A stretch of DNA of 64,000 nt from Reichenbachiella carrageenanivorans (lineage in GTDB: Bacteria; Bacteroidota; Bacteroidia; Cytophagales; Cyclobacteriaceae): positions 1 through 64,000 of the forward strand of contig NZ_CP106735.1 of NCBI RefSeq assembly GCF_025639805.1, given 5' to 3'. The translations under genes and the position numbers were made by a program. Numbering within the stretch: the first letter of the stretch is position 1; every line of letters begins with the position of its first letter. This document shows positions 1-64,000 of this stretch, piece after piece. The notes beneath the pieces were generated by a model. The model was not told where the DNA came from. It saw only the letters and a program-made list of their open reading frames with translations, and made no database searches.

Positions 1-39
1 GGCGATATCTATGGTAAAAACAAGCGTATTGGTCTTTTT

Positions 40-1059
40 TTAATCCAATTTCTCTTGATAAGGAGTTCCTCTTTTTACTACGGCGACTACTCTATGGAGT
101 AGTTTGTTTCTCACTGCATTGAGTGCACTCATTTTACTTTTCCCTTCTTCGGTTTTCCGAAGGTAATATCCTCGAAGTTCTTTGTGACATTTGATGGCAT
201 TCATCGCACACATGTGTAGATGAAATTTGAGTTGTTTGTTGGCAAAACTTGATGTGCCTGGACTGGCAAATATGCTGGTTCCACTACTGTATTCGAAAGG
301 AGCTACACCGCAATAACAAGCCAGCTTTCGGTTGTCCAACATGCGAGTAAATCCTTCTGTATAAACGATCAGATCCACGGCCAAAACCTTGCCTACACTT
401 TTCACCGAAGTGACCAATTCGTAGAGGGTCTTTAAGTGTTTATCTATCTGAATCAATTCGTCCATTTTGGCTTCAACTTTATCTAAAGATTTTTTTAACC
501 CACTGATAGCTGACCTACTGATTCTTTCGATTTCACGTCCTGCTTTTGGGTCTACTTTGGTCAACTCATCTACAGCAATTTGCTGACTGTGTAAACTTTT
601 TTGAAGCCTCATTCTGGTTTTCATTAGATCTTTGAGGCGGTTTAAGGTAGGATGTGAGAGTTTGACCAGTTTGGCATCACGTTGATGATCAAAAGCAAAA
701 TTGGCAATTCTTTCAGCGTCGATTTTGTCTGACTTACCCCTGATTAGTCCCATGCTTCTTTTGATGTGCAGGGAGGATTCCAGCCAAACTTTGCATCCTC
801 TTTTGAGCAAATACTTGACAATGTTTCTGGTATAGATACCGGTATGTTCCATGCAGAAAAGGATGTCCTCACCACAGTCATTGCCATGTTGTTTAAGCCA
901 TCTTTTCATTTTCTGGAAGCCTTCGCTATCATTACTAAACAAGCCATTGTTGCACTTCATCGATGAGCTGTTAATCAAAGCCACATCAATACTCATTTTG
1001 CTAATGTCTATACCCACGATATGTGGGTAGAAGATTTGTTTAGGGGTGGTATTTTCCAT
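40..1059 (-). CDS. IS110-family DEDD transposase/recombinase
   Basis: This 339-residue protein catalyses excision and insertion of the IS through a RuvC-like DEDD domain and a C-terminal serine domain. The N-terminal domain shows the four acidic residues expected: D18 in the VGIDIS strand, E71 in CMEHTG, and D111 and D114 in KSDKIDAERIA. The C-terminal Transposase_20 domain begins near residue 215 (SVKSVGKVLA) and contains CGVAPFEYSSGTS, where S258/S259 supply the predicted nucleophile. A coiled-coil spacer (about 140-210) separates the two, as in the family. Length is normal and the frame is intact, so it is probably active. Recent work on IS621 shows that IS110 recombinases are guided by an RNA made from the non-coding end; the matching region here is annotated separately. 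Confidence 0.93.
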   Translation of the reverse strand: MENTTPKQIFYPHIVGIDISKMSIDVALINSSSMKCNNGLFSNDSEGFQKMKRWLKQHGNDCGEDILFCMEHTGIYTRNIVKYLLKRGCKVWLESSLHIKRSMGLIRGKSDKIDAERIANFAFDHQRDAKLVKLSHPTLNRLKDLMKTRMRLQKSLHSQQIAVDELTKVDPKAGREIERISRSAISGLKKSLDKVEAKMDELIQIDKHLKTLYELVTSVKSVGKVLAVDLIVYTEGFTRMLDNRKLACYCGVAPFEYSSGTSIFASPGTSSFANKQLKFHLHMCAMNAIKCHKELRGYYLRKTEEGKSKMSALNAVRNKLLHRVVAVVKRGTPYQEKLD

Positions 1060-1135
1060 AATTTCAATATTAAGTTCAAAACCTTGATGTTAGGGCATCT
1101 CGACGGATCGGGATCCCTGAATATCTATCTGAACA

Positions 1136-1240
1136 TTTAACAATGGAAAGCAAGCCCTGAATCGCCCGATAAGTCTGGGTAACTTGGTTAGCGCGTAGTT
1201 CTGGCTTGCTTTCTTTTACTATTAAAAGTAAAACCTTTAT
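1136..1240 (-). ncRNA. Candidate IS110 bridge RNA (part of)
   Basis: The non-coding stretch upstream of the transposase carries a perfect 11-bp inverted repeat, 1146-1156 against 1203-1213, enclosing 46 nt. Just outside it is a second 6-bp hairpin (1214-1219 against 1228-1233). A long stem with a large internal loop next to a small 5' hairpin, in the 5' end of an IS110-group element, is the layout of bridge RNAs. The RNA boundaries and the target- and donor-binding loops cannot be resolved by eye. The identification is inference from position and structure. Confidence 0.45.
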
Positions 1241-1273
1241 TTCTTTGATTAATTATAGACAGGAAAGCTAAAG

Positions 1274-1283
1274 GTTAGGGCTA
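1274..1283 (+). other. Integron-like core site (R'-like) at gene-unit start
   Basis: GTTAGGGCTA resembles the 3' core (GTTRRRY) of an attC site with one extra G. It is the exact reverse complement of TAGCCCTAAC at 2273-2282, just after the CPBP gene. In integron cassettes the first bases of the cassette complement the R'' box of its own attC, because the two meet in the circular form. The preceding bases also loosely resemble the end of the downstream attC-like element. Confidence 0.4.
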
Positions 1284-1306
1284 ATTGCCGCACTGAACAA
1301 ATTTCA

Positions 1307-2275
1307 ATGCCAAACCACTTCACTGAACGTTTTAAGCAAAAAACTGATATTGAGCTAACAAGAATCGTTAATACTCCAAAGAACTACGTTCCTGAGGCGG
1401 TAGAAGCAGCAATTGAAGAACTAAACGCCCGAGAAAATGGAACATCGAAGTACATTGATCCTGAGGTAGTTCGAGAGGAACGAAGAAGGCAGTATGAACT
1501 TGACAACCCAACTAAAAAAACCAAGTCAAAACCCAGCTTTAGACTTATAAAATCCTTCATTCGACTAGTTAAAAGACCTGACACTCACCGGATAAGAACA
1601 ACGACCAAGAACCGACTTTTACTAACCTTAAGGTTTTACTTTATCTCACTGTTATTGTTGCTGATTTCTGCAATTCCAACGATGATCTTAGAAGAGTTGG
1701 GAGTTTTCACAAGTCCTGATCAATTCAATGTAATCCCTGACTTTATTAATAACTCTTCTGACATATTTATCGCATCAATTCTGATCCCAATAATTGCTGG
1801 TGTCCTAGAGGAAACTAAATTTCGACTAGTACTTCATAAGTTCAATAAAAGGTATTTCGACATTTTCGTTTCTTTTTTTGCAAGCTATTTGGTAACGAGA
1901 TTATTCGGCCGATACTTCTTAGCCTACACCGAATTCTATAGCAACCTATTGGTTCAATCGACTCTTATCTATTTGATTTTTTCCATACCCATTTACTTCT
2001 CACTCTCTCGGACTAACTCTCATTCATCATGGTTTGAGAACAACTGGAACAAGGTTTACAAGTATCTATTCTATGGACTTGCACTTTTATTTGCAGTTGC
2101 GCATCTACCAACTCTAGACTTAACTCTTGAACACCTAACTTTTCTGCCTTTAACGATCCTACCATTCTTTGTTTATGCGCTAACATTTTCCTACGTCCGA
2201 ATAAGGATTGGATTTCAATACGCTGTTTTACTTCACTTTACTATCGACTTGATCATTTTAATGGGGAAAAACTAG
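1307..2275 (+). CDS. CPBP-family intramembrane metalloprotease
   Basis: The 322-residue protein has a charged N-terminal region of about 100 residues followed by about seven hydrophobic segments. The three CPBP (CaaX protease and bacteriocin-processing, 'Abi') motifs are present: EETKFR at 168-173 (EExxxR), FAVAH at 262-266 (FxxxH) and H310 in LLHFTID. The family are membrane glutamate proteases that cleave or process peptides, often in bacteriocin self-immunity. The N-terminal 15-45 segment (IELTRIVNTPKNYVPEAVEAA) is a leader also seen on other Bacteroidetes membrane proteins. The gene is AT-rich, lies next to an IS110 element and is bracketed by complementary core sites, suggesting it is a mobile cassette. 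The substrate is unknown. Confidence 0.75.
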   Translation: MPNHFTERFKQKTDIELTRIVNTPKNYVPEAVEAAIEELNARENGTSKYIDPEVVREERRRQYELDNPTKKTKSKPSFRLIKSFIRLVKRPDTHRIRTTTKNRLLLTLRFYFISLLLLLISAIPTMILEELGVFTSPDQFNVIPDFINNSSDIFIASILIPIIAGVLEETKFRLVLHKFNKRYFDIFVSFFASYLVTRLFGRYFLAYTEFYSNLLVQSTLIYLIFSIPIYFSLSRTNSHSSWFENNWNKVYKYLFYGLALLFAVAHLPTLDLTLEHLTFLPLTILPFFVYALTFSYVRIRIGFQYAVLLHFTIDLIILMGKN

Positions 2276-2510
2276 CCCTAACAGACGCTGATCGGGCATT
2301 TGTCACCGTGCTTTCTGGCAGGTTTTAGTGAAACTCGCCCGTGAATCTGTCGCTGAGATACTGCGGTGCTTTCTACCGTCTTTAGTGCGCAGGAGCCTTA
2401 GACTTTCAGAACGCAGTGCCTCTCTTAACCGTTGTGAGCTTCGGCAGATTTCACTACTTTAGTGCTATTCACTAGCTGTTGGACATACGCCCGATAGCTG
2501 GCCGTTAGAT
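2273..2510 (+). repeat. attC-like palindromic recombination site
   Basis: This stretch has the anatomy of an integron attC site but is longer than usual. It starts with TAGCCCTAAC (2273-2282, R''-like) and ends with GTTAGAT (2504-2510, a perfect GTTRRRY core). The next arms pair: GCTGATCGGGC (2287-2297) with GCCCGATAGC (2489-2498), leaving G2290 unpaired like the extrahelical base that sets attC strand choice. Further inside, 2341-2352 pairs with 2442-2454 and ACTGCG (2360-2365) with CGCAGT (2412-2417), so nearly the whole 235 nt folds into one imperfect hairpin. No integrase gene is nearby. The stop codon of the Fic gene directly abuts its end. Confidence 0.5.
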
Positions 2511-3824
2511 TTAACTATCTAAATAACTTTCTACTTTTTCTTTACTTGATACCTTAAACACTATATTTCTCCCATCTTTCTCCTCCTGAATCACCCCTAA
2601 TTTCACTAAATCATTAAGGTCTTTTCTCGCTGTTTGTCTTACAACATCGTGCTTGTTAGAATAAGCAGAGATATTCACTCTATTTGATTCTTTTGCATAC
2701 AAATAACCTATCAAATCAGCTTGTCTTTTATGTAACCCCTTCTCTATTAATTTATATGCTATCAAATTTGCTTGGTCTCTTTCTTCTTTCTTTTTATCTC
2801 TATACCGAATCAAACTTTCAAAAGCTACTCTTAAACTTTTAATAGAGTATGTAATAAAGTATGTTAAGTCATTATCGTCATTTTCTGTTTTCAAGAAGGC
2901 TTTGTCATACTGTATACGAGAATCGAGAATAGCTCTAGAAATTGAAATATTCTTAATTAGACTATAATCATGCTTAATCAAGAACCAATAAAACAATGCT
3001 CGTGCGGTTCGTCCATTACCGTCCTTAAAAGGATGAATAAACCCTATCATAAAGTGTATAATAGCTGCCTTGACAATTGGATGTACAAAACTCTTATCTT
3101 CATTAGCAAATTGACATAGTTCTTCCATTAAATCATCTACCTGACTATGATCAGGTGGTGTGTGAGCTATTTCCCCGTCAACGTGATCTTGAACATAAAT
3201 CTCACCATCTCTAAAAGCACCCGCACAGTCTTCGGCAGAAGTTTTAGCAGTCATAATCTTATGTAAATCAATAATAAATTTGATACTAAGGTTATTAGAT
3301 ATTTCTTCATCAATAAACCTTATTCCTCTAAGATTATTAAAGATCATTTGTTCCGATTCATTTCTCGGTTTCCTCCCTGATTTCAACATATCCCAAGCTA
3401 CTTTAGTAGTAGTTGCAGCCCCTTCTATCTGCGAACTAGCTATGGCTTCCTCTAATAAGGAGTTTTTTAAATACTCTGTCTTTTCAAAATTTGTAATTGG
3501 GCTCTTATATAACCCTCCCACCATTTTTAAATCAAACTCATGCAGGCTCTTTTGAATTGATTCTGTCAAAAAATACTTAAAATCGAATCTACCAAAGGTT
3601 AATGTTTTATAATTTGAACGACGATTGAGTTTGATTAAAGCCCATGATTTAATCGGATCGAAAGGGAGGTCTTTTCGATATTTAACTTCATCCCAATAAA
3701 GATATCTAGAATCAACAGACTTAAAAAAAGCTTCAAACTTCTTAGAGAAGTAATCTTTAATTAATTGACTATCCTCAAATAAGGAGTTCTCAGTATCATG
3801 TGAAGGAGGATTTTCAAACTTCAT
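2511..3824 (-). CDS. Fic family AMP-transferase with C-terminal winged helix
   Basis: Fic enzymes transfer AMP (or other nucleotide moieties) to hydroxyl groups of target proteins. The active-site motif HPFKDGNGRTAR is complete at residues 264-275, with catalytic H264. An inhibitory helix motif, SQIEG at 131-135, precedes it, as in self-restrained class II Fic proteins, where the glutamate (E134) blocks ATP. The C-terminal 70 residues look like a winged helix (ADLIGYLYAKES...RQTARKDLNDLVKLGVI), typical of the stand-alone chromosomal Fic/DOC-like regulators. The gene is much more AT-rich than the housekeeping genes in this window and its stop codon touches an attC-like site, so it was probably acquired. 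Its target is unknown. No antitoxin gene is adjacent, so self-inhibition is the likely control. Confidence 0.9.
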   Translation of the reverse strand: MKFENPPSHDTENSLFEDSQLIKDYFSKKFEAFFKSVDSRYLYWDEVKYRKDLPFDPIKSWALIKLNRRSNYKTLTFGRFDFKYFLTESIQKSLHEFDLKMVGGLYKSPITNFEKTEYLKNSLLEEAIASSQIEGAATTTKVAWDMLKSGRKPRNESEQMIFNNLRGIRFIDEEISNNLSIKFIIDLHKIMTAKTSAEDCAGAFRDGEIYVQDHVDGEIAHTPPDHSQVDDLMEELCQFANEDKSFVHPIVKAAIIHFMIGFIHPFKDGNGRTARALFYWFLIKHDYSLIKNISISRAILDSRIQYDKAFLKTENDDNDLTYFITYSIKSLRVAFESLIRYRDKKKEERDQANLIAYKLIEKGLHKRQADLIGYLYAKESNRVNISAYSNKHDVVRQTARKDLNDLVKLGVIQEEKDGRNIVFKVSSKEKVESYLDS

Positions 3825-3951
3825 AAGTTATAACATATTAAATTCACGTTCAATTTTAACATATTTAACATCAAAGAAAAAATAAATCTAACATTTTGTA
3901 TGATATCATCCGTATTCGCTGCTAGAGGGTTTTAAGTGTTATAGAAACACC

Positions 3952-4015
3952 GCCAAAATTGTATTCTGATCTATTGGGAATCAAAAAAGGTAATAGATGA
4001 GAATACAGTTTTGGC
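3952..4015. repeat. Long inverted repeat (24-bp arms)
   Basis: Arms 3952-3975 and 3992-4015 are complementary at 22 of 24 positions and enclose 16 nt. A smaller hairpin (GTGTT/AACAC, 3936-3950) lies just beside it. The structure sits between the TIR-WD40 stop and the Fic start, both on the minus strand. It has no T-tract, so it is not a standard terminator. It may be a remnant of a small mobile element, an RNA-stabilising hairpin, or a transcription barrier. Confidence 0.6.
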
Positions 4016-4088
4016 TATTTTGATCATACCCCAAAAAATGGGACAGTGAGTTTAGTTCAGAAATAACAAAGAAAGTATAGATATCAAC

Positions 4089-5864
4089 TCACTTCACAGC
4101 CCAAAGTTTCGCAGTACGATCGCTAGAGCCTGTGAGCACCTTGGTTCCATCTGGTGAAAAAGCCACATCATTAATTTGTCCCTTGTGCTGGGTGTACTTT
4201 TGTAGCATATCACCATTGAGTGACCACAAGATAGCGGTGTGATCTGCCGACCCAGTAAGCACTTTTTTGCCGTCAGGCGAAAAAGCCACTGCATTGACTC
4301 CCTTCGTATGTCCTACCAGCTTTTTATTTTTCCTATCCTTGAGCCTCCAGACACGAGCAGTCTTATCTCTCGATCCTGTAATGATAAATTTACCATCAGG
4401 AGAAAAAGCCACATCAGTTACCCAGTGTAAGTGACCAGAAAACTCTGCCACCATATTGCCCTTGAGATCCCACATACGTGCCGTGTGGTCATTGGAGGCC
4501 GTCAGGATGTTTTGTCCGTTAGGCGAAAAAGCCACCGCATTGACCCAGTCTCTATGTCCGCTAAACGACTGTACAAAAGTCCCATCGAGCTTGTATAGTC
4601 TGGCAGTCTTGTCGAAGGAGGCCGTGAGCACATACTGACCATCAGGAGAAAACACCACATCACTCACATGAAAACCATGGCCTGTAAATTCACCTATCAT
4701 ACGACCATTCACATCATACAGCTTGGCGGTCTGATCCCATGAAGCAGTTGCCATGCGTTTGCCATTAGGAGAAAAGGCTACCGATGTGAGCCAATCTTTG
4801 TGACCTTTCAATTCTTCTATCAAATTGCCTCTCACATCCCAAAGCCAAGCCGTCTGATCCCAACCTTTGGTAAGTATCCGACGACCATTTGGGTCTATGG
4901 CTACACTCAATACTTCTTTGGGCAAAGCATATTCCCTAATCAAGTAGCTCTTCGCCTTCACTTTGGCCGGGCGAACAGCTACTTTTTTGGTGCGTTCGGC
5001 AATGATGCGCTCTGCCTCATTGGCAAATTTACCATTAGGTGAAAGCCGAAGATAAACGCGGTAGCTCACCACTGTATTTTCCTCACTGGCTTCCTGCCAA
5101 GCCTGCTCGTCTTTGAGCTCTTCTATTCTGGCAAAAGCCAATTCTTTGTAAGCCCCTTTTGGATTTTCCTGAATATAAGCTTCTAATACAGGGATCGAAT
5201 TGGCAATCAAGGCTTTCTCCCAACTGCTTGCCTCTTGTAAACTGTCCAATTTGAAAACTGCTACGCGTACAAACTTCCCTTCGGGATATGCGCTTAGGTA
5301 TTGTTGATAACCAACCGCTTCATTTTTATTTATATACTCCTGCCAGTCTCTCAATTCTTCCGTACGGTTACGATGTAAAATAGACAGTATAAAAGCACTC
5401 CATATCACCACCAGCATGAGCGTAACGAATACAACTAAGTTTCTAAATATTCTATTAGACACCCGAATGGGTGGATGTCCAATCAGCTCATAAATATCGC
5501 TGAGAAGAATCTGAAAAGTCTTATGAGCCGTGTTTCCATTCCAATTAGAAAGGTTGGTATAGGTAGGTGATGGAATGGTATGTGTCTCCTGAACATCATC
5601 ATAGACCAACGAAATCAGATTGTTTTTATTTAGCGCCAATTGGGCATGCGCCAAAATAGTCTCGTTGACCAAGGCAGCAGGAGACCAAAGTACGATAATG
5701 CAATGAGCACTTTTAAGCGCAGATGCAATTTGCGCATCAAAATGTTCGTCGTCAGCTATGGCAGATTCCCACCAAACCGACCAACCAAATTCTTCTAATG
5801 CTTCTGCCAGTTGCCTGGCTCTTCTTTTGTCTTCTGGAATATAGCTGATGAATACTTCTCGCAA
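4089..5864 (-). CDS. TIR domain-transmembrane-WD40 repeat protein
   Basis: The 591-residue protein has a TIR domain at 1-130 (REVFISYIPEDKRRARQLAEAL start; SVWWESAI loop), one transmembrane helix at about 143-166, three copies of a roughly 45-residue unit ending in P-x-G-K/A-[FY]...A (170-305), and seven WD40 repeats (about 315-591) that would make one complete beta-propeller. TIR domains act as NAD-cleaving enzymes or as assembly modules. Here the position of the catalytic Glu (S-x6-W-x3-E) is H73 and the Trp is T69, so NADase activity is doubtful and a scaffold role is more likely. Topology suggests the TIR domain in the cytoplasm and the propeller on the other side. Similar TIR/caspase-WD40 proteins occur in Cytophagales and cyanobacteria, sometimes as defence genes. 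The function is unproven. Confidence 0.85.
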   Translation of the reverse strand: MREVFISYIPEDKRRARQLAEALEEFGWSVWWESAIADDEHFDAQIASALKSAHCIIVLWSPAALVNETILAHAQLALNKNNLISLVYDDVQETHTIPSPTYTNLSNWNGNTAHKTFQILLSDIYELIGHPPIRVSNRIFRNLVVFVTLMLVVIWSAFILSILHRNRTEELRDWQEYINKNEAVGYQQYLSAYPEGKFVRVAVFKLDSLQEASSWEKALIANSIPVLEAYIQENPKGAYKELAFARIEELKDEQAWQEASEENTVVSYRVYLRLSPNGKFANEAERIIAERTKKVAVRPAKVKAKSYLIREYALPKEVLSVAIDPNGRRILTKGWDQTAWLWDVRGNLIEELKGHKDWLTSVAFSPNGKRMATASWDQTAKLYDVNGRMIGEFTGHGFHVSDVVFSPDGQYVLTASFDKTARLYKLDGTFVQSFSGHRDWVNAVAFSPNGQNILTASNDHTARMWDLKGNMVAEFSGHLHWVTDVAFSPDGKFIITGSRDKTARVWRLKDRKNKKLVGHTKGVNAVAFSPDGKKVLTGSADHTAILWSLNGDMLQKYTQHKGQINDVAFSPDGTKVLTGSSDRTAKLWAVK

Positions 5865-6207
5865 TGTTCCGATGTTGAGTTTAGAAAATCAAGTTAATTA
5901 TTAATTGGGATAATTAGTGCTAAAACCAGCACCAGTACCTCCATCAACTCAATATTTTCTACATCTTAGTTAACTTTTTCTCCTATGTATGGTCATACAT
6001 GAGAAGGAGTCACTCACATAGTAGATTATATCCTGACGTGATCACAAGCAAGTGGCATGAAAAGTAATGAGGAAGAAAAGACTAACTAACTTCTATAAAA
6101 ACATTGGGAGGACTGGCTGCCATTAGCAAACAGCCAGTCACTTCCAAGTCTACGATTCCATTTGCACCGAAGGTCGGCCTAGTCATGTTTTTCAACAGTA
6201 ACGAAGT
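5865..6207. other. Intergenic region without a gene
   Basis: This 343-nt stretch lies between the galT stop and the TIR-WD40 start, both on the minus strand. It holds the hairpin at 6111-6139 (galT terminator) and presumably the TIR-WD40 promoter near its left end. I see no convincing open reading frame, tRNA or riboswitch in it. Confidence 0.6.
6111..6139 (-). terminator. Probable galKT terminator
   Basis: GACTGGCTG (6111-6119) and CAGCCAGTC (6131-6139) form a perfect 9-bp stem with an 11-nt loop about 70 nt after the galT stop. On the minus strand the stem is followed after about ten bases by a run of T. The spacing to the T run is longer than in an ideal intrinsic terminator. Confidence 0.6.
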
Positions 6208-7248
6208 CTATTTGGACAAATAGTGTGTTTCAGATTGTTTGTTGATCTGATCTGCAGCAAACTCTGGCGTGATGTCACGCTGTGGATTACCTAACATTTC
6301 GTACCCAACCATGAATTTTTTAACTGTAGCCGAACGCAATAACGGTGGATAAAAAGTCATATGCCATTGCCACTCTTCGTGCGCTTCTCCATCGTATGGT
6401 GCCTGATGAATACCCGCCGAATAAGGAAAAGAAGTCTCAAACAGGTTGTCATATTTGATGGTCAGATACCTGTAAGCCTCGGCCAATCCCAAACGCTCCG
6501 CTTCGGTCATTTCCGTAATGCGAGCCATTTTTCTTTTTGGCACTATCATCGCTTCGTATGGCCATACTGCCCAATATGGTACAAGTACAACCATATGCTC
6601 ATTTTCGAAGATGATACGTTCTTGCTGTCCCTGCTCTTGAGCCAGGTAGTCGAGGAGCAAGCTTGCCCCGTGTTTTTCGAAATAATCGAGCTGCTGCTTT
6701 TGCTTCTTGGCTGGTTCTACTGGCACAGACTCCTGTGCCCAGATTTGCCCATGAGGGTGCGGATTGGAGCATCCCATTACCGCTCCTTTGTTTTCAAATA
6801 TTTGAATATGGTTGATAAAATCTAGTGCTCCTATTTCATCACATTGCTCTATCCATAGGTCCACTACTTTTTTGATCTGATTGGCTTCCATTTCTGGAAT
6901 AGTGAGGTCGTGACGTGGCGAAAAGCAAATCACTTTGCAGACACCTCTTTCGCTTTTGGACTGGAGCAACCCGCTCTCAAATCCACCCGACGGGATATCT
7001 GACTGCAACGCCGCAAAATCATTGGTAAACACAAATACATCCTTGTAGTCTGGGTTTTTTTCACCACCTATACGCTCATTGGTTGGGCAGAGGTAGCACT
7101 TTTCGTCGTAGGCAGGTCTGCGATCTACCGACAGTTTTTCTACCTGTCCTTGCCATGGACGTTTGGATCTGTGAGGCGATACCTGTACCCATTCGCCCGT
7201 CAGAATATTTAGTCTTCTATGCGAATGATCGTTTGCATTAAATTCCAT
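6208..7248 (-). CDS. galT: Galactose-1-phosphate uridylyltransferase
   Basis: GalT swaps UMP between UDP-glucose and galactose-1-phosphate in the Leloir pathway, making UDP-galactose and glucose-1-phosphate. The active-site HPH motif is present in [11 protein letters not shown] (H164-P165-H166), with H166 the uridylylated nucleophile. C51/C54 (CYLC) and H113 match zinc ligands of the family. At 346 residues the length is normal. Its start overlaps the galK stop by 11 nt, so the two are translationally coupled. The galK promoter and operator upstream should control it. Confidence 0.96.
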
Positions 7249-8419
7249 TGTTGATAGCTTCTTTATATAGACCTACACCATCTCCTATCGCTACGCGGTA
7301 GATTTTAGTGTCTATCCCTGCTGTTCCCTTATACCCTTTCACTACTTGATCTATAACGTGATCTACAGCCTCTTTCTGAATCAGGTTAATGGTGCATCCA
7401 CCAAATCCTCCTCCCATCATTCGACCACCGATGTGCCCATCCAGCTTAGTAGCAATATCGATCAGTATATCCAATTCCTTGCAGCTCACTTCATAGTCGT
7501 CGCGCAAGCCAGCATGAGTTTCAAGCATGATCTTGCCCACTGTTTTAATGTCTCCTGCTTGCAAAGCATCACAAACAGCTTGCACTCGGATATTTTCTTC
7601 TATGGCATATTTACATCTTCTATAAACTACTTCTTCCATGTCTGATTTGGCTTTCTCCAAATCCTCTAGCGAAGCGTCTCTTAACGATTGAACGGATGGC
7701 TGAATGGCTTGAATGGCAGCTACACCTGCTTCGCACTGGCTGCGACGAATGTTGTATTGAGAGTCGGCAAGATTGTGTTTTACATTCGAGTCGAACAACA
7801 CCAGCTCATAGTCTTTGAAGTCAGCTGGATAATATTCGTAAGCCAAACTTCTACAGTCTAGCTTCACTACATGTCCGTCTTTGCCCATACAACTGGCAAA
7901 CTGATCCATAATACCACATTTCACTCCGGCAAATTTGTGCTCTGCCTGCTGTCCCATTTTAGCCAGAGCAGTTTTTTCTACTTCGATATCAAACAATTGG
8001 CTCAAAGCCATACCAAACCCACACTCCAATGCTGCAGATGAAGACAAACCCGACCCCATAGGAATATCGCTAGTAAACATGAGATTGAACCCTTCTAACG
8101 AATGCCCTGAAAGACGAAATTGATCGATCACACCCAAGAAATAATTGACCCAGCCTTGCTCTACTGGCTCAAGTGTATCTGATATGTCGAAGGTATAAGA
8201 ATCATCCAAATCAACTGATATCAACTTGGTTTTAGTCGTACCACTCTTCTGAATATATATATATACAGCCAAATCGATGGCTGCTGGCAATACGAATCCA
8301 TCATTGTAATCGGTATGTTCTCCGATGATATTGATTCTACCTGGGGCACGAACCACCAATGGTTCATTGCCAAAGTTTTCTACAAACGTGTGACTTACGT
8401 CTTCCCTATTTCGTCCCAT
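7238..8419 (-). CDS. galK: Galactokinase
   Basis: GalK phosphorylates alpha-D-galactose at C1 with ATP. The GHMP-kinase signatures are clear: [17 protein letters not shown] at about 26-42 (sugar binding, including the galactokinase GEHTDY box), [12 protein letters not shown] at 121-132 (phosphate-binding loop), and D172 in CGIMDQFAS as catalytic base. The third motif [13 protein letters not shown] lies near the C-terminus. At 393 residues it is normal length. It is the first gene of galKT, transcribed away from a Nudix-type regulator across a 112-nt gap that holds a perfect palindrome. No mutarotase or galactose transporter is in the window. Confidence 0.97.
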
Positions 8420-8443
8420 GGAAATATCTTTTAATTATAAACG

Positions 8444-8473
8444 TAAACTTAACGCTTATTATGTAATTTACAA
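8444..8473 (-). promoter_or_regulatory. galK promoter (-33/-7, Bacteroidetes type)
   Basis: On the minus strand TTG (8473-8471) is followed after 19 nt by TAAGTTTA (8451-8444), one base from the TAnnTTTG consensus for the Bacteroidetes primary sigma factor. The ATG lies 24 nt downstream. The -33 box is the last part of the 8472-8490 palindrome, so a bound protein would block polymerase. Confidence 0.55.
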
Positions 8474-8490
8474 TTGTATTTTATACAATT
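8472..8490. promoter_or_regulatory. Candidate operator palindrome of the Nudix-type regulator
   Basis: AATTGTAT-TTT-ATACAATT is a perfect 8-3-8 inverted repeat in the intergenic region between galK and the regulator gene. Nudix-related regulators (NrtR, and AraR of Bacteroides) bind palindromes of about this size in divergent promoters. Overlap with the galK -33 box suggests repression relieved by a galactose metabolite. The assignment is inference from position and symmetry. Confidence 0.6.
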
Positions 8491-8531
8491 AATAAATTAA
8501 GCGATTAAATTCGCCTATTATTCCAATCTAA

Positions 8532-9242
8532 ATGACAGACGAAAGTACTTCAAGCTATATAGTTGCTCAGCCCATTTTAGTGGCTGTAGACAACGTCATC
8601 TTTGGTTTTGATGCTGAGACAGAGAGATTAAAAGTACTTTTATTCAAAAGGAAAATAGAACCATTTGCAGGTCAATGGTCGCTAGTAGGAAGTTTTGTAC
8701 AACCCAACGAGTCTGCCGTAGTGGCTGCTTCTCGTATTCTTACGGAATTTACTGGACTGGAAAGTGTGTTTTTAGAGCAGCTACATTGCTACAGTGGTGT
8801 AGATCGAGATCCAGAAGACCGCGTAATTTCCATAGCCTATTACAGTCTGATCCAGCTACAAAAATACAGAGAGGAATTGGTAGAAAAACACCAAGCGGCT
8901 TGGTTTGAGATCAATAATGTGCCTGATTTGGTTATAGACCACAGGCAAATGGTGTCCGATGCGCTCATCAAACTACAAGACAATGCTCGTAGAAGACCGA
9001 TTGGGTTTAACTTACTCCCTCCTAAGTTTACCTTGCCACAGTTGTTTAAACTATATCAAGAGATTTATCAACAAGAAATTGATGATCGAAACTTTAGAAA
9101 AAAGATATTGGCCACTGGTTTGTTAGAAAAACTGGATACCAAGGACAAAACCACTTCTAAAAAAGGCGCCTTTCATTATCAATTCAACAAGGCCAAGTAT
9201 CAGCAGTATGAAACTGAAGGATACGACATTCTGTTTCATTAA
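8532..9242 (+). CDS. Nudix-related transcriptional regulator, probably of galKT
   Basis: The 236-residue protein has an N-terminal Nudix fold (about 12-150) and a C-terminal winged helix (about 155-232), the architecture of the NrtR/AraR-type regulators. The Nudix box is degenerate: the REUxEExGU part reads R68-I-L-T-E-F-T-G-L76, so two of the three catalytic glutamates are replaced by I69 and F73. It therefore should bind a ligand rather than hydrolyse one. The C-terminal half (LPQLFKLYQEIYQQEIDDRNFRKKI) matches the DNA-binding part of the family. Its position opposite galKT, with a shared palindromic operator, points to a galactose-responsive repressor. NAD regulation (NrtR proper) is less likely because no NAD genes are near. 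Confidence 0.85.
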   Translation: MTDESTSSYIVAQPILVAVDNVIFGFDAETERLKVLLFKRKIEPFAGQWSLVGSFVQPNESAVVAASRILTEFTGLESVFLEQLHCYSGVDRDPEDRVISIAYYSLIQLQKYREELVEKHQAAWFEINNVPDLVIDHRQMVSDALIKLQDNARRRPIGFNLLPPKFTLPQLFKLYQEIYQQEIDDRNFRKKILATGLLEKLDTKDKTTSKKGAFHYQFNKAKYQQYETEGYDILFH

Positions 9243-9263
9243 GCCCATACTCAGCCTTATCGT

Positions 9264-9623
9264 TTACATCACTCTGTTTACTACAGTGATGAGATCCTCG
9301 GACGTAAATGGCTTTACTATGTACTCTGAAGCTCCCAGTTCGATGCCCTCATTGATCACGGACTGCTGTCCTACAGCACTCACCATGATAACTTTGGAGG
9401 CGATTCCTTGATCCTTAAATACTTTTAATATATCAGTACCAATCATATCTGGCAAAATATTGTCGAGCGTGATTAAGTCTGGATTCAATTCCATAGCAAG
9501 GTCTATCGCCATTTCACCATTGGGTGCTTCACCAACGATCTCATAGCCTTCGGCTTTCAATGTATCTTTGATCAACGTACGCATGTACATGGAGTCGTCT
9601 ACTATCAATACTTTTTTGCTCAT
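9264..9623 (-). CDS. cheY: CheY-type response regulator
   Basis: This is a stand-alone 119-residue receiver domain with D9/D10 in the acidic pocket, phospho-acceptor D54 (LITLD), S83 and K104 in the usual positions. It would receive phosphate from CheA and pass the signal to the motility machinery or another output. Its start overlaps the cheR stop by 4 nt (ATGA), and it is the last gene of the large che cluster. The convergent regulator gene ends 21 nt away. Confidence 0.9.
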   Translation of the reverse strand: MSKKVLIVDDSMYMRTLIKDTLKAEGYEIVGEAPNGEMAIDLAMELNPDLITLDNILPDMIGTDILKVFKDQGIASKVIMVSAVGQQSVINEGIELGASEYIVKPFTSEDLITVVNRVM

Positions 9624-10456
9624 CTTACTAATTTTATATTTTTCCTTTTTTTATAAATTCTTGTTTTCACATCAAATACTTCGAACATCTTCTTGCCAGC
9701 TTCGGGCATAATATCATAATACCCTATGACTAAGAACCCCCCGTCGTTGAGACTATTATAAAAGAGCTCTAATACTTGAATTTTTAATTTCTCATCGAAA
9801 TAGATCATTACATTTCGACAAAAAATAATATCATGTTTGGTCAGCATCGAATCGTGCACCAAATTGTGCCGTTCGAAAATAACATGACTTTTATAAGCTG
9901 ATTTGATGGTGGCATGACTTTCATTGAAATTAAAAAAATCAGCCAATTTTCTATTAGGGTAAAACGCCAAAAATGGCTTGAGATACTGCTCCACTATGAT
10001 GAGCGAATAATCCCCAGCTCTGGCTTTTTTCAACGCGATAGAACTTAGATCCGTCGCTATGGCCCTAGTCTTTTGCAGCATACCCTTTTCCTCTAATACG
10101 ATGGCCATGGTATACACTTCTTCTCCTGTAGAGCAGCCAGCATGCCATATATTGAGCCTCGGTTTGGCTTTAAATTGATCGAGAATTTGATCTCGGATCA
10201 CAATCCAGGCATCTGGGTTTCTGAATAACTCAGTCAGATTGACCAACAGGTCGTCTATTCCTTTTTCAAAAAATTCTTTGTCTTTGATGATTCTAGCCCA
10301 CAGCTCCAGCATAGAACTCATCTTATGCTTCATCATCAGACGAACAATACTCCTCTTCAAGGACTTTTTTTCATAATTAGTAAAGTCCAAGCCATACCTG
10401 TTTTTCAAGGCCTGCATCAACGCATCTAATTCTTCATCCGATATATTATCTATCAC
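9620..10456 (-). CDS. cheR: Chemoreceptor glutamate methyltransferase CheR
   Basis: CheR methylates receptor glutamates using S-adenosylmethionine, setting adaptation. The 278-residue protein has the all-alpha CheR_N domain (1-75), the NLTELFRNP loop (73-81), the SAM-binding AGCSTGEE motif (106-113) and FCRNVMIYFD (near 228-237), the second family signature. Length is normal. It is coupled to cheY by a 4-nt overlap and follows the CheC-like gene. Its opposite number, CheB, is in the same cluster, so the adaptation pair is complete. Confidence 0.95.
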   Translation of the reverse strand: MIDNISDEELDALMQALKNRYGLDFTNYEKKSLKRSIVRLMMKHKMSSMLELWARIIKDKEFFEKGIDDLLVNLTELFRNPDAWIVIRDQILDQFKAKPRLNIWHAGCSTGEEVYTMAIVLEEKGMLQKTRAIATDLSSIALKKARAGDYSLIIVEQYLKPFLAFYPNRKLADFFNFNESHATIKSAYKSHVIFERHNLVHDSMLTKHDIIFCRNVMIYFDEKLKIQVLELFYNSLNDGGFLVIGYYDIMPEAGKKMFEVFDVKTRIYKKRKNIKLVR

Positions 10457-10491
10457 GCTTGTTGTGGTTTACACACTATTTTTTAGTTTGA

Positions 10492-11121
10492 TTATACTAA
10501 TTCCTTAGCCAATATTTGCTCTGCGTTGGCTTTCACTTTTTCTATAAAACTCTCTTGTAATAGCCACACAAACTCTGGAGCCACACCCAAATGAGGAATA
10601 CTAAAAATAGCACGAAACTCTACTTTTGACTTGTACACCACAGACTCTGCCTGAATGTACTTATTTACTTCATTGGCTTGCATCACGTGCAACGAAGGCA
10701 CGTTGCCATATATTTCCAAATCCAGAAAATTAGCTAACTGTGTGATGACAGAACCAGCTACCATATTGTCGATCTCCGTGAGATACTCCAATTTCATCAA
10801 GCGAGTTTCTGGATTGTTGTTGAGCAATATTTCTTCGGGCAGACCTGCATTCTGAATCTTTTGCACTTCACTTTCTGAAAAGATCAAATGACAAAAGCCT
10901 TTGAGGTCGCCTACTAATTCTGTTTTTAGCAAATGTGTTTTGCTATCGGCTTTAGTGCAATACTGCGGTACATCAGACACCGTTTCAAGAGAGGTGGTGA
11001 TGCTTTTGAGGGTAGCCTCCGAGCGCAAGATACTCTGGAAGGCAGTGGCCGCCTTTGACAATCCAAATTCTAGTAATTTGTTGGCTGCGCTGGTTTCCCT
11101 TTCTGTCAAATTATTAAACAT
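10492..11121 (-). CDS. CheC-like chemotaxis phosphatase
   Basis: The 209-residue protein resembles the CheC/CheX/FliY group, which dephosphorylates CheY-P. One complete active-site helix is visible, with E116-I-D-N119 followed by MVAGSVITQLANFL, the ExxN motif of the group. The pseudo-equivalent N-terminal helix (LLEFGLSKAATAFQSIL, about 16-32) keeps the shape but not the second Asn, so only one of the two CheC sites looks functional. It sits between cheA and cheR in a cluster with no CheZ. A CheX-like or purely CheD-binding role is an alternative; no cheD gene is present in the window. Confidence 0.75.
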   Translation of the reverse strand: MFNNLTERETSAANKLLEFGLSKAATAFQSILRSEATLKSITTSLETVSDVPQYCTKADSKTHLLKTELVGDLKGFCHLIFSESEVQKIQNAGLPEEILLNNNPETRLMKLEYLTEIDNMVAGSVITQLANFLDLEIYGNVPSLHVMQANEVNKYIQAESVVYKSKVEFRAIFSIPHLGVAPEFVWLLQESFIEKVKANAEQILAKELV

Positions 11122-11138
11122 GATCTGTGAGTTTATAT

Positions 11139-12947
11139 CTAATTTTCACTTTCTACTGATTTCTGAGCCAATGTTTTAAACATTAGATCTGAGATGGTGG
11201 TCACGTCTATGACCAAACAAACTTTGCCATTACCCAAAATGGTGGTTCCACTGAGGAGCTTAGTTTTTTCTAATGGAGGTACCATAGATTTTTCTATGAT
11301 TTCCTTTTGCTGAAGCAAACGATCGACTACCATGCCTAGCAGCTTGCCTGCATACGAGAGTACGATCACATCCAATTTTACATCTTCTTCGATCGCCTCA
11401 AAACTCTGGTGCAAAACACCTTCTTTCTGACAATCTGCAAGATTTTCAAGATTGACTATATCTTTCAAAAAGATGATCGGTATGGTCTGATCGAGGTATT
11501 GCGCCATCAGTCCATCCGTAATCCTGTGGATGTCGCTCTTGGCTAAAGATACCACTGCTTCGGTATAAGACAAGGCTACCGCATACTCTTGTTCGCCTAG
11601 TTCGAAGAGCAGTGCTCCTTTTAGGGCCATAGATGAAGGCAAGTTGAGCTTGATCGTAGTGCCCATGCCTACTTCAGTATCTACCTTGATCTGGCCTCCG
11701 ATAGACTCTGCCGCTTTTTTCACCACATCCATCCCTACACCTCTACCAGAAATTTCGGTGATTTTTTCAGCATTAGAAAAGCCTGGTTCGAAGATGTACA
11801 TAATCACTTCATCGTCGGATAGGCTTTGTGCTAGTTCTTTGCTGGCCAGCCCTTTTTCTACGATTTTTCTGCGAATGATTTTGGCATCTATGCCATTACC
11901 ATCATCGCCTACTTCTATGACTACATTATCTTTCTCATAATGAGCACTGAGAATAATAGTGCCTTTATCTGGCTTTCCTTTGCCTCGCCTTTCTTCACTA
12001 CTTTCTATTCCATGACTCACGGCATTTCGCACTAGGTGAATCATGGCATCACTCATGATTTTGAGTATGTTTCTGTCTATTTCACATTCGGTACCTTGTA
12101 GGACCAAACTCACCTGTTTGCCTTCGATGGCGGCTACATCTCGTATGATTCGGTGAAATTTATTGAACAAAAAGCCCACCTGAACCATACGGGCATTCAT
12201 GACTCCATACTGCAGATCTGAAGTGATTCTTTGTAGACCTTCGAACTCTGAGGTTCGCTTACCATCTACACTATTGAGTGTGATTAGTCGATCTCTTTCG
12301 ATGATAAGCTGTCCCACCATGGTCATGAGTTCGTCCATTTTTTTGACTGGAATCTGGATCACATCAGTAAATGTGATCTCCGATTTCATTGCCTGAAGTT
12401 TACTTGCATCGACCGATGGACTGCTGGCTTCTTTTTCTTTGATGAAATCCATCATTTCCTGACGATCTTCATCTTCTGCTGCTTGTACTTTGGCTTCGTT
12501 GGATGTTGCAGTCGCTGATTCTTCGTTTACCGCTTTTTGTTCAGGGTTTACTTCTGTGGCCTTGGTATGTTTTTCTAAGAGTACAAATAGTTTGGTTTTG
12601 ATACCCAAGTAGGCCACTTTCTCACCTGTACTTAGTGCACCAATCAATGCACCCAATTTGTCATTGGCCTTAAAAAGGCTATCAAACAAGTCTTTGTTGA
12701 GCGCCATATTGCCTTGCTGCACAGCACCCATTACATCTTCCATGACGTGGGTCAGCTCAGCGATGTCATTGAACCCCATCCCCATCGCATTGCCCTTGAG
12801 GGTATGTACGATTCTAAAGATGGAATTGATGGCATTCAGGTCTGAATGATCGTTTTCCAGATCGGTAAATAAGCGGTTTAATTCTTCGAAATTCTCCAGC
12901 GCTTCGGCATGAAAGAGTTCTCTATATTCTGCTTCTTTGGACTTCAA
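11139..12947 (-). CDS. cheA: Chemotaxis histidine kinase CheA
   Basis: CheA autophosphorylates and transfers phosphate to CheY and CheB when receptors signal. The 602-residue protein begins with an Hpt (P1) domain with phospho-acceptor H48 in RIVHTLKGNA, then a low-complexity acidic linker (about 135-190), the P3 dimerisation domain (about 190-260), the HATPase P4 domain with HLVRNAVSHG (N box) and GRGVGMDVVK (G box), and a CheW-like P5 domain from about 440. No clear P2 (CheY-binding) domain is present in the linker, so phosphotransfer may be directly from P1. It lies between cheB and the CheC-like gene, with 12-17 nt gaps, in one operon. Confidence 0.96.
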   Translation of the reverse strand: MKSKEAEYRELFHAEALENFEELNRLFTDLENDHSDLNAINSIFRIVHTLKGNAMGMGFNDIAELTHVMEDVMGAVQQGNMALNKDLFDSLFKANDKLGALIGALSTGEKVAYLGIKTKLFVLLEKHTKATEVNPEQKAVNEESATATSNEAKVQAAEDEDRQEMMDFIKEKEASSPSVDASKLQAMKSEITFTDVIQIPVKKMDELMTMVGQLIIERDRLITLNSVDGKRTSEFEGLQRITSDLQYGVMNARMVQVGFLFNKFHRIIRDVAAIEGKQVSLVLQGTECEIDRNILKIMSDAMIHLVRNAVSHGIESSEERRGKGKPDKGTIILSAHYEKDNVVIEVGDDGNGIDAKIIRRKIVEKGLASKELAQSLSDDEVIMYIFEPGFSNAEKITEISGRGVGMDVVKKAAESIGGQIKVDTEVGMGTTIKLNLPSSMALKGALLFELGEQEYAVALSYTEAVVSLAKSDIHRITDGLMAQYLDQTIPIIFLKDIVNLENLADCQKEGVLHQSFEAIEEDVKLDVIVLSYAGKLLGMVVDRLLQQKEIIEKSMVPPLEKTKLLSGTTILGNGKVCLVIDVTTISDLMFKTLAQKSVESEN

Positions 12948-12959
12948 CGTTTTCCCTTT

Positions 12960-13985
12960 TTATAAACTATTGACTAAAAAACTTCCGATTTCTTTGATAT
13001 CGATTGACTTGTCAATCGCTCCACACTGCACCGCTGCTTTCGGCATCCCATAGATGACACTCGATTTTTCATTTTGTGCGATGGTGTATCCTCCAGCCTC
13101 CTTGATGGCCTTCATTCCTTCTACTCCGTCTTTGCCCATACCCGTCAGGATGACTCCTAATGTCTTGGCGCCGTGTACAACAGCTGCAGAGAGCATAATC
13201 GAATTGATCGACGGATTGTTGTATTCTCTAAACTGTTGCTCCGTAAAATCGAGCTTGATTTTTTTCCCTTTTTTAGCCAAAACCATATTGCCAGATCCTG
13301 GTGCGATAATGACCGTACCGGCCATAGGCTCCATATTTTTGGCACCCACTACTACATTGAGTGGACTCAGTTTGTTAAGCCGTTTTACGAATGGGGCTAT
13401 AAAATTAGTAGGCATGTGCTGGCCTATGATCACTGGCACGTTGAGGTTGGATGGTAGCGACACAATGATTTCTTCGAGCGCACTAGGCCCTCCTGTAGAA
13501 GCGCCTATGACAATCAGATCGTATTTGCTATTACCATCAAAAGTATGCTTATTCGTATTTCTTGTAACCGCTTTTACTGCCATTGGCTTGGCACGTGTCA
13601 CACTTCTTATTTTTTGGATCAACTCATCCTCAATCAACCTAATCTTGGAATTGCCACGAGAAGGCTTGTTGAGATAATCCACGGCTCCTTCTTGCAAAGC
13701 ATCAAATATAGGCTGCAAGTTGGTGTTGCCCACGGAGCTCAAAATCAGGATTGGTAGCGGAGCTTCCTTCATGATGTTTTTCACGGCATAGATACCATCG
13801 TACTCACCCATGTTCATATCAAGCAACAACACATCAGGCTTCAGCTCTTTCACTTTTTCTAATGCATCCTTACCGTCGATAGCTGCACCTACGACTTCCA
13901 TACCTTCATTTTCAGACAGGATATCTGATATCAATAGGCGCATAAAGCCTGAATCGTCCGCTATGAGTATCCTCGTTTTAGTCAT
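12960..13985 (-). CDS. cheB: Protein-glutamate methylesterase CheB
   Basis: CheB demethylates (and deamidates) chemoreceptors when phosphorylated. The receiver domain (1-120) has D10/D11, phospho-acceptor D56 and K108. The C-terminal esterase domain carries the triad S163 (GASTGGP), H190 (GQHMP) and D286 (GMGKDG). Length (341) is normal. The stop lies 12 nt from the cheA start, and the ParP-like cheW stop abuts the cheB start, so the genes are co-transcribed. Confidence 0.96.
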   Translation of the reverse strand: MTKTRILIADDSGFMRLLISDILSENEGMEVVGAAIDGKDALEKVKELKPDVLLLDMNMGEYDGIYAVKNIMKEAPLPILILSSVGNTNLQPIFDALQEGAVDYLNKPSRGNSKIRLIEDELIQKIRSVTRAKPMAVKAVTRNTNKHTFDGNSKYDLIVIGASTGGPSALEEIIVSLPSNLNVPVIIGQHMPTNFIAPFVKRLNKLSPLNVVVGAKNMEPMAGTVIIAPGSGNMVLAKKGKKIKLDFTEQQFREYNNPSINSIMLSAAVVHGAKTLGVILTGMGKDGVEGMKAIKEAGGYTIAQNEKSSVIYGMPKAAVQCGAIDKSIDIKEIGSFLVNSL

Positions 13986-13986
13986 A

Positions 13987-14844
13987 TCAGTTGCCGTCTT
14001 TTACAGACTCGGCAATTACCCTTACTTCGTCGCTTTCTATTAGCTCTATGATGTCGAGTAGGATAATCATCCCATCTTCGTTTTTGATCAACCCTTTGAT
14101 AAAGGTCTCGTCCAAAACGGTATTGTTCATGATACCTGAAGAACTTTCGATAATATCTCCTTGTACCTTGAGTGTGGTAGGTACCTCGTTGACCAATATA
14201 CCTGCTTTGAATCGTTCGTTTTTGATCACTAATGTGAACAGCTTTTCTTTGATGTCTTCTTCGGACTTAAACAATTCAAATTTTTCTTCCAAATCCATTA
14301 TCACCATTACCGAACCACGGATATTGGCAACCCCTTTCATATACTTAGGTGCTCGTGGCAACTGAGATACAGTGGGTGCTGGTACAATTTCTTTGACTTT
14401 GTCGATCTCTAGTGCGTATCTCTCACCTCCCAACCTAAATACAATCAACTGAATGCTTTTGCCTTTGAGCTGTTTGATCTCTTGGTCGTATTTGGCCTTG
14501 AGTCTGTTGCGTTGTTCCATCTCCTCTTTGGTAAGGAAGTTGGCAGGCAACACTCTTTTGGCTTGGGTCAGAATCGGAGACTCCGCTACTGCAGCTACTT
14601 CGAGTACCTCTACTTTGCTCTCTACTGGGGGCTTGGCTGCTGTAGGTTTGACAGATGTCTTCTTGCTTTTAGTTGCCGCCTTTTTTACCACAGGTTCTTT
14701 CACTACTTTTTTTGTCTTGGGCGCAGCTTTTTTAGCTGGCTTAGACGCAGTCTTCTTTACAGCCTTTGTCTCCACTGCCTGCTCCTCCTTTTTGGGCTTG
14801 GAGGGGATCAACTTGTCTTTCTTTACGTTCTTACCTAAAGCCAT
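13987..14844 (-). CDS. CheW-domain protein with Lys/Ala/Pro-rich tail (ParP-like)
   Basis: The C-terminal half (about 125-275) is a CheW coupling domain (QLIVFRLGGERYALEIDKVKEIVP; MKGVANIRGSVMVIMDLEEKF) that should join CheA and receptors in arrays. The first 80 residues are instead a histone-H1-like tail rich in Lys, Ala, Pro and Thr. The gene directly follows a ParA-like ATPase gene. In Vibrio the CheW-like protein ParP ties arrays to the ParA-type ATPase ParC. By architecture and neighbourhood this protein could play that part, its basic tail either stimulating the ATPase or touching DNA. The CheW identity is certain; the ParP role is inferred. A second, tail-less CheW is encoded at 21591-22211. 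Confidence 0.88.
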   Translation of the reverse strand: MALGKNVKKDKLIPSKPKKEEQAVETKAVKKTASKPAKKAAPKTKKVVKEPVVKKAATKSKKTSVKPTAAKPPVESKVEVLEVAAVAESPILTQAKRVLPANFLTKEEMEQRNRLKAKYDQEIKQLKGKSIQLIVFRLGGERYALEIDKVKEIVPAPTVSQLPRAPKYMKGVANIRGSVMVIMDLEEKFELFKSEEDIKEKLFTLVIKNERFKAGILVNEVPTTLKVQGDIIESSSGIMNNTVLDETFIKGLIKNEDGMIILLDIIELIESDEVRVIAESVKDGN

Positions 14845-14859
14845 TAGCGCTGTGATTTA

Positions 14860-15606
14860 TCATTTTGCTTTTAATATTTCTTCGGCAAAAGCCATGTAGT
14901 CTTCTGCTCCATTCGATGTGGGGGCATAACTAATAAGGCTTTCTCCAAAAGAAGGTGCCTCACTTGCTCTCACATTCGTTCTGATTCGAGAATCAAATAT
15001 TTTAAAATTATAATTCTCTTCTATATGCTCGTAGATCTCTCTGCTCAACTTGCGACGGCTATCCACCATCACAGGTAAAAGCCCCATTATTTCAAGGTTT
15101 TCATTCAATACTTCTTTGATTTGATTGATCGTAGAAATAATCTGATCTAAACCTTGTAGGCTCAATACTTCCATCTGCAAGGGCACGATGACCCTGCTGG
15201 CAGCATTGAGTGCGTTGATGGTGAGCAAGGACAACGATGGTGGACAGTCGATCAACACATAGTCATACCCTTTGGCTGTAGCCAATATTTTTTTGAGGAT
15301 AGACTCTCTGGCTAGTTCGCCAGCAATGCTGATTTCTACATCTGCTAAATCGATCTGTGCAGGTGCCACTTCTAGTCCCTCTCTAGGGATCAAAATATCT
15401 CTAAAATCTATTTCTCCTAAGATCACCTGCCCGATGGATTTTTCGATTTCCAATATTCCAAGAGAATAGCTTAAATTGCCTTGGGCATCCAAATCAACCA
15501 GCAATACTTTCTTGCCTTTTTTGGCCAGAGCACAGCCGAGATTGACTGTAGTGGTAGTCTTTCCTGTCCCTCCTTTTTGGTTTACTATAGCTATAATCTT
15601 AGTCAT
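14860..15606 (-). CDS. ParA-family ATPase in che cluster (ParC-like)
   Basis: This 248-residue Walker-type ATPase has the deviant Walker A motif KGGTGKTTT at 11-19 and the LVDLDAQGN segment (36-44), and DCPPSLSLL as Walker B. It lacks the N-terminal helix-turn-helix of plasmid ParA, so it is the short chromosomal type. Placement between a chemoreceptor gene (8-nt overlap with its stop) and the tailed CheW gene argues for positioning chemosensory arrays in the cell, like ParC of Vibrio or PpfA of Rhodobacter, rather than chromosome partition. No parB gene is adjacent, which supports this reading. Confidence 0.88.
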
Positions 15607-18130
15607 CCGATGCTTTCATGTTTTGAGACAACATAAACTTACTGATTCCGCTCTTTAGGTCTTCGGCTACTTTGGCTAGCTGTTGCGATTTTTCGGTGTA
15701 TCCCATCATACCAGAAGAAAGCTCTGTGGCTGAACTGGCCACTTGCTCTGTACCTGCAGCTGTCTCTTCTGCAATTACTACCACATTTTCAGTAATGGCC
15801 ACTACTGCATTGATGTCTTTGACCTGTAGCCTAGTGGCTTCTAATATCTCCTGCGAATGTCGGAAGGTACGATCTGAAGTCTCAGATATTTCTTTGAATA
15901 CATCAGAAGCATCTTTAGATGCCTGCTCTCCATTTCTCACAGTCTGACTCATGATCTCGATCACCTTGGCAGCCTCCCTTGTATCCGCTTGCACATCGCT
16001 GACGAGTTTTTCGATTTCTTTGGCAGAGTTTCTAGAGTCTTCAGCCAATTTTCTTATTTCTTCGGCTACTACTGCAAACCCACGACCTGCATCACCTGCC
16101 TGAGCAGCTTCGATAGCTGCGTTCAGTGCCAGTAGATTGGTCTGGGAAGCAATTTCGGTAATCACACTCAATACTCTTGTAATCTCTGCGGATCTTTCAG
16201 TCAAGATCTGAATAGACTCATGCGTTTTGGAAGAATATTCCGATATATCTACCATGTTGAAGACTACTTTATTGACCATCTCCAGTCCTTTTTCGCTACT
16301 GCCTACTCCTTGCTTAGCGGCTTCGTTGATGGTTTCAGCTCTTTCTCCCATTTCATTGGATGACTTGAGGATACCTTCTACCAAATTAGACGATTCGTCT
16401 ACTTTGCTCACCTGAGTTTGTGCACCATTGCTCATTTCTGATATGGCAGAAGCAATCTCTTTGGTATTGGTATTCATTTCTTCGCTAACTACGCTCATTT
16501 CAGCAGATGATTCGTCTACGAAATTGGCGTTTTCAGCAATACTCATCAGCAGTTCGGTGAGGCTATCCAACGCCTTGTTGAGATTGCCTGAAAGGCGTGC
16601 CATATCTCCGCTAGCCTGTGAACGAAACCGTTTGGTAAGGTCTCCATCTGCCATGGCATTGACGATATCATTGACAGCCATGACGGGTGTGGATACAGAC
16701 TGTAGCAAGTTGTTGACCGAATCGCTCAAATCTTTCCATCCTCCTCGCTTGGCTGCAGTTTGAATTCTGGCGTTCAAGTTACCTGCATTCCCGGCTTCCT
16801 CTACTACTTCTTTTACATCGTCGAGCACCGTTTTTAGATTGTCTCTCATGCTGAGTAAAGAATGACCGAGCATATCTTTATCGCTCGACACTTGGAAATT
16901 CAAATCCAAATTACCTTCTCCAATTTGCCTTGAAAACTCAGCTTTCTTAACTAATTCATCTACCAAGACATTGACTGATCCAGCCATCTGGCCCAACTCA
17001 TCTGAGGAGTCCACAATGAGTTTTTTATTTTGATTTAAATCACCTAGTGCTAGGTCTTTCAAAAGACTGTTTGATTTTTCAATAGAAGTGGTGATATAGT
17101 TAGATATTTTAAGGATGATTATAAACAATACGGCCAGTCCAATCAGCCCTACAAAAACAGTGATAAGTAAAGTACGGTTAAACGACGCTGTAATTTCTGC
17201 TACAGGCACGATTGTCGCTGCCCACCAAACCTGACCAGTTTTACCCAAATTGACTGGGAAGAACGAAACATACACCTCTGCACCAAAATCCGGGTCGAAA
17301 ACAGTAAAAGAGAAAGCCTCCTCTTGGCTTATTTTCCCAAGTATGTCGAAGTCTAATTGCTTCACAAAACCCAACTGTTCTAAAGAGGCATTGAATAACG
17401 CAGTATCTTGATGGGCAATGATCTTGCCTTTGGCAGACACTAGAAAGGCGAAACCATCTTCATAAAATTCTATGGTAGACATGGTCTGAAAATCGCTTAA
17501 CGATAGGTCTGCTCCAATACAACCAAGATACCTATCTCCCGCTAAAAGCGGCACTACTGTGGATGTTCCTAAAATCGAATCTCGGTCTATCTTACTATAA
17601 TCATAATCTGCATACATATAGGGTTCGGACAGAGATTCTACTTTTTCTGTTTTCAATAGATGATAGACGCTTCCTTCGTCATCTCCTTCGGTATTGGCTA
17701 ATTCAGAAGAGGAACGCACTTGCCCATCTCTGACGTAGAAGTTTTTACGCTCTCTACCATAAGGGAGTGTCCATTCTGGATCGATAGCCGAAAGTTCCCA
17801 GCTCATAAAAACAGCATCGTACTTGGGGTTGTCTAGCAGTACACTGGTCATCAACTCTTCGCGTACTTTGTCACGTTCTTCTACGGGTGCATCCACAAAC
17901 CGCTCAAGAACTCTGCCCATGGTACGAGCTATGGCCAAGTCTTCGGCAAGACTGGCTTTGATCTCATTAGCCTTGGTAGATGCATAAGTATCTGCCAAGA
18001 TTTCAGCTTCTGCAATGGCCTTTTCTCTTAAACTAAAACTTATATAGCTTAGCGTAATCACATATATCAAACCCGTGACTCCCAAGATGAATACCATCAT
18101 CTTTCTTCTAACTGTAATGCTTTTTATCAT
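15599..18130 (-). CDS. Methyl-accepting chemotaxis protein, dCache with tandem HAMP domains
   Basis: The 843-residue receptor has a transmembrane helix at about 12-32, a large periplasmic dCache-like sensor domain (35-310) and a second transmembrane helix (about 318-340). Then come a HAMP domain and further HAMP-like units (about 345-560, each with a DxDLG/GNL-type turn), and a cytoplasmic signalling domain. The hairpin tip contains [18 protein letters not shown] and [17 protein letters not shown]. The sensor domain shares a distinctive segment ([17 protein letters not shown]) with the neighbouring receptor, so the two arose by duplication. The ligand is unknown. The gene overlaps the parA start by 8 nt. 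Confidence 0.95.
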
Positions 18131-18158
18131 AAGCTAAATAAATTAATTAATTGCCTTC

Positions 18159-21100
18159 TTAAATATCCAGCACCACATCTGGATACTTTTCTTTCAACTG
18201 AGGAAGGTACTGCTTCCCTTTTATTTTATCTTCTTCAATTTCATTTTGAATGATCAAAAGCCCCCAATCTTCAAATTCAGGGATTAAAATCGGTACTTTT
18301 TTAATAAACCAATATTTCTGTTTCTCTCTGAGAATTACTTTTTCGAGACTATATACTGGCTCACGAGAAGCTACTAGTGCCTCTTCTTTAGTTTTAATTT
18401 TTGCAGCAAATTCTTCATCATAAAAATCGAAGTCACTCTTACCAATAATTTCCTCCAATGGATATCCAAAATCTTTGGCTACAGCTTCATTTAGCATATA
18501 AATAATCCCTTTGGGGTCTTTCAAGGCAATTTTATAATCTATTTTATTAATGATGTCTCCAAACAGACCATTTTGCTTTTTGATGAGCTCCATATTGCTT
18601 CTCATCTGCTCTTCTCTTGCCTCACTTTCCCGCTGCGCTGCCAATTTGATTTCGGTTATGTCTCGGGTAATGCCATAGGTACCTATGATATTACCATCCA
18701 AATCTCGAAGAGGCAGTTTAGTGGTTGCCACGTATCTAGTAGTACCATCCTTTTTATCTACTTTTTCTTCCGAATTTAGAATTGGTTCTCCAGTCTTGAT
18801 GATGTTTAATTCTTCTTCATAGGACCTTTTGGCATGATCTCCAAAGAAGTCGAAATCACTTCGACCAATGACTTCCTCCCCTTTGTTTGCACCCAACATA
18901 CGAACATGCGAAGCACTATTCCGGATGAATTTACATTCAAGATCTTTGAAATAAATATGATCTGGCATGTAATCTAGTAAAGCGTCTAAGAGCATCTTCT
19001 CATGCTCAAAGGCCTCTCTCATTTTGAATATAGCTGTATTCTGCCCTGCCTTACCTGAAAGCTTAACCATACTCACTCCGTTTTTCAACACTTCTGCTAC
19101 TTGAGCAAGGCTTTGTGTCTTATCATTGAAAAGTTCCATTCCTGACGACAATTCGTTAGCCGAACTGGCGACCTGTTCTGTACCTGCAGCCGTTTCTTCG
19201 GCAATCACCACAATCGCTTCCGTAAGTGTCACCACTTCATTGATATCTCCAATCTGTAGTTTGGTGTCATTCAAAATTTCTTCCGAAAAACTTAAATTAG
19301 CTGTAGCCGACTCTAATATCTTTTGGAATACATCGGAAGCCTGAGCAGATGCTTCGCTACCGTTCTTCACACTGGCATTCATGATTTCGATGACATCTGC
19401 AGCCTCTTTGGTGTCTTTTTGCACTCCGCTGACAAGCAACTCAATTTCTTTGGCTGATGCACGTGAGTCTTCCGCCAACTTTCTAATTTCTTCAGCCACC
19501 ACAGCAAATCCTCTACCAGCATCTCCTGCTTGCGCTGCTTCGATCGCAGCATTCAATGCCAATAGATTAGTCTGTGAAGCTATCTCAGTGATGACGCTCA
19601 GTACTCTTGTGATTTCCTTAGAGCGCTCCGTCAATATTTGTATAGACTCCTTAGTTTTTGATGAATAGTCTGAAATATCGTCCATATTGAACACTACTTT
19701 ATTCATCATTTCTAGGCCTTTGGCACTACGATCTGCGGCATCTTTTGCTCCTCGATTGATGGTTTCGGCTTTGCTCGCCATTTCGTTGGAGGAATTCAGA
19801 ATACCTTCAATCAAAGTAGATGATTCGTCTACCTTGGACACTTGATTTTGCGCACCATTACTCATCTGTGCAATCGCAGAAGCAATTTCCGACGTATTGG
19901 ATGTCATCTCTTCTGTTGTCACTTTCATTTCGCCAGTGGCTTCGTCCACTGTAGATGAGCTGTTCAAAATTTGATTCAAAAGACCGTCAATATTGTCAAG
20001 TGCCTTATTGAAGTTGCTCGATATTTCTTCAATTTCCCCTTTGGCTTCTTCGGTATAGCGCTTGGTCAGATCTCCATCTGCCATGGCTTTGATGATTCTG
20101 TTGAGGGTGATGAGTGGTGCTACAAATGAACCTAGCAGATTATTGATAGATGCGCTCAACTCTAACCAGGCACCTTGCTTTCCTTCTTCTACTACTCGTG
20201 CACTGAAGTTGCCTTCCTCTACAGCCTCTCTTATGACCGCTTTGGTGTCATTGATCACGATTTGAAGATTGTCTCTCATTTTCATTAGCGACTGACCCAG
20301 TACATCTTGTTCGCCAGACACCTCAAACGGTGCGTCTAAATTGCCTTCTCCTATTTCCTTTGAAAAATTGGATTTCTTGCTCAACTCTATCAAAAGCTGA
20401 TTCAGGGATCCTCTCATTTGTCCCAATTCATCTTCGTTATCTGCATCGATATTTAAGGTAAAATCAAGATCTCCTACTGCCAGTTTTTTCATAGCTTGAT
20501 TCGTGTCTATGATTCGTTTTGCAAATCGGCCAGAAATATTCCAGATGATGAGGCTCAGCAAAACAAACCCAATCAAACCTCCTGAAATCAAAAATCTGAA
20601 AGCGATTAAAAATGAGTTATTGATCTCGTCGAGAGGCAATACGATACCCACTGCCCATGGCTGCGTAGCCCCATTTAATAAAATAGGGGCAAATGACACA
20701 TAAATATCATCATTCAAAGTCTCATCATAAGTCACGTATGACGTAAAATCACCTTCTCCGATACGCTCTACCACCTCTAAATCAGCATCGAAAAAAGAGA
20801 GGTCTGCCACGGATTTCGTCACCATAGACTGATCATCATATGAAGCGATCATGCCGCTGTTAGCCACCAAGAAAGATTTTCCTTGGGCATATACGGTGTC
20901 TTGCACGGCCTCTGAATAACCCAACAAGGAATAATCTGTACCAATCAGTCCTACAAACTGATCCCCTTTCATAATAGGAATACAAGGTGATGTAATCAGT
21001 GATCGATTAAGGTACCCGTCTTGATAGTTATCGCTCACATAGGGCTCAGACATTTCTTCATGAGGCGAAGCCTTTATTCTATAATAGTCGCCCGTAAGAT

Positions 21101-21560
21101 CTTGACCATCCGTATCCAAAGTTTCAATGGTTTCAAGGATCTGACCATCTTTCCAAAAATAGGTGATTCTTTGTCGGCCATATGGCAAAGTCCACTCAGG
21201 ATCAATAGCGGATAGTTCCCAGCTCATCCATACGGCATCGTAGTTGGGGTACTTTTTCAATATACTGGTCATCAATGACTTTTGCATGGTATATCGAGTC
21301 TCTGGATCCAATGTAGTATAATCACTAAGGATCACGGCCATAGATCGAGCGATTGACATATCTTCTTGCATATTAGCATTGATGTCATTAGCCTTTTGTA
21401 CGGCATATGTATTCGCCAAACTAACCGCCTCTTTAAGTGATTCTTCTTTTAATTGGAATCCTACATAACCAAAAATGATAAAATATATCAGGGTAGTTGC
21501 CCCTATAATATATAGCATCATCTTCTGCCTTATCCTTAGTTTTTTCAACTTTTCCTTCAT
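18159..21560 (-). CDS. Methyl-accepting chemotaxis protein with two C-terminal PAS domains
   Basis: This 1,133-residue receptor has the same plan as its neighbour: TM helix, dCache-like periplasmic domain with [18 protein letters not shown] helix, tandem HAMPs and a signalling domain with the standard tip (about 700-730). It continues beyond the signalling domain (ending near 840) into two PAS domains (about 865-985 and 1010-1120), each with the FDFF/FDFY turn after GRSD/GKSD. PAS domains normally sit before a signalling domain. At the far C-terminus they could sense a cytoplasmic ligand or redox state, or recruit partners at the membrane-proximal end of the four-helix bundle. The reading frame is continuous, so this is a real fusion. 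Confidence 0.95.
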
Positions 21561-21590
21561 CCTATTTCTCCCTACTGCTTAATCGTTTTC

Positions 21591-22211
21591 TTAGTCTTGG
21601 TCACTCTTGATCATCTCTAAAATATCGATAAGTATAATCATTCGATTATCTTTTTTGATAACGCCATTGATAAAGTGCTGCTCATTGTTTGACTTTCTCA
21701 TCACATCGGCGGTACTGTTGATCTGGCTTTCTTTAATCATGAGTGTTTCGGGTACTTGACTAGATACCACAGCGACCTTCACGTCCTCGCTATTGATCAC
21801 GATAACGTAATTGATCTCATCTGCTGCTTGTCCTTTTTTCAGTCCAAATTTTTTGGCTAAGTCTATTACAGCTAATACATTGCCACGCACATTGGCCACA
21901 CCTTGGATATACTTCTTGGTCTGGGGTACGGGCGAGATGGGAGGTACGGGTACTACTTCTTTGATCTGGCCTATTTCAAAAGCATACTCTTCTTTTCCTA
22001 CGGGAAACACCACCAGCATTCGACTGTTTTCTTCGACCTGCTGCGTAGCCTCTAGGTCATGGTTTAGTTGGTTCAGAGATTGTGTATCTCTTTGGTCTAG
22101 TTTGGTTTCAGTCTTGGGCACCAACGAGCTATCTACAGTTGCATCCTGAACTTCCTGTTTTTCAGGAATCGCTGCTTTGGTTCCTTTCTTCAAATTATTC
22201 CCTATTGCCAT
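21591..22211 (-). CDS. cheW: CheW coupling protein
   Basis: The 206-residue protein has an approximately 60-residue leader followed by a CheW domain (65-205), with FPVGKEEYAFEIGQIKEVVP and YIQGVANVRGNVLAVIDLAKKF, the typical SH3-like fold signatures. CheW links receptors and CheA in arrays. It begins the chemoreceptor part of the cluster, 30 nt before the PAS-containing receptor. It is close in sequence to the CheW domain of the tailed protein at 13987-14844 but lacks the basic tail, so the two could form different array positions. Confidence 0.92.
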   Translation of the reverse strand: MAIGNNLKKGTKAAIPEKQEVQDATVDSSLVPKTETKLDQRDTQSLNQLNHDLEATQQVEENSRMLVVFPVGKEEYAFEIGQIKEVVPVPPISPVPQTKKYIQGVANVRGNVLAVIDLAKKFGLKKGQAADEINYVIVINSEDVKVAVVSSQVPETLMIKESQINSTADVMRKSNNEQHFINGVIKKDNRMIILIDILEMIKSDQD

Positions 22212-22246
22212 TTTATTCTATGTCTTTTTTTAAATCACTACACGCC

Positions 22247-23506
22247 TTAGAAGCGTACTCCAACCAAACTTTTGTACCTATACTCACGCAATAGCTTGGC
22301 CTGCATGATCATTGGAAATTTATGTAATTCTTCGAGAAGCAGCTGTGTACTCAAAAGTGCCGAATTACTATCTGATTTTTTAGTACTATCGTCGATCACA
22401 TTATTAGGTATAAAATACAGTTCGGAAACTTCGAAGGTATCGAACTGAATCACGTCGATGTCTGGCTCTACACCGGGTATCAGTGGTGCCACATTTCCCG
22501 AAAGGGTCTTAAATTCTCCACTTTTATTGAAAGAATACAAGCTATGATTGGCTCCACCAAACAAGAGTGATTCGTCGTGCTTATCGTACACCAAAAGAGC
22601 GATATCTACCGAGCAAATGTTTTCATCGTACTTCTTTCCGAAGAATCGGTTTTGAATTCTGATAGACAGGGTAGATAGTATTTCTCTAGGGTCATAGATC
22701 CTGTCTTTGTACATGAGCTCCATCAATGTGGCGCAAATGAAGGTATTCAAGGTGAGTGCGTGTATGACGCCCGAGTTGGTATTGAAAGACGTGATCAGCA
22801 GTTTGTTTCCCACTTCGCCAAACCAATAACCATTATGGTTGACTCGGTTGTGCTCATAGAGGATGAAGGCATCTTCTATATATAAGCGTAGCTCCTCCTG
22901 GCGCGGCAAGAGGGATTCTCTTAGTGAGACGTTGAACTCAATGACTTGATCCATATTGACGGTAGACATCATGTTTTTTCGTGCCTCTACCGATTTGATA
23001 ATTTCTTTTTTCAGCTCTTGCTTGGTCTTGACCCCAGGGTCCAAGGTAGGTTTGGGGACAACAGGAGTAACATCAGGCTTTTTTTCCTCTTCTTTAGGGT
23101 TACGGATTTCTAAAGCTTTATCAAATTCCTCTTTAAGGTCTTCTTGATTCCAAGGCTTCACTAAAAACCGATCGAGTCCTACCTCCTGATCTACACGAAT
23201 AATCTCATCTTCGTCGCTAAAGCCCGTCATAATCATCCGTGCGATATTGGGGTACTGTGGTACGATTTTGATGAGGAGCTCTACACCCGTCATGCCAGGC
23301 ATGCGCTGATCGGTCATGATCAAGTCTATTTCCTGACTTTCTAATATTTTGATCGCATCTGTACCAGATTCCGCGGTAAACACATTGTAGTGACGCTTGA
23401 ACGCCCGCTGAAAAATTCGAAGGTTTACTTCTTCATCATCCACGTACAGAATACTGTATTTTTTAACTTCTTCGTCCTTGTATGTCCTGTCTAGTACTCC
23501 TTCCAC
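22247..23506 (-). CDS. Response regulator fused to a degenerate PP2C/SpoIIE-like phosphatase domain
   Basis: Residues 15-135 form a receiver domain (D23/D24, phospho-acceptor D66 in LIMTDQRMPGMTG, K117). After a proline-rich linker, 185-412 align by eye with the SpoIIE/RsbU PP2C fold: SLRESLLP at the start, GANHSLYSF and VDIAL in the core. The metal ligands are gone. The GDFYW position reads HNGYW (D to N225), the DCTGHG position reads FNTNSG (D to F241), and the TDG position reads PNN (D to N368). This suggests a pseudophosphatase that binds rather than cleaves. In the SiaABC system a PP2C phosphatase (SiaA) acts on SiaC; here siaB and siaC lie 1.5-2.8 kb upstream, so this protein could be a phosphorylation-gated SiaC binder. 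The histidine kinase gene just upstream is the likely phosphodonor. Confidence 0.8.
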   Translation of the reverse strand: MEGVLDRTYKDEEVKKYSILYVDDEEVNLRIFQRAFKRHYNVFTAESGTDAIKILESQEIDLIMTDQRMPGMTGVELLIKIVPQYPNIARMIMTGFSDEDEIIRVDQEVGLDRFLVKPWNQEDLKEEFDKALEIRNPKEEEKKPDVTPVVPKPTLDPGVKTKQELKKEIIKSVEARKNMMSTVNMDQVIEFNVSLRESLLPRQEELRLYIEDAFILYEHNRVNHNGYWFGEVGNKLLITSFNTNSGVIHALTLNTFICATLMELMYKDRIYDPREILSTLSIRIQNRFFGKKYDENICSVDIALLVYDKHDESLLFGGANHSLYSFNKSGEFKTLSGNVAPLIPGVEPDIDVIQFDTFEVSELYFIPNNVIDDSTKKSDSNSALLSTQLLLEELHKFPMIMQAKLLREYRYKSLVGVRF

Positions 23507-23515
23507 AATAAAAAA

Positions 23516-24823
23516 TTAAGCTGGTGCTGATTCCATTGATTTGTTTACTTTTCTGAGCTTTTTAGGCAATGTAATCACAAACTCAGTGCCTTTGCCCTCG
23601 GTGCTTTCGACTGCTATAGTCCCGTTGTGTTTTTCGATGATTCCATAGGTAATCGCCAAGCCTAGTCCCGTACCTTTCCCTACTTCTTTGGTAGTAAAGA
23701 ATGGGTCAAATATTTTCTTTAGCGTGTCTTCTGACATGCCTTTACCGTTGTCTCGTATCGTGATTTTGACATGGTCTTGGTCTACTTCTTCTGTCTTTAT
23801 ATTGATTGTACCTTTAAAATCTATGGCATCACAGGCATTGCCTATGAGGTTCACCAACGCTTGATTGAGTTGTCCGGGAAGACACTTAATTGGCGCGATG
23901 TTGGTGTCCAAGTCTTTGAGTACCTTGGCTTTTTTCTTGTACTTAGGCTTTAGGATCACTACAGCGTTCTCCACGATCTGGTTGACATCTGCCTCTTTGA
24001 TTTCTACCTCGTCGTGTCGTGCAAATACTCGAAGTCCGTTTACGATTTCGGTGATTCGGGTAGTCCCATACTCCACATCGTCGAGCGACTCACTGGTGGA
24101 CGTTTGCAAATCGCTAAAATGATGATCGTCTTCTCGCTGAATTTTGTAATACTTCTTGATCTCCTCCAAACTATCGAGCTCGCAGATCCGCTTATAGTTT
24201 TCGATAAATACATTGAGCTGTTTGAAATTATCTTTGAGGGTATTCACTCCATTCGCCACAAAGTTGACAGGGTTATTGATTTCGTGTGCGATACCAGCAG
24301 TGAGCTGACCTAATGAAGACATTTTTTCGGACTGAATAAGTAAGGCTTGCGTTTTCTCCAGTGTCTTGCTCGTTTCTTTGAGTTCTCTACTTGCCGCAGC
24401 TTGCCTAGCCAATTCTACTTTTTCTTTGGCTTGCTCTTTATATTTAACCACCAACTTGTCATATTCTTTAGCGAATAAGACTTTCATTTCTTTCTTCTGT
24501 TCTACAGATTTTTGATACGCTTGATGAATTTTACTGACTTGAGCTTCCTTACTTTTTAGCTGGTTTCTAATATCGGCAATTTGCATTTCTGCCATGATGC
24601 TCTTCTTGCGAATAGCCGAAGTATAATAGAATGCTCCTCCCGCCACACCTAGCAACAGCAGTGCTAAAACCAAAACAATACTATTCGATGAGCTTTCTCT
24701 CGATCTCTCCACTTCTTCAGTAGTGTCCTGCTGGCTCTCCAACGGGCGTGCCATGGCTTGAAAACCATTCAAATTGATAAGCAGTACTGCAACAGCCACT
24801 ATAAAAACAATCTCTCTTCTCAT
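23516..24823 (-). CDS. Membrane sensor histidine kinase
   Basis: The 435-residue kinase begins with a signal-anchor (4-22), a short periplasmic stretch and a transmembrane helix (about 48-69). A coiled coil (75-165) and a HisKA domain with H180 ([14 protein letters not shown]) follow, then a HATPase domain with N, G1 (DNGKGMSE) and G2 (GKGTGLGL) boxes. With almost no periplasmic domain it probably senses within the membrane or through partners. The gene lies 9 nt upstream of the REC-pseudophosphatase gene, so the two form a kinase-regulator pair at the head of the che cluster. Confidence 0.92.
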
Positions 24824-24968
24824 ACTATTTGCCTACCGAGCACATCGCCCTTTGGGATAATTGGTTGAAAACTAGGGTAAAATTGGTTTTTCTAATATAC
24901 ACGATTCTACAACTAAATTATAACATTAAAACCATTTAGAAAGGGATATAATAAGAATACCGACCTTG

Positions 24969-24988
24969 GAGTTTCTATGCAGAAACTC
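24969..24988 (-). terminator. Hairpin after siaC
   Basis: GAGTTTC and GAAACTC form a 7-bp stem with a 6-nt loop about 45 nt after the siaC stop and about 145 nt before the kinase gene. It lacks a following T-tract, so it may only attenuate transcription or protect the 3' end. Confidence 0.35.
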
Positions 24989-25031
24989 TAACCACAAACC
25001 ACCAAAAAAATAGAAAGAAAGAATCTGAAAA

Positions 25032-25442
25032 TTATGAAGCCTGACGCAACTGATCCTTGATTTTGAATACTTCTACAAACTTGAAAGGATAATTGTAATG
25101 TTCACTTATTTCACGTCCGATTTCCAAAATATTAGGCCTATTTTTCTCATAATACCATGTGATATTCAATGGTCTGTTGTCTGACGACAAAGAAATCAGT
25201 TTTTTCACAAGGATGTGGAGATAGGTAGTAGAGTCTTCAATGTTTTTTAGTGCAAAATTCACATTGATCTCATTTATATCTTGGTTATCTAATGCTGGAA
25301 GGTGGCTAAATACATGGCCATAAAAGCTGAGTGGATCATCGGGCATAGAATTTCCTCGAAGCTCAAGCTCTCCATGACTCGGTCTAAAACTCACCGAAGG
25401 AGTAGTACCAGTAGGCCGTATGAAATATCCATCCATCATCAC
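25032..25442 (-). CDS. siaC: SiaC-family regulatory phosphoprotein
   Basis: The 136-residue protein matches SiaC (DUF1987) along its length: TPSVSFRPSHGELELRGNSM near the start, then a middle segment with S71-T72-T73 in EDSTTYL, the position of the phosphorylated threonine (T68 in Pseudomonas). The family is a small ferredoxin-like fold whose phosphorylation by SiaB and dephosphorylation by SiaA switches a downstream effector. In Pseudomonas the effector is the diguanylate cyclase SiaD. No GGDEF protein is in the window, so the effector here differs or is elsewhere. The kinase gene lies upstream; the first three codons are all ATG, so the start could be any of them. Confidence 0.85.
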   Translation of the reverse strand: MMMDGYFIRPTGTTPSVSFRPSHGELELRGNSMPDDPLSFYGHVFSHLPALDNQDINEINVNFALKNIEDSTTYLHILVKKLISLSSDNRPLNITWYYEKNRPNILEIGREISEHYNYPFKFVEVFKIKDQLRQAS

Positions 25443-25709
25443 AATCGAATTATTCTAAAATCTCTATTTATTAAAATGGTCTATAATTATTCTAAGATCC
25501 AATATTAGACATTATTATGACGCATTTCAATCCGTTTTTGTACCTAATGTGACTTTTAGGTGAAATCACTAATCGGGTGATTAGCCGTAAAACAGTCCAA
25601 AAAACAACCTGAGGCCACACTTTATAAGTTAGCGTATTTCACCAAAAAATAAAAATTTGACAATCACGGATGACCTGCTGAATTTTATTCCTTCACAACG
25701 GCCTAAAAC
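25443..25709. other. siaB-siaC intergenic region
   Basis: This 267-nt gap separates siaB from siaC, long enough for its own promoter. It contains a small inverted repeat CTAATC-GGGT-GATTAG (25569-25584), a possible operator. No gene is visible in it. Confidence 0.4.
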
Positions 25710-26318
25710 TTAGATTTCTTCTTTTCGAATGCGGATGGTTAAAATGAAAAAGCAGTGCTCTGCATCGAGTGGTTCGAAATAATATTCATACTCCGTGCCT
25801 GTCCGTTTTTTGATATCGATAAAGCCAAGACCAGCACCTCCTTTTTCTGAAATGGTAGTGTTTTCCATCGTGGTCTTATGCAATGCTCGCAGCTCTTCTT
25901 TGTCTAGCGAGTTTACTCGATCCAATATATCTCTAAGCCGCACTGCATTGTCTAGTGAGATTTGATTGCCCGTGGTTACATAATATTCGTAGTCGTTGTC
26001 GCCTATGAGGAAGATACCGTCTTTGGCCAGACCATCTTCTAGGCTATTCGAAGCATACTCAGCAGTACTGTCCGCGTGCTTACAAATATTTTGCAAGGCT
26101 TCTATCATCACATGATACACCCGACGAGACACTTTCTTGTCTTCTTTTTTGTCGGTCATATCTTCTTCGGTCATAGCCGTGATACCGTTGATGGTATTTT
26201 GAGTAATCTTCCCTAGGTAGACAATGTTGACATCGGATCCTTCCATAAGATCTCTGAAAGCCACAATGTTTTTGAGGTGGTTCAGTTGGTTCGTCTGTCT
26301 TTTTCTAATATTATCCAT
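25710..26318 (-). CDS. siaB: SiaB-family protein kinase
   Basis: The 202-residue protein matches the SiaB (DUF6272) family, GHKL-fold serine/threonine kinases. The N box is seen as E73-A-L-Q-N77 (IEALQNICKHAD) and the glycine-rich lid as GGAGLGFID (160-168). It should phosphorylate SiaC, encoded next downstream, in a partner-switch relay. The usual antagonist, an active SiaA-type PP2C phosphatase, is missing in the window; the only PP2C-like domain is degenerate. A functional phosphatase must therefore be encoded elsewhere, or the switch works without one. Confidence 0.85.
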   Translation of the reverse strand: MDNIRKRQTNQLNHLKNIVAFRDLMEGSDVNIVYLGKITQNTINGITAMTEEDMTDKKEDKKVSRRVYHVMIEALQNICKHADSTAEYASNSLEDGLAKDGIFLIGDNDYEYYVTTGNQISLDNAVRLRDILDRVNSLDKEELRALHKTTMENTTISEKGGAGLGFIDIKKRTGTEYEYYFEPLDAEHCFFILTIRIRKEEI

Positions 26319-26444
26319 GCGATATTTTATTCAATAAGAAAAGGGATTTTTCACCCTATACACTGCCTGAGGATAAATATAGAAATAAATTCCCAAGCAG
26401 AATTATAATAAATTCTTAAAAATATTTCCCGAAAGAACTACGGG

Positions 26445-27029
26445 TTACATATTGGCTTTGATCTCCATCATTTTCCGATAGATTTCTAGGCATATCCAAG
26501 CATCTGTAGCCGCGTAGCTGATTTGAGAATCAGTTAGCTCTTCGTTTTCCCAATTAGACACTTGCTGGCTTTTAGATATTCGATGGTTCATAAACATGCC
26601 AGCGTAGTTTCTAGCCCCTATACTTTCAAACCCTAATTTAGCACCTAATTCATTGAGATCTACAAAGCCTTGAGGTTTGAAGTCTCTCAACTTCTGCAAG
26701 TCTTTGATGTCGTCACGAATTCCTATACCTACGATTTTGATTTTGGGGTCTTCAAAAAGACTGACAATTTCTTTGGAAAGGCTTATTTTATTGAGTCTAA
26801 ACAAAAAAGCCTGATCGGGCAAAGAGAGCTGCAACAATGCGACAGGGTAAGATTCTCCTTTTCTAAACGCCGGCTTGGTCTCAGTATCAAAACCTAAAAT
26901 AGTTGCTTTTTTGCAAGCTGCTACGGCTTGCTGCACCTGACTTTCATCGTCGATTATCTGATACTTCCCTTCGTACTTCATTAGCGGAAGCTCGTTTACT
27001 TCCTGCTTAGTAATCTTTCTAATCTTCAT
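26445..27029 (-). CDS. DEDDy 3'-5' exonuclease (RNase D/WRN-like)
   Basis: This 194-residue single-domain nuclease has the four DEDDy acids: D48 and E50 (GFDTE), D107 (GIGIRDDIKDL) and D176 with Tyr at 172 (SYAATDAW). There is no HRDC domain, so it is not a full RNase D; the short form is common in Bacteroidetes and may act on RNA or DNA. The ATG directly follows the TGA of the NhaC antiporter gene upstream (TGAATG), so the two are likely co-transcribed and translationally coupled. Confidence 0.9.
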   Translation of the reverse strand: MKIRKITKQEVNELPLMKYEGKYQIIDDESQVQQAVAACKKATILGFDTETKPAFRKGESYPVALLQLSLPDQAFLFRLNKISLSKEIVSLFEDPKIKIVGIGIRDDIKDLQKLRDFKPQGFVDLNELGAKLGFESIGARNYAGMFMNHRISKSQQVSNWENEELTDSQISYAATDAWICLEIYRKMMEIKANM

Positions 27030-28499
27030 TCAACTCTTATTTTTTTCACTTAGGCGGCGAATCTTAATATTTAAATATCCAAATAATATCGTCATCATTG
27101 GGCTAATGATATTGAAAAAACAATAGGGAGCAAATGCCAATACGCCTACTCCCAACACGCTGGAATGATAGGCTCCGCAAGTATTCCATGGCACAAGTAC
27201 AGAGGTGACTGTGCCAGAATCTTCCAAAGTTCGACTTAAATTTTCAGGTGCCAAATCTTTTTCTTTATATAGATCGGCATACATCCTACCTGGCACCACG
27301 ATAGCCAAATATTGATCCGAGGCGGTGACATTAAAAAACACACATGTACCAGCTGTAGAAGCGATCAATGCTCCGCTACTTTCGATCCTGTTCATGATGG
27401 ATCGAGCAATCACTCTGAGCATTCCTGCTCCTTCCATCACTCCTCCAAACATCATAGCAGACATGATCAGCCAGATCGTATTTAGCATTTTAAACATCCC
27501 TCCCGAACTCAGCAGTTCGTTGACCATCTCGTTGGAAGTGGAGACTCCTACATGACCGTAGAGCGCTTTCATCACTCCTACAAACATCGTCTTCCAATAC
27601 TCTCCTGTATAGCCCGAAACTTCGGCAATGACTGATTGTTGAAATATGAGTGCAAAAACAACCCCAAGCAATGTGCCTACCATCAAAGCAGGAAATGCTG
27701 GCACTTTCTTTACGATCAACACGATGACCACTACTGGCACGATAAAAAGCCAACCAGATATATGGAATTTAGACGTGATCGCATCCAGCACTTCGACAGT
27801 ATCTATACTTGTTTCGGGTACCGCATTGAAAAAACCCATCACCAGGAATATAATCAGCGTAATACCGATCGACGGGAAGGTCGTGTAGGCCATATAACGA
27901 ATATGAGTAAACAAATCCGTGCCAGCCATGGCTGGCGCCAAGTTAGTTGTATCGGACAAAGGCGACATTTTATCACCAAAGTAGGCACCTGACAAAATAG
28001 CTCCCGCCACAATTCCTTCATTAATCCCCATAGCCTGACCAATACCCATCAAAGCGATTCCTACTGTAGCTGCTGTAGTCCATGAGCTACCTGTAGACAT
28101 AGAGACTATCGTACAAACAATGCACGCTGCAAAAAGAAATATAGTGGGGTTTAGTATCTGTAGACCATAATAGATCATAGCGGGTACTACACCGCTAATG
28201 AGCCAACTTCCTGCCAGTGAGCCTATCATCAATAGGATCAAAATAGATCCCATAGCAGAAGTAATGCTTTTGACCATTGCCTTCTCAATATCAGCCCATT
28301 TGTAGCCGATACGAGCGGCTAGTATCGCTGCTACCATGGCAGACAATATTAGCACAATCTGATTGGAACCAGACAGTGCGTCATCTCCAAAAATAGATAC
28401 ATTAATGGATAGAAAAACGACAAGAAAAATAATGGGTATGAATGCCTCCAGAAGCGATGCTTCTCTCTTCTCACTGCTCGTACTCATTCGCTCATACAT
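27030..28499 (-). CDS. nhaC: NhaC-family Na+/H+ antiporter
   Basis: The protein has about eleven or twelve hydrophobic segments and matches the NhaC group, which exchanges Na+ for H+ across the inner membrane to control pH and salt. Recognisable stretches are STGSSWTTAATVGIALMGIG and GAYFGDKMSPLSDTTNLAP, which include the conserved D and T residues of the family. I place the start at the ATG at 28499; a TTG upstream (28544) would add 15 residues of non-membrane sequence, and a second ATG lies at 28487. NhaC fits a marine or saline habitat. It is coupled to the exonuclease gene by a TGAATG junction. Confidence 0.92.
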   Translation of the reverse strand: MYERMSTSSEKREASLLEAFIPIIFLVVFLSINVSIFGDDALSGSNQIVLILSAMVAAILAARIGYKWADIEKAMVKSITSAMGSILILLMIGSLAGSWLISGVVPAMIYYGLQILNPTIFLFAACIVCTIVSMSTGSSWTTAATVGIALMGIGQAMGINEGIVAGAILSGAYFGDKMSPLSDTTNLAPAMAGTDLFTHIRYMAYTTFPSIGITLIIFLVMGFFNAVPETSIDTVEVLDAITSKFHISGWLFIVPVVVIVLIVKKVPAFPALMVGTLLGVVFALIFQQSVIAEVSGYTGEYWKTMFVGVMKALYGHVGVSTSNEMVNELLSSGGMFKMLNTIWLIMSAMMFGGVMEGAGMLRVIARSIMNRIESSGALIASTAGTCVFFNVTASDQYLAIVVPGRMYADLYKEKDLAPENLSRTLEDSGTVTSVLVPWNTCGAYHSSVLGVGVLAFAPYCFFNIISPMMTILFGYLNIKIRRLSEKNKS

Positions 28500-28645
28500 T
28501 TTTGGTATTAAAAACTCGGAAGTTAAGCAATTTTGCTCAACCAAAATGCAGCAACTGATTTTTCCAATTTTAAATTAGATACATACAGGCAATCTAGCAT
28601 CTGCTTGCCTAAGCCAGATTTAACCTTTGAACAGATCACCATACT

Positions 28646-29812
28646 TTACAATCTCCTACGCCTGACAATTTCCTTTTTCACTAAGAGAAACTCCCGACTA
28701 CTTTGCCCAGCAATAGAAGTATTTTCTTCGGCTCTTCTCATCAAATAGGGCAACACTTTGGCTACAGGGCCATAAGGCACATACTTAGCCACATTATATC
28801 CTTCATTGGCCAGAGTATAGGATAGATTGTCACTCATGCCATATAGTTGAGCAAAATATACCTTATGATCCGTCTTCGAGATGCCGTGTTTCTCCATCAA
28901 TTCGGTAGTGATTTTACAACTATTTTCATTGTGAGTACCCACACAGAGGTGAATATCATCGATATACTCGATACAATAGGCCACTGCTGCATCATAGTCG
29001 GCATCCGAGGCGGCCTTGGTTAGCTGTATTGGGTCTGGATATCCTTTTTCTTCAGCACGATCACGTTCTTTTTCCATATAAGCTCCTCTGACCAATTTAG
29101 CACCTATCAAAAAACCATTATCCAATCCCAGCTGATGTGCTTTTTTCAAATTAGACAATGACGCCGTGCGATACATTTGATAGGTATTGAATATGTACAC
29201 TTTTTCCTGATTGTACTTCATCATCATATCGTACACCACGGCATCGATCACATCCTGAATCCAGCTCTCCTCCGCGTCTATAAAAAGGTGTTTCTTTACT
29301 TCCACAGCTTTGGCGCAAATCTGATCCACTCTTTCGAGAAATTTGGCATATCGTTTTTCTTCGCTAGGAGATAAGGCCACTCCACTTTGTTTTCTGGCCA
29401 ATAAGCTAAATGCAGTAAAACCCGTAAGTTTCATCACTCCTGTTGGGATGTTTTCGGTAGTAGCGGCCATCTCCAATGACCGAATAATTTCATCTCGATT
29501 GGCATCGAATACCTGCTCAGACTCTTCTCCTTCTACCGAGTAATCCAGAATGGTTCGAATATGAGATTCGGCAAGTTTTTCTACTGTGCCTTGGGAATCT
29601 TTCAGGGATTCTCCTCCACAAAATTGTGTGAAAATCGTTTTTTTAATCATCCACTTGATGGGCAAGTGAATTTTAAGTGCAAAGACTGTCATCCAAATCC
29701 CTATTTTGGCAATTATGGGATTATTCATCGACAGAAATAGGAAATACATTCTCTTCAAGTCAAAATTAGACTTGTCTGCGAATGCCACTTGGGTGTCATC
29801 GAAGTTCATCAT
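28646..29812 (-). CDS. Proline dehydrogenase
   Basis: The 388-residue flavoenzyme oxidises proline to pyrroline-5-carboxylate and feeds electrons to quinone. The PRODH barrel is recognisable by GAKLVRGAYMEKERDRA (FAD/proline site), AQLYGMSDNLSY and the C-terminal YVPYGPVAKVLPYLMRRAEENTS signature. It is the single-function form, without the P5C dehydrogenase half of PutA. There is no aldehyde dehydrogenase gene in the window. It stands alone between the NhaC gene and the RND operon. Confidence 0.94.
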   Translation of the reverse strand: MMNFDDTQVAFADKSNFDLKRMYFLFLSMNNPIIAKIGIWMTVFALKIHLPIKWMIKKTIFTQFCGGESLKDSQGTVEKLAESHIRTILDYSVEGEESEQVFDANRDEIIRSLEMAATTENIPTGVMKLTGFTAFSLLARKQSGVALSPSEEKRYAKFLERVDQICAKAVEVKKHLFIDAEESWIQDVIDAVVYDMMMKYNQEKVYIFNTYQMYRTASLSNLKKAHQLGLDNGFLIGAKLVRGAYMEKERDRAEEKGYPDPIQLTKAASDADYDAAVAYCIEYIDDIHLCVGTHNENSCKITTELMEKHGISKTDHKVYFAQLYGMSDNLSYTLANEGYNVAKYVPYGPVAKVLPYLMRRAEENTSIAGQSSREFLLVKKEIVRRRRL

Positions 29813-29884
29813 TGGGGTATACTAAATGTTGTTCTTATTTTTTGGGACGGCAAATATATGCACGAAACCCTATTAAAAAGATAC

Positions 29885-29916
29885 AAAAAAAGCGAGACCT
29901 TTTACAAAATCTCGCT
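29885..29916 (-). terminator. Intrinsic terminator of the RND efflux operon
   Basis: On the minus strand the 7-bp stem AGCGAGA/TCTCGCT (arms 29910-29916 and 29891-29897) is followed by six or more T residues (29890-29885). It lies 26 nt beyond the permease stop. Confidence 0.8.
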
Positions 29917-29941
29917 TCAATTCCCTTTGTCTGATTGGAGA

Positions 29942-32900
29942 TCAACTGATCCCTAATTTCCTATTCACCTTGGCAAAGAATAAGTACATCACTGGTACAA
30001 TGATCAATGTCAAGAAAGTGGCAAATGTCAAACCATAGATAATCGTCCATGACATAGGCCCCCAGAAGGCTACATTGTCTCCTCCCAAGAAAAAGTCTGC
30101 ATCATAGATAGAAAATAGTTTCAAGAAGTCGACATTGATCCCCACTGCCAGCGGAATCATACCCAATATGGTCGTGATTGCGGTAAGCAAAACGGGTCTA
30201 AGTCTTGTCGCACCAGAATGAATAATCGCATTAACGATCTCTTCCATAGGCAGCTTATCTACACCTAGCTCGGCTTTTCTTCTATCTCGAGTCAGCTCGA
30301 TAAAGTCGATCAGTACAATAGCATTATTCACCACGATACCTGCTAGTGATATAATACCAATCATAGTCATGACTACAGAAAATTTCATCCCAAATATGAC
30401 CAGCCCTAAGAATACCCCAATGGTACTCAACACTACAGACATCATAATAATGAAAGGAGCCGTGATTTTATTGAACTGCGATACAATAATCAGGAAGATA
30501 AAAAAAACAGCGATGAGCAAGGCGTTGCTTAAGAAAGCCATCTCTTTGGCTTGTTTCTCTTGCTCTCCTCCAAACTTATATTCATAGCCTGCTGGCAAAT
30601 CAAAACTAGTCAATAGTTCTTTGATCTGATCGTTGATCTGTGTCGGGTTGTAGCCGGAGATCACATTCGAGCTAAGAGTAACGACTCTTTTCAGATCCTT
30701 TCTTCTGACCGAACCATAGGTAGAGCTCAATTCTGCCTTGGCCACAGACGAGATTGGTACACTGCGCATTTTTCCACTACTCTGGTTTCTGTAAACCACA
30801 CTTTTGTTCATCAACGCATCTACATCGTATCGGTATTCTTCTTTGAGTCTTAGCTGAATTTCGTAATCATCTTCCCCTTCTTTGTACTTCGATATTTCTT
30901 TTCCAAACAATGCCGTTCTTACTTCCATGGCGATAGATTGAGTAGAGAGTCCAAACCTTCTGGCTTTTTCTCTATCAATGTTCACAATCAATTCAGGCTT
31001 ACCTGTTTCCAGATCCATTTTCAATTTTTCAATCCCTTCGATCCCTGAATTATTGATATAACTCTTCATTTGCTCCGAAGTATTGATTAGCGTTTCAAAG
31101 TTGTCGCCCGAAATCTCTATACTGATAGGCTTGCCCGCTGGTGGCCCATCGGCATTTTGATCTACTGTGACTAACACGCCCGGATTACCTCTCATGGCAT
31201 TTCGCAAAGCATCCAAGGCATCCAAGGTAGACAAACCTCCACGGTCTTTAAATTCTTTGAAATCGACCGTAATCCTGGCTTTGTTTGGCGTAGACTTTTG
31301 CCCAAAGGCAGAAGAATCATTAGGATCGGCTGTGCCTTCGCCTACATTGGCAATCACAGACTCCACAATACTCATATAAGGCTTGATCACCTCCATTACT
31401 TTAGCTTCAATCTGCTCCGCAAAAGTATTGGTTGTCTCTACATCTGTACCTACTGGAAATTCAATAAATACATTGACATATTTAGGATCTGTCTTTGGGA
31501 AATACTCAACCTCTGGAGGGAAAACAGCCATTAACACAAAAGAGAAAAACAACAAAAACACTGTTCCCCAAAAGAAGGCATAGGGTCTTAACCCTGCCAA
31601 GGCATATTTCAACAATCTACCATACAGTCCTTCTATCCAAGGCAAGAATACACTTTGAAATCTTCGTGACAACGGCACCAGCACATACACATTGAGTAGT
31701 GTAATGAAAGCCACTGCAAAAGCCATATTACTAAACACCGCAGAGCCCATCAGCAAAAACAAAAGGCCTACTACTACGGATACTCCGACGATCAATAGTA
31801 TTTTCTTATCATTCCTTTTTTCGCCTGCGTCCAATTTCATAAAAATGGCAATCAGTACAGGGTTGATAATTAAGGCTACAAAAAGTGACGAGCCCAAAGT
31901 CACCATCAAAGTGATAGGCAGGTATTTCATAAACTCCCCCATGATACCAGGCCAAAAGGCCAAAGGTAAAAATGCCGCTAAAGTAGTAGCGGTAGAGGCG
32001 ATAATAGGCCAAGCTACTTCTCCTACTCCTCGTTTGGTAGCTTCGAAAGCAGAATAACCCTCTTCTCTGAGTCTATACACGTTTTCTACCACTACGATAC
32101 CGTTGTCCACGAGCATACCCAGTGCCATGATAAGCGAGAATAGCACCATCATATTGATGGAAATACCAAATGCTCCCAAGACCAAGAAGGACATAAACAT
32201 AGACAGCGGGATAGCTACTCCCACGAAAAGTGCATTTCTTGATCCTAAGAAAAAGAGCAATACAATGACTACTAAAATCACCCCAGAGATGATATTATTT
32301 TCTAAGCTATCTACCATGTCGCGCGTCTGCTGCGATTGGTCGTTGGTAATGGTTACTTCCAGATTAGCTGGAAAAACATGTGTCTTGGCATGGTCCAATA
32401 TGACATTTATTTTATCCGTAGCAATCAGTAAGTTTTCACCACTTCGCTTGATCACATCGACCATCACTACAGGCTGCCCTCCCAATCTGGCATAATTTTG
32501 CTTTTCTTTATATCCGAATTCTACCTCCGCGATATCACCCAGATATACAATATTGCCTTTCTCACTTTTGATAACTACATCGAGTAGATCGTTTGGGTCT
32601 TCGAACTCCCCCACTACTCTAATCGACCTACGAATATCTCCTTCTTTAAGGTTACCTCCAGAAAGCGTGATGTTTTCTGCACGAACGGCATTTTCTATAT
32701 CACCGAAGTTGACCAATCGAGATTCCATTTGATATGGGTCTACATTGATACGTACTTCTTTTTCATCGATTCCACGTATTTCTACCTTAGAGATTTCAGT
32801 CAGTTTTTCTATTTCATCCTCTAGATACTCTGCATAGTCATTGAGCTGCTGCAGACTATAGTCTCCCGACAAGTTGATATTGAGTACCGGAAATTCCGAA

Positions 32901-33343
32901 AAGTTCATTTCAAAGACATTTGGATCTGATTCCAAATCGGACGGCAACTCGGTCTTGGCCCGATCCACCGCATCTTTCACCTTGGTGAGTGCATCTTCTA
33001 TTTCTGTATCTGGCGTAAATTCTACTATGATCGTAGAATAATCCTGCACAGAAGTCGACTTTATCTCATCTACATCAGCTATTGTATTGAGCTCTTTCTC
33101 TATAGGACGAGTAATTAGGTTTTCCATATCCACGGGTGAGTTGCCCGGATGTGGCGTACCTATATATACTACAGGCTGCTGGATCTCTGGAAAACTTTCC
33201 TTGGGAAGGTTGATATAGGTAGAGATCCCCATAGTCACAATCAGGAATGTAATCACCATCACCGTTGTCCTATTGGTCAGCGACAATGTGGTCAGTCCAA
33301 ATTGCTTTTCTATCTTATTTTCATCTTGCTTGTTCTCAGCCAT
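29942..33343 (-). CDS. RND-family efflux permease
   Basis: The 1,133-residue inner-membrane pump belongs to the RND superfamily (AcrB-like): a TM1 at about 28-46, two large periplasmic loops and two sets of transmembrane helices. Visible signatures are LPKESFPEI after TM1 (typical for Gram-negative RND pumps), LVDNGIVVVENVYR in the TM4 region carrying the proton-relay aspartate, and the second TM block GIISLAGIVVNNAIVLIDF. With the adaptor and outer-membrane channel encoded upstream, it forms a tripartite pump. The substrate cannot be read from sequence. A TetR regulator begins the operon, and a terminator follows. Confidence 0.94.
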   Translation of the reverse strand: MAENKQDENKIEKQFGLTTLSLTNRTTVMVITFLIVTMGISTYINLPKESFPEIQQPVVYIGTPHPGNSPVDMENLITRPIEKELNTIADVDEIKSTSVQDYSTIIVEFTPDTEIEDALTKVKDAVDRAKTELPSDLESDPNVFEMNFSEFPVLNINLSGDYSLQQLNDYAEYLEDEIEKLTEISKVEIRGIDEKEVRINVDPYQMESRLVNFGDIENAVRAENITLSGGNLKEGDIRRSIRVVGEFEDPNDLLDVVIKSEKGNIVYLGDIAEVEFGYKEKQNYARLGGQPVVMVDVIKRSGENLLIATDKINVILDHAKTHVFPANLEVTITNDQSQQTRDMVDSLENNIISGVILVVIVLLFFLGSRNALFVGVAIPLSMFMSFLVLGAFGISINMMVLFSLIMALGMLVDNGIVVVENVYRLREEGYSAFEATKRGVGEVAWPIIASTATTLAAFLPLAFWPGIMGEFMKYLPITLMVTLGSSLFVALIINPVLIAIFMKLDAGEKRNDKKILLIVGVSVVVGLLFLLMGSAVFSNMAFAVAFITLLNVYVLVPLSRRFQSVFLPWIEGLYGRLLKYALAGLRPYAFFWGTVFLLFFSFVLMAVFPPEVEYFPKTDPKYVNVFIEFPVGTDVETTNTFAEQIEAKVMEVIKPYMSIVESVIANVGEGTADPNDSSAFGQKSTPNKARITVDFKEFKDRGGLSTLDALDALRNAMRGNPGVLVTVDQNADGPPAGKPISIEISGDNFETLINTSEQMKSYINNSGIEGIEKLKMDLETGKPELIVNIDREKARRFGLSTQSIAMEVRTALFGKEISKYKEGEDDYEIQLRLKEEYRYDVDALMNKSVVYRNQSSGKMRSVPISSVAKAELSSTYGSVRRKDLKRVVTLSSNVISGYNPTQINDQIKELLTSFDLPAGYEYKFGGEQEKQAKEMAFLSNALLIAVFFIFLIIVSQFNKITAPFIIMMSVVLSTIGVFLGLVIFGMKFSVVMTMIGIISLAGIVVNNAIVLIDFIELTRDRRKAELGVDKLPMEEIVNAIIHSGATRLRPVLLTAITTILGMIPLAVGINVDFLKLFSIYDADFFLGGDNVAFWGPMSWTIIYGLTFATFLTLIIVPVMYLFFAKVNRKLGIS

Positions 33344-33372
33344 GATAAAATTTGGTTAAATATTGTTTGAGT

Positions 33373-34551
33373 TTATTTTGCGGCTGTACTGGCATTGGCT
33401 TCTGCGGCTCCTTCTTTCATCAGCTTGACAATGGCTCCTTCTGACAACTCTCTGTATCCTTTGAAAGCAATCTGCTGATTCAGCTTTACTCCGCTTAGTA
33501 TTTCGGTTTCGTTGTCAAAAGACAACCCTGCTTTGATATGGATTTTTGTAGCCACTAGATGCTCTCCGTCTTGCTCTAAACCAAATACAAAACTTCCCTT
33601 ATGATCTTTCTGTATCAATTTGGTAGGAACTTTGAAGGCTTTCACATTTTTGTAATCTTCTAGTTTCAAAACAACCACCTGATTAGGCTTCACAGGGAAA
33701 TCGAGCTTAGGCAACTGTACTTCTACTTGAAAGGTTCGGTTTTCGCTGTTGATCACCTGTCCCACTGACTTGATCTTGGAAATCAATTTTTTGTCTTGCG
33801 ACGGGAAGTATATTTCTACAGGATCTTCAACCTTAAATTTGCCAATGTATCGCTCAGAAATATCCGCATTGATATGAATGTCATTCGGGTTTACGATTCT
33901 GATCAATGGCATGCCTGGCTGAGCCATTTCACCTTTTTTAGCAATCACAGCATCTATACTGCCTGAAAATGGCGCTGTGATTCTTGTTTGTCTGAGCTGA
34001 GAATTGGCTGTAGCCAATTTTCTTTCAAGCGACTCTTTATTGTTTTTAGCTTCTAGGTACTGAATCTCCGTTCCGATGTTTTTCTCCCATAGGCTTGCTT
34101 GCTTTTGTGCTACGATTGTTGCCAATTCTAGCGACGTTTTGAGCTCTGCAATATTATTTTGGATAATGTCTCCATCTAGTACAGCCAACAAATGACCCGA
34201 TTTCACATAATCACCTTCTTTTACCCGTACAGATTCTATCTCCCCTGGAATCTGAGAACCAACGGTCACATTGGTACGTGACTCCACTCCTCCACGTACT
34301 TCTATCATATGTCTGAACGGTTCTGGCTTTACTGAAATGGCGGTCACCAAAACAGAATTGTTAGTCGCTTCCAAGAAAGACGGGTCTAATGCTGCAATCT
34401 CCTTTTCCAAGCCTTTAATTTGGGCTTGTATTTCTACCGATTGAGACTTGAGTTCAGATAACGCTTCTTTTTTGGCCTCAAGGTCTGATTCACCTCCACC
34501 ACATGCACTTGCAAGGATGACCATGGCCAGTAGATATATATATTTTGTCAT
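33373..34551 (-). CDS. RND efflux periplasmic adaptor lipoprotein
   Basis: The 392-residue membrane-fusion protein has a lipoprotein signal peptide with lipobox LASAC (C17), a coiled-coil hairpin (about 20-60 and 140-185), a lipoyl half-motif (VRVKEGDYVKSGHLLAVLDG and the later ITAPFSGSIDAVIAKKGEMAQPG) and beta-barrel and membrane-proximal domains after 210. It bridges the RND permease and the outer-membrane channel. Only 29 nt separate it from the permease gene. Confidence 0.93.
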   Translation of the reverse strand: MTKYIYLLAMVILASACGGGESDLEAKKEALSELKSQSVEIQAQIKGLEKEIAALDPSFLEATNNSVLVTAISVKPEPFRHMIEVRGGVESRTNVTVGSQIPGEIESVRVKEGDYVKSGHLLAVLDGDIIQNNIAELKTSLELATIVAQKQASLWEKNIGTEIQYLEAKNNKESLERKLATANSQLRQTRITAPFSGSIDAVIAKKGEMAQPGMPLIRIVNPNDIHINADISERYIGKFKVEDPVEIYFPSQDKKLISKIKSVGQVINSENRTFQVEVQLPKLDFPVKPNQVVVLKLEDYKNVKAFKVPTKLIQKDHKGSFVFGLEQDGEHLVATKIHIKAGLSFDNETEILSGVKLNQQIAFKGYRELSEGAIVKLMKEGAAEANASTAAK

Positions 34552-34576
34552 GATTGTTAGTTTTTCGCTGTTCTAA

Positions 34577-35950
34577 TTATAGCAAAACGCCGTAGGCTTT
34601 TTGCAGGTCTATTTTGGATACTAGCGCGTCATACAACGCATTATAAAAATTAATTTGAGCTTGTTTGTAAGTAGCATCGGCATCGATTACTTCGATATTT
34701 GAACCTACGCCCTCATTGTATTTGATCTTGGCTACTTCGTATACTTCTTGAGAAAGTTCCATATTTTCACGTTGGGCTTCCATCATTTCTATGCTACGAT
34801 TGTAGTCAGCCAAGGCTGATTCTATTTCTACATCTATATTGTTTTTGAGCAGATTTAGCGAGTAGTCGATCTGCTGCACTTGCAACTGTCTTTGTTGTAC
34901 TTGTCTACGCTTCCTCAATCCATCAAAAATTGGTACAGTAGCCTTCACCCCAATCGCTCCAAGCCCAAACCACTGATCCGAAAATAAATCACCAAAAGAA
35001 GTATTACCTGTATTCTGACCATAAGTAGCTATGAGGTCAAGTTTAGGGTAATATTTAGCTCGCACATTTTTGATATCCAGCTCTTTCAACTCCTTATTGA
35101 TATTCATCTGATCATATTCTACCCGTTGTTCATAGGTAAAATTGGCCGCATCGGCAAAATCGAAATAATCAATTCCCTCGATAGTAGAAGTCAATTCCAG
35201 CTCTTCCGAATGGTTTAGTCCCATTTGAAATTTGAGCAAAGATTCTGATACATTCAATACCTGCTCGTAGTTCTCCTTTTCTACTTTCACATTATTAAAT
35301 TGAACCTGAACTCTGTTCACATCAATTTTTTCAGCAAACCCACTAGAATACATCACTTTGGTATCGCTAAGCAATGAATCCAATCTGGAGTAGTTTCGCT
35401 CTATCAAACCAAATCGTTCTCTATTTACTAGGACCAAAAAGTAAGCCTTGGATACAGCCTCTGCCACATCTATCTTAGTTTTGATGTGATCCTTCTTCGA
35501 CAATTGTGTAAAGGTCTTTGCTGCTTCCAGGCCAATAAAAAATGATCCATCAAAAAGCATCTGAGACAGAGCTACATCAAAGCTAGACGTATAAGGAATC
35601 CCGAATTCCAACGCGACCGTTTCGCCAGCAGGCACGCCAGGAGGAAAATTTCCATCCGCTTCTATGAGCGACTGTTGTATTTTATAATTGTAAAATAAAT
35701 TCGCATTTGCATTCAATTGCGGCAATCCATCTGCGATAATTTCACCGACCTGTCGATCTGCAATTTCTTCTTCCAGTTGCGCATTTTTCACACGCTGGTT
35801 ATTATCCAGTGCGTAGTTGATCGCTTCCTCTAAGGAAAAGCGAAAAGTGGTCGATTCTTGGGCATAGCTCACCTGGTGAGCTGCTACAAGACTAATGGTG
35901 AGTATTAGATGAAATATTGGTTGTTTAATTACTCTCATAAGATTTAGCAT
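34577..35950 (-). CDS. TolC-family outer-membrane efflux channel
   Basis: The 457-residue protein has a signal peptide (about 1-30) and two homologous halves of long helices and strands, as in TolC/OprM (LEEAINYALDNNQRVKNAQ early; VAKIKYNEGVGSNIEVIDADATYKQAQ late). It lacks a lipobox. It completes the tripartite pump with the adaptor and RND proteins. Its start overlaps the TetR stop by 26 nt, so the regulator is made from the same mRNA. Confidence 0.93.
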   Translation of the reverse strand: MLNLMRVIKQPIFHLILTISLVAAHQVSYAQESTTFRFSLEEAINYALDNNQRVKNAQLEEEIADRQVGEIIADGLPQLNANANLFYNYKIQQSLIEADGNFPPGVPAGETVALEFGIPYTSSFDVALSQMLFDGSFFIGLEAAKTFTQLSKKDHIKTKIDVAEAVSKAYFLVLVNRERFGLIERNYSRLDSLLSDTKVMYSSGFAEKIDVNRVQVQFNNVKVEKENYEQVLNVSESLLKFQMGLNHSEELELTSTIEGIDYFDFADAANFTYEQRVEYDQMNINKELKELDIKNVRAKYYPKLDLIATYGQNTGNTSFGDLFSDQWFGLGAIGVKATVPIFDGLRKRRQVQQRQLQVQQIDYSLNLLKNNIDVEIESALADYNRSIEMMEAQRENMELSQEVYEVAKIKYNEGVGSNIEVIDADATYKQAQINFYNALYDALVSKIDLQKAYGVLL

Positions 35951-36551
35951 CTATCAAGCTGTCATATAATTCTTGCCCTTTTATCGTCATCATGCCACGT
36001 GCAAAATGATCAAATAGGGTCATTTGTACTTCTGTAAAATCGAATTGATCTCGTGGAAAGACTTTTCCATCGAAGGTCATTTCTATAGATTCCACCCTAA
36101 AGGTGGCTAGTATTTCGGCATTTAGATCTTCTCTAAAAAAACCTTCTTTTTTCCCCCGGGCTATAGTTGCCAGCATGGTTCCTTTAATATATTCACTCTT
36201 ATAGTCCATCCAAAGACTCCAAGACTTGGGATGATACTTTTGTAGGTCATAGATCATAGAGGGGTTGACCGTTTTTACGTGTTCACGGATACACGCCGAC
36301 AAATTCACTAACTCCTCGATCGCATTGTTGGTTTTTTCCCGCGCCTCGGTGACTTCACACCTATTTCTATTTATATGTGCTTGAGCAAACGTAAATACCA
36401 ATTCGTCTTTATCCTTGTAAGACTGATAAATAGTCTTTTTAGAAATAGACAGTTCTCTTGCGATATCGTCCATAGACACACTCCTCACGCCGTACCTATT
36501 GAATAGGCTCTCCGCTACTTCTAGTATTTTATCTTTTGTATTGTTAATCAT
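35925..36551 (-). CDS. TetR-family transcriptional regulator of the efflux operon
   Basis: The 208-residue protein begins with a TetR helix-turn-helix (about 8-55: AESLFNRYGVRSVSMDDIARELSISKKTIY) and has a divergent ligand-binding C-terminal part. It is the first gene of the operon and overlaps the channel gene by 26 nt, so it probably represses its own operon until a pump substrate binds. Confidence 0.92.
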   Translation of the reverse strand: MINNTKDKILEVAESLFNRYGVRSVSMDDIARELSISKKTIYQSYKDKDELVFTFAQAHINRNRCEVTEAREKTNNAIEELVNLSACIREHVKTVNPSMIYDLQKYHPKSWSLWMDYKSEYIKGTMLATIARGKKEGFFREDLNAEILATFRVESIEMTFDGKVFPRDQFDFTEVQMTLFDHFARGMMTIKGQELYDSLIDAKSYESN

Positions 36552-36656
36552 TGACGCAAAAAAACGAAGGAAACGACAAGCATCCTAATAGTTTCCTCGG
36601 TTTCTACGAACGAAAGGCAGATTTGTTCGAATTTTTCCTGTATTTTTTTGTCCTCT

Positions 36657-37472
36657 ATGAAGAAAACCCAACATCTCTTCAAATATTCTCCTGAATTCCA
36701 ACTCGATTATCTCCAATATGGACAAGGTAACCAAAGGTTAATTTGCTTCCATGGATTTGGCCAAGAAGCTACTATATTCGAAGAGTTGTCTTCTCAATTA
36801 ACAGATTATCAGATCATTAGTATTCACCTATTGTTTCATGGCCAAAGCGACAGAACCCATTCTTCCACTTACCTACAGCATAAAGAATGGAAAGCCGTTT
36901 TGGCAGGACTGTTAGATCACTTAAATATCTCTAGATTCTCCGTGTTAGGATATAGTATGGGCGGACGGTATACGATTAGTACCATTTATGCTTTTGCTAA
37001 CCGAGTAGATCACTGCCTATTGATCGCACCTGACGGAATAGTAAAACGCATGTCTTATGAGCTGGCCACATTCCCATACGGCCCACAGCAGTTATTTAGC
37101 TATTTCATGTACCACCCAAAGTCCTTTTTTTCTTTTTTAGATCTCATCGAAAAAACCAAATTGATAAACCCATGGACAGTCAAGTTCTCTAGAAGCCAGC
37201 TCAAAGAAGATGCTCAAAGACATCGAGTATTCAAATCTTGGATTACACTCAAAAAACTCAGATTAAAACAAAAAGCACTAATTGCACTCATCAATAAAGA
37301 AAAATTCAAGACGCATCTAATCTTTGGTCGATATGATCGAATTATAATCCCCGAACATCACCAAAACTTTTGCGATCAGCTCCCCTCTACCCAAGTATCC
37401 ATAATAGAAAGCGCCCATCATGATTTAATTACTCACGCTACAGATACGATTAAGCAAGCTTTGGCATCCTAA
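36657..37472 (+). CDS. Alpha/beta hydrolase
   Basis: The roughly 271-residue enzyme has the alpha/beta-hydrolase fold: an oxyanion stretch ICFHGFGQ, the nucleophile elbow GYSMGG (G-x-S-x-G), a catalytic acid near the IIFGRYDRI/I-P-E-H region, and the late His in ESAHHDLI. Family members act on esters, amides or C-C bonds; the substrate is unknown. I use the ATG at 36657 rather than the upstream TTG at 36648. It is transcribed away from the TetR operon. Confidence 0.85.
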   Translation: MKKTQHLFKYSPEFQLDYLQYGQGNQRLICFHGFGQEATIFEELSSQLTDYQIISIHLLFHGQSDRTHSSTYLQHKEWKAVLAGLLDHLNISRFSVLGYSMGGRYTISTIYAFANRVDHCLLIAPDGIVKRMSYELATFPYGPQQLFSYFMYHPKSFFSFLDLIEKTKLINPWTVKFSRSQLKEDAQRHRVFKSWITLKKLRLKQKALIALINKEKFKTHLIFGRYDRIIIPEHHQNFCDQLPSTQVSIIESAHHDLITHATDTIKQALAS

Positions 37473-37550
37473 GTAGCCCTAATAATAAAGCGCCCGCAAA
37501 TTGCAACGAAGAATATGAACTATTTGCTCTCCCATTACTGAATTTCATCT

Positions 37551-37558
37551 TACTTTTG
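37551..37558 (+). promoter_or_regulatory. purL -7 element
   Basis: TACTTTTG fits TAnnTTTG and lies 25 nt before the purL ATG at 37583. A TTTG at 37523-37526 is 24 nt upstream, a little further than the usual 19-21. Confidence 0.4.
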
Positions 37559-37582
37559 CGGCTTGTAAACAGTCCTTCTCCG

Positions 37583-40500
37583 ATGATCTTTATATTCAAG
37601 AACACCACCACCACCTACTACTTACTCCAGTCAAAGTCCGACCTGAATACGGTTGACATTGAAAAACTCCAGTGGCTTTTTGGCAACGCCGAAGTGCTAT
37701 CAGAAAAATCTCTTTCGGGTACCTTTATCGGGCCACGCCAAGAGATGATTACACCATGGAGTACCAACGCCGTAGAAATCACCCAAAACATGGGTATAGA
37801 AGGGGTTGAAAGAATAGAGGCGTTTCACACGACAGGGACATTCGATCCCATGTTGAACCAAAAATACACGACGCTCAATGCCGACGTTTTCATTATAGAG
37901 AAGCAGCCAGAAACAATTCTGGACATCGAAGACATCAGAAGCTATAATCAAAGTGAAGGTTTAGCCTTGAGCGAAGAAGAAGTAATTTATCTGGAAAGCG
38001 TGTCGGAGCGCTTAGGTAGACCTTTGACTGACAGCGAGGTATTCGGTTTTTCTCAAGTCAACTCTGAGCACTGCCGCCACAAGATTTTCAACGGACAATT
38101 CATCATCGATGGAGAAGAGAAATCAGAAACACTGTTTAAACTCATCAAGAAAACATCGCAAGCACACCCTGGCCAGATAGAATCTGCCTACAAGGACAAC
38201 GTCGCCTTCATCAAGGGGCCTAAAATCGAACAGTTTGCACCAAAAACACAAAATCAGGCCGATTACTTCGAAACCAAGGACATCGACTCAGTCATTTCGC
38301 TCAAAGCGGAAACTCACAATTTCCCTACTACCGTAGAACCATTCAACGGCGCTGCTACTGGTTCTGGTGGAGAAATCAGAGACCGTATGGCTGGTGGTCA
38401 AGGCAGCATTCCTCTAGCAGGCACAGCCGTGTATATGACTTCATATCCACGTTTAGAAAAAGGCAAAAACTGGGAAGAAAATATTGAAGCTAGAGATTGG
38501 CTTTATCAAACACCACTAGACATCCTCATCAAAGCTTCTAACGGAGCCAGCGACTTTGGAAACAAGTTTGGACAGCCTGTCATCTGTGGTTCAGTACTTA
38601 CCTTCGAGCACGAAGAGAATGGCGAAACCCAAGGATTCGACAAGGTAATCATGATGGCTGGCGGCGTGGGTTATGGCAAGTTGTCTGACGCACAGAAAAA
38701 ACCATTAACCAAAGGAGACAAAATCGTGGTAATGGGAGGCGACAACTACCGAATCGGCATGGGAGGTAGCGCTGTATCATCTGTCTCTACTGGCGAGCAT
38801 TCCAATGCCATCGAGCTCAATGCGATCCAACGATCTAATCCTGAAATGCAAAAAAGAGTAGCCAATGCATTAAGAGCATTAGCTGAAAGCGACAATAACC
38901 CAATCGTATCGGTACATGATCATGGAGCAGGCGGTCACTTAAACTGTCTGTCAGAATTGATCGAAGACATAGGTGGCCAGATCAACATCGACCAACTCCC
39001 TGTAGGCGACCCTACCCTATCCAACAAAGAGATCATTGGCAACGAATCTCAAGAAAGAATGGGATTGGCTATAGCCGAAAAAGACATTCAAGGACTGAAA
39101 GAAATTGCAGACCGAGAGCGCGCACCACTTTTCGTAGCTGGCGAAGCCACTGGCGACATGAAATTCATCATGAAGCACAAAGGCAACGATAAGGCAGCCA
39201 TGGACTGGAGTTTAAACGATATGTTTGGATCTGCTCCAAAAACAATATTAAAAGACAACACCTTAAAAAAGCCTTACCAAGCCGTCTCAGCTAATGACGC
39301 CAATTTTGAAGCCGATTTAAAACAGCTGCTTCAGCTCGAAGCTGTCGCTTGTAAAGACTGGCTCACCAATAAAGTAGACAGGTCTGTGACAGGCCGAGTG
39401 GCCAAGCAACAAACTTGTGGCGAAATTCAGCTTCCGCTGAACAATGTAGCCGTGATGGCACTCGACTTTGTAAACAACAAAGGAATCGCAACCTCAATAG
39501 GACATGCACCTATAGCTGCCATCGCCAACCCAGCCAAAGGTTCTCAATTGGCAATCACCAAAGCACTGACCAACCTCATATGGGCACCCCTCACTCATGG
39601 GCTCGATGGCGTATCACTAAGTGCCAACTGGATGTGGCCTACTAAAACCGACGGCGAAAGAGCCCGTCTGTATGAGGCCGTAGAAGCCGTAAGTGAATAC
39701 GCTATTGCACTTGGAGTAAATATCCCTACGGGAAAAGACTCTTTGTCGATGACACAGAAATACAACAACGGCAAAACGGTAGATTCTCCAGGTACAGTAA
39801 TCGTCTCCACCGTAGGCGAAGTCTCTGACATACGCCAAACCGTAACCCCTGACATTAAACCTGTAGCTGATTCTACACTTATATATATACCGCTATCCGA
39901 CGGAGCCTTTGCTTTAGACGGATCTAGCTATGGCCAAATTAAAAATACTGTAGGTACCAACCCTGCTAGCTCACCAGAAGCCAATTACTTCAGAAAGGCA
40001 TTTACTGGCGTACAGCAACTGATTAAAAAAGGTCAAGTATTGGCCGGGCACGATGTGTCTGCAGGTGGACTGATTACGACCTTGTTGGAAATGCATTTTC
40101 CTACCACACAAAGTGGTGCTTCACTCGATTTAAGTGCACTAGGCAGCAGCCTCTCTCAGATTGCATTTAGTGAAAGTCCAGCATTAGTCATTCAGGTGAA
40201 AACTGGCGCTTCTTTAGCTGCTCTCGAAGGCATCCAAACGGAGACCATTGGCACAGTCAACCTAGACAGAACCTTCACCCTCAAAACAGGCAACCAACAA
40301 ATCGATCTCGATATCAATGAATTGAGAGATACTTGGTTCAAAACATCCTATTTGCTAGAGCTACATCAAACCGAAGAAAGTAACGCCACTTCGAGATTCA
40401 AAAGCTACAAAAAGCAAGCACTACAATATCAATTCCCAGCTGGCTGGACTGGGCTTTTGAGCGACTTAGGTCTAAACCAAAAAAGAAAAGAACAATCTGG

Positions 40501-41245
40501 CACGAAAGCAGCCATCATTAGAGAAAAAGGCGTAAATGGAGACCGTGAAATGGCTTACGCTCTTCACCTCGCTGGATTTGATGTAAAAGACATACACATG
40601 ACTGACCTGATCTCAGGAAGAGAAGATCTTTCAGAGGTAAACATGATTGTATTTGTAGGTGGCTTTTCCAATTCCGACGTACTCGGATCAGCCAAAGGCT
40701 GGGCGGGAGCCTTTTTATACAATGAAAAAGCCAATACCGCATTGAAAAACTTCTATGCCCGACCTGACACCCTCAGTTTAGGTGTATGCAATGGCTGTCA
40801 ACTGATGATGGAACTAGGCTTGGTATTCCCTGAGATCGAAAACCATCCTAAAATGGCACACAATGCTTCTGGCAAATTTGAATCTATCTTTCTTGATGTA
40901 ACTATCCCTAAAAATGATTCTGTAATGCTTGGTAACTTATCAGACACCAGACTTGGCGTATGGGTGGCACACGGTGAAGGCAAATTCCAACTACCACAAG
41001 CAGAAAGCGACTATACCGTTTGCATGAAATTTGCTCATGAAGCCTACCCTGGCAATCCAAATGGATCTGACCATAATGTGGCTGGCGTTTACTCCAAAGA
41101 CGGCAGACACCTGGCTATGATGCCTCATCTAGAGCGCTCTCTATTCCCTTGGAACTGGGCACACTACACAGAGCAAGCACAAGAAATCACCCCATGGATT
41201 CAGGCGTTTGTAAACGCTAGAGAATGGGTAGAGGGTCACAAATAA
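37583..41245 (+). CDS. purL: Phosphoribosylformylglycinamidine synthase
   Basis: PurL makes FGAM from FGAR, glutamine and ATP, step four of purine synthesis. This is the long single-chain form (about 1,220 residues) with N-terminal PurS-like and linker domains, two AIR-synthase-related halves (NSEHCRHKIFNG early; VSVHDHGAGGHL; PTGKDSLSM) and a C-terminal glutaminase with nucleophile Cys near residue 1,070 (GVCNGCQLMMELG) and the terminal MPHLERSLFPWNW signature. I start it at ATG 37583; the TTG at 37556 lies within the promoter-like TACTTTTG. Prs, the PRPP source for the same pathway, is encoded just downstream after a tRNA gene. Confidence 0.97.
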   Translation: MIFIFKNTTTTYYLLQSKSDLNTVDIEKLQWLFGNAEVLSEKSLSGTFIGPRQEMITPWSTNAVEITQNMGIEGVERIEAFHTTGTFDPMLNQKYTTLNADVFIIEKQPETILDIEDIRSYNQSEGLALSEEEVIYLESVSERLGRPLTDSEVFGFSQVNSEHCRHKIFNGQFIIDGEEKSETLFKLIKKTSQAHPGQIESAYKDNVAFIKGPKIEQFAPKTQNQADYFETKDIDSVISLKAETHNFPTTVEPFNGAATGSGGEIRDRMAGGQGSIPLAGTAVYMTSYPRLEKGKNWEENIEARDWLYQTPLDILIKASNGASDFGNKFGQPVICGSVLTFEHEENGETQGFDKVIMMAGGVGYGKLSDAQKKPLTKGDKIVVMGGDNYRIGMGGSAVSSVSTGEHSNAIELNAIQRSNPEMQKRVANALRALAESDNNPIVSVHDHGAGGHLNCLSELIEDIGGQINIDQLPVGDPTLSNKEIIGNESQERMGLAIAEKDIQGLKEIADRERAPLFVAGEATGDMKFIMKHKGNDKAAMDWSLNDMFGSAPKTILKDNTLKKPYQAVSANDANFEADLKQLLQLEAVACKDWLTNKVDRSVTGRVAKQQTCGEIQLPLNNVAVMALDFVNNKGIATSIGHAPIAAIANPAKGSQLAITKALTNLIWAPLTHGLDGVSLSANWMWPTKTDGERARLYEAVEAVSEYAIALGVNIPTGKDSLSMTQKYNNGKTVDSPGTVIVSTVGEVSDIRQTVTPDIKPVADSTLIYIPLSDGAFALDGSSYGQIKNTVGTNPASSPEANYFRKAFTGVQQLIKKGQVLAGHDVSAGGLITTLLEMHFPTTQSGASLDLSALGSSLSQIAFSESPALVIQVKTGASLAALEGIQTETIGTVNLDRTFTLKTGNQQIDLDINELRDTWFKTSYLLELHQTEESNATSRFKSYKKQALQYQFPAGWTGLLSDLGLNQKRKEQSGTKAAIIREKGVNGDREMAYALHLAGFDVKDIHMTDLISGREDLSEVNMIVFVGGFSNSDVLGSAKGWAGAFLYNEKANTALKNFYARPDTLSLGVCNGCQLMMELGLVFPEIENHPKMAHNASGKFESIFLDVTIPKNDSVMLGNLSDTRLGVWVAHGEGKFQLPQAESDYTVCMKFAHEAYPGNPNGSDHNVAGVYSKDGRHLAMMPHLERSLFPWNWAHYTEQAQEITPWIQAFVNAREWVEGHK

Positions 41246-41341
41246 AAAAAAGTGAAATATTTGCTATTTTTTATTGCCAACACTTGGCATTATTCAGGCA
41301 AATCTCTACTTTTGTGTTCCCAAAATAAGGGGGTATAAGAT

Positions 41342-41414
41342 TGGCCTATGGTGTAACTGGCAACACGTCTGGTTTTGGTCCAGAAGAGTCTAGGTTCGAG
41401 CCCTAGTAGGCCAA
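41342..41414 (+). tRNA. tRNA-Gln (anticodon TTG)
   Basis: The 73-nt gene folds as a cloverleaf: acceptor arms TGGCCTA and TAGGCCA (7 bp) with discriminator A, D-loop GGTGTAACTGGCAAC, anticodon stem TCTGG/CCAGA around loop TTTTGGT (anticodon TTG), and T arm CTAGG-TTCGAGC-CCTAG. CCA is not encoded, as is usual in Bacteroidetes. Confidence 0.97.
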
Positions 41415-41421
41415 CTTAAAA

Positions 41422-41452
41422 AGAAGCTGTCTCAACTGAGATAGCTTCTTTC
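41422..41452 (+). terminator. Terminator after tRNA-Gln
   Basis: A 12-bp stem (41422-41433 with 41438-41449, one G-U pair) and a 4-nt loop, followed by a short T run, end the tRNA transcript 8 nt after the gene. Confidence 0.75.
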
Positions 41453-41472
41453 ATTTCACTAACGCACGAAAC

Positions 41473-42402
41473 ATGTCTGCAGTAAAGATCTTCGCCGGAA
41501 ATGGCTCCAGAGAATTAGCAACCGAAATCGCTAATAGTTACGGCAAGCCACTTGGAAATTCAACCTCCAAAAAATTCAGCGATGGCGAGTTGTCTTTTAG
41601 CTACAACGAGACCGTTCGCGGCTGTGACGTTTTCATCATTCAATCTACGGGACCTTCTGACAACCTGATCGAGCTATTGCTCATGATCGATGCAGCCAAA
41701 AGAGCAAGTGCTAAGTCTGTAACTTGTGTCGTTCCTTACTACGGCTACGCACGTCAAGACAGAAAAGACAAACCAAGAGTATCTATTGCGGCCAAACTAA
41801 TGGCCAATGTATTGCAAGCAGCTGGCGCTGACCGACTGATGACTTGCGACCTGCATGCCGATCAAATTCAAGGTTTTTTCGACATCCCTGTAGACCATCT
41901 AGTAAGCGCCTCTATTTTTGTGCCTTACATCAAAGATTTAAAATTAGACAACCTAATCTTTGCCGCACCAGACGTAGGAAGCACAAAAAGAGTTAGAGAA
42001 TTTGCTAAGTTTTTTGAGGCCGACATGGTCGTTTGTGACAAACACAGAAAGAGAGCCAATGAAATTGCTTCTATGCAAGTCATTGGAGACGTAGAAGGAA
42101 AGAACGTTATCTTAGTAGATGACATCATTGATACCGCAGGCACCCTGACTAAAGCCGCCAACCTTTTGAAGGAAAAAGGAGCAGTTTCGGTAAGAGCTTT
42201 CTGTACTCACCCCATCCTATCTGGCAATGCCTACGAAAACGTAGACAGCTCAGAACTGGAGGAATTGGTAGTGACAGACAGTATCAAAATCAAGGAGGGT
42301 GTATCCTCCAAAATAAAAGTGGCCAGCATGTCTGAGCTTTTCGCAAAAGCGATTAGAAAAATTCATGACCACGAATCCATTAGTTCATTATTTATTCAAT
42401 AA
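41473..42402 (+). CDS. prs: Ribose-phosphate pyrophosphokinase
   Basis: Prs makes PRPP from ribose-5-phosphate and ATP for purine, pyrimidine, NAD, His and Trp synthesis. The 309-residue protein has the phosphate-binding loop IQSTGPSDNLIELLLMIDA, the flexible-loop VPYYGYARQDRK, CDLHADQIQGFFDIPVDHL and the PRPP loop VILVDDIIDTAGTL. The rplY gene starts 13 nt after its stop, a common pairing in bacteria. Confidence 0.97.
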   Translation: MSAVKIFAGNGSRELATEIANSYGKPLGNSTSKKFSDGELSFSYNETVRGCDVFIIQSTGPSDNLIELLLMIDAAKRASAKSVTCVVPYYGYARQDRKDKPRVSIAAKLMANVLQAAGADRLMTCDLHADQIQGFFDIPVDHLVSASIFVPYIKDLKLDNLIFAAPDVGSTKRVREFAKFFEADMVVCDKHRKRANEIASMQVIGDVEGKNVILVDDIIDTAGTLTKAANLLKEKGAVSVRAFCTHPILSGNAYENVDSSELEELVVTDSIKIKEGVSSKIKVASMSELFAKAIRKIHDHESISSLFIQ

Positions 42403-42415
42403 CATATATAGTATT

Positions 42416-43039
42416 ATGAAAACAATAGAGATTGTAGGGTATAAAAGAGCGAATCTCGGCAAGATTGATGCAAAAAATCTTCGTGCCGAAGGAATGGTTC
42501 CATGCGTAATATACGGTGGAGAGGAGCAAGTACATTTTTACGCTCCAGCGATTCTTTTCAGAGAATTGGTATACACAGCAGAAGCGCACTTTGTAAAAGT
42601 GAACGTAGAAGGCAAAGAATTTGATTGTATCATGCAGGATATTCAGTTTCACCCAGTAAGTGAAATGATCCTTCACGTAGACTTCCTTCAGTGGTTTGCT
42701 GGCAAGTCTATCAAAATGGAAATTCCTGTACACTTGACAGGTATTTCTAAAGGTGTATCTAACGGTGGTACATTGATCCACAAGAGAAGATCATTGACTA
42801 TCAAAGCATTGCCTAAAAACATGCCTGAGCACATCGACCTAGATATTACCCCACTAGATTTCGGTAAGGCAATCAAAGTGAACGATGTACTCACCGAAAA
42901 CTTTGAAATCCTAGATACGCCACAGGCATCTATCGCAGTAGTAGAAATCCCTAGAGCACTTAGAGGTAAATCTGCTGCTGAATTGGCTGGAGAAGAAGGA
43001 GAAGAGACTGAAGAAGGAGCTGAAGCAGCTGCTGAATAA
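42416..43039 (+). CDS. rplY: 50S ribosomal protein L25/general stress protein Ctc
   Basis: L25 binds 5S rRNA. This 207-residue version is the long (CTC) form, with an N-terminal L25 domain (1-90: EIVGYKRANLGKIDAKNLR, CVIYGGEEQVHFYA) and a C-terminal beta domain (95-180), then an acidic Glu-rich tail. I place the start at ATG 42416; upstream in-frame codons overlap prs and look like linker sequence. It is co-transcribed with prs and ends in a strong terminator. Confidence 0.95.
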   Translation: MKTIEIVGYKRANLGKIDAKNLRAEGMVPCVIYGGEEQVHFYAPAILFRELVYTAEAHFVKVNVEGKEFDCIMQDIQFHPVSEMILHVDFLQWFAGKSIKMEIPVHLTGISKGVSNGGTLIHKRRSLTIKALPKNMPEHIDLDITPLDFGKAIKVNDVLTENFEILDTPQASIAVVEIPRALRGKSAAELAGEEGEETEEGAEAAAE

Positions 43040-43060
43040 GTCAACAAAATACACATTGAA

Positions 43061-43090
43061 AATCCTGCTCGTTGAGCAGGATTTTTTTTT
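43061..43090 (+). terminator. Intrinsic terminator after rplY
   Basis: A perfect 10-bp stem (AATCCTGCTC/GAGCAGGATT) with a GTT loop and a run of eight or more T ends the prs-rplY transcript. Confidence 0.9.
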
Positions 43091-43135
43091 GACTATTTTT
43101 AATTACGCAATTATTCTTTGCAAACCCATACGCAT

Positions 43136-43696
43136 ATGAAATTTCTTATTGTCGGCCTCGGCAACATCGGACCTGAATATGAGCTCACTCGTCACAATAT
43201 CGGCTTTTTGGTTTTGGACAGACTAGCCGAAGAGCAGGGTGCCAAATTCGAACATTCAAAATTGGCCAACAAATGTGAGTTTAAGTACAAAGGCAGAACC
43301 ATTCACCTTATCAAACCCACTACCTATATGAACCTCAGTGGAAAGGCAGCGAACTACTGGATGCAAGATCTCAAAATAAGTAAAGAAAACATGCTGGTTA
43401 TCACAGATGACATTGCCCTGCCTCATGGCAATTTACGAATGAGAGCCAAGGGTAGTCCTGCTGGACACAATGGTCTAAAAAATATCGATGAGCAAACAGG
43501 GGGGAACAACTATGCCCGGCTCAAATTTGGGGTAGGCAACGACTTCCATAAAGGGCAACAAGTAGATTATGTCCTTAGTCAATTTTCCAAAGAGCAAATG
43601 AAAGACCTGATTTTTCCCATTGACAAAGCCTGCGAAATGGCACTTTCCTTCTGCACAATTGGAATTCAGCGCACAATGAACCAATTCAACGATTAA
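43136..43696 (+). CDS. pth: Peptidyl-tRNA hydrolase
   Basis: Pth frees tRNA from stalled peptidyl-tRNA. The 186-residue protein has the family's [18 protein letters not shown] (with catalytic His), the [10 protein letters not shown] segment, and the [25 protein letters not shown] stretch. The ATG at 43136 ([10 protein letters not shown]) is the natural start; a TTG 18 nt upstream is not needed. rplY and pth are often neighbours in bacteria. Confidence 0.96.
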
Positions 43697-43814
43697 AACA
43701 TAAATCGCTGAAAAACAGATGGTTGAAAAATTTATTTAACAATCATTAACACATTTTCTTGGTAAAGTGAAATTATCAATCTAGCTTCAAGTTTCACTAA
43801 ACCAATTCGTATTT

Positions 43815-44045
43815 ATGAAGTTTTTAAAGAACCTTAGTTTAATTGCTGCGGCAATGTGCTTTTTGTTTGTAGCTGGATGTGGTGCCAAGAGCACTTCTAC
43901 TGAAAGCGAAGAAACTGTAGTAGAAGAAACTACTGAAGCAGTAGAGGAAGTTACTGAAGAAGCCACTGAAATGGCAGACGAAGCGATGGAGTCTATCGAC
44001 TCTCTAGCTACTGAAGCTGTGGATAGCGTAGCATCAGAAAACTAA
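43815..44045 (+). CDS. Small acidic lipoprotein
   Basis: The 76-residue protein has a lipoprotein signal peptide with lipobox FVAGC (C22) and a short mature part rich in Glu, Thr, Val and Ala in loose heptads (EETVVEETTEAVEEVTEEA). No known family is evident; similar small acidic lipoproteins are abundant in Bacteroidetes envelopes. It lies alone between pth and a bidirectional terminator. Confidence 0.75.
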   Translation: MKFLKNLSLIAAAMCFLFVAGCGAKSTSTESEETVVEETTEAVEEVTEEATEMADEAMESIDSLATEAVDSVASEN

Positions 44046-44130
44046 AAAACAGTTACGGGAAAAATTAAAATATTGAAATCAGCTATTAAAAAATAAAGAT
44101 TTCATAAAAAAAACCCTGAGAATTAAAAAA

Positions 44131-44159
44131 AAGGGACTCTTATAGAGTCTCTTTTTTTT
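44131..44159. terminator. Bidirectional terminator between lipoprotein and permease genes
   Basis: The 6-bp core stem GACTCT/AGAGTC (44135-44149) extends by several outer pairs and has A tracts on the left and a T tract on the right, so it works for the plus-strand lipoprotein gene and the minus-strand permease gene. The permease stop codon overlaps its right edge. Confidence 0.8.
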
Positions 44160-45408
44160 ATGACCTGATGGCTACTACTGGATCCATTTTGGCTGCTAAG
44201 CCCGCTGGAACTATTCCAGATATCACACCAATGATCACTGAGACGGTTAGGCCTATGAGTACATTTTTTAAACTCATAATAAGTTCTAATGAGCCTAGAT
44301 CCATAAAGGTAAGAAAGTAGACCAATAAGATTCCAAATCCTCCTCCAAACAGGCTCAGAAAAATAGACTCGAATAAAAACTGAAATAGGATGAAGTTGTT
44401 TTTCGCTCCTAATGACTTTTGTATACCTATAATATTGGTTCGTTCGCGCACAGACACAAACATGATATTGGCGATACCAAAGCCTCCAACCAAAATGGAG
44501 AAGCTTCCTATGATCCAGCCCGCCAAATTCAACACGTCGAACATCTGCCCTAAGAAGGTAGCAAAGGCTTCTGGTCTATTCATAGCGAAATTATTTTCTT
44601 CCTTAGGCTTCAACCCTCGCTTCTTACGCATTAGCCCAGTCAGCTCTCCTTCTAATCTCTCCTGACCAGGATCATCCTCCATGCCTTTGATATTTATTGA
44701 TGAACCAAGACCTCGATAGCTACTAACAAGGTAAAACTTGCTTAACGTCTTATATGGAATCAAAATATTATCGTCATTGCTAGGTGTGCTAAGCAGTGCT
44801 TCTCCCTCTTCCTGAATCACTCCTATCACCATAAACTTAGCACCTTTCACTTTCACTACCTGCCCCACTGCTGATTGTGATTGAAACAACTCTGTAGCTG
44901 CACGCTGGCCGATTAACGCCACATTACTTGCATTCTCTGTCTCCTGAACACTAAAATACCTACCAGCTTGAAGCTGCAGATCATTGATGTCCTTATACCC
45001 ATATGAAACACCTATCATATTTAGCCCAGAACTACTACTGCTCCCCTTTTTGGCCGTTACATTAGACTTATATGCATAAATGGCCAACCCGTCATGATTG
45101 ACCAAATTGGCTTGGAGATATTTAAATTCATCATAGTCTGTCTCTGGTCTCTGATAATATTTCCACCAAGGGTACCCACCTCCACCAAACTGATATGGCC
45201 ATTTTTCTAAAATAATATTATCTGCTCCAAGAAAATTCAGGCTATTGTTGATATTGCGCTGAAGCGAATCTACTAGAGTAAACACAGCAATAATGGCAAA
45301 TATCCCGATCGTAACGCCCAGAAAGGACAGAACCGTCCGCATCACATTCATTCGCAACGCATTGAATGCAAACCGAAAACTCTCCCATACCAAACGAATC
45401 ATTAACAT
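44158..45408 (-). CDS. FtsX/MacB-type ABC transporter permease
   Basis: The 416-residue protein has an N-terminal TM helix (about 22-45: RTVLSFLGVTIGIFAIIAVFTLV), a MacB-like periplasmic domain (50-285) and a C-terminal FtsX domain with three TM helices (about 290-400). MacB-type permeases use mechanical movement to drive export or lipoprotein transport, usually with a separate ATPase. No ATPase gene is adjacent here, so the partner lies outside the window or is shared. Its stop codon sits in the shared terminator. Confidence 0.9.
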   Translation of the reverse strand: MLMIRLVWESFRFAFNALRMNVMRTVLSFLGVTIGIFAIIAVFTLVDSLQRNINNSLNFLGADNIILEKWPYQFGGGGYPWWKYYQRPETDYDEFKYLQANLVNHDGLAIYAYKSNVTAKKGSSSSSGLNMIGVSYGYKDINDLQLQAGRYFSVQETENASNVALIGQRAATELFQSQSAVGQVVKVKGAKFMVIGVIQEEGEALLSTPSNDDNILIPYKTLSKFYLVSSYRGLGSSINIKGMEDDPGQERLEGELTGLMRKKRGLKPKEENNFAMNRPEAFATFLGQMFDVLNLAGWIIGSFSILVGGFGIANIMFVSVRERTNIIGIQKSLGAKNNFILFQFLFESIFLSLFGGGFGILLVYFLTFMDLGSLELIMSLKNVLIGLTVSVIIGVISGIVPAGLAAKMDPVVAIRS

Positions 45409-45454
45409 CTTATAATAATTTAACTTACAAGCAACATTTATCGGAACAATTTAC

Positions 45455-45462
45455 TAATTTTG
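45455..45462 (+). promoter_or_regulatory. -7 element before the small ORF and queA
   Basis: TAATTTTG matches TAnnTTTG exactly and lies about 50 nt before the small ORF start (45513) and over 200 nt before queA. It suggests that transcription into queA begins here and covers the small ORF. Confidence 0.45.
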
Positions 45463-45512
45463 CCCTCTTATTTTGACGTATTGGTCACACAATCGTTATT
45501 TTTATTACATGA

Positions 45513-45665
45513 ATGCAATTGAATATTTTATCTTTCCTTTTTCAACCAATTATTCAATTCAGAACCCATTTCCTAGAAACAGATTTAGATGAAGCAAGCC
45601 ACGAGCACAAGTATTCTTCGCTCAGCGACGGTGGTGTTGGCGTGTTTCGTATACTGATTAAATAA
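45513..45665 (+). CDS. Possible 50-residue protein upstream of queA
   Basis: An ATG-initiated frame of 50 codons ends 11 nt before queA. The predicted protein begins with a hydrophobic patch ([14 protein letters not shown]) and ends [14 protein letters not shown] -7 promoter element lies about 50 nt upstream, so the ORF and queA would share a transcript. I do not recognise a family. The alternative frames in this stretch have stops or are shorter. It may be a real small protein or an untranslated leader. Confidence 0.35.
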
Positions 45666-45676
45666 AACACAAACAG

Positions 45677-46723
45677 ATGAAATTATCAGAATTCAAATTT
45701 GACCTCCCTCCAGGGCTGCTCGCGCTTTATCCTACTGAAAACAGAGATGAATCTCGCTTGATGGTCGTTCATAAGGACACTGGTGAGATCGAGCATAAGG
45801 TTTTCAAAGATTTAATCAGTTATTTAGATGAAGGGGATAGTGTAATCCTCAACGACACCAAAGTTTTCCCAGCCAGACTGTATGGCAATAAAGAAAAAAC
45901 GGGTGCAAAAATCGAAGTATTCTTACTTAGAGAATTAAACAAAGAGCTCCACCTGTGGGATGTATTGGTAGACCCTGCTAGAAAAATCAGAGTAGGCAAC
46001 AAGCTGTACTTCGGCGAAGGCGATCTGGTAGCAGAAGTTATCGACAACACGACCTCTAGAGGCCGAACCATTAGATTCCTATTTGACGGTACCGACGAAG
46101 AGTTTTACAAATCGATAGACGAACTTGGAGAGACTCCATTACCAAAAGAGATCGCTCGTAAAACTGAGCCAGAGGACAGAGAAAGATTCCAGACGATCTA
46201 TGCGAAAAACGTAGGTGCTGTAGCAGCCCCTACTGCTGGCATTCACTTTACCCGACAGATGCTCAAAAGACTTGAGCTACAAGGTGTGGACACCAAAGCC
46301 ATTACTCTGCACTTAGGCTTAGGTACATTCAGACCAGTAGACGTGGAAGATTTGACTAAGCACAAGATGGACTCTGAGAACTACAGCGTTCCTGAAGACA
46401 CTGCTACATTGGTCAATAAGGTATTGGACGAAAAGAAAAAAGTTTGTGCCATAGGTACAACGGTGCTAAGAGCACTAGAGTCCTCTGTATCTGCCAACGG
46501 AAGATTAAAAGCCAATGAAGGCTGGACCGATAAATTCATCTTTCCCCCATATGATTTTAAAATTGTAAAATCATTGGTTACCAACTTCCATTTACCAGAG
46601 TCAACACTACTCATGAATGCCGCAGCATTTGGTGGTTTTGATTTGATTATGGAAGCCTATCAAGTAGCAATTAAAGAAAAATACAGATTCTTCAGCTATG
46701 GCGACGCCATGTTGATTATCTAA
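45677..46723 (+). CDS. queA: S-adenosylmethionine:tRNA ribosyltransferase-isomerase
   Basis: QueA transfers the ribosyl part of S-adenosylmethionine to preQ1 in tRNA to make epoxyqueuosine. The 348-residue protein has the conserved start [18 protein letters not shown], the core [10 protein letters not shown], and [13 protein letters not shown]. Length is normal. No queuosine riboswitch could be recognised upstream. It ends before a clear terminator. Confidence 0.96.
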
Positions 46724-46744
46724 TTATCTAATTATAAAATGACT

Positions 46745-46774
46745 AACTCCGGAGCCAGCTTCGGAGTTTTTTTT
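46745..46774 (+). terminator. Intrinsic terminator after queA
   Basis: The stem AACTCCG (46745-46751) with CGGAGTT (46762-46768) and a following T run ends queA 21 nt after its stop. Confidence 0.85.
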
Positions 46775-46806
46775 GTTTTACAAAATCATATTATAATATT
46801 GTTGGA

Positions 46807-47478
46807 ATGAAGAAGTACACCATTATAGTAGCAGGAGGTTCGGGAAGTAGAATGCAAGCCCATCAGCCCAAACAATTTTTAGAACTCAACGGCCGCCCCA
46901 TGCTTATGTACACGCTAGATGCTTTTGTACAGTATGACGCTGACATAGAAATCGTCTTGGTATTGCCCGAAGACCATGTGGCCACATGGGAACAGCTAGT
47001 CGCGCAGCACAACTACCAGACGCCTCACACCACCACCACTGGTGGCACCACACGATATGAGTCTGTGCGTAATGGACTTAACACTATCAGCGGAGAAGGG
47101 TTAGTTGCTATACACGATGGCGCTCGTCCACTCATCACCCAAAAAGTAATCAATAGAACCTTCGAACAAGCCAAAAAAACAGGTAATGGGGTCGCTGCTG
47201 TACAAATGAAGGATTCGATTCGCTTGATGGTAAATGGCAAAAGCCAAGCTGTAGATCGCAGCCAATACTTCGTAGTACAAACACCTCAAACATTCAGTAT
47301 ACCATTAATCAAAAGAGCATTCGAAGCCAGTACTGACAATAATTTTACCGATGATGCTAGTGTACTCGAGGCGCATGGTGGCAAAGTAACGCTAGTAGGT
47401 GGTAGCTATGATAATCTAAAGATCACAACTCCAGAGGACTTGCTAATTGCTTCCTCAATCTTAGATAGGAGAAAATAA
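46807..47478 (+). CDS. ispD: 2-C-methyl-D-erythritol 4-phosphate cytidylyltransferase
   Basis: IspD is the third enzyme of the MEP route to isoprenoids, coupling CTP to MEP. The 223-residue protein has the nucleotide loop AGGSGSRMQAHQPKQFL, the HDGARPLI segment and the late DDASVLEAHGGKVTLVGGS. Length is normal. It starts 33 nt after the queA terminator and is followed by a weak hairpin (TGCCTG/CAGGCA, 47481-47508). Confidence 0.96.
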   Translation: MKKYTIIVAGGSGSRMQAHQPKQFLELNGRPMLMYTLDAFVQYDADIEIVLVLPEDHVATWEQLVAQHNYQTPHTTTTGGTTRYESVRNGLNTISGEGLVAIHDGARPLITQKVINRTFEQAKKTGNGVAAVQMKDSIRLMVNGKSQAVDRSQYFVVQTPQTFSIPLIKRAFEASTDNNFTDDASVLEAHGGKVTLVGGSYDNLKITTPEDLLIASSILDRRK

Positions 47479-47540
47479 AATGCCTGACCTCTCATCGTAA
47501 GCCAGGCAAAATATCTTAATGATTTGGTCGTCGCAGAGGG

Positions 47541-47762
47541 TTAATACTCGTCCTCATTAAAGAAGAAATCTTCTTTAGTAGGATAGTCAGGCCATATCTC
47601 TTCGATGGTCTCAAATGGATGCCCGTCGTCCTCTAGCTCTTGCAGGTTCTCTACCACTTCCAAAGGAGCTCCTGATCGAATAGAATAATCGATTAATTCA
47701 TCCTTAGAAGCTGGCCATGGCGCGTCCTCCAAATATGATGCTAATTCTAGTGTCCAATACAT
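47541..47762 (-). CDS. DUF2795-family small protein
   Basis: The 73-residue acidic protein (YWTLELASYLEDAPWPASK...EIWPDYPTKEDF) is the short conserved DUF2795 protein found as a single copy in many Bacteroidetes. Function is unknown. Its promoter is unusually clear. Confidence 0.85.
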   Translation of the reverse strand: MYWTLELASYLEDAPWPASKDELIDYSIRSGAPLEVVENLQELEDDGHPFETIEEIWPDYPTKEDFFFNEDEY

Positions 47763-47801
47763 AATTTACTTCCTTTAATTCTGGTGTTTTATATAATCGT
47801 G

Positions 47802-47831
47802 CAAAAATAAATTTTTCAATCAATAATCAAA
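47802..47831 (-). promoter_or_regulatory. Promoter of the DUF2795 gene
   Basis: On the minus strand TTTG (47831-47828) and TATTTTTG (47809-47802) are 18 nt apart, a near-ideal Bacteroidetes -33/-7 pair about 40 nt before the ATG at 47762. Confidence 0.65.
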
Positions 47832-47949
47832 CTATTGGCTTGTTTATCTGAATATTTATTTTAACTGAATATAATTCGTATCAAAAAAAAATACAACTGA
47901 TCCTCACAAGGATTTAATTTATTTTTTTGACCTGATAACGCAGGATGAA

Positions 47950-49299
47950 TTAAGCTTGTTTTATTTTCTCTTGACATTCTTTTAGCAGACTCTTTTTGAG
48001 CGCCACTTTATCTTGCTGCACTTGCAGTTTGTCATTAAGCATATCTACAAAAGAGCCTTTATTGATATGCATATTACCCATATTTTCATGAAACGATTTC
48101 AACTCCGTTTCGTCTCGCTGCAGCAAATCTCGAACTACCCTTAACAAATCCTTATATTGATCCTTCGTTTCCTTTTTTGCAAAACCTTTATTCTTCTTCT
48201 GAGTCAAATTCCAAATAAAGCCACGCTCCTGCCATTCTCTAGACAATTGCATAAAACTTTCATGAACTTCGGGATGCGCTTTTCTGGATACATGTCCACT
48301 ATTCTTCCACTTGGTCTTTAGCGCTTCGAAAGCCTTGTGATCGCTACCAAATGTACTTACCACCAACACCTTCAATTCTTCTAATATTTCAGTCTTGGCT
48401 TTCAAACTTTCTTTTTCGCCTTTAGACTTTTGTTTTCTCTCCGCGTTTCTGTGTTTTTTTTGCTTTTCGAAATACTCCTGTGTGACCTTCCAGTACGTAT
48501 CATTAATCGCTTTAAAATCGGCTTCGGGAATTCTACCTATGTCCTTCCACTGCTTCTGAAGCTCCTTTACTTTTTCGAACGTGTGTTGAAATGCCTTTTT
48601 ATCAATAAATGATTTAATCTCAGCTATAATCGACTGATACTCCTCCATCCGAGCATTGACCAGCATTTGCTTATCCGCCGTAAAAGTGTTTCGCTTTTCA
48701 TAAAAGCTATCCACTCCTGCTTTAAACTTACCTTCGAGTTCTTCACGCGTCGATTGTTCTGGGCTACCCGTCTTCAACCACCTTGATTTCAAATCTTTGA
48801 TTTGCTCAAAAGCCTCTTCTTGATCATTGTTGGTCAAAACCACCTCCAACTCCAACAATAGCGCCTGCTTGATATCAGTATTCTTTGCCCTGTTTTTCTG
48901 AATATAGTCCCCTAACAAAGCTTTCAACGGTGCTATTCTATCGAGCTGACTTTGATAATCTCCTAGCCCCTCATGACTAGAAATGGTCTCCTCAATATTT
49001 TGGAGGCTAGACAAAAAAGACCCCTTGTTGCTCTGGGTATTTATTTTATCCTCTATCTCATCTAGCTTCTGCTTGAGCTTATCAAACTTAGCTTCAAAGA
49101 AAGACACAGCATCTGTGATTTCTTCTTCCGAAAGTTCTTTTAGTTTAAGTGCCTCCACCTGACCAAAAGCTGAGCGAAAGAGTACGTTATTTTCTACGTG
49201 TCCGTATGGTATTTCCACAATAAATTGGCGAGTGCCTTTTCTTTGATAAATCGGCTGCAAATTTACAAAATCAGGCCAAAGACAGAATATTTTTCGCAT
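47950..49299 (-). CDS. DUF349 repeat protein
   Basis: The protein of about 450 residues is rich in long helices and carries several DUF349 units, each with a F/E-x-K-x-LQ-x2-WK-x-IG/S-x-P/H pattern (for example VKELQKQWKDIGRIP and LKTKWKNSGHVS). DUF349 proteins are common in Bacteroidetes; function is unknown. The start is uncertain. ATG 49299 gives an N-terminus with no homology, while a -7 promoter element (49265-49258) lies inside that extension, so GTG 49218 may be the true start. The family-like part begins near IPYGHVENN. Confidence 0.8.
   Translation of the reverse strand: MRKIFCLWPDFVNLQPIYQRKGTRQFIVEIPYGHVENNVLFRSAFGQVEALKLKELSEEEITDAVSFFEAKFDKLKQKLDEIEDKINTQSNKGSFLSSLQNIEETISSHEGLGDYQSQLDRIAPLKALLGDYIQKNRAKNTDIKQALLLELEVVLTNNDQEEAFEQIKDLKSRWLKTGSPEQSTREELEGKFKAGVDSFYEKRNTFTADKQMLVNARMEEYQSIIAEIKSFIDKKAFQHTFEKVKELQKQWKDIGRIPEADFKAINDTYWKVTQEYFEKQKKHRNAERKQKSKGEKESLKAKTEILEELKVLVVSTFGSDHKAFEALKTKWKNSGHVSRKAHPEVHESFMQLSREWQERGFIWNLTQKKNKGFAKKETKDQYKDLLRVVRDLLQRDETELKSFHENMGNMHINKGSFVDMLNDKLQVQQDKVALKKSLLKECQEKIKQA
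49258..49265 (-). promoter_or_regulatory. -7 element TAAATTTG near the DUF349 gene start
   Basis: A perfect TAnnTTTG on the minus strand falls 40 nt before GTG 49218 but after ATG 49299. If used, it rules out the longer DUF349 reading frame. No strong -33 box is visible at the right distance. Confidence 0.4.
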
Positions 49300-49322
49300 A
49301 TTTGTCTCAAAAATCACAATAT

Positions 49323-51002
49323 ATGAGCGACGAAAAAATCATCTTTTCCATGGCTGGGGTCAACAAAATCTACCCCCCACAAAAACAAGTACTCAAGAAC
49401 ATATACCTCTCTTTTTTTTATGGTGCTAAAATCGGCGTACTAGGACTCAATGGATCAGGCAAATCGTCGCTACTCAAAATCATCGCGGGTATAGACAAAG
49501 AATTTCAAGGCGAAGTAGTTGCTTCCAAAGAATACAGCGTGGGACTACTCGAACAAGAACCGCAGCTAGACCCTAACAAAACAGTGAAACAGGTAGTCGA
49601 AGAAGGCGTACAAGAGATCGTCGATCTTTTACAGCAATTCGAAGACATCAATGCCAAGTTTGCAGACCCTGCCGTACTAGACGACGCCGACGCAATGGAC
49701 AAGGTGATCCAAGAGCAAGCCGTGGTGCAAGAGAAACTTGACGCAGCCAACGCCTGGGAGCTGGACAGTCGTCTCGAAAGAGCGATGGATGCGCTACGCA
49801 CCCCTCCAGGAGATGCTAAAATAGAAACCCTCTCTGGAGGAGAAAAAAGAAGAGTAGCTCTTTGCAGATTATTATTGCAAGAACCAGACGTACTGCTACT
49901 GGATGAACCCACCAACCACCTCGATGCTGAGTCTGTTCTTTGGCTAGAGCAGCACCTCAATCAATACAAAGGCACGGTGATCGCCGTGACTCACGACAGA
50001 TATTTTCTTGACAACGTAGCAGGTTGGATATTAGAATTGGATCGTGGCGAAGGCATTCCCTGGAAAGGAAATTATTCCTCTTGGTTAGATCAAAAGCAAA
50101 AACGACTAGCGCAAGAAGAAAAAACAGAATCGAAAAGACAAAAAACACTCGAAAGAGAGCTAGACTGGGTACGTATGTCAGCCAAAGGCAGACAAGCCAA
50201 GGGTAAAGCGAGACTTGCAGCCTACGACAAGCTGGCCAGCCAAGATGCCAACGAACGTGAAAGCAAGCTAGAACTCTACATCCCACCAGGGCCAAGATTG
50301 GGAGACAAAGTAATAGATGTAGAAGGTGTCTCTAAAGCATTTGGCGACAAGCTCCTTTATGAAAACCTTACTTTCTCCTTGCCACAGGCTGGCATTGTAG
50401 GTATCGTAGGGCCAAACGGTGCGGGTAAAACCACCCTGTTTAATATGATCACTGGCAAAGAAAAGCCTGATGCTGGCTCATTTGATATTGGCTCAACGGT
50501 ACAGATTGCCTATGTAGATCAGGAACACGACAATTTAGATCCAAACAAATCCGTATGGGAAGTCATCTCTGATGGCAATGAACTGATCGAACTGGGTGGC
50601 AAGCAGATGAACTCAAGAGCCTATGTGAGCAAGTTCAATTTTGGCGGTGGAGACCAAGGTAAAAAAGTAGGCACGCTCTCTGGTGGAGAACGAAACCGTG
50701 TACATCTGGCCATGACTCTTAAGCAAGGTGCTAACCTCCTCCTACTCGATGAGCCTACCAACGACTTGGATGTAAACACTCTGCGTTCGCTAGAGGAAGC
50801 CTTAGAAAATTTTGCAGGATGCGCGGTAATCATCAGTCACGACAGGTGGTTCTTAGACAGGGTATGTACGCATACTTTGGCATTCGAAGGAGACAGCCAA
50901 GTTTATTTCTTCGATGGGCCATTTTCTGCCTATGAAGAAAACCGCATCAAACGCCAAGGTAATGTAGAGCCTAAGCGAATCAAATATAAGAAGCTCCAGT
51001 AA
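49323..51002 (+). CDS. ettA: Energy-dependent translational throttle protein EttA
   Basis: EttA is a cytosolic ABC-F ATPase that binds the ribosomal E site and gates entry into elongation according to ATP/ADP. The roughly 559-residue protein has two ABC domains: Walker A GLNGSGKSS and signature LSGGEKRR in the first, GPNGAGKTT and LSGGERNR in the second, and the EttA arm and linker between them (about 240-320, KTLERELDWVRMSAKGRQAK). I start it at ATG 49323. It is transcribed away from the DUF349 gene across a gap of about 25 nt between the ATG codons; the two promoters must overlap. Confidence 0.95.
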   Translation: MSDEKIIFSMAGVNKIYPPQKQVLKNIYLSFFYGAKIGVLGLNGSGKSSLLKIIAGIDKEFQGEVVASKEYSVGLLEQEPQLDPNKTVKQVVEEGVQEIVDLLQQFEDINAKFADPAVLDDADAMDKVIQEQAVVQEKLDAANAWELDSRLERAMDALRTPPGDAKIETLSGGEKRRVALCRLLLQEPDVLLLDEPTNHLDAESVLWLEQHLNQYKGTVIAVTHDRYFLDNVAGWILELDRGEGIPWKGNYSSWLDQKQKRLAQEEKTESKRQKTLERELDWVRMSAKGRQAKGKARLAAYDKLASQDANERESKLELYIPPGPRLGDKVIDVEGVSKAFGDKLLYENLTFSLPQAGIVGIVGPNGAGKTTLFNMITGKEKPDAGSFDIGSTVQIAYVDQEHDNLDPNKSVWEVISDGNELIELGGKQMNSRAYVSKFNFGGGDQGKKVGTLSGGERNRVHLAMTLKQGANLLLLDEPTNDLDVNTLRSLEEALENFAGCAVIISHDRWFLDRVCTHTLAFEGDSQVYFFDGPFSAYEENRIKRQGNVEPKRIKYKKLQ

Positions 51003-51030
51003 AAAACTGAGATCGTATTATAAAATAAAG

Positions 51031-51058
51031 GAGGTGAGGCTCATAAGCCCCACCTCCC
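51031..51058 (+). terminator. Hairpin after ettA
   Basis: GGAGGTGAGGCT pairs with AGCCCCACCTCC (one mismatch), giving a strong stem and a 4-nt loop 28 nt after the ettA stop. The following T-tract is weak. Confidence 0.55.
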
Positions 51059-51139
51059 AAATTAACCCTTCCTAAAAATTCCCTCTCCCAATTTCTTGGA
51101 AAAGAAAATTAGCAAAGGTACTTTTCCTTAACCCTTCGG

Positions 51140-54100
51140 TTATTTGATTATCAATCTTTTAGAAATAGTAGATGTACCTGTCTTAAACACTACATGATAC
51201 AGACCTGACGGGTAACTATTTACAGGAATAGTCAAGCTTTTTACGCCACCCAATTCCAACTCCATAATTTGAACCCCTGCATTATTGATAACCGAAAGTG
51301 ATCCTACCGACTCATTCATTTTAGATAGATCAAAGTTCAATACTTGGCTAGCAGGATTAGGGAATATAGAAATATAATGCTCTAGGCCATCATCAATACT
51401 GGTTACAGTTGTTTCGCCATCTTCTTCGTCCTCCACAGTAATGGCAACCTCTAGATTGACCTCATTAGCACCATCGCTGGCCACAACAATGATCTCATAC
51501 ACATTGTCTCCATCAGCGTCTATTGGGTTTTCGAAATCAGGAGATACCTTGAAGGTCACCACTCCTGTGCTTTCTTCGATCGTAAACAACGACTCATCAT
51601 TCGCTGTACCTAAGCTATAGGTGATACTCCCTGCATCTGTAGCTGTGGCAGTATACACAGTACCCGTTCCGTTTTCCGTGAAACTAGCCGTCGTGCCAGA
51701 TGCAAATACTGGGCTGGTTGCATCTTTAGCTTTGGTATCCTCGGCGGCACTTCCTGTATTAGTAGCCTCATCGGTAAGGGTCACGCTGAGCGTGATCGTA
51801 CCGTCACCCAATCCACTCGCATCTATACCCGACACTTGATCGGTAGCTGCACTGATCGTGCCACTGCCTGTCACGTCGGCACCTCCGCCTGTGCTGCTCA
51901 GTGTATAATCGTAAGTAGCGCCTACTTCTGCGTCTGTGAAAGTGAAACTCAATGCGCCCTCATTTTCTGAATTGACTTCCGCCTGATCTATACTTACGGT
52001 ATAGCCAGATGGTGCTGTAAGGTCAATTTCCAAATCGTACTCCGAGGAATTTGTGGTCTGATTACCCGCCGCATCTGTGGCTGTAATAAATAAACTATAC
52101 GTGCCTTCTGCTAATGAGGAAAGTACACCAGCTGCTATCTCCCAAGTTCCATCTCCGTTGTTGATCACTGTCGGCGTTTGTCCATCTGATATGATGCCTA
52201 GCATGGTAGCACTAGCGTCATCTACCACACCCGTGATTTTCGGTGATTGGTTATTAGTCACTAAAACATCTACTGTGACTACTGGTGCAGTAGTGTCTTT
52301 TGTCTTGATACTAGCTGTAGCTTGTCCCACATTATTGGCCACGTCGGTAAGCGTGACACTTAGCGTGATTATTCCTTCCGCTAACCCACTGACATCTATA
52401 TCTGATATTTGATCGGTAGTAGTACTGATCGTCCCACTGCCCGTTACTTCGGAACCTCCGCCGCTACTGCTCAAGGTGTAATCATAAGTAGCTCCTACTT
52501 CCGCACCTGAGAAGGTAAAACTCAATGCGTCCACGTTGCTGCTATTGATATAGGTTTGATCTATGCTTGCTGTATAACCTGTTGGAGCGGTCAAATCGAT
52601 CGTCAACTCATTGCTAGTCGCATCTACGCCAGTATTCATTACATTATCATTGGCATATATAGTAACGCCATAGACGCCTTCCTCCAATGCGGTGATGGTG
52701 TTGTCTGCGACTTCCCAGGTGCCATCACCGTTATTGGTGATCGTCAAGGATTGGCTGTTAGACAGAAACCCAGTCAAATAGCTAGTAACATCATCTACGG
52801 TACCTGTCAGCTTTGGCGTCTGATCGCTGGTCACCAAGGCATCTACGGTCACTACAGGTACTATGGTGTCTTTTGTGAGGGTACCTCCCACAGCACTTCC
52901 TACGTTGCCATGTGCATCGGTAAGTGTGATGCTAAAAGTAACGGTGCCATCGGCCAAGTCGCTCAAATCTATACCAGAAATGTTCTGACTTGAGCTGGTG
53001 ATCGTGCCACTGCCAGTCACATCAGTATCTCCTGCGCTAAATGTATAATTGTAGGTAGCTCCTACTTCAGCAAATGAGATAGGAAAACTAAAAGCAATCT
53101 TATTTCCATATTTGATGGCCATGTCAGAGGTATTTACAAAATACCCCTCGGGAGCTGTAGCATCGCTCACCGTGATGGTAAACGACTGGGTAGCTATACC
53201 TCCATTGCCGTCATTGGCTGTGAGTACAACATCGTGCGTACCTACTTGTCCAGCAGGATTACCCGAAAGGGTATAAACTCCCTCTTGATACGTTTGAACC
53301 TGATGGCCGCCCTGAGCGGCAATACAAAGTCGGTCAGATGCGTCTAAGACAATCCCATTGGCAGACGATAAGTTTACAATTTTTGTAACTGTTGACCCTC
53401 CAGGGGCAATTTTATCTATTTGCGTACCATTTTTCACAACATAAAAATTGCCATCAGCATCTCTAGCCATTCCTGTCATATTAGACACTCCCGACATTAC
53501 GGTGGTTCTGAATCCTGTATTGTCAATTTTATAAATGATGTTAGACGACTTATCTGCTAGATAGAGATTATCATCCGCATCTATATCCAGCGCCGATATT
53601 TCACCAAACCCAAAAGCAACCTCCGTTCGGACCATGGCGGGTGTAATTTTATAAACTTTATAGGTGGAGAACCATCCGCCTACATAAACGTTGTCGTCGC
53701 TATCGACTACCACTGCAGATAGTCGGAGCAGTGCGGTCGCAATGGTGGTCACTTCTCCTGCTGGCGTTATTTTTCTTACGGCGTTGCCAGGGTCTTCTGT
53801 CACATAGACATTGCCCGACGCGTCTGTGGCTATGCCTACGGGGTGATTGAAAGCGGCAGCTGTACCCGTGCCATCCGTAGTGGCGGCATCACCCGATCCC
53901 GCAAATGTAGATACGACACCCTCTGGGGTAATTTTTCTGATTCGGTTGTTGTTGGATTCTGCCACGTAGATATTGCCACTGGCATCTACAGCCACATCGC
54001 TTGGCCCGTCGAATGTCGCTACATCAGCCGCTCCGTCCGTGTCTCCTGCAGTGCCAGCACCTATTTTAATATATCGGGTGATGGTCTCCATGGCTAGCCA

Positions 54101-54622
54101 TGATGGCTTCGTAGTAGCGGCTACAGATACATCATCGTCATTGATATCGGAGGTGGCTACATAGTAGTTGTAGGTACTGTTGTCGCCCTGCTCGGTGATC
54201 GCCGTAGAAGTGAATGTAGGCGCTGAATTTGGCACAATAGTGCTTTGTACATCGCCAGTGAATGTGGAAATTGGACCACAACCAGATATATTCGACCAAC
54301 TACCTAAAGATAGGGCTGGTGGATTTGGGTAGGATGCTACAGTTTTAGTATGAAACAATTCATACCCAAATCCATAGTCAGCCAATATTTCCCACTGGTT
54401 ATTCTGCCATATGATTTTAACCATTTCACCATAATCACTCTCACCAATAAAAGTATTTCTAATCTGGCCATCACTAGTAGTGCCACTCTGAGTTAGGGTC
54501 ATGGTTCCGCCTCCGGGAAAACAAGCATCCGCAAAAATAATCTGACCAAATGAGAGATGTGTGATGCTTAGTATAATGCCCAGCAACCAGAGCTTTTTTT
54601 TCCAAAAACCTATTCTTTCCAT
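51140..54622 (-). CDS. T9SS-exported NHL-repeat/Ig-like surface protein
   Basis: The 1,160-residue protein has a signal peptide (1-26) and a type IX secretion sorting domain at the end (FPNPASQVLNF...SGLYHVVFKTG), so it is exported and probably anchored or released by the Por system. Between them lie an NHL beta-propeller (about 190-450, repeats with GIATDASGNVYVTE and NRIRKITPEG), three Ig-like units of about 145 residues (each with EVGATYNYTFS, GSGTI and VTVDALVTSDQTPKLTG), and one cadherin-like unit near the end. The NHL block is inserted between the two halves of a putative Ig (He_PIG-type) domain: KPSWLAME before it, YTLSGNPAGQVGTHDVVLTA after it. Likely roles are surface adhesion or carbohydrate/peptide binding; the target is unknown. 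Confidence 0.9.
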   Translation of the reverse strand: MERIGFWKKKLWLLGIILSITHLSFGQIIFADACFPGGGTMTLTQSGTTSDGQIRNTFIGESDYGEMVKIIWQNNQWEILADYGFGYELFHTKTVASYPNPPALSLGSWSNISGCGPISTFTGDVQSTIVPNSAPTFTSTAITEQGDNSTYNYYVATSDINDDDVSVAATTKPSWLAMETITRYIKIGAGTAGDTDGAADVATFDGPSDVAVDASGNIYVAESNNNRIRKITPEGVVSTFAGSGDAATTDGTGTAAAFNHPVGIATDASGNVYVTEDPGNAVRKITPAGEVTTIATALLRLSAVVVDSDDNVYVGGWFSTYKVYKITPAMVRTEVAFGFGEISALDIDADDNLYLADKSSNIIYKIDNTGFRTTVMSGVSNMTGMARDADGNFYVVKNGTQIDKIAPGGSTVTKIVNLSSANGIVLDASDRLCIAAQGGHQVQTYQEGVYTLSGNPAGQVGTHDVVLTANDGNGGIATQSFTITVSDATAPEGYFVNTSDMAIKYGNKIAFSFPISFAEVGATYNYTFSAGDTDVTGSGTITSSSQNISGIDLSDLADGTVTFSITLTDAHGNVGSAVGGTLTKDTIVPVVTVDALVTSDQTPKLTGTVDDVTSYLTGFLSNSQSLTITNNGDGTWEVADNTITALEEGVYGVTIYANDNVMNTGVDATSNELTIDLTAPTGYTASIDQTYINSSNVDALSFTFSGAEVGATYDYTLSSSGGGSEVTGSGTISTTTDQISDIDVSGLAEGIITLSVTLTDVANNVGQATASIKTKDTTAPVVTVDVLVTNNQSPKITGVVDDASATMLGIISDGQTPTVINNGDGTWEIAAGVLSSLAEGTYSLFITATDAAGNQTTNSSEYDLEIDLTAPSGYTVSIDQAEVNSENEGALSFTFTDAEVGATYDYTLSSTGGGADVTGSGTISAATDQVSGIDASGLGDGTITLSVTLTDEATNTGSAAEDTKAKDATSPVFASGTTASFTENGTGTVYTATATDAGSITYSLGTANDESLFTIEESTGVVTFKVSPDFENPIDADGDNVYEIIVVASDGANEVNLEVAITVEDEEDGETTVTSIDDGLEHYISIFPNPASQVLNFDLSKMNESVGSLSVINNAGVQIMELELGGVKSLTIPVNSYPSGLYHVVFKTGTSTISKRLIIK

Positions 54623-54663
54623 CTTTTTAATATTAGCTGTTGAATTGATTAATCTGTCGTATA

Positions 54664-54963
54664 ATGAGCACCAAAAATTGGTTTCATTTCCTTAGTCCAG
54701 AGTCAATATTTTGGCGAAGGTATAGGGTGTATTCATCGTTTGTAAACGGAGGTGACGAAAGTGAAAAGTTGGTGGACGAATCTCCAAAAGTCGGTGACGA
54801 AAGTGAAAAATCAATTCATCATGAGTTGATAGATAATTGCAAGTACGTGAAAGCATTTGCTACTCTTTCATTGGGTGCCCCATGGAGTAGTCCTCACTCA
54901 GAAAATTCAAAAGATCATCGACTAGCGGAAGCCAGCCGTAAAAAAGTAATTGGCAAAACCTAG
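54664..54963 (+). CDS. Doubtful small ORF with a 21-bp tandem repeat
   Basis: A 99-codon frame lies between the T9SS gene start and the LytTR gene stop. It contains three 21-bp tandem units (54751-54813) that encode G-D-E-S-E-K-L, V-D-E-S-P-K-V and G-D-E-S-E-K-S. Ser is coded by AGT twice and TCT once. Apart from this repeat I see no domain, signal or homology, and it overlaps the end of the LytTR gene by 4 nt. It may not be translated. Confidence 0.25.
   Translation: MSTKNWFHFLSPESIFWRRYRVYSSFVNGGDESEKLVDESPKVGDESEKSIHHELIDNCKYVKAFATLSLGAPWSSPHSENSKDHRLAEASRKKVIGKT
54751..54813 (+). repeat. Three tandem 21-bp units
   Basis: Units at 54751-54771, 54772-54792 and 54793-54813; the first and third share 17 identical leading bases (GGTGACGAAAGTGAAAA), the middle one is diverged. 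They keep the reading frame of the small ORF around them. Confidence 0.75.
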
Positions 54964-55673
54964 TCCATCAGCAAGGACAGCAATTCATCTCTTCGTCGCT
55001 TCACGATGGGCAGCTCCTCCTCACCAACTCGGATAGACGTACCTCCAATACTTTGTATTTTTTCGATATTGACCAAATAGGAACGATGGGTCTTAAAAAA
55101 GGTGTCTTTGGGCAGCTTCATTTCAATATTTTTCAACGTCTCTTTGATCACTTTTCTATTGCCTTGGCCATGAATCTCTACATAGTTGCCATCGGATTTG
55201 ATGTAGTCCATGTCTGCCCATTTGAGTTTCACAAAACGATATTCGTCTTTTACAAACAAAGAGCCTTTGACGAGCAAAGCTCGTTTGCTCTCTGTTTTTT
55301 CAGTTCTAAACTGGGCTATAGCGGATTGAATAACCTTGAAGATGTCTTGTGCCGAGGCAGATTTGGGTACGTAGCCATAAGGCATCGTTTTAGCAGCGGA
55401 TACCTTCTTTTGATCGGCTTGGGTAGTCAGGAAAACAGTAGGGATATTCAATTCCTTTTTCAGTTGATCAGCAAGCTCAATCCCATTCTGATCACCTTTT
55501 AGGTCAACATCCAATAGAGCGATGTCAGGTTTTTCAGCTTTTATCATCTCAAGCCCTTCTGCTGTACCGATCGCTGTCCCCACGCATTCAAATCCCATTT
55601 GCTCTATCTTACTCACAATCGACCGAGCAATGATAACCTCTACCGCTACTACCAACACTTTCCCCTTCCCCAT
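54960..55673 (-). CDS. LytTR-type response regulator
   Basis: The 237-residue protein has an N-terminal receiver-like domain (1-120, phospho-acceptor D in PDIALLDVDLKG) and a C-terminal LytTR DNA-binding domain (about 140-237: VKLKWADMDYIKSDGNYVEIHGQG, FFKTHRSYLVNIEKI). LytTR regulators bind direct repeats upstream of targets. The usual acidic pair at the end of strand 1 (E-D-E/D) reads A-V-E (VLVVAVEV), so Mg binding and phosphorylation may be weak or absent. I start it at ATG 55673; the upstream in-frame extension looks non-coding. It is transcribed away from a sensor kinase gene (55910), its possible partner. Confidence 0.88.
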   Translation of the reverse strand: MGKGKVLVVAVEVIIARSIVSKIEQMGFECVGTAIGTAEGLEMIKAEKPDIALLDVDLKGDQNGIELADQLKKELNIPTVFLTTQADQKKVSAAKTMPYGYVPKSASAQDIFKVIQSAIAQFRTEKTESKRALLVKGSLFVKDEYRFVKLKWADMDYIKSDGNYVEIHGQGNRKVIKETLKNIEMKLPKDTFFKTHRSYLVNIEKIQSIGGTSIRVGEEELPIVKRRRDELLSLLMD

Positions 55674-55909
55674 TAGGCGCAAATCTAAATTGAAATGTGA
55701 CACTACTACACTATCACTCTTACTAAATGTAAATCTCCTTCGAGATGTATGAGATAGCCTACAAGCCAAAAATGCCATATTTTTTTTATTGATGCATATC
55801 ATTCTGCAAGAATTTGAAAACAAAAAAGAGTGCATGCCACATCAGTATACTATGACTAGATTCTGATTAGACAATTGCTTTCTCCAAGTAATCTTCGCAT
55901 ATTTAATGC

Positions 55910-57712
55910 ATGCGTAATCTAATTTTAATCGCAGGTCTATGCCTCTGCTTTTCACTCACCAGTCAGGCAGATTCTTGGGAGCAAGCCCTTGAATCCAAAA
56001 ATGCTACTTTAAACCTACATTGGTACACTTCCATCCCTTTTGTCTATCATAATCAGAAAGGAGAGTTGATCGGTTTGGAGTACGAGTTGATGGAAGCATT
56101 TGGCCAATATTTACGAAATGAGCATCAGATAAACGTAGCGCTAAACTGGAAAGAAGACATCAGTTTTTTTAACATTCTGAAACGTATAAAAAACACGGCT
56201 GCCCCCAACGATCTAGGGGTCTCTGCTTTCTCTATTACCGAAGAGCGAAAAACATACTTGCAGTATACAGACTCTTATTTACCAGATATCACAGTTTTGG
56301 TATCGAGTCAGGGTACACCTATTGTGCGACAGCTAGAAGACGTAAACCAACTGATGGAGAACATGGCAGCAATCACTATCAAAGGCACTATTTATGAGAC
56401 TTTCCTGATTGAAATGAGAGAAGATTTAAACATTTCGTTTGAGATTCAATACATAGAAAGTGACGAAAATGTACTTGATCACATCAGTCGGTCTGATCGC
56501 ATGTTTGGATTCATAGACTTACCCATCTACCTCATGTGGATCAAGGAAGGCAAAGATCTCACCCGTCAAAATTTTTTCACTGTACGGGGGATCGGCTACG
56601 GATTTATCCTATCACCTTCAAGTGATTGGAATATTCCGTTCAATGCATTTTTAGCAAACCCCAAATACAAAACGAAGATTGCAGATATCATGTCTAAATA
56701 CCTAGGTAGCGAGCTCTACCAGTTTATAGACAACTCCTACGACCGCGAACAACTAGGCACTTATATCCTAACCAAAGAGAAAGAAATTCAACTGGCTCTC
56801 ATTCGAAATGCTAATCTAAAACTCGAAGAAGAGGAAAATTTCAAACGAATCTTGATACTCGGGATTGGCATATCACTCGTTTTTCTGTTTATTATTCTTT
56901 ATCTATTCTATCATAATCAGAAAACCACCAAACTCATCATTGACCAAAAAGATCAAATAGAATCTCAACAAAAAGACATCCGCCAGAAAAACGAACAATT
57001 AATCAATCGAAATGCTCAACTGGTTACACTCAATGAAGATAAAAACAACTTGGTCAATATTCTAGCTCACGACCTACGATCTCCTCTTAGCCATATCCTT
57101 GGGTTGTCGAGCATTATGACATCCAACCTAAAAGACATCTCTGACGAAAATAAAGACTACCTGGATAAAATTGGGAACGCTGCCAAGCATATGAACCAGA
57201 TGATTGAAAAGATACTAAACACAGACAGCCTGGATAGCGGCCACAAAATGATACTCAAGGAACAGGTGAATGTAGATCAGCTGATAGACGATCTCTCTAC
57301 TCGCTACAATACACTAGCTACCAACAAAGACATCCAGCTATCAGTAATTAAACCTCAGCCCTCATTGACCATAGAGACCGACCATATGCTCCTGTATTTA
57401 ATTTTAGAAAACCTGATATCTAACGCTGTAAAATTCTCCCCCCCTTATACAAAAATCACATTAGAGATAGAACAATCTAAGGATAAAACACACTTCAAAA
57501 TTACAGACCAAGGACCTGGATTTTCGGAGGAAGACAAACTATTGGTATTCAACCGATTTCAAAAACTGAGTGCTCGTCCCACTGGAAACGAATCTTCAAC
57601 TGGCCTAGGCTTATCTATTGTCAAAAAATATACAAAAGACTTAGGAGGCCATGTATGGCTAGACAGCACATCAGAAAAAGGCAGTACTTTTATTGTAAGC
57701 CTAGACTCGTAA
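55910..57712 (+). CDS. Sensor histidine kinase with periplasmic solute-binding domain
   Basis: The 600-residue kinase has a signal peptide (1-20), a solute-binding-protein-like (SBP_bac_3) periplasmic domain (about 35-285), a TM helix (about 306-327), a coiled coil (340-378), a HisKA domain with H387 (NILAHDLRSPLSHI) and a HATPase domain (N box NLISNAVKFS, G boxes DQGPGFSEED and GLGLSIVKKY). BvgS/EvgS-type kinases sense small ligands with such domains. The ligand is unknown. No receiver domain is attached, so the divergent LytTR gene or another regulator must be the target. Confidence 0.92.
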   Translation: MRNLILIAGLCLCFSLTSQADSWEQALESKNATLNLHWYTSIPFVYHNQKGELIGLEYELMEAFGQYLRNEHQINVALNWKEDISFFNILKRIKNTAAPNDLGVSAFSITEERKTYLQYTDSYLPDITVLVSSQGTPIVRQLEDVNQLMENMAAITIKGTIYETFLIEMREDLNISFEIQYIESDENVLDHISRSDRMFGFIDLPIYLMWIKEGKDLTRQNFFTVRGIGYGFILSPSSDWNIPFNAFLANPKYKTKIADIMSKYLGSELYQFIDNSYDREQLGTYILTKEKEIQLALIRNANLKLEEEENFKRILILGIGISLVFLFIILYLFYHNQKTTKLIIDQKDQIESQQKDIRQKNEQLINRNAQLVTLNEDKNNLVNILAHDLRSPLSHILGLSSIMTSNLKDISDENKDYLDKIGNAAKHMNQMIEKILNTDSLDSGHKMILKEQVNVDQLIDDLSTRYNTLATNKDIQLSVIKPQPSLTIETDHMLLYLILENLISNAVKFSPPYTKITLEIEQSKDKTHFKITDQGPGFSEEDKLLVFNRFQKLSARPTGNESSTGLGLSIVKKYTKDLGGHVWLDSTSEKGSTFIVSLDS

Positions 57713-57796
57713 TACAAATGCACTACCAACTTCTAAAAAAGCAGACATAATAAGCCAAAGACTTCTTAAACATTGATTGGATTGGTTTTTATAATT

Positions 57797-58156
57797 CTAT
57801 TGCACCACTATTTTTTTCATCACCTCTTTATTTCCTTGACGGAAAAAAACCATATACACTCCTTTTTGCCAATTGCCTACAAAAATGGATAACTGTGTAA
57901 ACTTCTCTTGAATCTGATATACCATATGCCCAGAAAGATCGGTGATTCTGAGCTGAGAAATACTTCCATCGAACTGTTGCTGTTCTATATTGAGATAGGA
58001 AGAAGTCGGATTAGGATAAATCTCCAATAACGACACGGCTTGCATCTCGCTGACCTCATCTTTTGTTGGTGCGGCCTGTGCCCTTAGTCCACTAATAGAC
58101 GCGATTGTCAAACCAAGTAAAAAAAAACACCTCATCTTTTTCATCATCATACTCAT
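57797..58156 (-). CDS. Minimal T9SS sorting-domain protein
   Basis: From ATG 58156 the protein has 119 residues: a signal peptide (about 1-27), a short linker and a type IX secretion C-terminal sorting domain (LLEIYPNPTSSYLNI ... KGVYMVFFRQGNKEVMKKIVV). There is almost no passenger. It may be a short surface peptide, or a fossil of a larger exported protein. The upstream in-frame codons (to 58219) are not a plausible part. Confidence 0.75.
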   Translation of the reverse strand: MSMMMKKMRCFFLLGLTIASISGLRAQAAPTKDEVSEMQAVSLLEIYPNPTSSYLNIEQQQFDGSISQLRITDLSGHMVYQIQEKFTQLSIFVGNWQKGVYMVFFRQGNKEVMKKIVVQ

Positions 58157-58284
58157 TCTGTTTCTCCTATGAAACGGGCAGATAGATCCGTACCCTACTC
58201 CACAAGGGCTCTTATCCAAAATTGTTCCAAAAATTAAGCGTCTACATTCTGAGTCTATTATTAGGTGCTTATATTTGAAGATTA

Positions 58285-58827
58285 ATGCTTGACAAAACTA
58301 TGAATCATATCTCTGTTTGCGAAGAACAGTCTTTTACACGCCTGCACCAAGCGCATGCTGCATCATTAAGGAATTTTCTTTTCTATCGGTTTGGTAGTTT
58401 AGAAAAAGCCAAAGATTGCGCACAAGAAGCCTTCATTCGACTGTGGAACAACTGCAGCAAAGTTTCCTTTGAGAAAGCTAAAAGTTTTTTATTTACCACA
58501 GCCAACCGAATTTTTCTCGACGATACCGCGCACCAAAAAGTCGTTTTGAAATTTGAGAAAAGAAGCGATATGAGTGAAGCGCAGTCAGAAACCAATCCTG
58601 AATTTCTATATCAAGTCGATGAATTCAAAAATCAATTGGAAACTGTTATTTCTGCTTTGCCAGAAAAACAACGCACAGTATTCCTGATGAGTAGGATCGA
58701 CAAGATGAAAAATCAGGAGATAGCAGACCTCCTTGAAATTTCCGTAAAAACGGTGGAAAAACACATTACCTCATCTCTAAAATCGATCCGATCAGAACTA
58801 GACGAACTCAATCATTTCTCTATCTAA
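58285..58827 (+). CDS. ECF RNA polymerase sigma factor
   Basis: The 180-residue protein has sigma-70 region 2 (about 20-85: LRNFLFYRFGSLEKAKDCAQEAFIRLWNN) and region 4 (about 115-170: VISALPEKQRTVFLMSRIDKMKNQEIADLLEISVKTVEKHI). It is the FecI-like member of the sigma/anti-sigma/TonB-receptor operon that follows. A second ATG at 58300 could also be the start. Confidence 0.92.
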   Translation: MLDKTMNHISVCEEQSFTRLHQAHAASLRNFLFYRFGSLEKAKDCAQEAFIRLWNNCSKVSFEKAKSFLFTTANRIFLDDTAHQKVVLKFEKRSDMSEAQSETNPEFLYQVDEFKNQLETVISALPEKQRTVFLMSRIDKMKNQEIADLLEISVKTVEKHITSSLKSIRSELDELNHFSI

Positions 58828-58879
58828 AGTAGGGAAATCACGACACTTCTCGTCTTACCAATAGAAAAACTAAAACGCC

Positions 58880-59800
58880 ATGGACAACAAGCACATTGAT
58901 AAGGATCAGATACTCGCCCAGTGGCTAAATGGTGAGTTGACTACCAAAGAGGCTAAAACTCACCTAGCCCCAGAAGAATTTTCAAAATATCAACAAATCA
59001 TAAGCGAAGTAGGTCAGTGGGTACCTGCTCATGACCAACAGGTATTTGACCCTCAAGAGATTTTGAAATCCAAGAAAGAAGCCAAAGTCGTGCGCATGAG
59101 TATCTGGCAGTATGCCTCAATAGCCGCAGCCATACTATTGGCACTGTTTGTAGGACCTATACTCTATCAATCACTCACTACGGTTTCACACGAAACGGCT
59201 TTTGGCGAAATGAAAACCATCTCCTTGCCAGATGGCAGCTCTAGTATAATGCTAAGTGCCAATTCAAAAGTAAGCTGGAAAAAGAGCCACTGGCGTAAAG
59301 GAAAAAGACTACTTACACTCTCGGGCAAGGCCTATATAGACGTCCCTCAAAAAGGTGCTTTCGACGTAATAACCGAAGCAGGAACCGTATCGGTACTGGG
59401 TACACGCTTCGTAGTACATCAGATCGACGAAGTCCTACATGCACAGTGTTATGAAGGTCGTGTGCGAGCATCTAACCCCAAAGGCAAATCAATAGAAATC
59501 AGCCAAGGCGAATCGAGCTTGTTTTTCAATGGAAAATGGAGCCCAAAAGAATTGTTTGACTTAGATTTTCCAGAGTGGATCAAGGATCACATTTCATTTA
59601 CCAATACACCAATAAAACTTGTACTAGACGAATTACACGCCAACTATGGACTTACGATCAAGGTCGGACAAGTAAACCTGGCAAGACGATTCACTGGATC
59701 TATTCCTAAAGACGATCTGGATCAATCGCTCAAGATCATATTCCCAACTCTAGGCATCGACTACCGATTGGAAGACAATACTCTATATTTGTCTGAATAA
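58880..59800 (+). CDS. FecR-family anti-sigma factor
   Basis: The 306-residue protein has an N-terminal cytoplasmic anti-sigma part (1-72), one TM helix (about 75-95: YASIAAAILLALFVGPILY), a FecR periplasmic domain (about 100-200) and a C-terminal DUF4974 domain (235-300: FTNTPIKLVLDELHANYGL). In FecIRA-like systems it holds the sigma factor until the TonB-dependent receptor signals substrate binding. It lies 52 nt after the sigma gene and 11 nt before the receptor gene, so the three are one operon. Confidence 0.94.
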   Translation: MDNKHIDKDQILAQWLNGELTTKEAKTHLAPEEFSKYQQIISEVGQWVPAHDQQVFDPQEILKSKKEAKVVRMSIWQYASIAAAILLALFVGPILYQSLTTVSHETAFGEMKTISLPDGSSSIMLSANSKVSWKKSHWRKGKRLLTLSGKAYIDVPQKGAFDVITEAGTVSVLGTRFVVHQIDEVLHAQCYEGRVRASNPKGKSIEISQGESSLFFNGKWSPKELFDLDFPEWIKDHISFTNTPIKLVLDELHANYGLTIKVGQVNLARRFTGSIPKDDLDQSLKIIFPTLGIDYRLEDNTLYLSE

Positions 59801-59811
59801 GCAGAGAAGAA

Positions 59812-62253
59812 TTGAAGGTACGATACATATATTTAGCCACACTAATCATGTGTGTAGGGAGCAGTCTGTCATTTGCACAGTCCAAGGCTCCGTTTTTAGC
59901 TGCCATCCATCACTACGAAGAAAGTTTAGGAGTCAAATTTTCGTATGACCCAGCCATCATCTCTCTTATCTCACGTCAAGTAGATATTCCTGAAGACATC
60001 AACCAATTCATTGCACAAGTAGTGGAGGGATTGCCTTTAAACATTGATAAAATAAGCGAAGATTATTATACCATTTTGGTGGTTGAAAAAACATACACGC
60101 TCCGATTAATTGACTCACTCACACGTGCGACCATTCCGTTGCCTTTATTCTTTTTGATCAATGGACACCCTAGCTCCCTTCAAGCAGAAAATAACCAAGC
60201 AACGTTCAAATACAAGCCTATGCTCAATGATACACTGATCGCCTATGCTCCTGGTTATGTCAAACGCAAAATACCCGTTAGCCAATTGATAAACGAAAGA
60301 GCCCTTGCCATAGGACTTTTGACCCAAACGTACTTGCTGGAAGACGTGCTAATCGAAGATTACATCACTAAGGGCATCAATATGGATCCTTCCGATCACA
60401 GCATCACCATCGAAGTCAAAGACCTGCCACTCCTTCCTGGAGAAACAGACGGAGACATCTTTGCCAGTCTAGCAGCATTGCCTGGCATTTCTACTCCCGA
60501 TGGCAGACCAGGTAATTTATTCATCCGGGGCAATACCATCGACCAATCGCTCATCCTTTTCGACAACATTCCCATGTATCACAGAGGGCATTACTTTGGC
60601 ACTATATCTCCATACAATCAAAAAGTAGTGGACAACGTCGAAGTACATAGGAGTGGCTATCATCCCAGAATGGGTGGAAGAGTAGGTGGCGCCGTTTTTA
60701 TCAACTCTGAAGAAGAGGTAAACAACCAATCGCGATATGGTGTAGGCATGAATACACTATACGCCATGGTATATGGAAAAACTCCATTAGCCAATAAAAA
60801 AGTAGGTTTGATCATAGGCGCACGGCATTCGTATCCCACCTCAGTAAGATCTCCCAAACTAAATGCCATTACCAAGTCTGTATTTGCTGCCACAGGGCTC
60901 ATAGATGAAAATGGCAACATTACCTCTGACGTAGATGTTGTCTTTCAGGATTATCACGCCAAGTTGATCTTTAGACCAAATGAGAAACACAAAATATCCA
61001 CTTCTGGAATTTACAGCCGTTCAGACCTATCTTATACCCTAGTAAAAGGTGTGGCTCAAAATCAAGACGAACACATAGATTTTGAAAACTACGGAGCCAA
61101 TGCAGAGTGGCAATACAAACTAAACAACCGTTGGAACACTTCATTGATCCAAACGTTGGGCAACTTCACCTACTCCACACTATCGACTACCCCTTCAGGC
61201 AATTTTTTCGCCATCAATAAGATCAAAGATTACAATACACGACTAGAAATAGACAAAGTGGCACAGACCAATCATACCTTGCAGATAGGTGTTGACTACA
61301 AATGGCAACAAGCAGATTTGGGCTACAAAAATTTCTTCACTACAAGTCTAATTCACCTCAATAAATCCATAAGCGCACATACCCTTTCTCCCTTTGCCAA
61401 TGTAGAGTGGTATTCGGCTAGAGCAAATCTCCAAATAGGCTTGAGGGGAAATTACTATAGCCCAACACAAGCCTTCTACTTTTCTCCCAGACTGTCTGCC
61501 AACTATATGGCTACACCATGGCTAAGTCTAAAAGCCTCTGCAGGCAGGTATCATCAGTTTATGAGTCAAGTAAAAAACCTAGAACTCGGATCAGGAGGAT
61601 TCGATACTGAACTATGGATGCTGGCTGACTCCAACGATGTGCAAAGCATTTCTGGCTCGCAATTCATGACAGGTTTCATGGCAAACAATAACAATTGGCT
61701 AGTAGACGTAGAGGCCTACTACAAAACAGCCAACAATGTCACTTATTATGAAGACAGGCGGTTCAACCTAGTCAGTGATTATTTCACAGCAAACGACCTC
61801 CTATATGGTGTGGACACCTATCTAAAAAAAGCATTTCACAAACATACCTCTGTATGGGTAGGTTATTCTTTTAGCGATTCGAAAATCACACTAGACACCA
61901 CCAGTCAAACCACCTATAAATCCAAATACATCCAACCCCACCAAGTGTATGTGGGTACAGCCTATCACAAAGACCGTTGGAAATTATCTGCCATATGGAA
62001 ATACGGTTCTGGCCTAAATGCAAAATCTCTTGAAATAGCCTATGCCCAAGTCATATACGAACAAGCGCAAGCCAACCTCCCTCCAGGAGTTCCTGTGCAG
62101 CCCGACCCTTTTGTAGATGTCCCCGAGCGCTACCCCAACGTCCACTCGCTAGACGTGTCTGCCTCATATCGGATCCCACACACGCCCGAGCGCAAGTGGT
62201 CTGCTAGCTTTGGCCTATCCATCATCAATGTATTCGACCAAAAAACCTGGTAG
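59812..62253 (+). CDS. TonB-dependent receptor (STN-plug type), truncated by frameshift
   Basis: The protein has a signal peptide (1-22, from TTG 59812), an STN-like signalling domain (about 27-95) as in FecA-type receptors, a plug domain (about 200-315: LPLLPGETDGDIFASLAALPG, RPGNLFIRGNTIDQ) and most of a 22-strand beta-barrel. The frame ends at TAG 62253 inside the last strands. In the -1 frame from 62244 the sequence continues for 34 codons and finishes MVMIEW, the aromatic end expected of outer-membrane barrels. The shift lies in a run of six A (62240-62245). Substrate is unknown; no SusD gene follows. Confidence 0.9.
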   Translation: MKVRYIYLATLIMCVGSSLSFAQSKAPFLAAIHHYEESLGVKFSYDPAIISLISRQVDIPEDINQFIAQVVEGLPLNIDKISEDYYTILVVEKTYTLRLIDSLTRATIPLPLFFLINGHPSSLQAENNQATFKYKPMLNDTLIAYAPGYVKRKIPVSQLINERALAIGLLTQTYLLEDVLIEDYITKGINMDPSDHSITIEVKDLPLLPGETDGDIFASLAALPGISTPDGRPGNLFIRGNTIDQSLILFDNIPMYHRGHYFGTISPYNQKVVDNVEVHRSGYHPRMGGRVGGAVFINSEEEVNNQSRYGVGMNTLYAMVYGKTPLANKKVGLIIGARHSYPTSVRSPKLNAITKSVFAATGLIDENGNITSDVDVVFQDYHAKLIFRPNEKHKISTSGIYSRSDLSYTLVKGVAQNQDEHIDFENYGANAEWQYKLNNRWNTSLIQTLGNFTYSTLSTTPSGNFFAINKIKDYNTRLEIDKVAQTNHTLQIGVDYKWQQADLGYKNFFTTSLIHLNKSISAHTLSPFANVEWYSARANLQIGLRGNYYSPTQAFYFSPRLSANYMATPWLSLKASAGRYHQFMSQVKNLELGSGGFDTELWMLADSNDVQSISGSQFMTGFMANNNNWLVDVEAYYKTANNVTYYEDRRFNLVSDYFTANDLLYGVDTYLKKAFHKHTSVWVGYSFSDSKITLDTTSQTTYKSKYIQPHQVYVGTAYHKDRWKLSAIWKYGSGLNAKSLEIAYAQVIYEQAQANLPPGVPVQPDPFVDVPERYPNVHSLDVSASYRIPHTPERKWSASFGLSIINVFDQKTW

Positions 62254-62348
62254 ACAAAGCCTTTAGAGGCAACCCTCCTCCACCCGAGTTTGTAGACCGT
62301 GACGCACTGGGCTTTGCACCCAATCTCATGGTAATGATCGAATGGTAG
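62244..62348 (+). pseudogene. Displaced C-terminal end of the TonB receptor
   Basis: These 34 codons plus stop, read in the -1 frame, encode NLVDKAFRGN then a proline-rich turn (PPPPEF) and finish with the aromatic strand end LMVMIEW. They belong to the receptor gene at 59812-62253. An A inserted in or removed from the AAAAAA run at 62240-62245 would join the two parts. Confidence 0.75.
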
Positions 62349-62430
62349 ACCCTGCCCTCATATTTTGGTTTTCATTAATTTTTCCAACAAGAACCATGTA
62401 AATTACTGTTTCTTTTAGCTAGAGCTAACA

Positions 62431-64000
62431 ATGACCAAGTTGCAGTATATTTTCACGGTTTTACTATTTCTCCTTACCTCTACCTATAGTTTCTCTACTT
62501 CTAACCTCAATGATCTAGACAGCCTTCGTCAGCAATTGAAAACAGAACAAAATGAGGATAAAATTTACGTCATACATGAAACATTGGCCTATACCTATAT
62601 GCTCATTGGCACACATGACTCTAGCCTCCTTTATTACCAGAAATCACTCGACTACCATCGCGCACAAAAAAACAAAAAAAAAGAGGCCGACATACTGGTG
62701 AGCATAGGCGAAACCTACCGAAACAATGATGTACCTGACCGTGCCATGGATTTTTTTATCCAAGGCATAAAAATATATGAAGCATTGAACTTACATGGAC
62801 AGGTAGCCTCCACATACAACAGCATGGCTGACCTAGTGATGCGGCAAAATGATTATACCAAAGCCAAAGAGTATATGGCGATGGTACAACAAATCCTCCA
62901 TCATACTTCCTATCCGTCGGCACTAGCTCATTCATTTATGAATCAAGGCCGAATATTCAATAGTATGCTACAATTTGATAGTGCTGTATATTATCATCAA
63001 AAAGCAATTGATCTTTTCGACTCGCTAGGCATGTATCACGACAAAGGCAGAGCCATGCATAACCAAGCCAATTCATTGCGTGAGTTAAAAAGATTCGATG
63101 AAGCATTGGACATCTGCCAACAAGTGCTCCTAATACCCGAATTAAAAGCAAACATCAAAAGTCAGATTTTCACCATTCTTTTAATTGCCAATATATACAT
63201 GGATACCGATCGGCCTAGACAAGCCATCAAATATGGTATCGAAGGGCTGGAATTGGCCAAAAAGTATGGTTTCTTGGATCGGGAAAGAGTAGCCTACAAG
63301 TACTTATCTCAAACATATGACAAAATGGGAGATTACAAAGCAGCCTTCAAATACCACCAACAATTCACGACTCTTATGGAAGCCATCTTTGACAAAGACA
63401 AATATGAGCAGGTCAATCGAATGAATGCACTATACGAATCCGAAAAAAAGGAGCAAACGATTGCTATACATGAAGCCAATCTGGAGGCCAGAGAAGCTAC
63501 AATTGCCCTTCAGCAGAGTCGCCAAAGTCAGCTATACTTTGGAATTGGGTTTGCAATATTTATAGGTCTGGTATTAGCGATTAGCTATGTGGGGCAAACC
63601 AAAAGCAATAAACTACTCCATCAGCAGAAGCTAGAAATAGAAAAACAAAACAGCGAAAGAGAAACACTACTCAAAGAAATCCACCACCGTGTAAAAAACA
63701 ACCTACAGGTCATCTCCAGTCTACTCAGCATGCAGTCTCGACAAATGGAAGATGGCGAAGCCAAAACAGCCGTAAGGGAAGGCCAAAGCCGAATCAAATC
63801 AATGTCGCTCATTCATCAAAAGCTATACAGTGAAGATAACCTATCACGCATCAATATGAAGGAATACATAGAAGACCTGAGTAGTTTTCTTTTCAAAAGC
63901 TATAAGCCTAGCAAATCTGTATCTCAACTCATAGAAGCGGATGAAGTGATGCTAGACGTTGACACAGCCGTACCATTAGGATTAATCATCAACGAACTAA
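62431..64000 (+). CDS. TPR sensor histidine kinase, HisKA_2 type (partial)
   Basis: The gene runs off the window after 523 codons. The protein has a signal peptide, TPR-like repeats over about 40-335, a transmembrane helix (about 367-389), a coiled coil, and a HisKA_2-type phospho-acceptor region with H419 in EIHHRVKNNLQVISSLLSMQ, followed by the start of its ATPase domain (VPLGLIINEL). TPR-HisKA_2 kinases are numerous in Bacteroidetes and usually work with a regulator encoded next to them. Its ligand or partner is unknown. Confidence 0.9.
   Translation, partial: MTKLQYIFTVLLFLLTSTYSFSTSNLNDLDSLRQQLKTEQNEDKIYVIHETLAYTYMLIGTHDSSLLYYQKSLDYHRAQKNKKKEADILVSIGETYRNNDVPDRAMDFFIQGIKIYEALNLHGQVASTYNSMADLVMRQNDYTKAKEYMAMVQQILHHTSYPSALAHSFMNQGRIFNSMLQFDSAVYYHQKAIDLFDSLGMYHDKGRAMHNQANSLRELKRFDEALDICQQVLLIPELKANIKSQIFTILLIANIYMDTDRPRQAIKYGIEGLELAKKYGFLDRERVAYKYLSQTYDKMGDYKAAFKYHQQFTTLMEAIFDKDKYEQVNRMNALYESEKKEQTIAIHEANLEAREATIALQQSRQSQLYFGIGFAIFIGLVLAISYVGQTKSNKLLHQQKLEIEKQNSERETLLKEIHHRVKNNLQVISSLLSMQSRQMEDGEAKTAVREGQSRIKSMSLIHQKLYSEDNLSRINMKEYIEDLSSFLFKSYKPSKSVSQLIEADEVMLDVDTAVPLGLIINEL

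Follow-up and report, generated by a model that had tools for sequence, protein, structure and literature searches.

A response regulator with a PP2C-like domain lacking metal-site acids lies between siaB/siaC and a chemosensory operon in Reichenbachiella

We analyzed a 64,000-nucleotide stretch of the genome of Reichenbachiella carrageenanivorans, from a marine Bacteroidota genus (the window), and found a gene row in which siaB and siaC adjoin a histidine kinase (HK), a response regulator (RR), and a chemosensory operon. The regulator appears, from its sequence and predicted structure, to have kept the SiaA-type PP2C shape while losing the enzyme chemistry; its mode of action is probably binding, controlled by a two-component system. 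We read the row as a signaling cassette of the genus in which the HK would act through D66 of the regulator on a dead PP2C domain that binds SiaC or the SiaB-SiaC complex, wired to the receptor array, and we put the probability of this reading at roughly 45%.

The gene row from siaB to cheY

Table 1. Genes of the row in window coordinates
Gene or product	Position	Strand	Features
siaB: SiaB-family kinase	25710..26318	(-)	Pfam/NCBIfam match; N-box and GAGLG motifs
siaC: divergent SiaC (DUF1987)	25032..25442	(-)	Pfam match, alignment, AlphaFold model
Histidine kinase (HK)	23516..24823	(-)	HisKA and HATPase
Response regulator (RR)	22247..23506	(-)	Receiver 19-127 (D66); predicted PP2C fold ~185-419
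cheW (first)	21591..22211	(-)	35 bp behind regulator
MCP 1, 1133 aa	18159..21560	(-)	HAMP, MCPsignal (605-775), PAS domains after signaling domain
MCP 2, 843 aa	15599..18130	(-)	HAMP, MCPsignal; Cache match below cut-off
ParA-type ATPase, within che operon	14860..15606	(-)	
cheW (second)	13987..14844	(-)	
cheB	12960..13985	(-)	
cheA	11139..12947	(-)	
CheC/CheX-like protein	10492..11121	(-)	Weak Pfam hits: CheC barely above cut-off, CheX under it
cheR	9620..10456	(-)	
cheY-like receiver	9264..9623	(-)	

All 14 genes from siaB to cheY were found on the minus strand, running from position 26318 to position 9264 (Table 1). These coordinates bear out the preliminary description, which had placed siaB, siaC, the HK, the receiver-PP2C-like regulator, and cheW on one strand. 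Its statement that the che genes follow directly holds for the first cheW but not for the others, since the block of the second cheW, cheB, and cheA lies beyond two MCP genes and a ParA-type gene. The HK and regulator genes are 9 bp apart in the window and 3 to 21 bp apart across eight Reichenbachiella genomes, and the gap between the regulator and cheW ranges from -8 to 48 bp; because both gaps are short, HK, RR, and cheW are probably cotranscribed. The wider gaps between siaB and siaC (119 to 267 bp across the eight genomes; 267 bp in the window) and between siaC and HK (61 to 214 bp; 208 bp in the window) would allow separate transcription. The promoter-like pattern of Bacteroidota TANNTTTG occurred 57 times against 57.9 expected; none of its occurrences fell in the gap upstream of siaB, of siaC, or of HK, and it was set aside. 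No GGDEF family appeared among the Pfam matches of the 14 genes, so the row holds no SiaD.

The siaB product scored 145.6 bits against the NCBIfam SiaB-family kinase model (cut-off, 85) and exceeded the Pfam DUF6272 cut-off; it fell below the cut-off of the NCBIfam SiaB equivalog model (60.7 versus 225). The glutamate and asparagine (E..xN) of the SiaB N-box and the GAGLG motif are kept in all eight genus genomes, which favors a working kinase. In the HK, no sensor domain exceeded the Pfam cut-off; by eye, two hydrophobic segments can be read at its N terminus, and a long stretch ahead of HisKA is likely a coiled coil.

The receiver and the PP2C-like domain of the regulator

Among Pfam models the regulator matched the receiver only, and no model matched its C terminus at an E value of up to 1. 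It was aligned with matches drawn from the best 120 of 1575, giving 31 rows from the 44 window-type matches (P0001 to P0044), 14 from the 27 short-paralogue matches (P0045 to P0071), and 19 from later ones; 18 of these 19 already had SpoIIE annotated, and most were picked on that ground. The receiver looks intact in sequence, with D23, D24, D66, T94, and K117 invariant in all 64 rows, and these conserved D, D, D, T, and K residues, combined with the H and ATPase boxes of the HK, are those expected of a two-component pair.

Kinship of the C terminus with PP2C phosphatases emerged from alignment with receiver-SpoIIE proteins, and hhalign against intact PP2C domains gave a probability of 99.2 and an E value of 7.8e-20 over 214 columns. 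When the PDB was searched with only the alignment of dead domains, no solved relative appeared at an E value of up to 1; the PP2C link was made through intact relatives and the fold. SiaA is the nearest solved class by sequence. The predicted fold was confident and of the SpoIIE/SiaA type, and the structural comparison that the preliminary description had proposed recovered the SiaA-type PP2C fold.

The SiaA study (PMC7647112) gives D457, D474, D600, and D653 as conserved active-site residues. By our own mapping of these residues onto motif columns, the window regulator has N225, N242, N368, and Y411 in their place and thus lacks all four metal-site aspartates of the enzyme. Three lost acids had been claimed, at positions 225, 241, and 368: N225 and N368 stand, the second site is N242 rather than 241 by both multiple alignment and hhalign, and the DDI aspartate (SiaA D653 by the mapping) is a further, fourth loss, replaced by Y411. 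No acid occurs at any of the four sites in 31/31 window-type rows, the window included (first site, N in 29 and Y in 2; last site, Y in 30 and F in 1). A domain that still acts as an enzyme, through other residues or a single metal, could draw on the acid aligned with SiaA D534 (again by mapping), which is kept as D301 and is D or E in all 31 rows; set against four sites without an acid in every one of them, this reading is the least probable that we considered. Among the 14 short-paralogue rows, D survives at the second site in one, and the last column is E in three. All four acids are present in 17 of the 19 other rows; in the remaining two (P0096 and P0110) the third acid is missing and the second site is E.

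In a midpoint-rooted tree of 45 rows, window-type and short-paralogue regulators grouped together with support of 100/100, apart from the others used, which is consistent with one loss of activity before these two types split. P0096, P0110, L054, and L056 formed a partly eroded clade of four rows (support, 100/99), which by sequence is a separate erosion. A regulator from another genus (L035) was eroded at several sites, and a receiver followed by a C terminus with a putative PP2C fold and no intact motifs was seen in P0109, P0112, P0114, P0115, P0119, P0120, and two regulators of L045. Eroded receiver-PP2C proteins are thus not confined to the genus; only within it did we find the window regulator subtype and the linkage of this subtype.

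The source genome consists of one contig (4,812,735 bases). It carries SprA, which marks type IX secretion and, in many cases, gliding. It contains eight siaC, three siaB, and five SpoIIE matches in all. The same genome has an intact siaB-coiled-coil-HK-receiver-PP2C cassette (L017), a siaC-phosphatase pair (L019), and a second dead HK-receiver pair, the short paralogue (L031). The window kinase and regulator are 56% and 37% identical to the L031 pair and 49% and 34% identical to the L017 pair. No siaB or siaC was found within the 15 kb examined at L031, the nearest siaC being ~13 kb away; because this regulator is as dead as that of the window, a dead PP2C domain here does not seem to need an adjacent SiaC.

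Distribution and selection

The window-type regulator was present in all eight Reichenbachiella genomes examined, and the order siaB-siaC-HK-RR-cheW-mcp on one strand was kept in 8/8 although regulator identity falls to ~42%, which is more than chance would be expected to give. Co-occurrence in relatives, a check put forward in the preliminary description, therefore holds within the genus and was not seen beyond it: none of the matches to the regulator C terminus in the order's 290 other genomes exceeded 58.8 bits (genus orthologues scored at least 174.6), and no window-type SiaC was found at an E value of up to 1e-22. Weaker regulator matches occurred in 43 other genomes of the order; at the 29 loci examined, DCTGHG was present in 29/29 and SGDF(Y/F)W in 26/29, and by motif these proteins look like intact phosphatases.

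No siaB, HK, or window-type RR was found within the stretches examined of 14 related che regions from other genera, nor a sia cassette within those of L180 and L181, the che operons of the same family with the closest cheB. Among the matches listed, siaB-cheB distances across the order, inspected by eye, included no close pair outside the genus. One of these 14 regions, L183 from another family, has an intact PP2C gene and an intact siaC behind cheR, forming a che-PP2C-SiaC row. A related cheB was present in 3 of 10 genomes of that family, and among the matches listed only the L183 genome had siaC on the same contig; the L183 row is thus a single case. Coupling to che thus seems to have arisen at the level of the genus, with a single independent parallel.

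The absence of this regulator and SiaC type from the 290 other genomes, and the two che operons without a sia cassette, would suit a reading of the PP2C-like domain as a decaying relic whose linkage is incidental. Against it stand the order kept down to ~42% identity, the confident predicted fold, and the pattern of substitution. When the window is compared with the two closest relatives in the genus, the PP2C-like part differs by 0.91 to 0.96 at synonymous sites and by 0.067 at nonsynonymous sites, the latter compared with 0.08 to 0.09 for the receiver and 0.19 to 0.24 for the linker. For more distant genus pairs, nonsynonymous values were 0.15 to 0.18 (PP2C-like part), 0.09 to 0.11 (receiver), and 0.24 to 0.34 (linker), so that the PP2C-like part there changes faster than the receiver and more slowly than the linker. 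Its mean top-residue share is 0.57 versus 0.76 for the receiver, and the loop that held the first metal acid (N223 and N225 to G230) belongs to the parts with at least 90% conservation. By these measures the domain is under selection, and we consider its being a relic very improbable.

SiaC, the proposed switch, and known systems

The window SiaC has the SiaC domain (74.3 bits against Pfam PF09345; cut-off, 24.5) and, in an AlphaFold model with a pLDDT of 90.8, the SiaC fold; it is below the NCBIfam SiaC equivalog cut-off (44 versus 150). MAFFT and hhalign place D70 at the column of the phosphorylated T68, whereas phmmer against solved SiaC places I68 there. In the MAFFT column, window-type SiaC has D in 11 and G in 9 of 20 rows (the window and 19 of 21 matches, with P0130 and the fragment P0141 omitted), and the seven SiaC paralogues of the same genome have T in 6 and S in 1. 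S71 is invariant in 20/20 rows. It directly precedes helix alpha-2 in the model (strand, 59-68; helix, 72-85), and T68 of SiaC is described at the N terminus of the matching helix (PMC7647112). The acceptor may thus have moved by one residue, from Thr to Ser, or may be lost, and S71 may be kept only as a helix cap. With the phospho-site altered, the way in which phospho-SiaC was ancestrally recognized may no longer exist. The preliminary description's interpretation, a PP2C domain that would bind phospho-SiaC without cleaving it and with D66 phosphorylation deciding the binding, is therefore partly supported: the fold, the loss of the metal acids, the intact-looking receiver, and the linkage within the genus agree with it, and the binding of phospho-SiaC and its control by D66 are conjectural.

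In the mechanism we favor, the HK would phosphorylate the receiver at D66, as the intact motifs and the 9-bp gene spacing suggest, and the receiver would control the catalytically dead SiaA-type PP2C domain. That domain would bind SiaC or the SiaB-SiaC complex instead of acting as a phosphatase, such that SiaC would change partners upon receiver phosphorylation in place of dephosphorylation. The switch would in turn be wired to the receptor array encoded in the same row. The strongest argument for SiaC as the client is the apparent descent from a SiaC phosphatase combined with the fixed neighborhood; the strongest against it are the alteration of the phospho-site and the existence of the L031 paralogue without SiaC. 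The lesser conservation and faster change of the PP2C-like part, the confinement of the type to the genus, and the wide siaB-siaC and siaC-HK gaps would also weigh against this mechanism. A fuller version, in which the ex-phosphatase binds SiaC under receiver gating, the SiaC acceptor has moved or gone, and the partner acts on the chemoreceptor array, possibly in gliding, so that one operon would join Ser/Thr, His-Asp, and methylation signaling, is more doubtful, and we hold it tentatively.

Signaling might instead run in reverse, with SiaB-gated SiaC binding the HK coiled coil and feeding the phosphorelay, and the dead PP2C domain serving as an output or dimer part. SiaC is described as activating SiaD by binding its coiled-coil stalk (PMC8457831), and the HK combines a likely coiled coil with the absence of a sensor domain over the Pfam cut-off; however, N67 and T68 of SiaC, which are used on SiaD, are not kept here, and we regard this direction as quite improbable.

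If the favored mechanism is correct, a phosphatase-based partner switch has become binding based under two-component control and has gained a route to a chemosensory array.

A related Sia switch controls biofilms in another bacterium. SiaABC(D) of Pseudomonas aeruginosa is presented as a threonine phosphorylation switch (PMC7647112 and PMC8457831). Unlike in that system, the PP2C domain here carries a fused receiver, has lost the metal acids, and is paired with a histidine kinase; there is no adjoining SiaD, the T68 column of SiaC holds another residue, and the genes run on into a che operon.

RssB of Escherichia coli and P. aeruginosa consists of a receiver, linker helices, and a PP2C fold, and E. 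coli RssB is reported to lack active-site residues and to act by protein binding (PMC7226468). The window regulator has the same predicted arrangement and likewise lacks the active site. RssB-type regulators deliver a sigma factor to ClpXP. By analogy, the window regulator could be an adaptor whose client is a sigma factor, a protease, CheW, or a receptor instead of SiaC, with SiaB and SiaC as a parallel input. Its sequence ancestry points to SiaA, however, and in 8/8 genomes it is kept beside siaB and siaC, and beside che genes, so we consider such an adaptor rather unlikely.

In the HptB-HsbR-HsbA system of P. aeruginosa, a response regulator with a phosphatase domain takes part in a partner switch that affects chemotaxis; the HsbR and HsbA genes adjoin CheR-like and CheW-like genes, and HsbR is described as an active phosphatase and kinase on HsbA (PMC5085249). 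The window row shares the phosphatase-domain regulator, the partner switch, and the CheR/CheW-like neighbors and differs in its SiaC-type partner, dead phosphatase, separate SiaB kinase, and whole MCP-CheA operon behind.

The preliminary description offered the combination as one not known to be described. A receiver with a dead PP2C domain acting by binding (PMC7226468), a phosphatase-regulator switch near CheR/CheW-like genes (PMC5085249), and the SiaB/SiaC switch itself are known and partly anticipate it; their union, a dead SiaA-type domain with an altered SiaC and a full che operon in one row, was not found described in the open-access literature.

Also close are the intact receiver-PP2C cassettes at the Bacteroidota loci L017 (siaB-HK-REC-PP2C) and L042 and L044 (siaC-REC-PP2C), which use the same receiver and PP2C families and, in L017, the same kinase family; no che gene appears in the L017 open reading frame list or the L042/L044 annotation. 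All three have intact metal-site motifs, in contrast to the window. Because the intact L017 cassette belongs to the same families and lies in the same genome, it is a natural control that makes the proposed change directly testable.

SiaC phospho-site and gene copies

The column of the phospho-threonine, within residues 69 to 72 of the window SiaC, holds D or G in all 20 window-type SiaC rows, and the adjoining Ser is invariant among them. The genome from which the window comes contained eight siaC matches versus three siaB matches, and only the window copy of siaC adjoins siaB. Two other siaC genes of this genome (at loci L023 and L026) each lie downstream of a receiver-type regulator gene, as judged by eye.

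Dead and partly eroded regulators

The short-paralogue regulator, a second type of dead receiver-PP2C-like protein, was found in all eight Reichenbachiella genomes compared. At locus L031, its gene immediately follows that of its own long histidine kinase, whose N terminus appears TPR-like on reading of the sequence; no siaB or siaC was found around this regulator within the 15 kb read.

The receiver-PP2C proteins labeled partly eroded in the table come from outside the genus and have lost some, but not all, of the metal-site acids. For the receiver proteins in the last two rows of the table, no Pfam domain was listed at the C terminus, and an intact PP2C motif was absent from this region; at L045, two such proteins are encoded in tandem downstream of a kinase. 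Together, these proteins are possibly an additional group of dead PP2C-like regulators.

Positions of the features described (L, fetched loci; P, protein matches)
Feature	Source	Positions
siaC	Window	25032-25442
MCP	Window	18159-21560
ParA-type ATPase	Window	14860-15606
TIR-WD40 protein	Window	4089-5864
che operon	L183	7718-18321
Second dead receiver-PP2C-like regulator, 377 aa, with its histidine kinase	L031	7110-10980
Partly eroded receiver-PP2C	L054	9956-11230
Partly eroded receiver-PP2C	L056	298-1575
Partly eroded receiver-PP2C	L035	9980-11149
Partly eroded receiver-PP2C	P0096, P0110	
Receiver proteins, ~370-410 aa	P0109, P0112, P0114, P0115, P0119, P0120	
Receiver proteins, ~370-410 aa	L045	9968-12413

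Chemosensory operons and other window genes

The MCP encoded at 18159-21560, one of two in the window, carries its PAS domains C-terminally, after the MCP signaling domain. The ParA-type ATPase gene lies inside the che operon, with receptors on one side and cheW on the other, and its product possibly has a role in array placement. The window also encodes a protein whose TIR domain is N-terminal and whose WD40 repeats lie at the C terminus. A che operon from a different family of the same order (L183) has as its last genes those for a PP2C phosphatase and SiaC, both intact.
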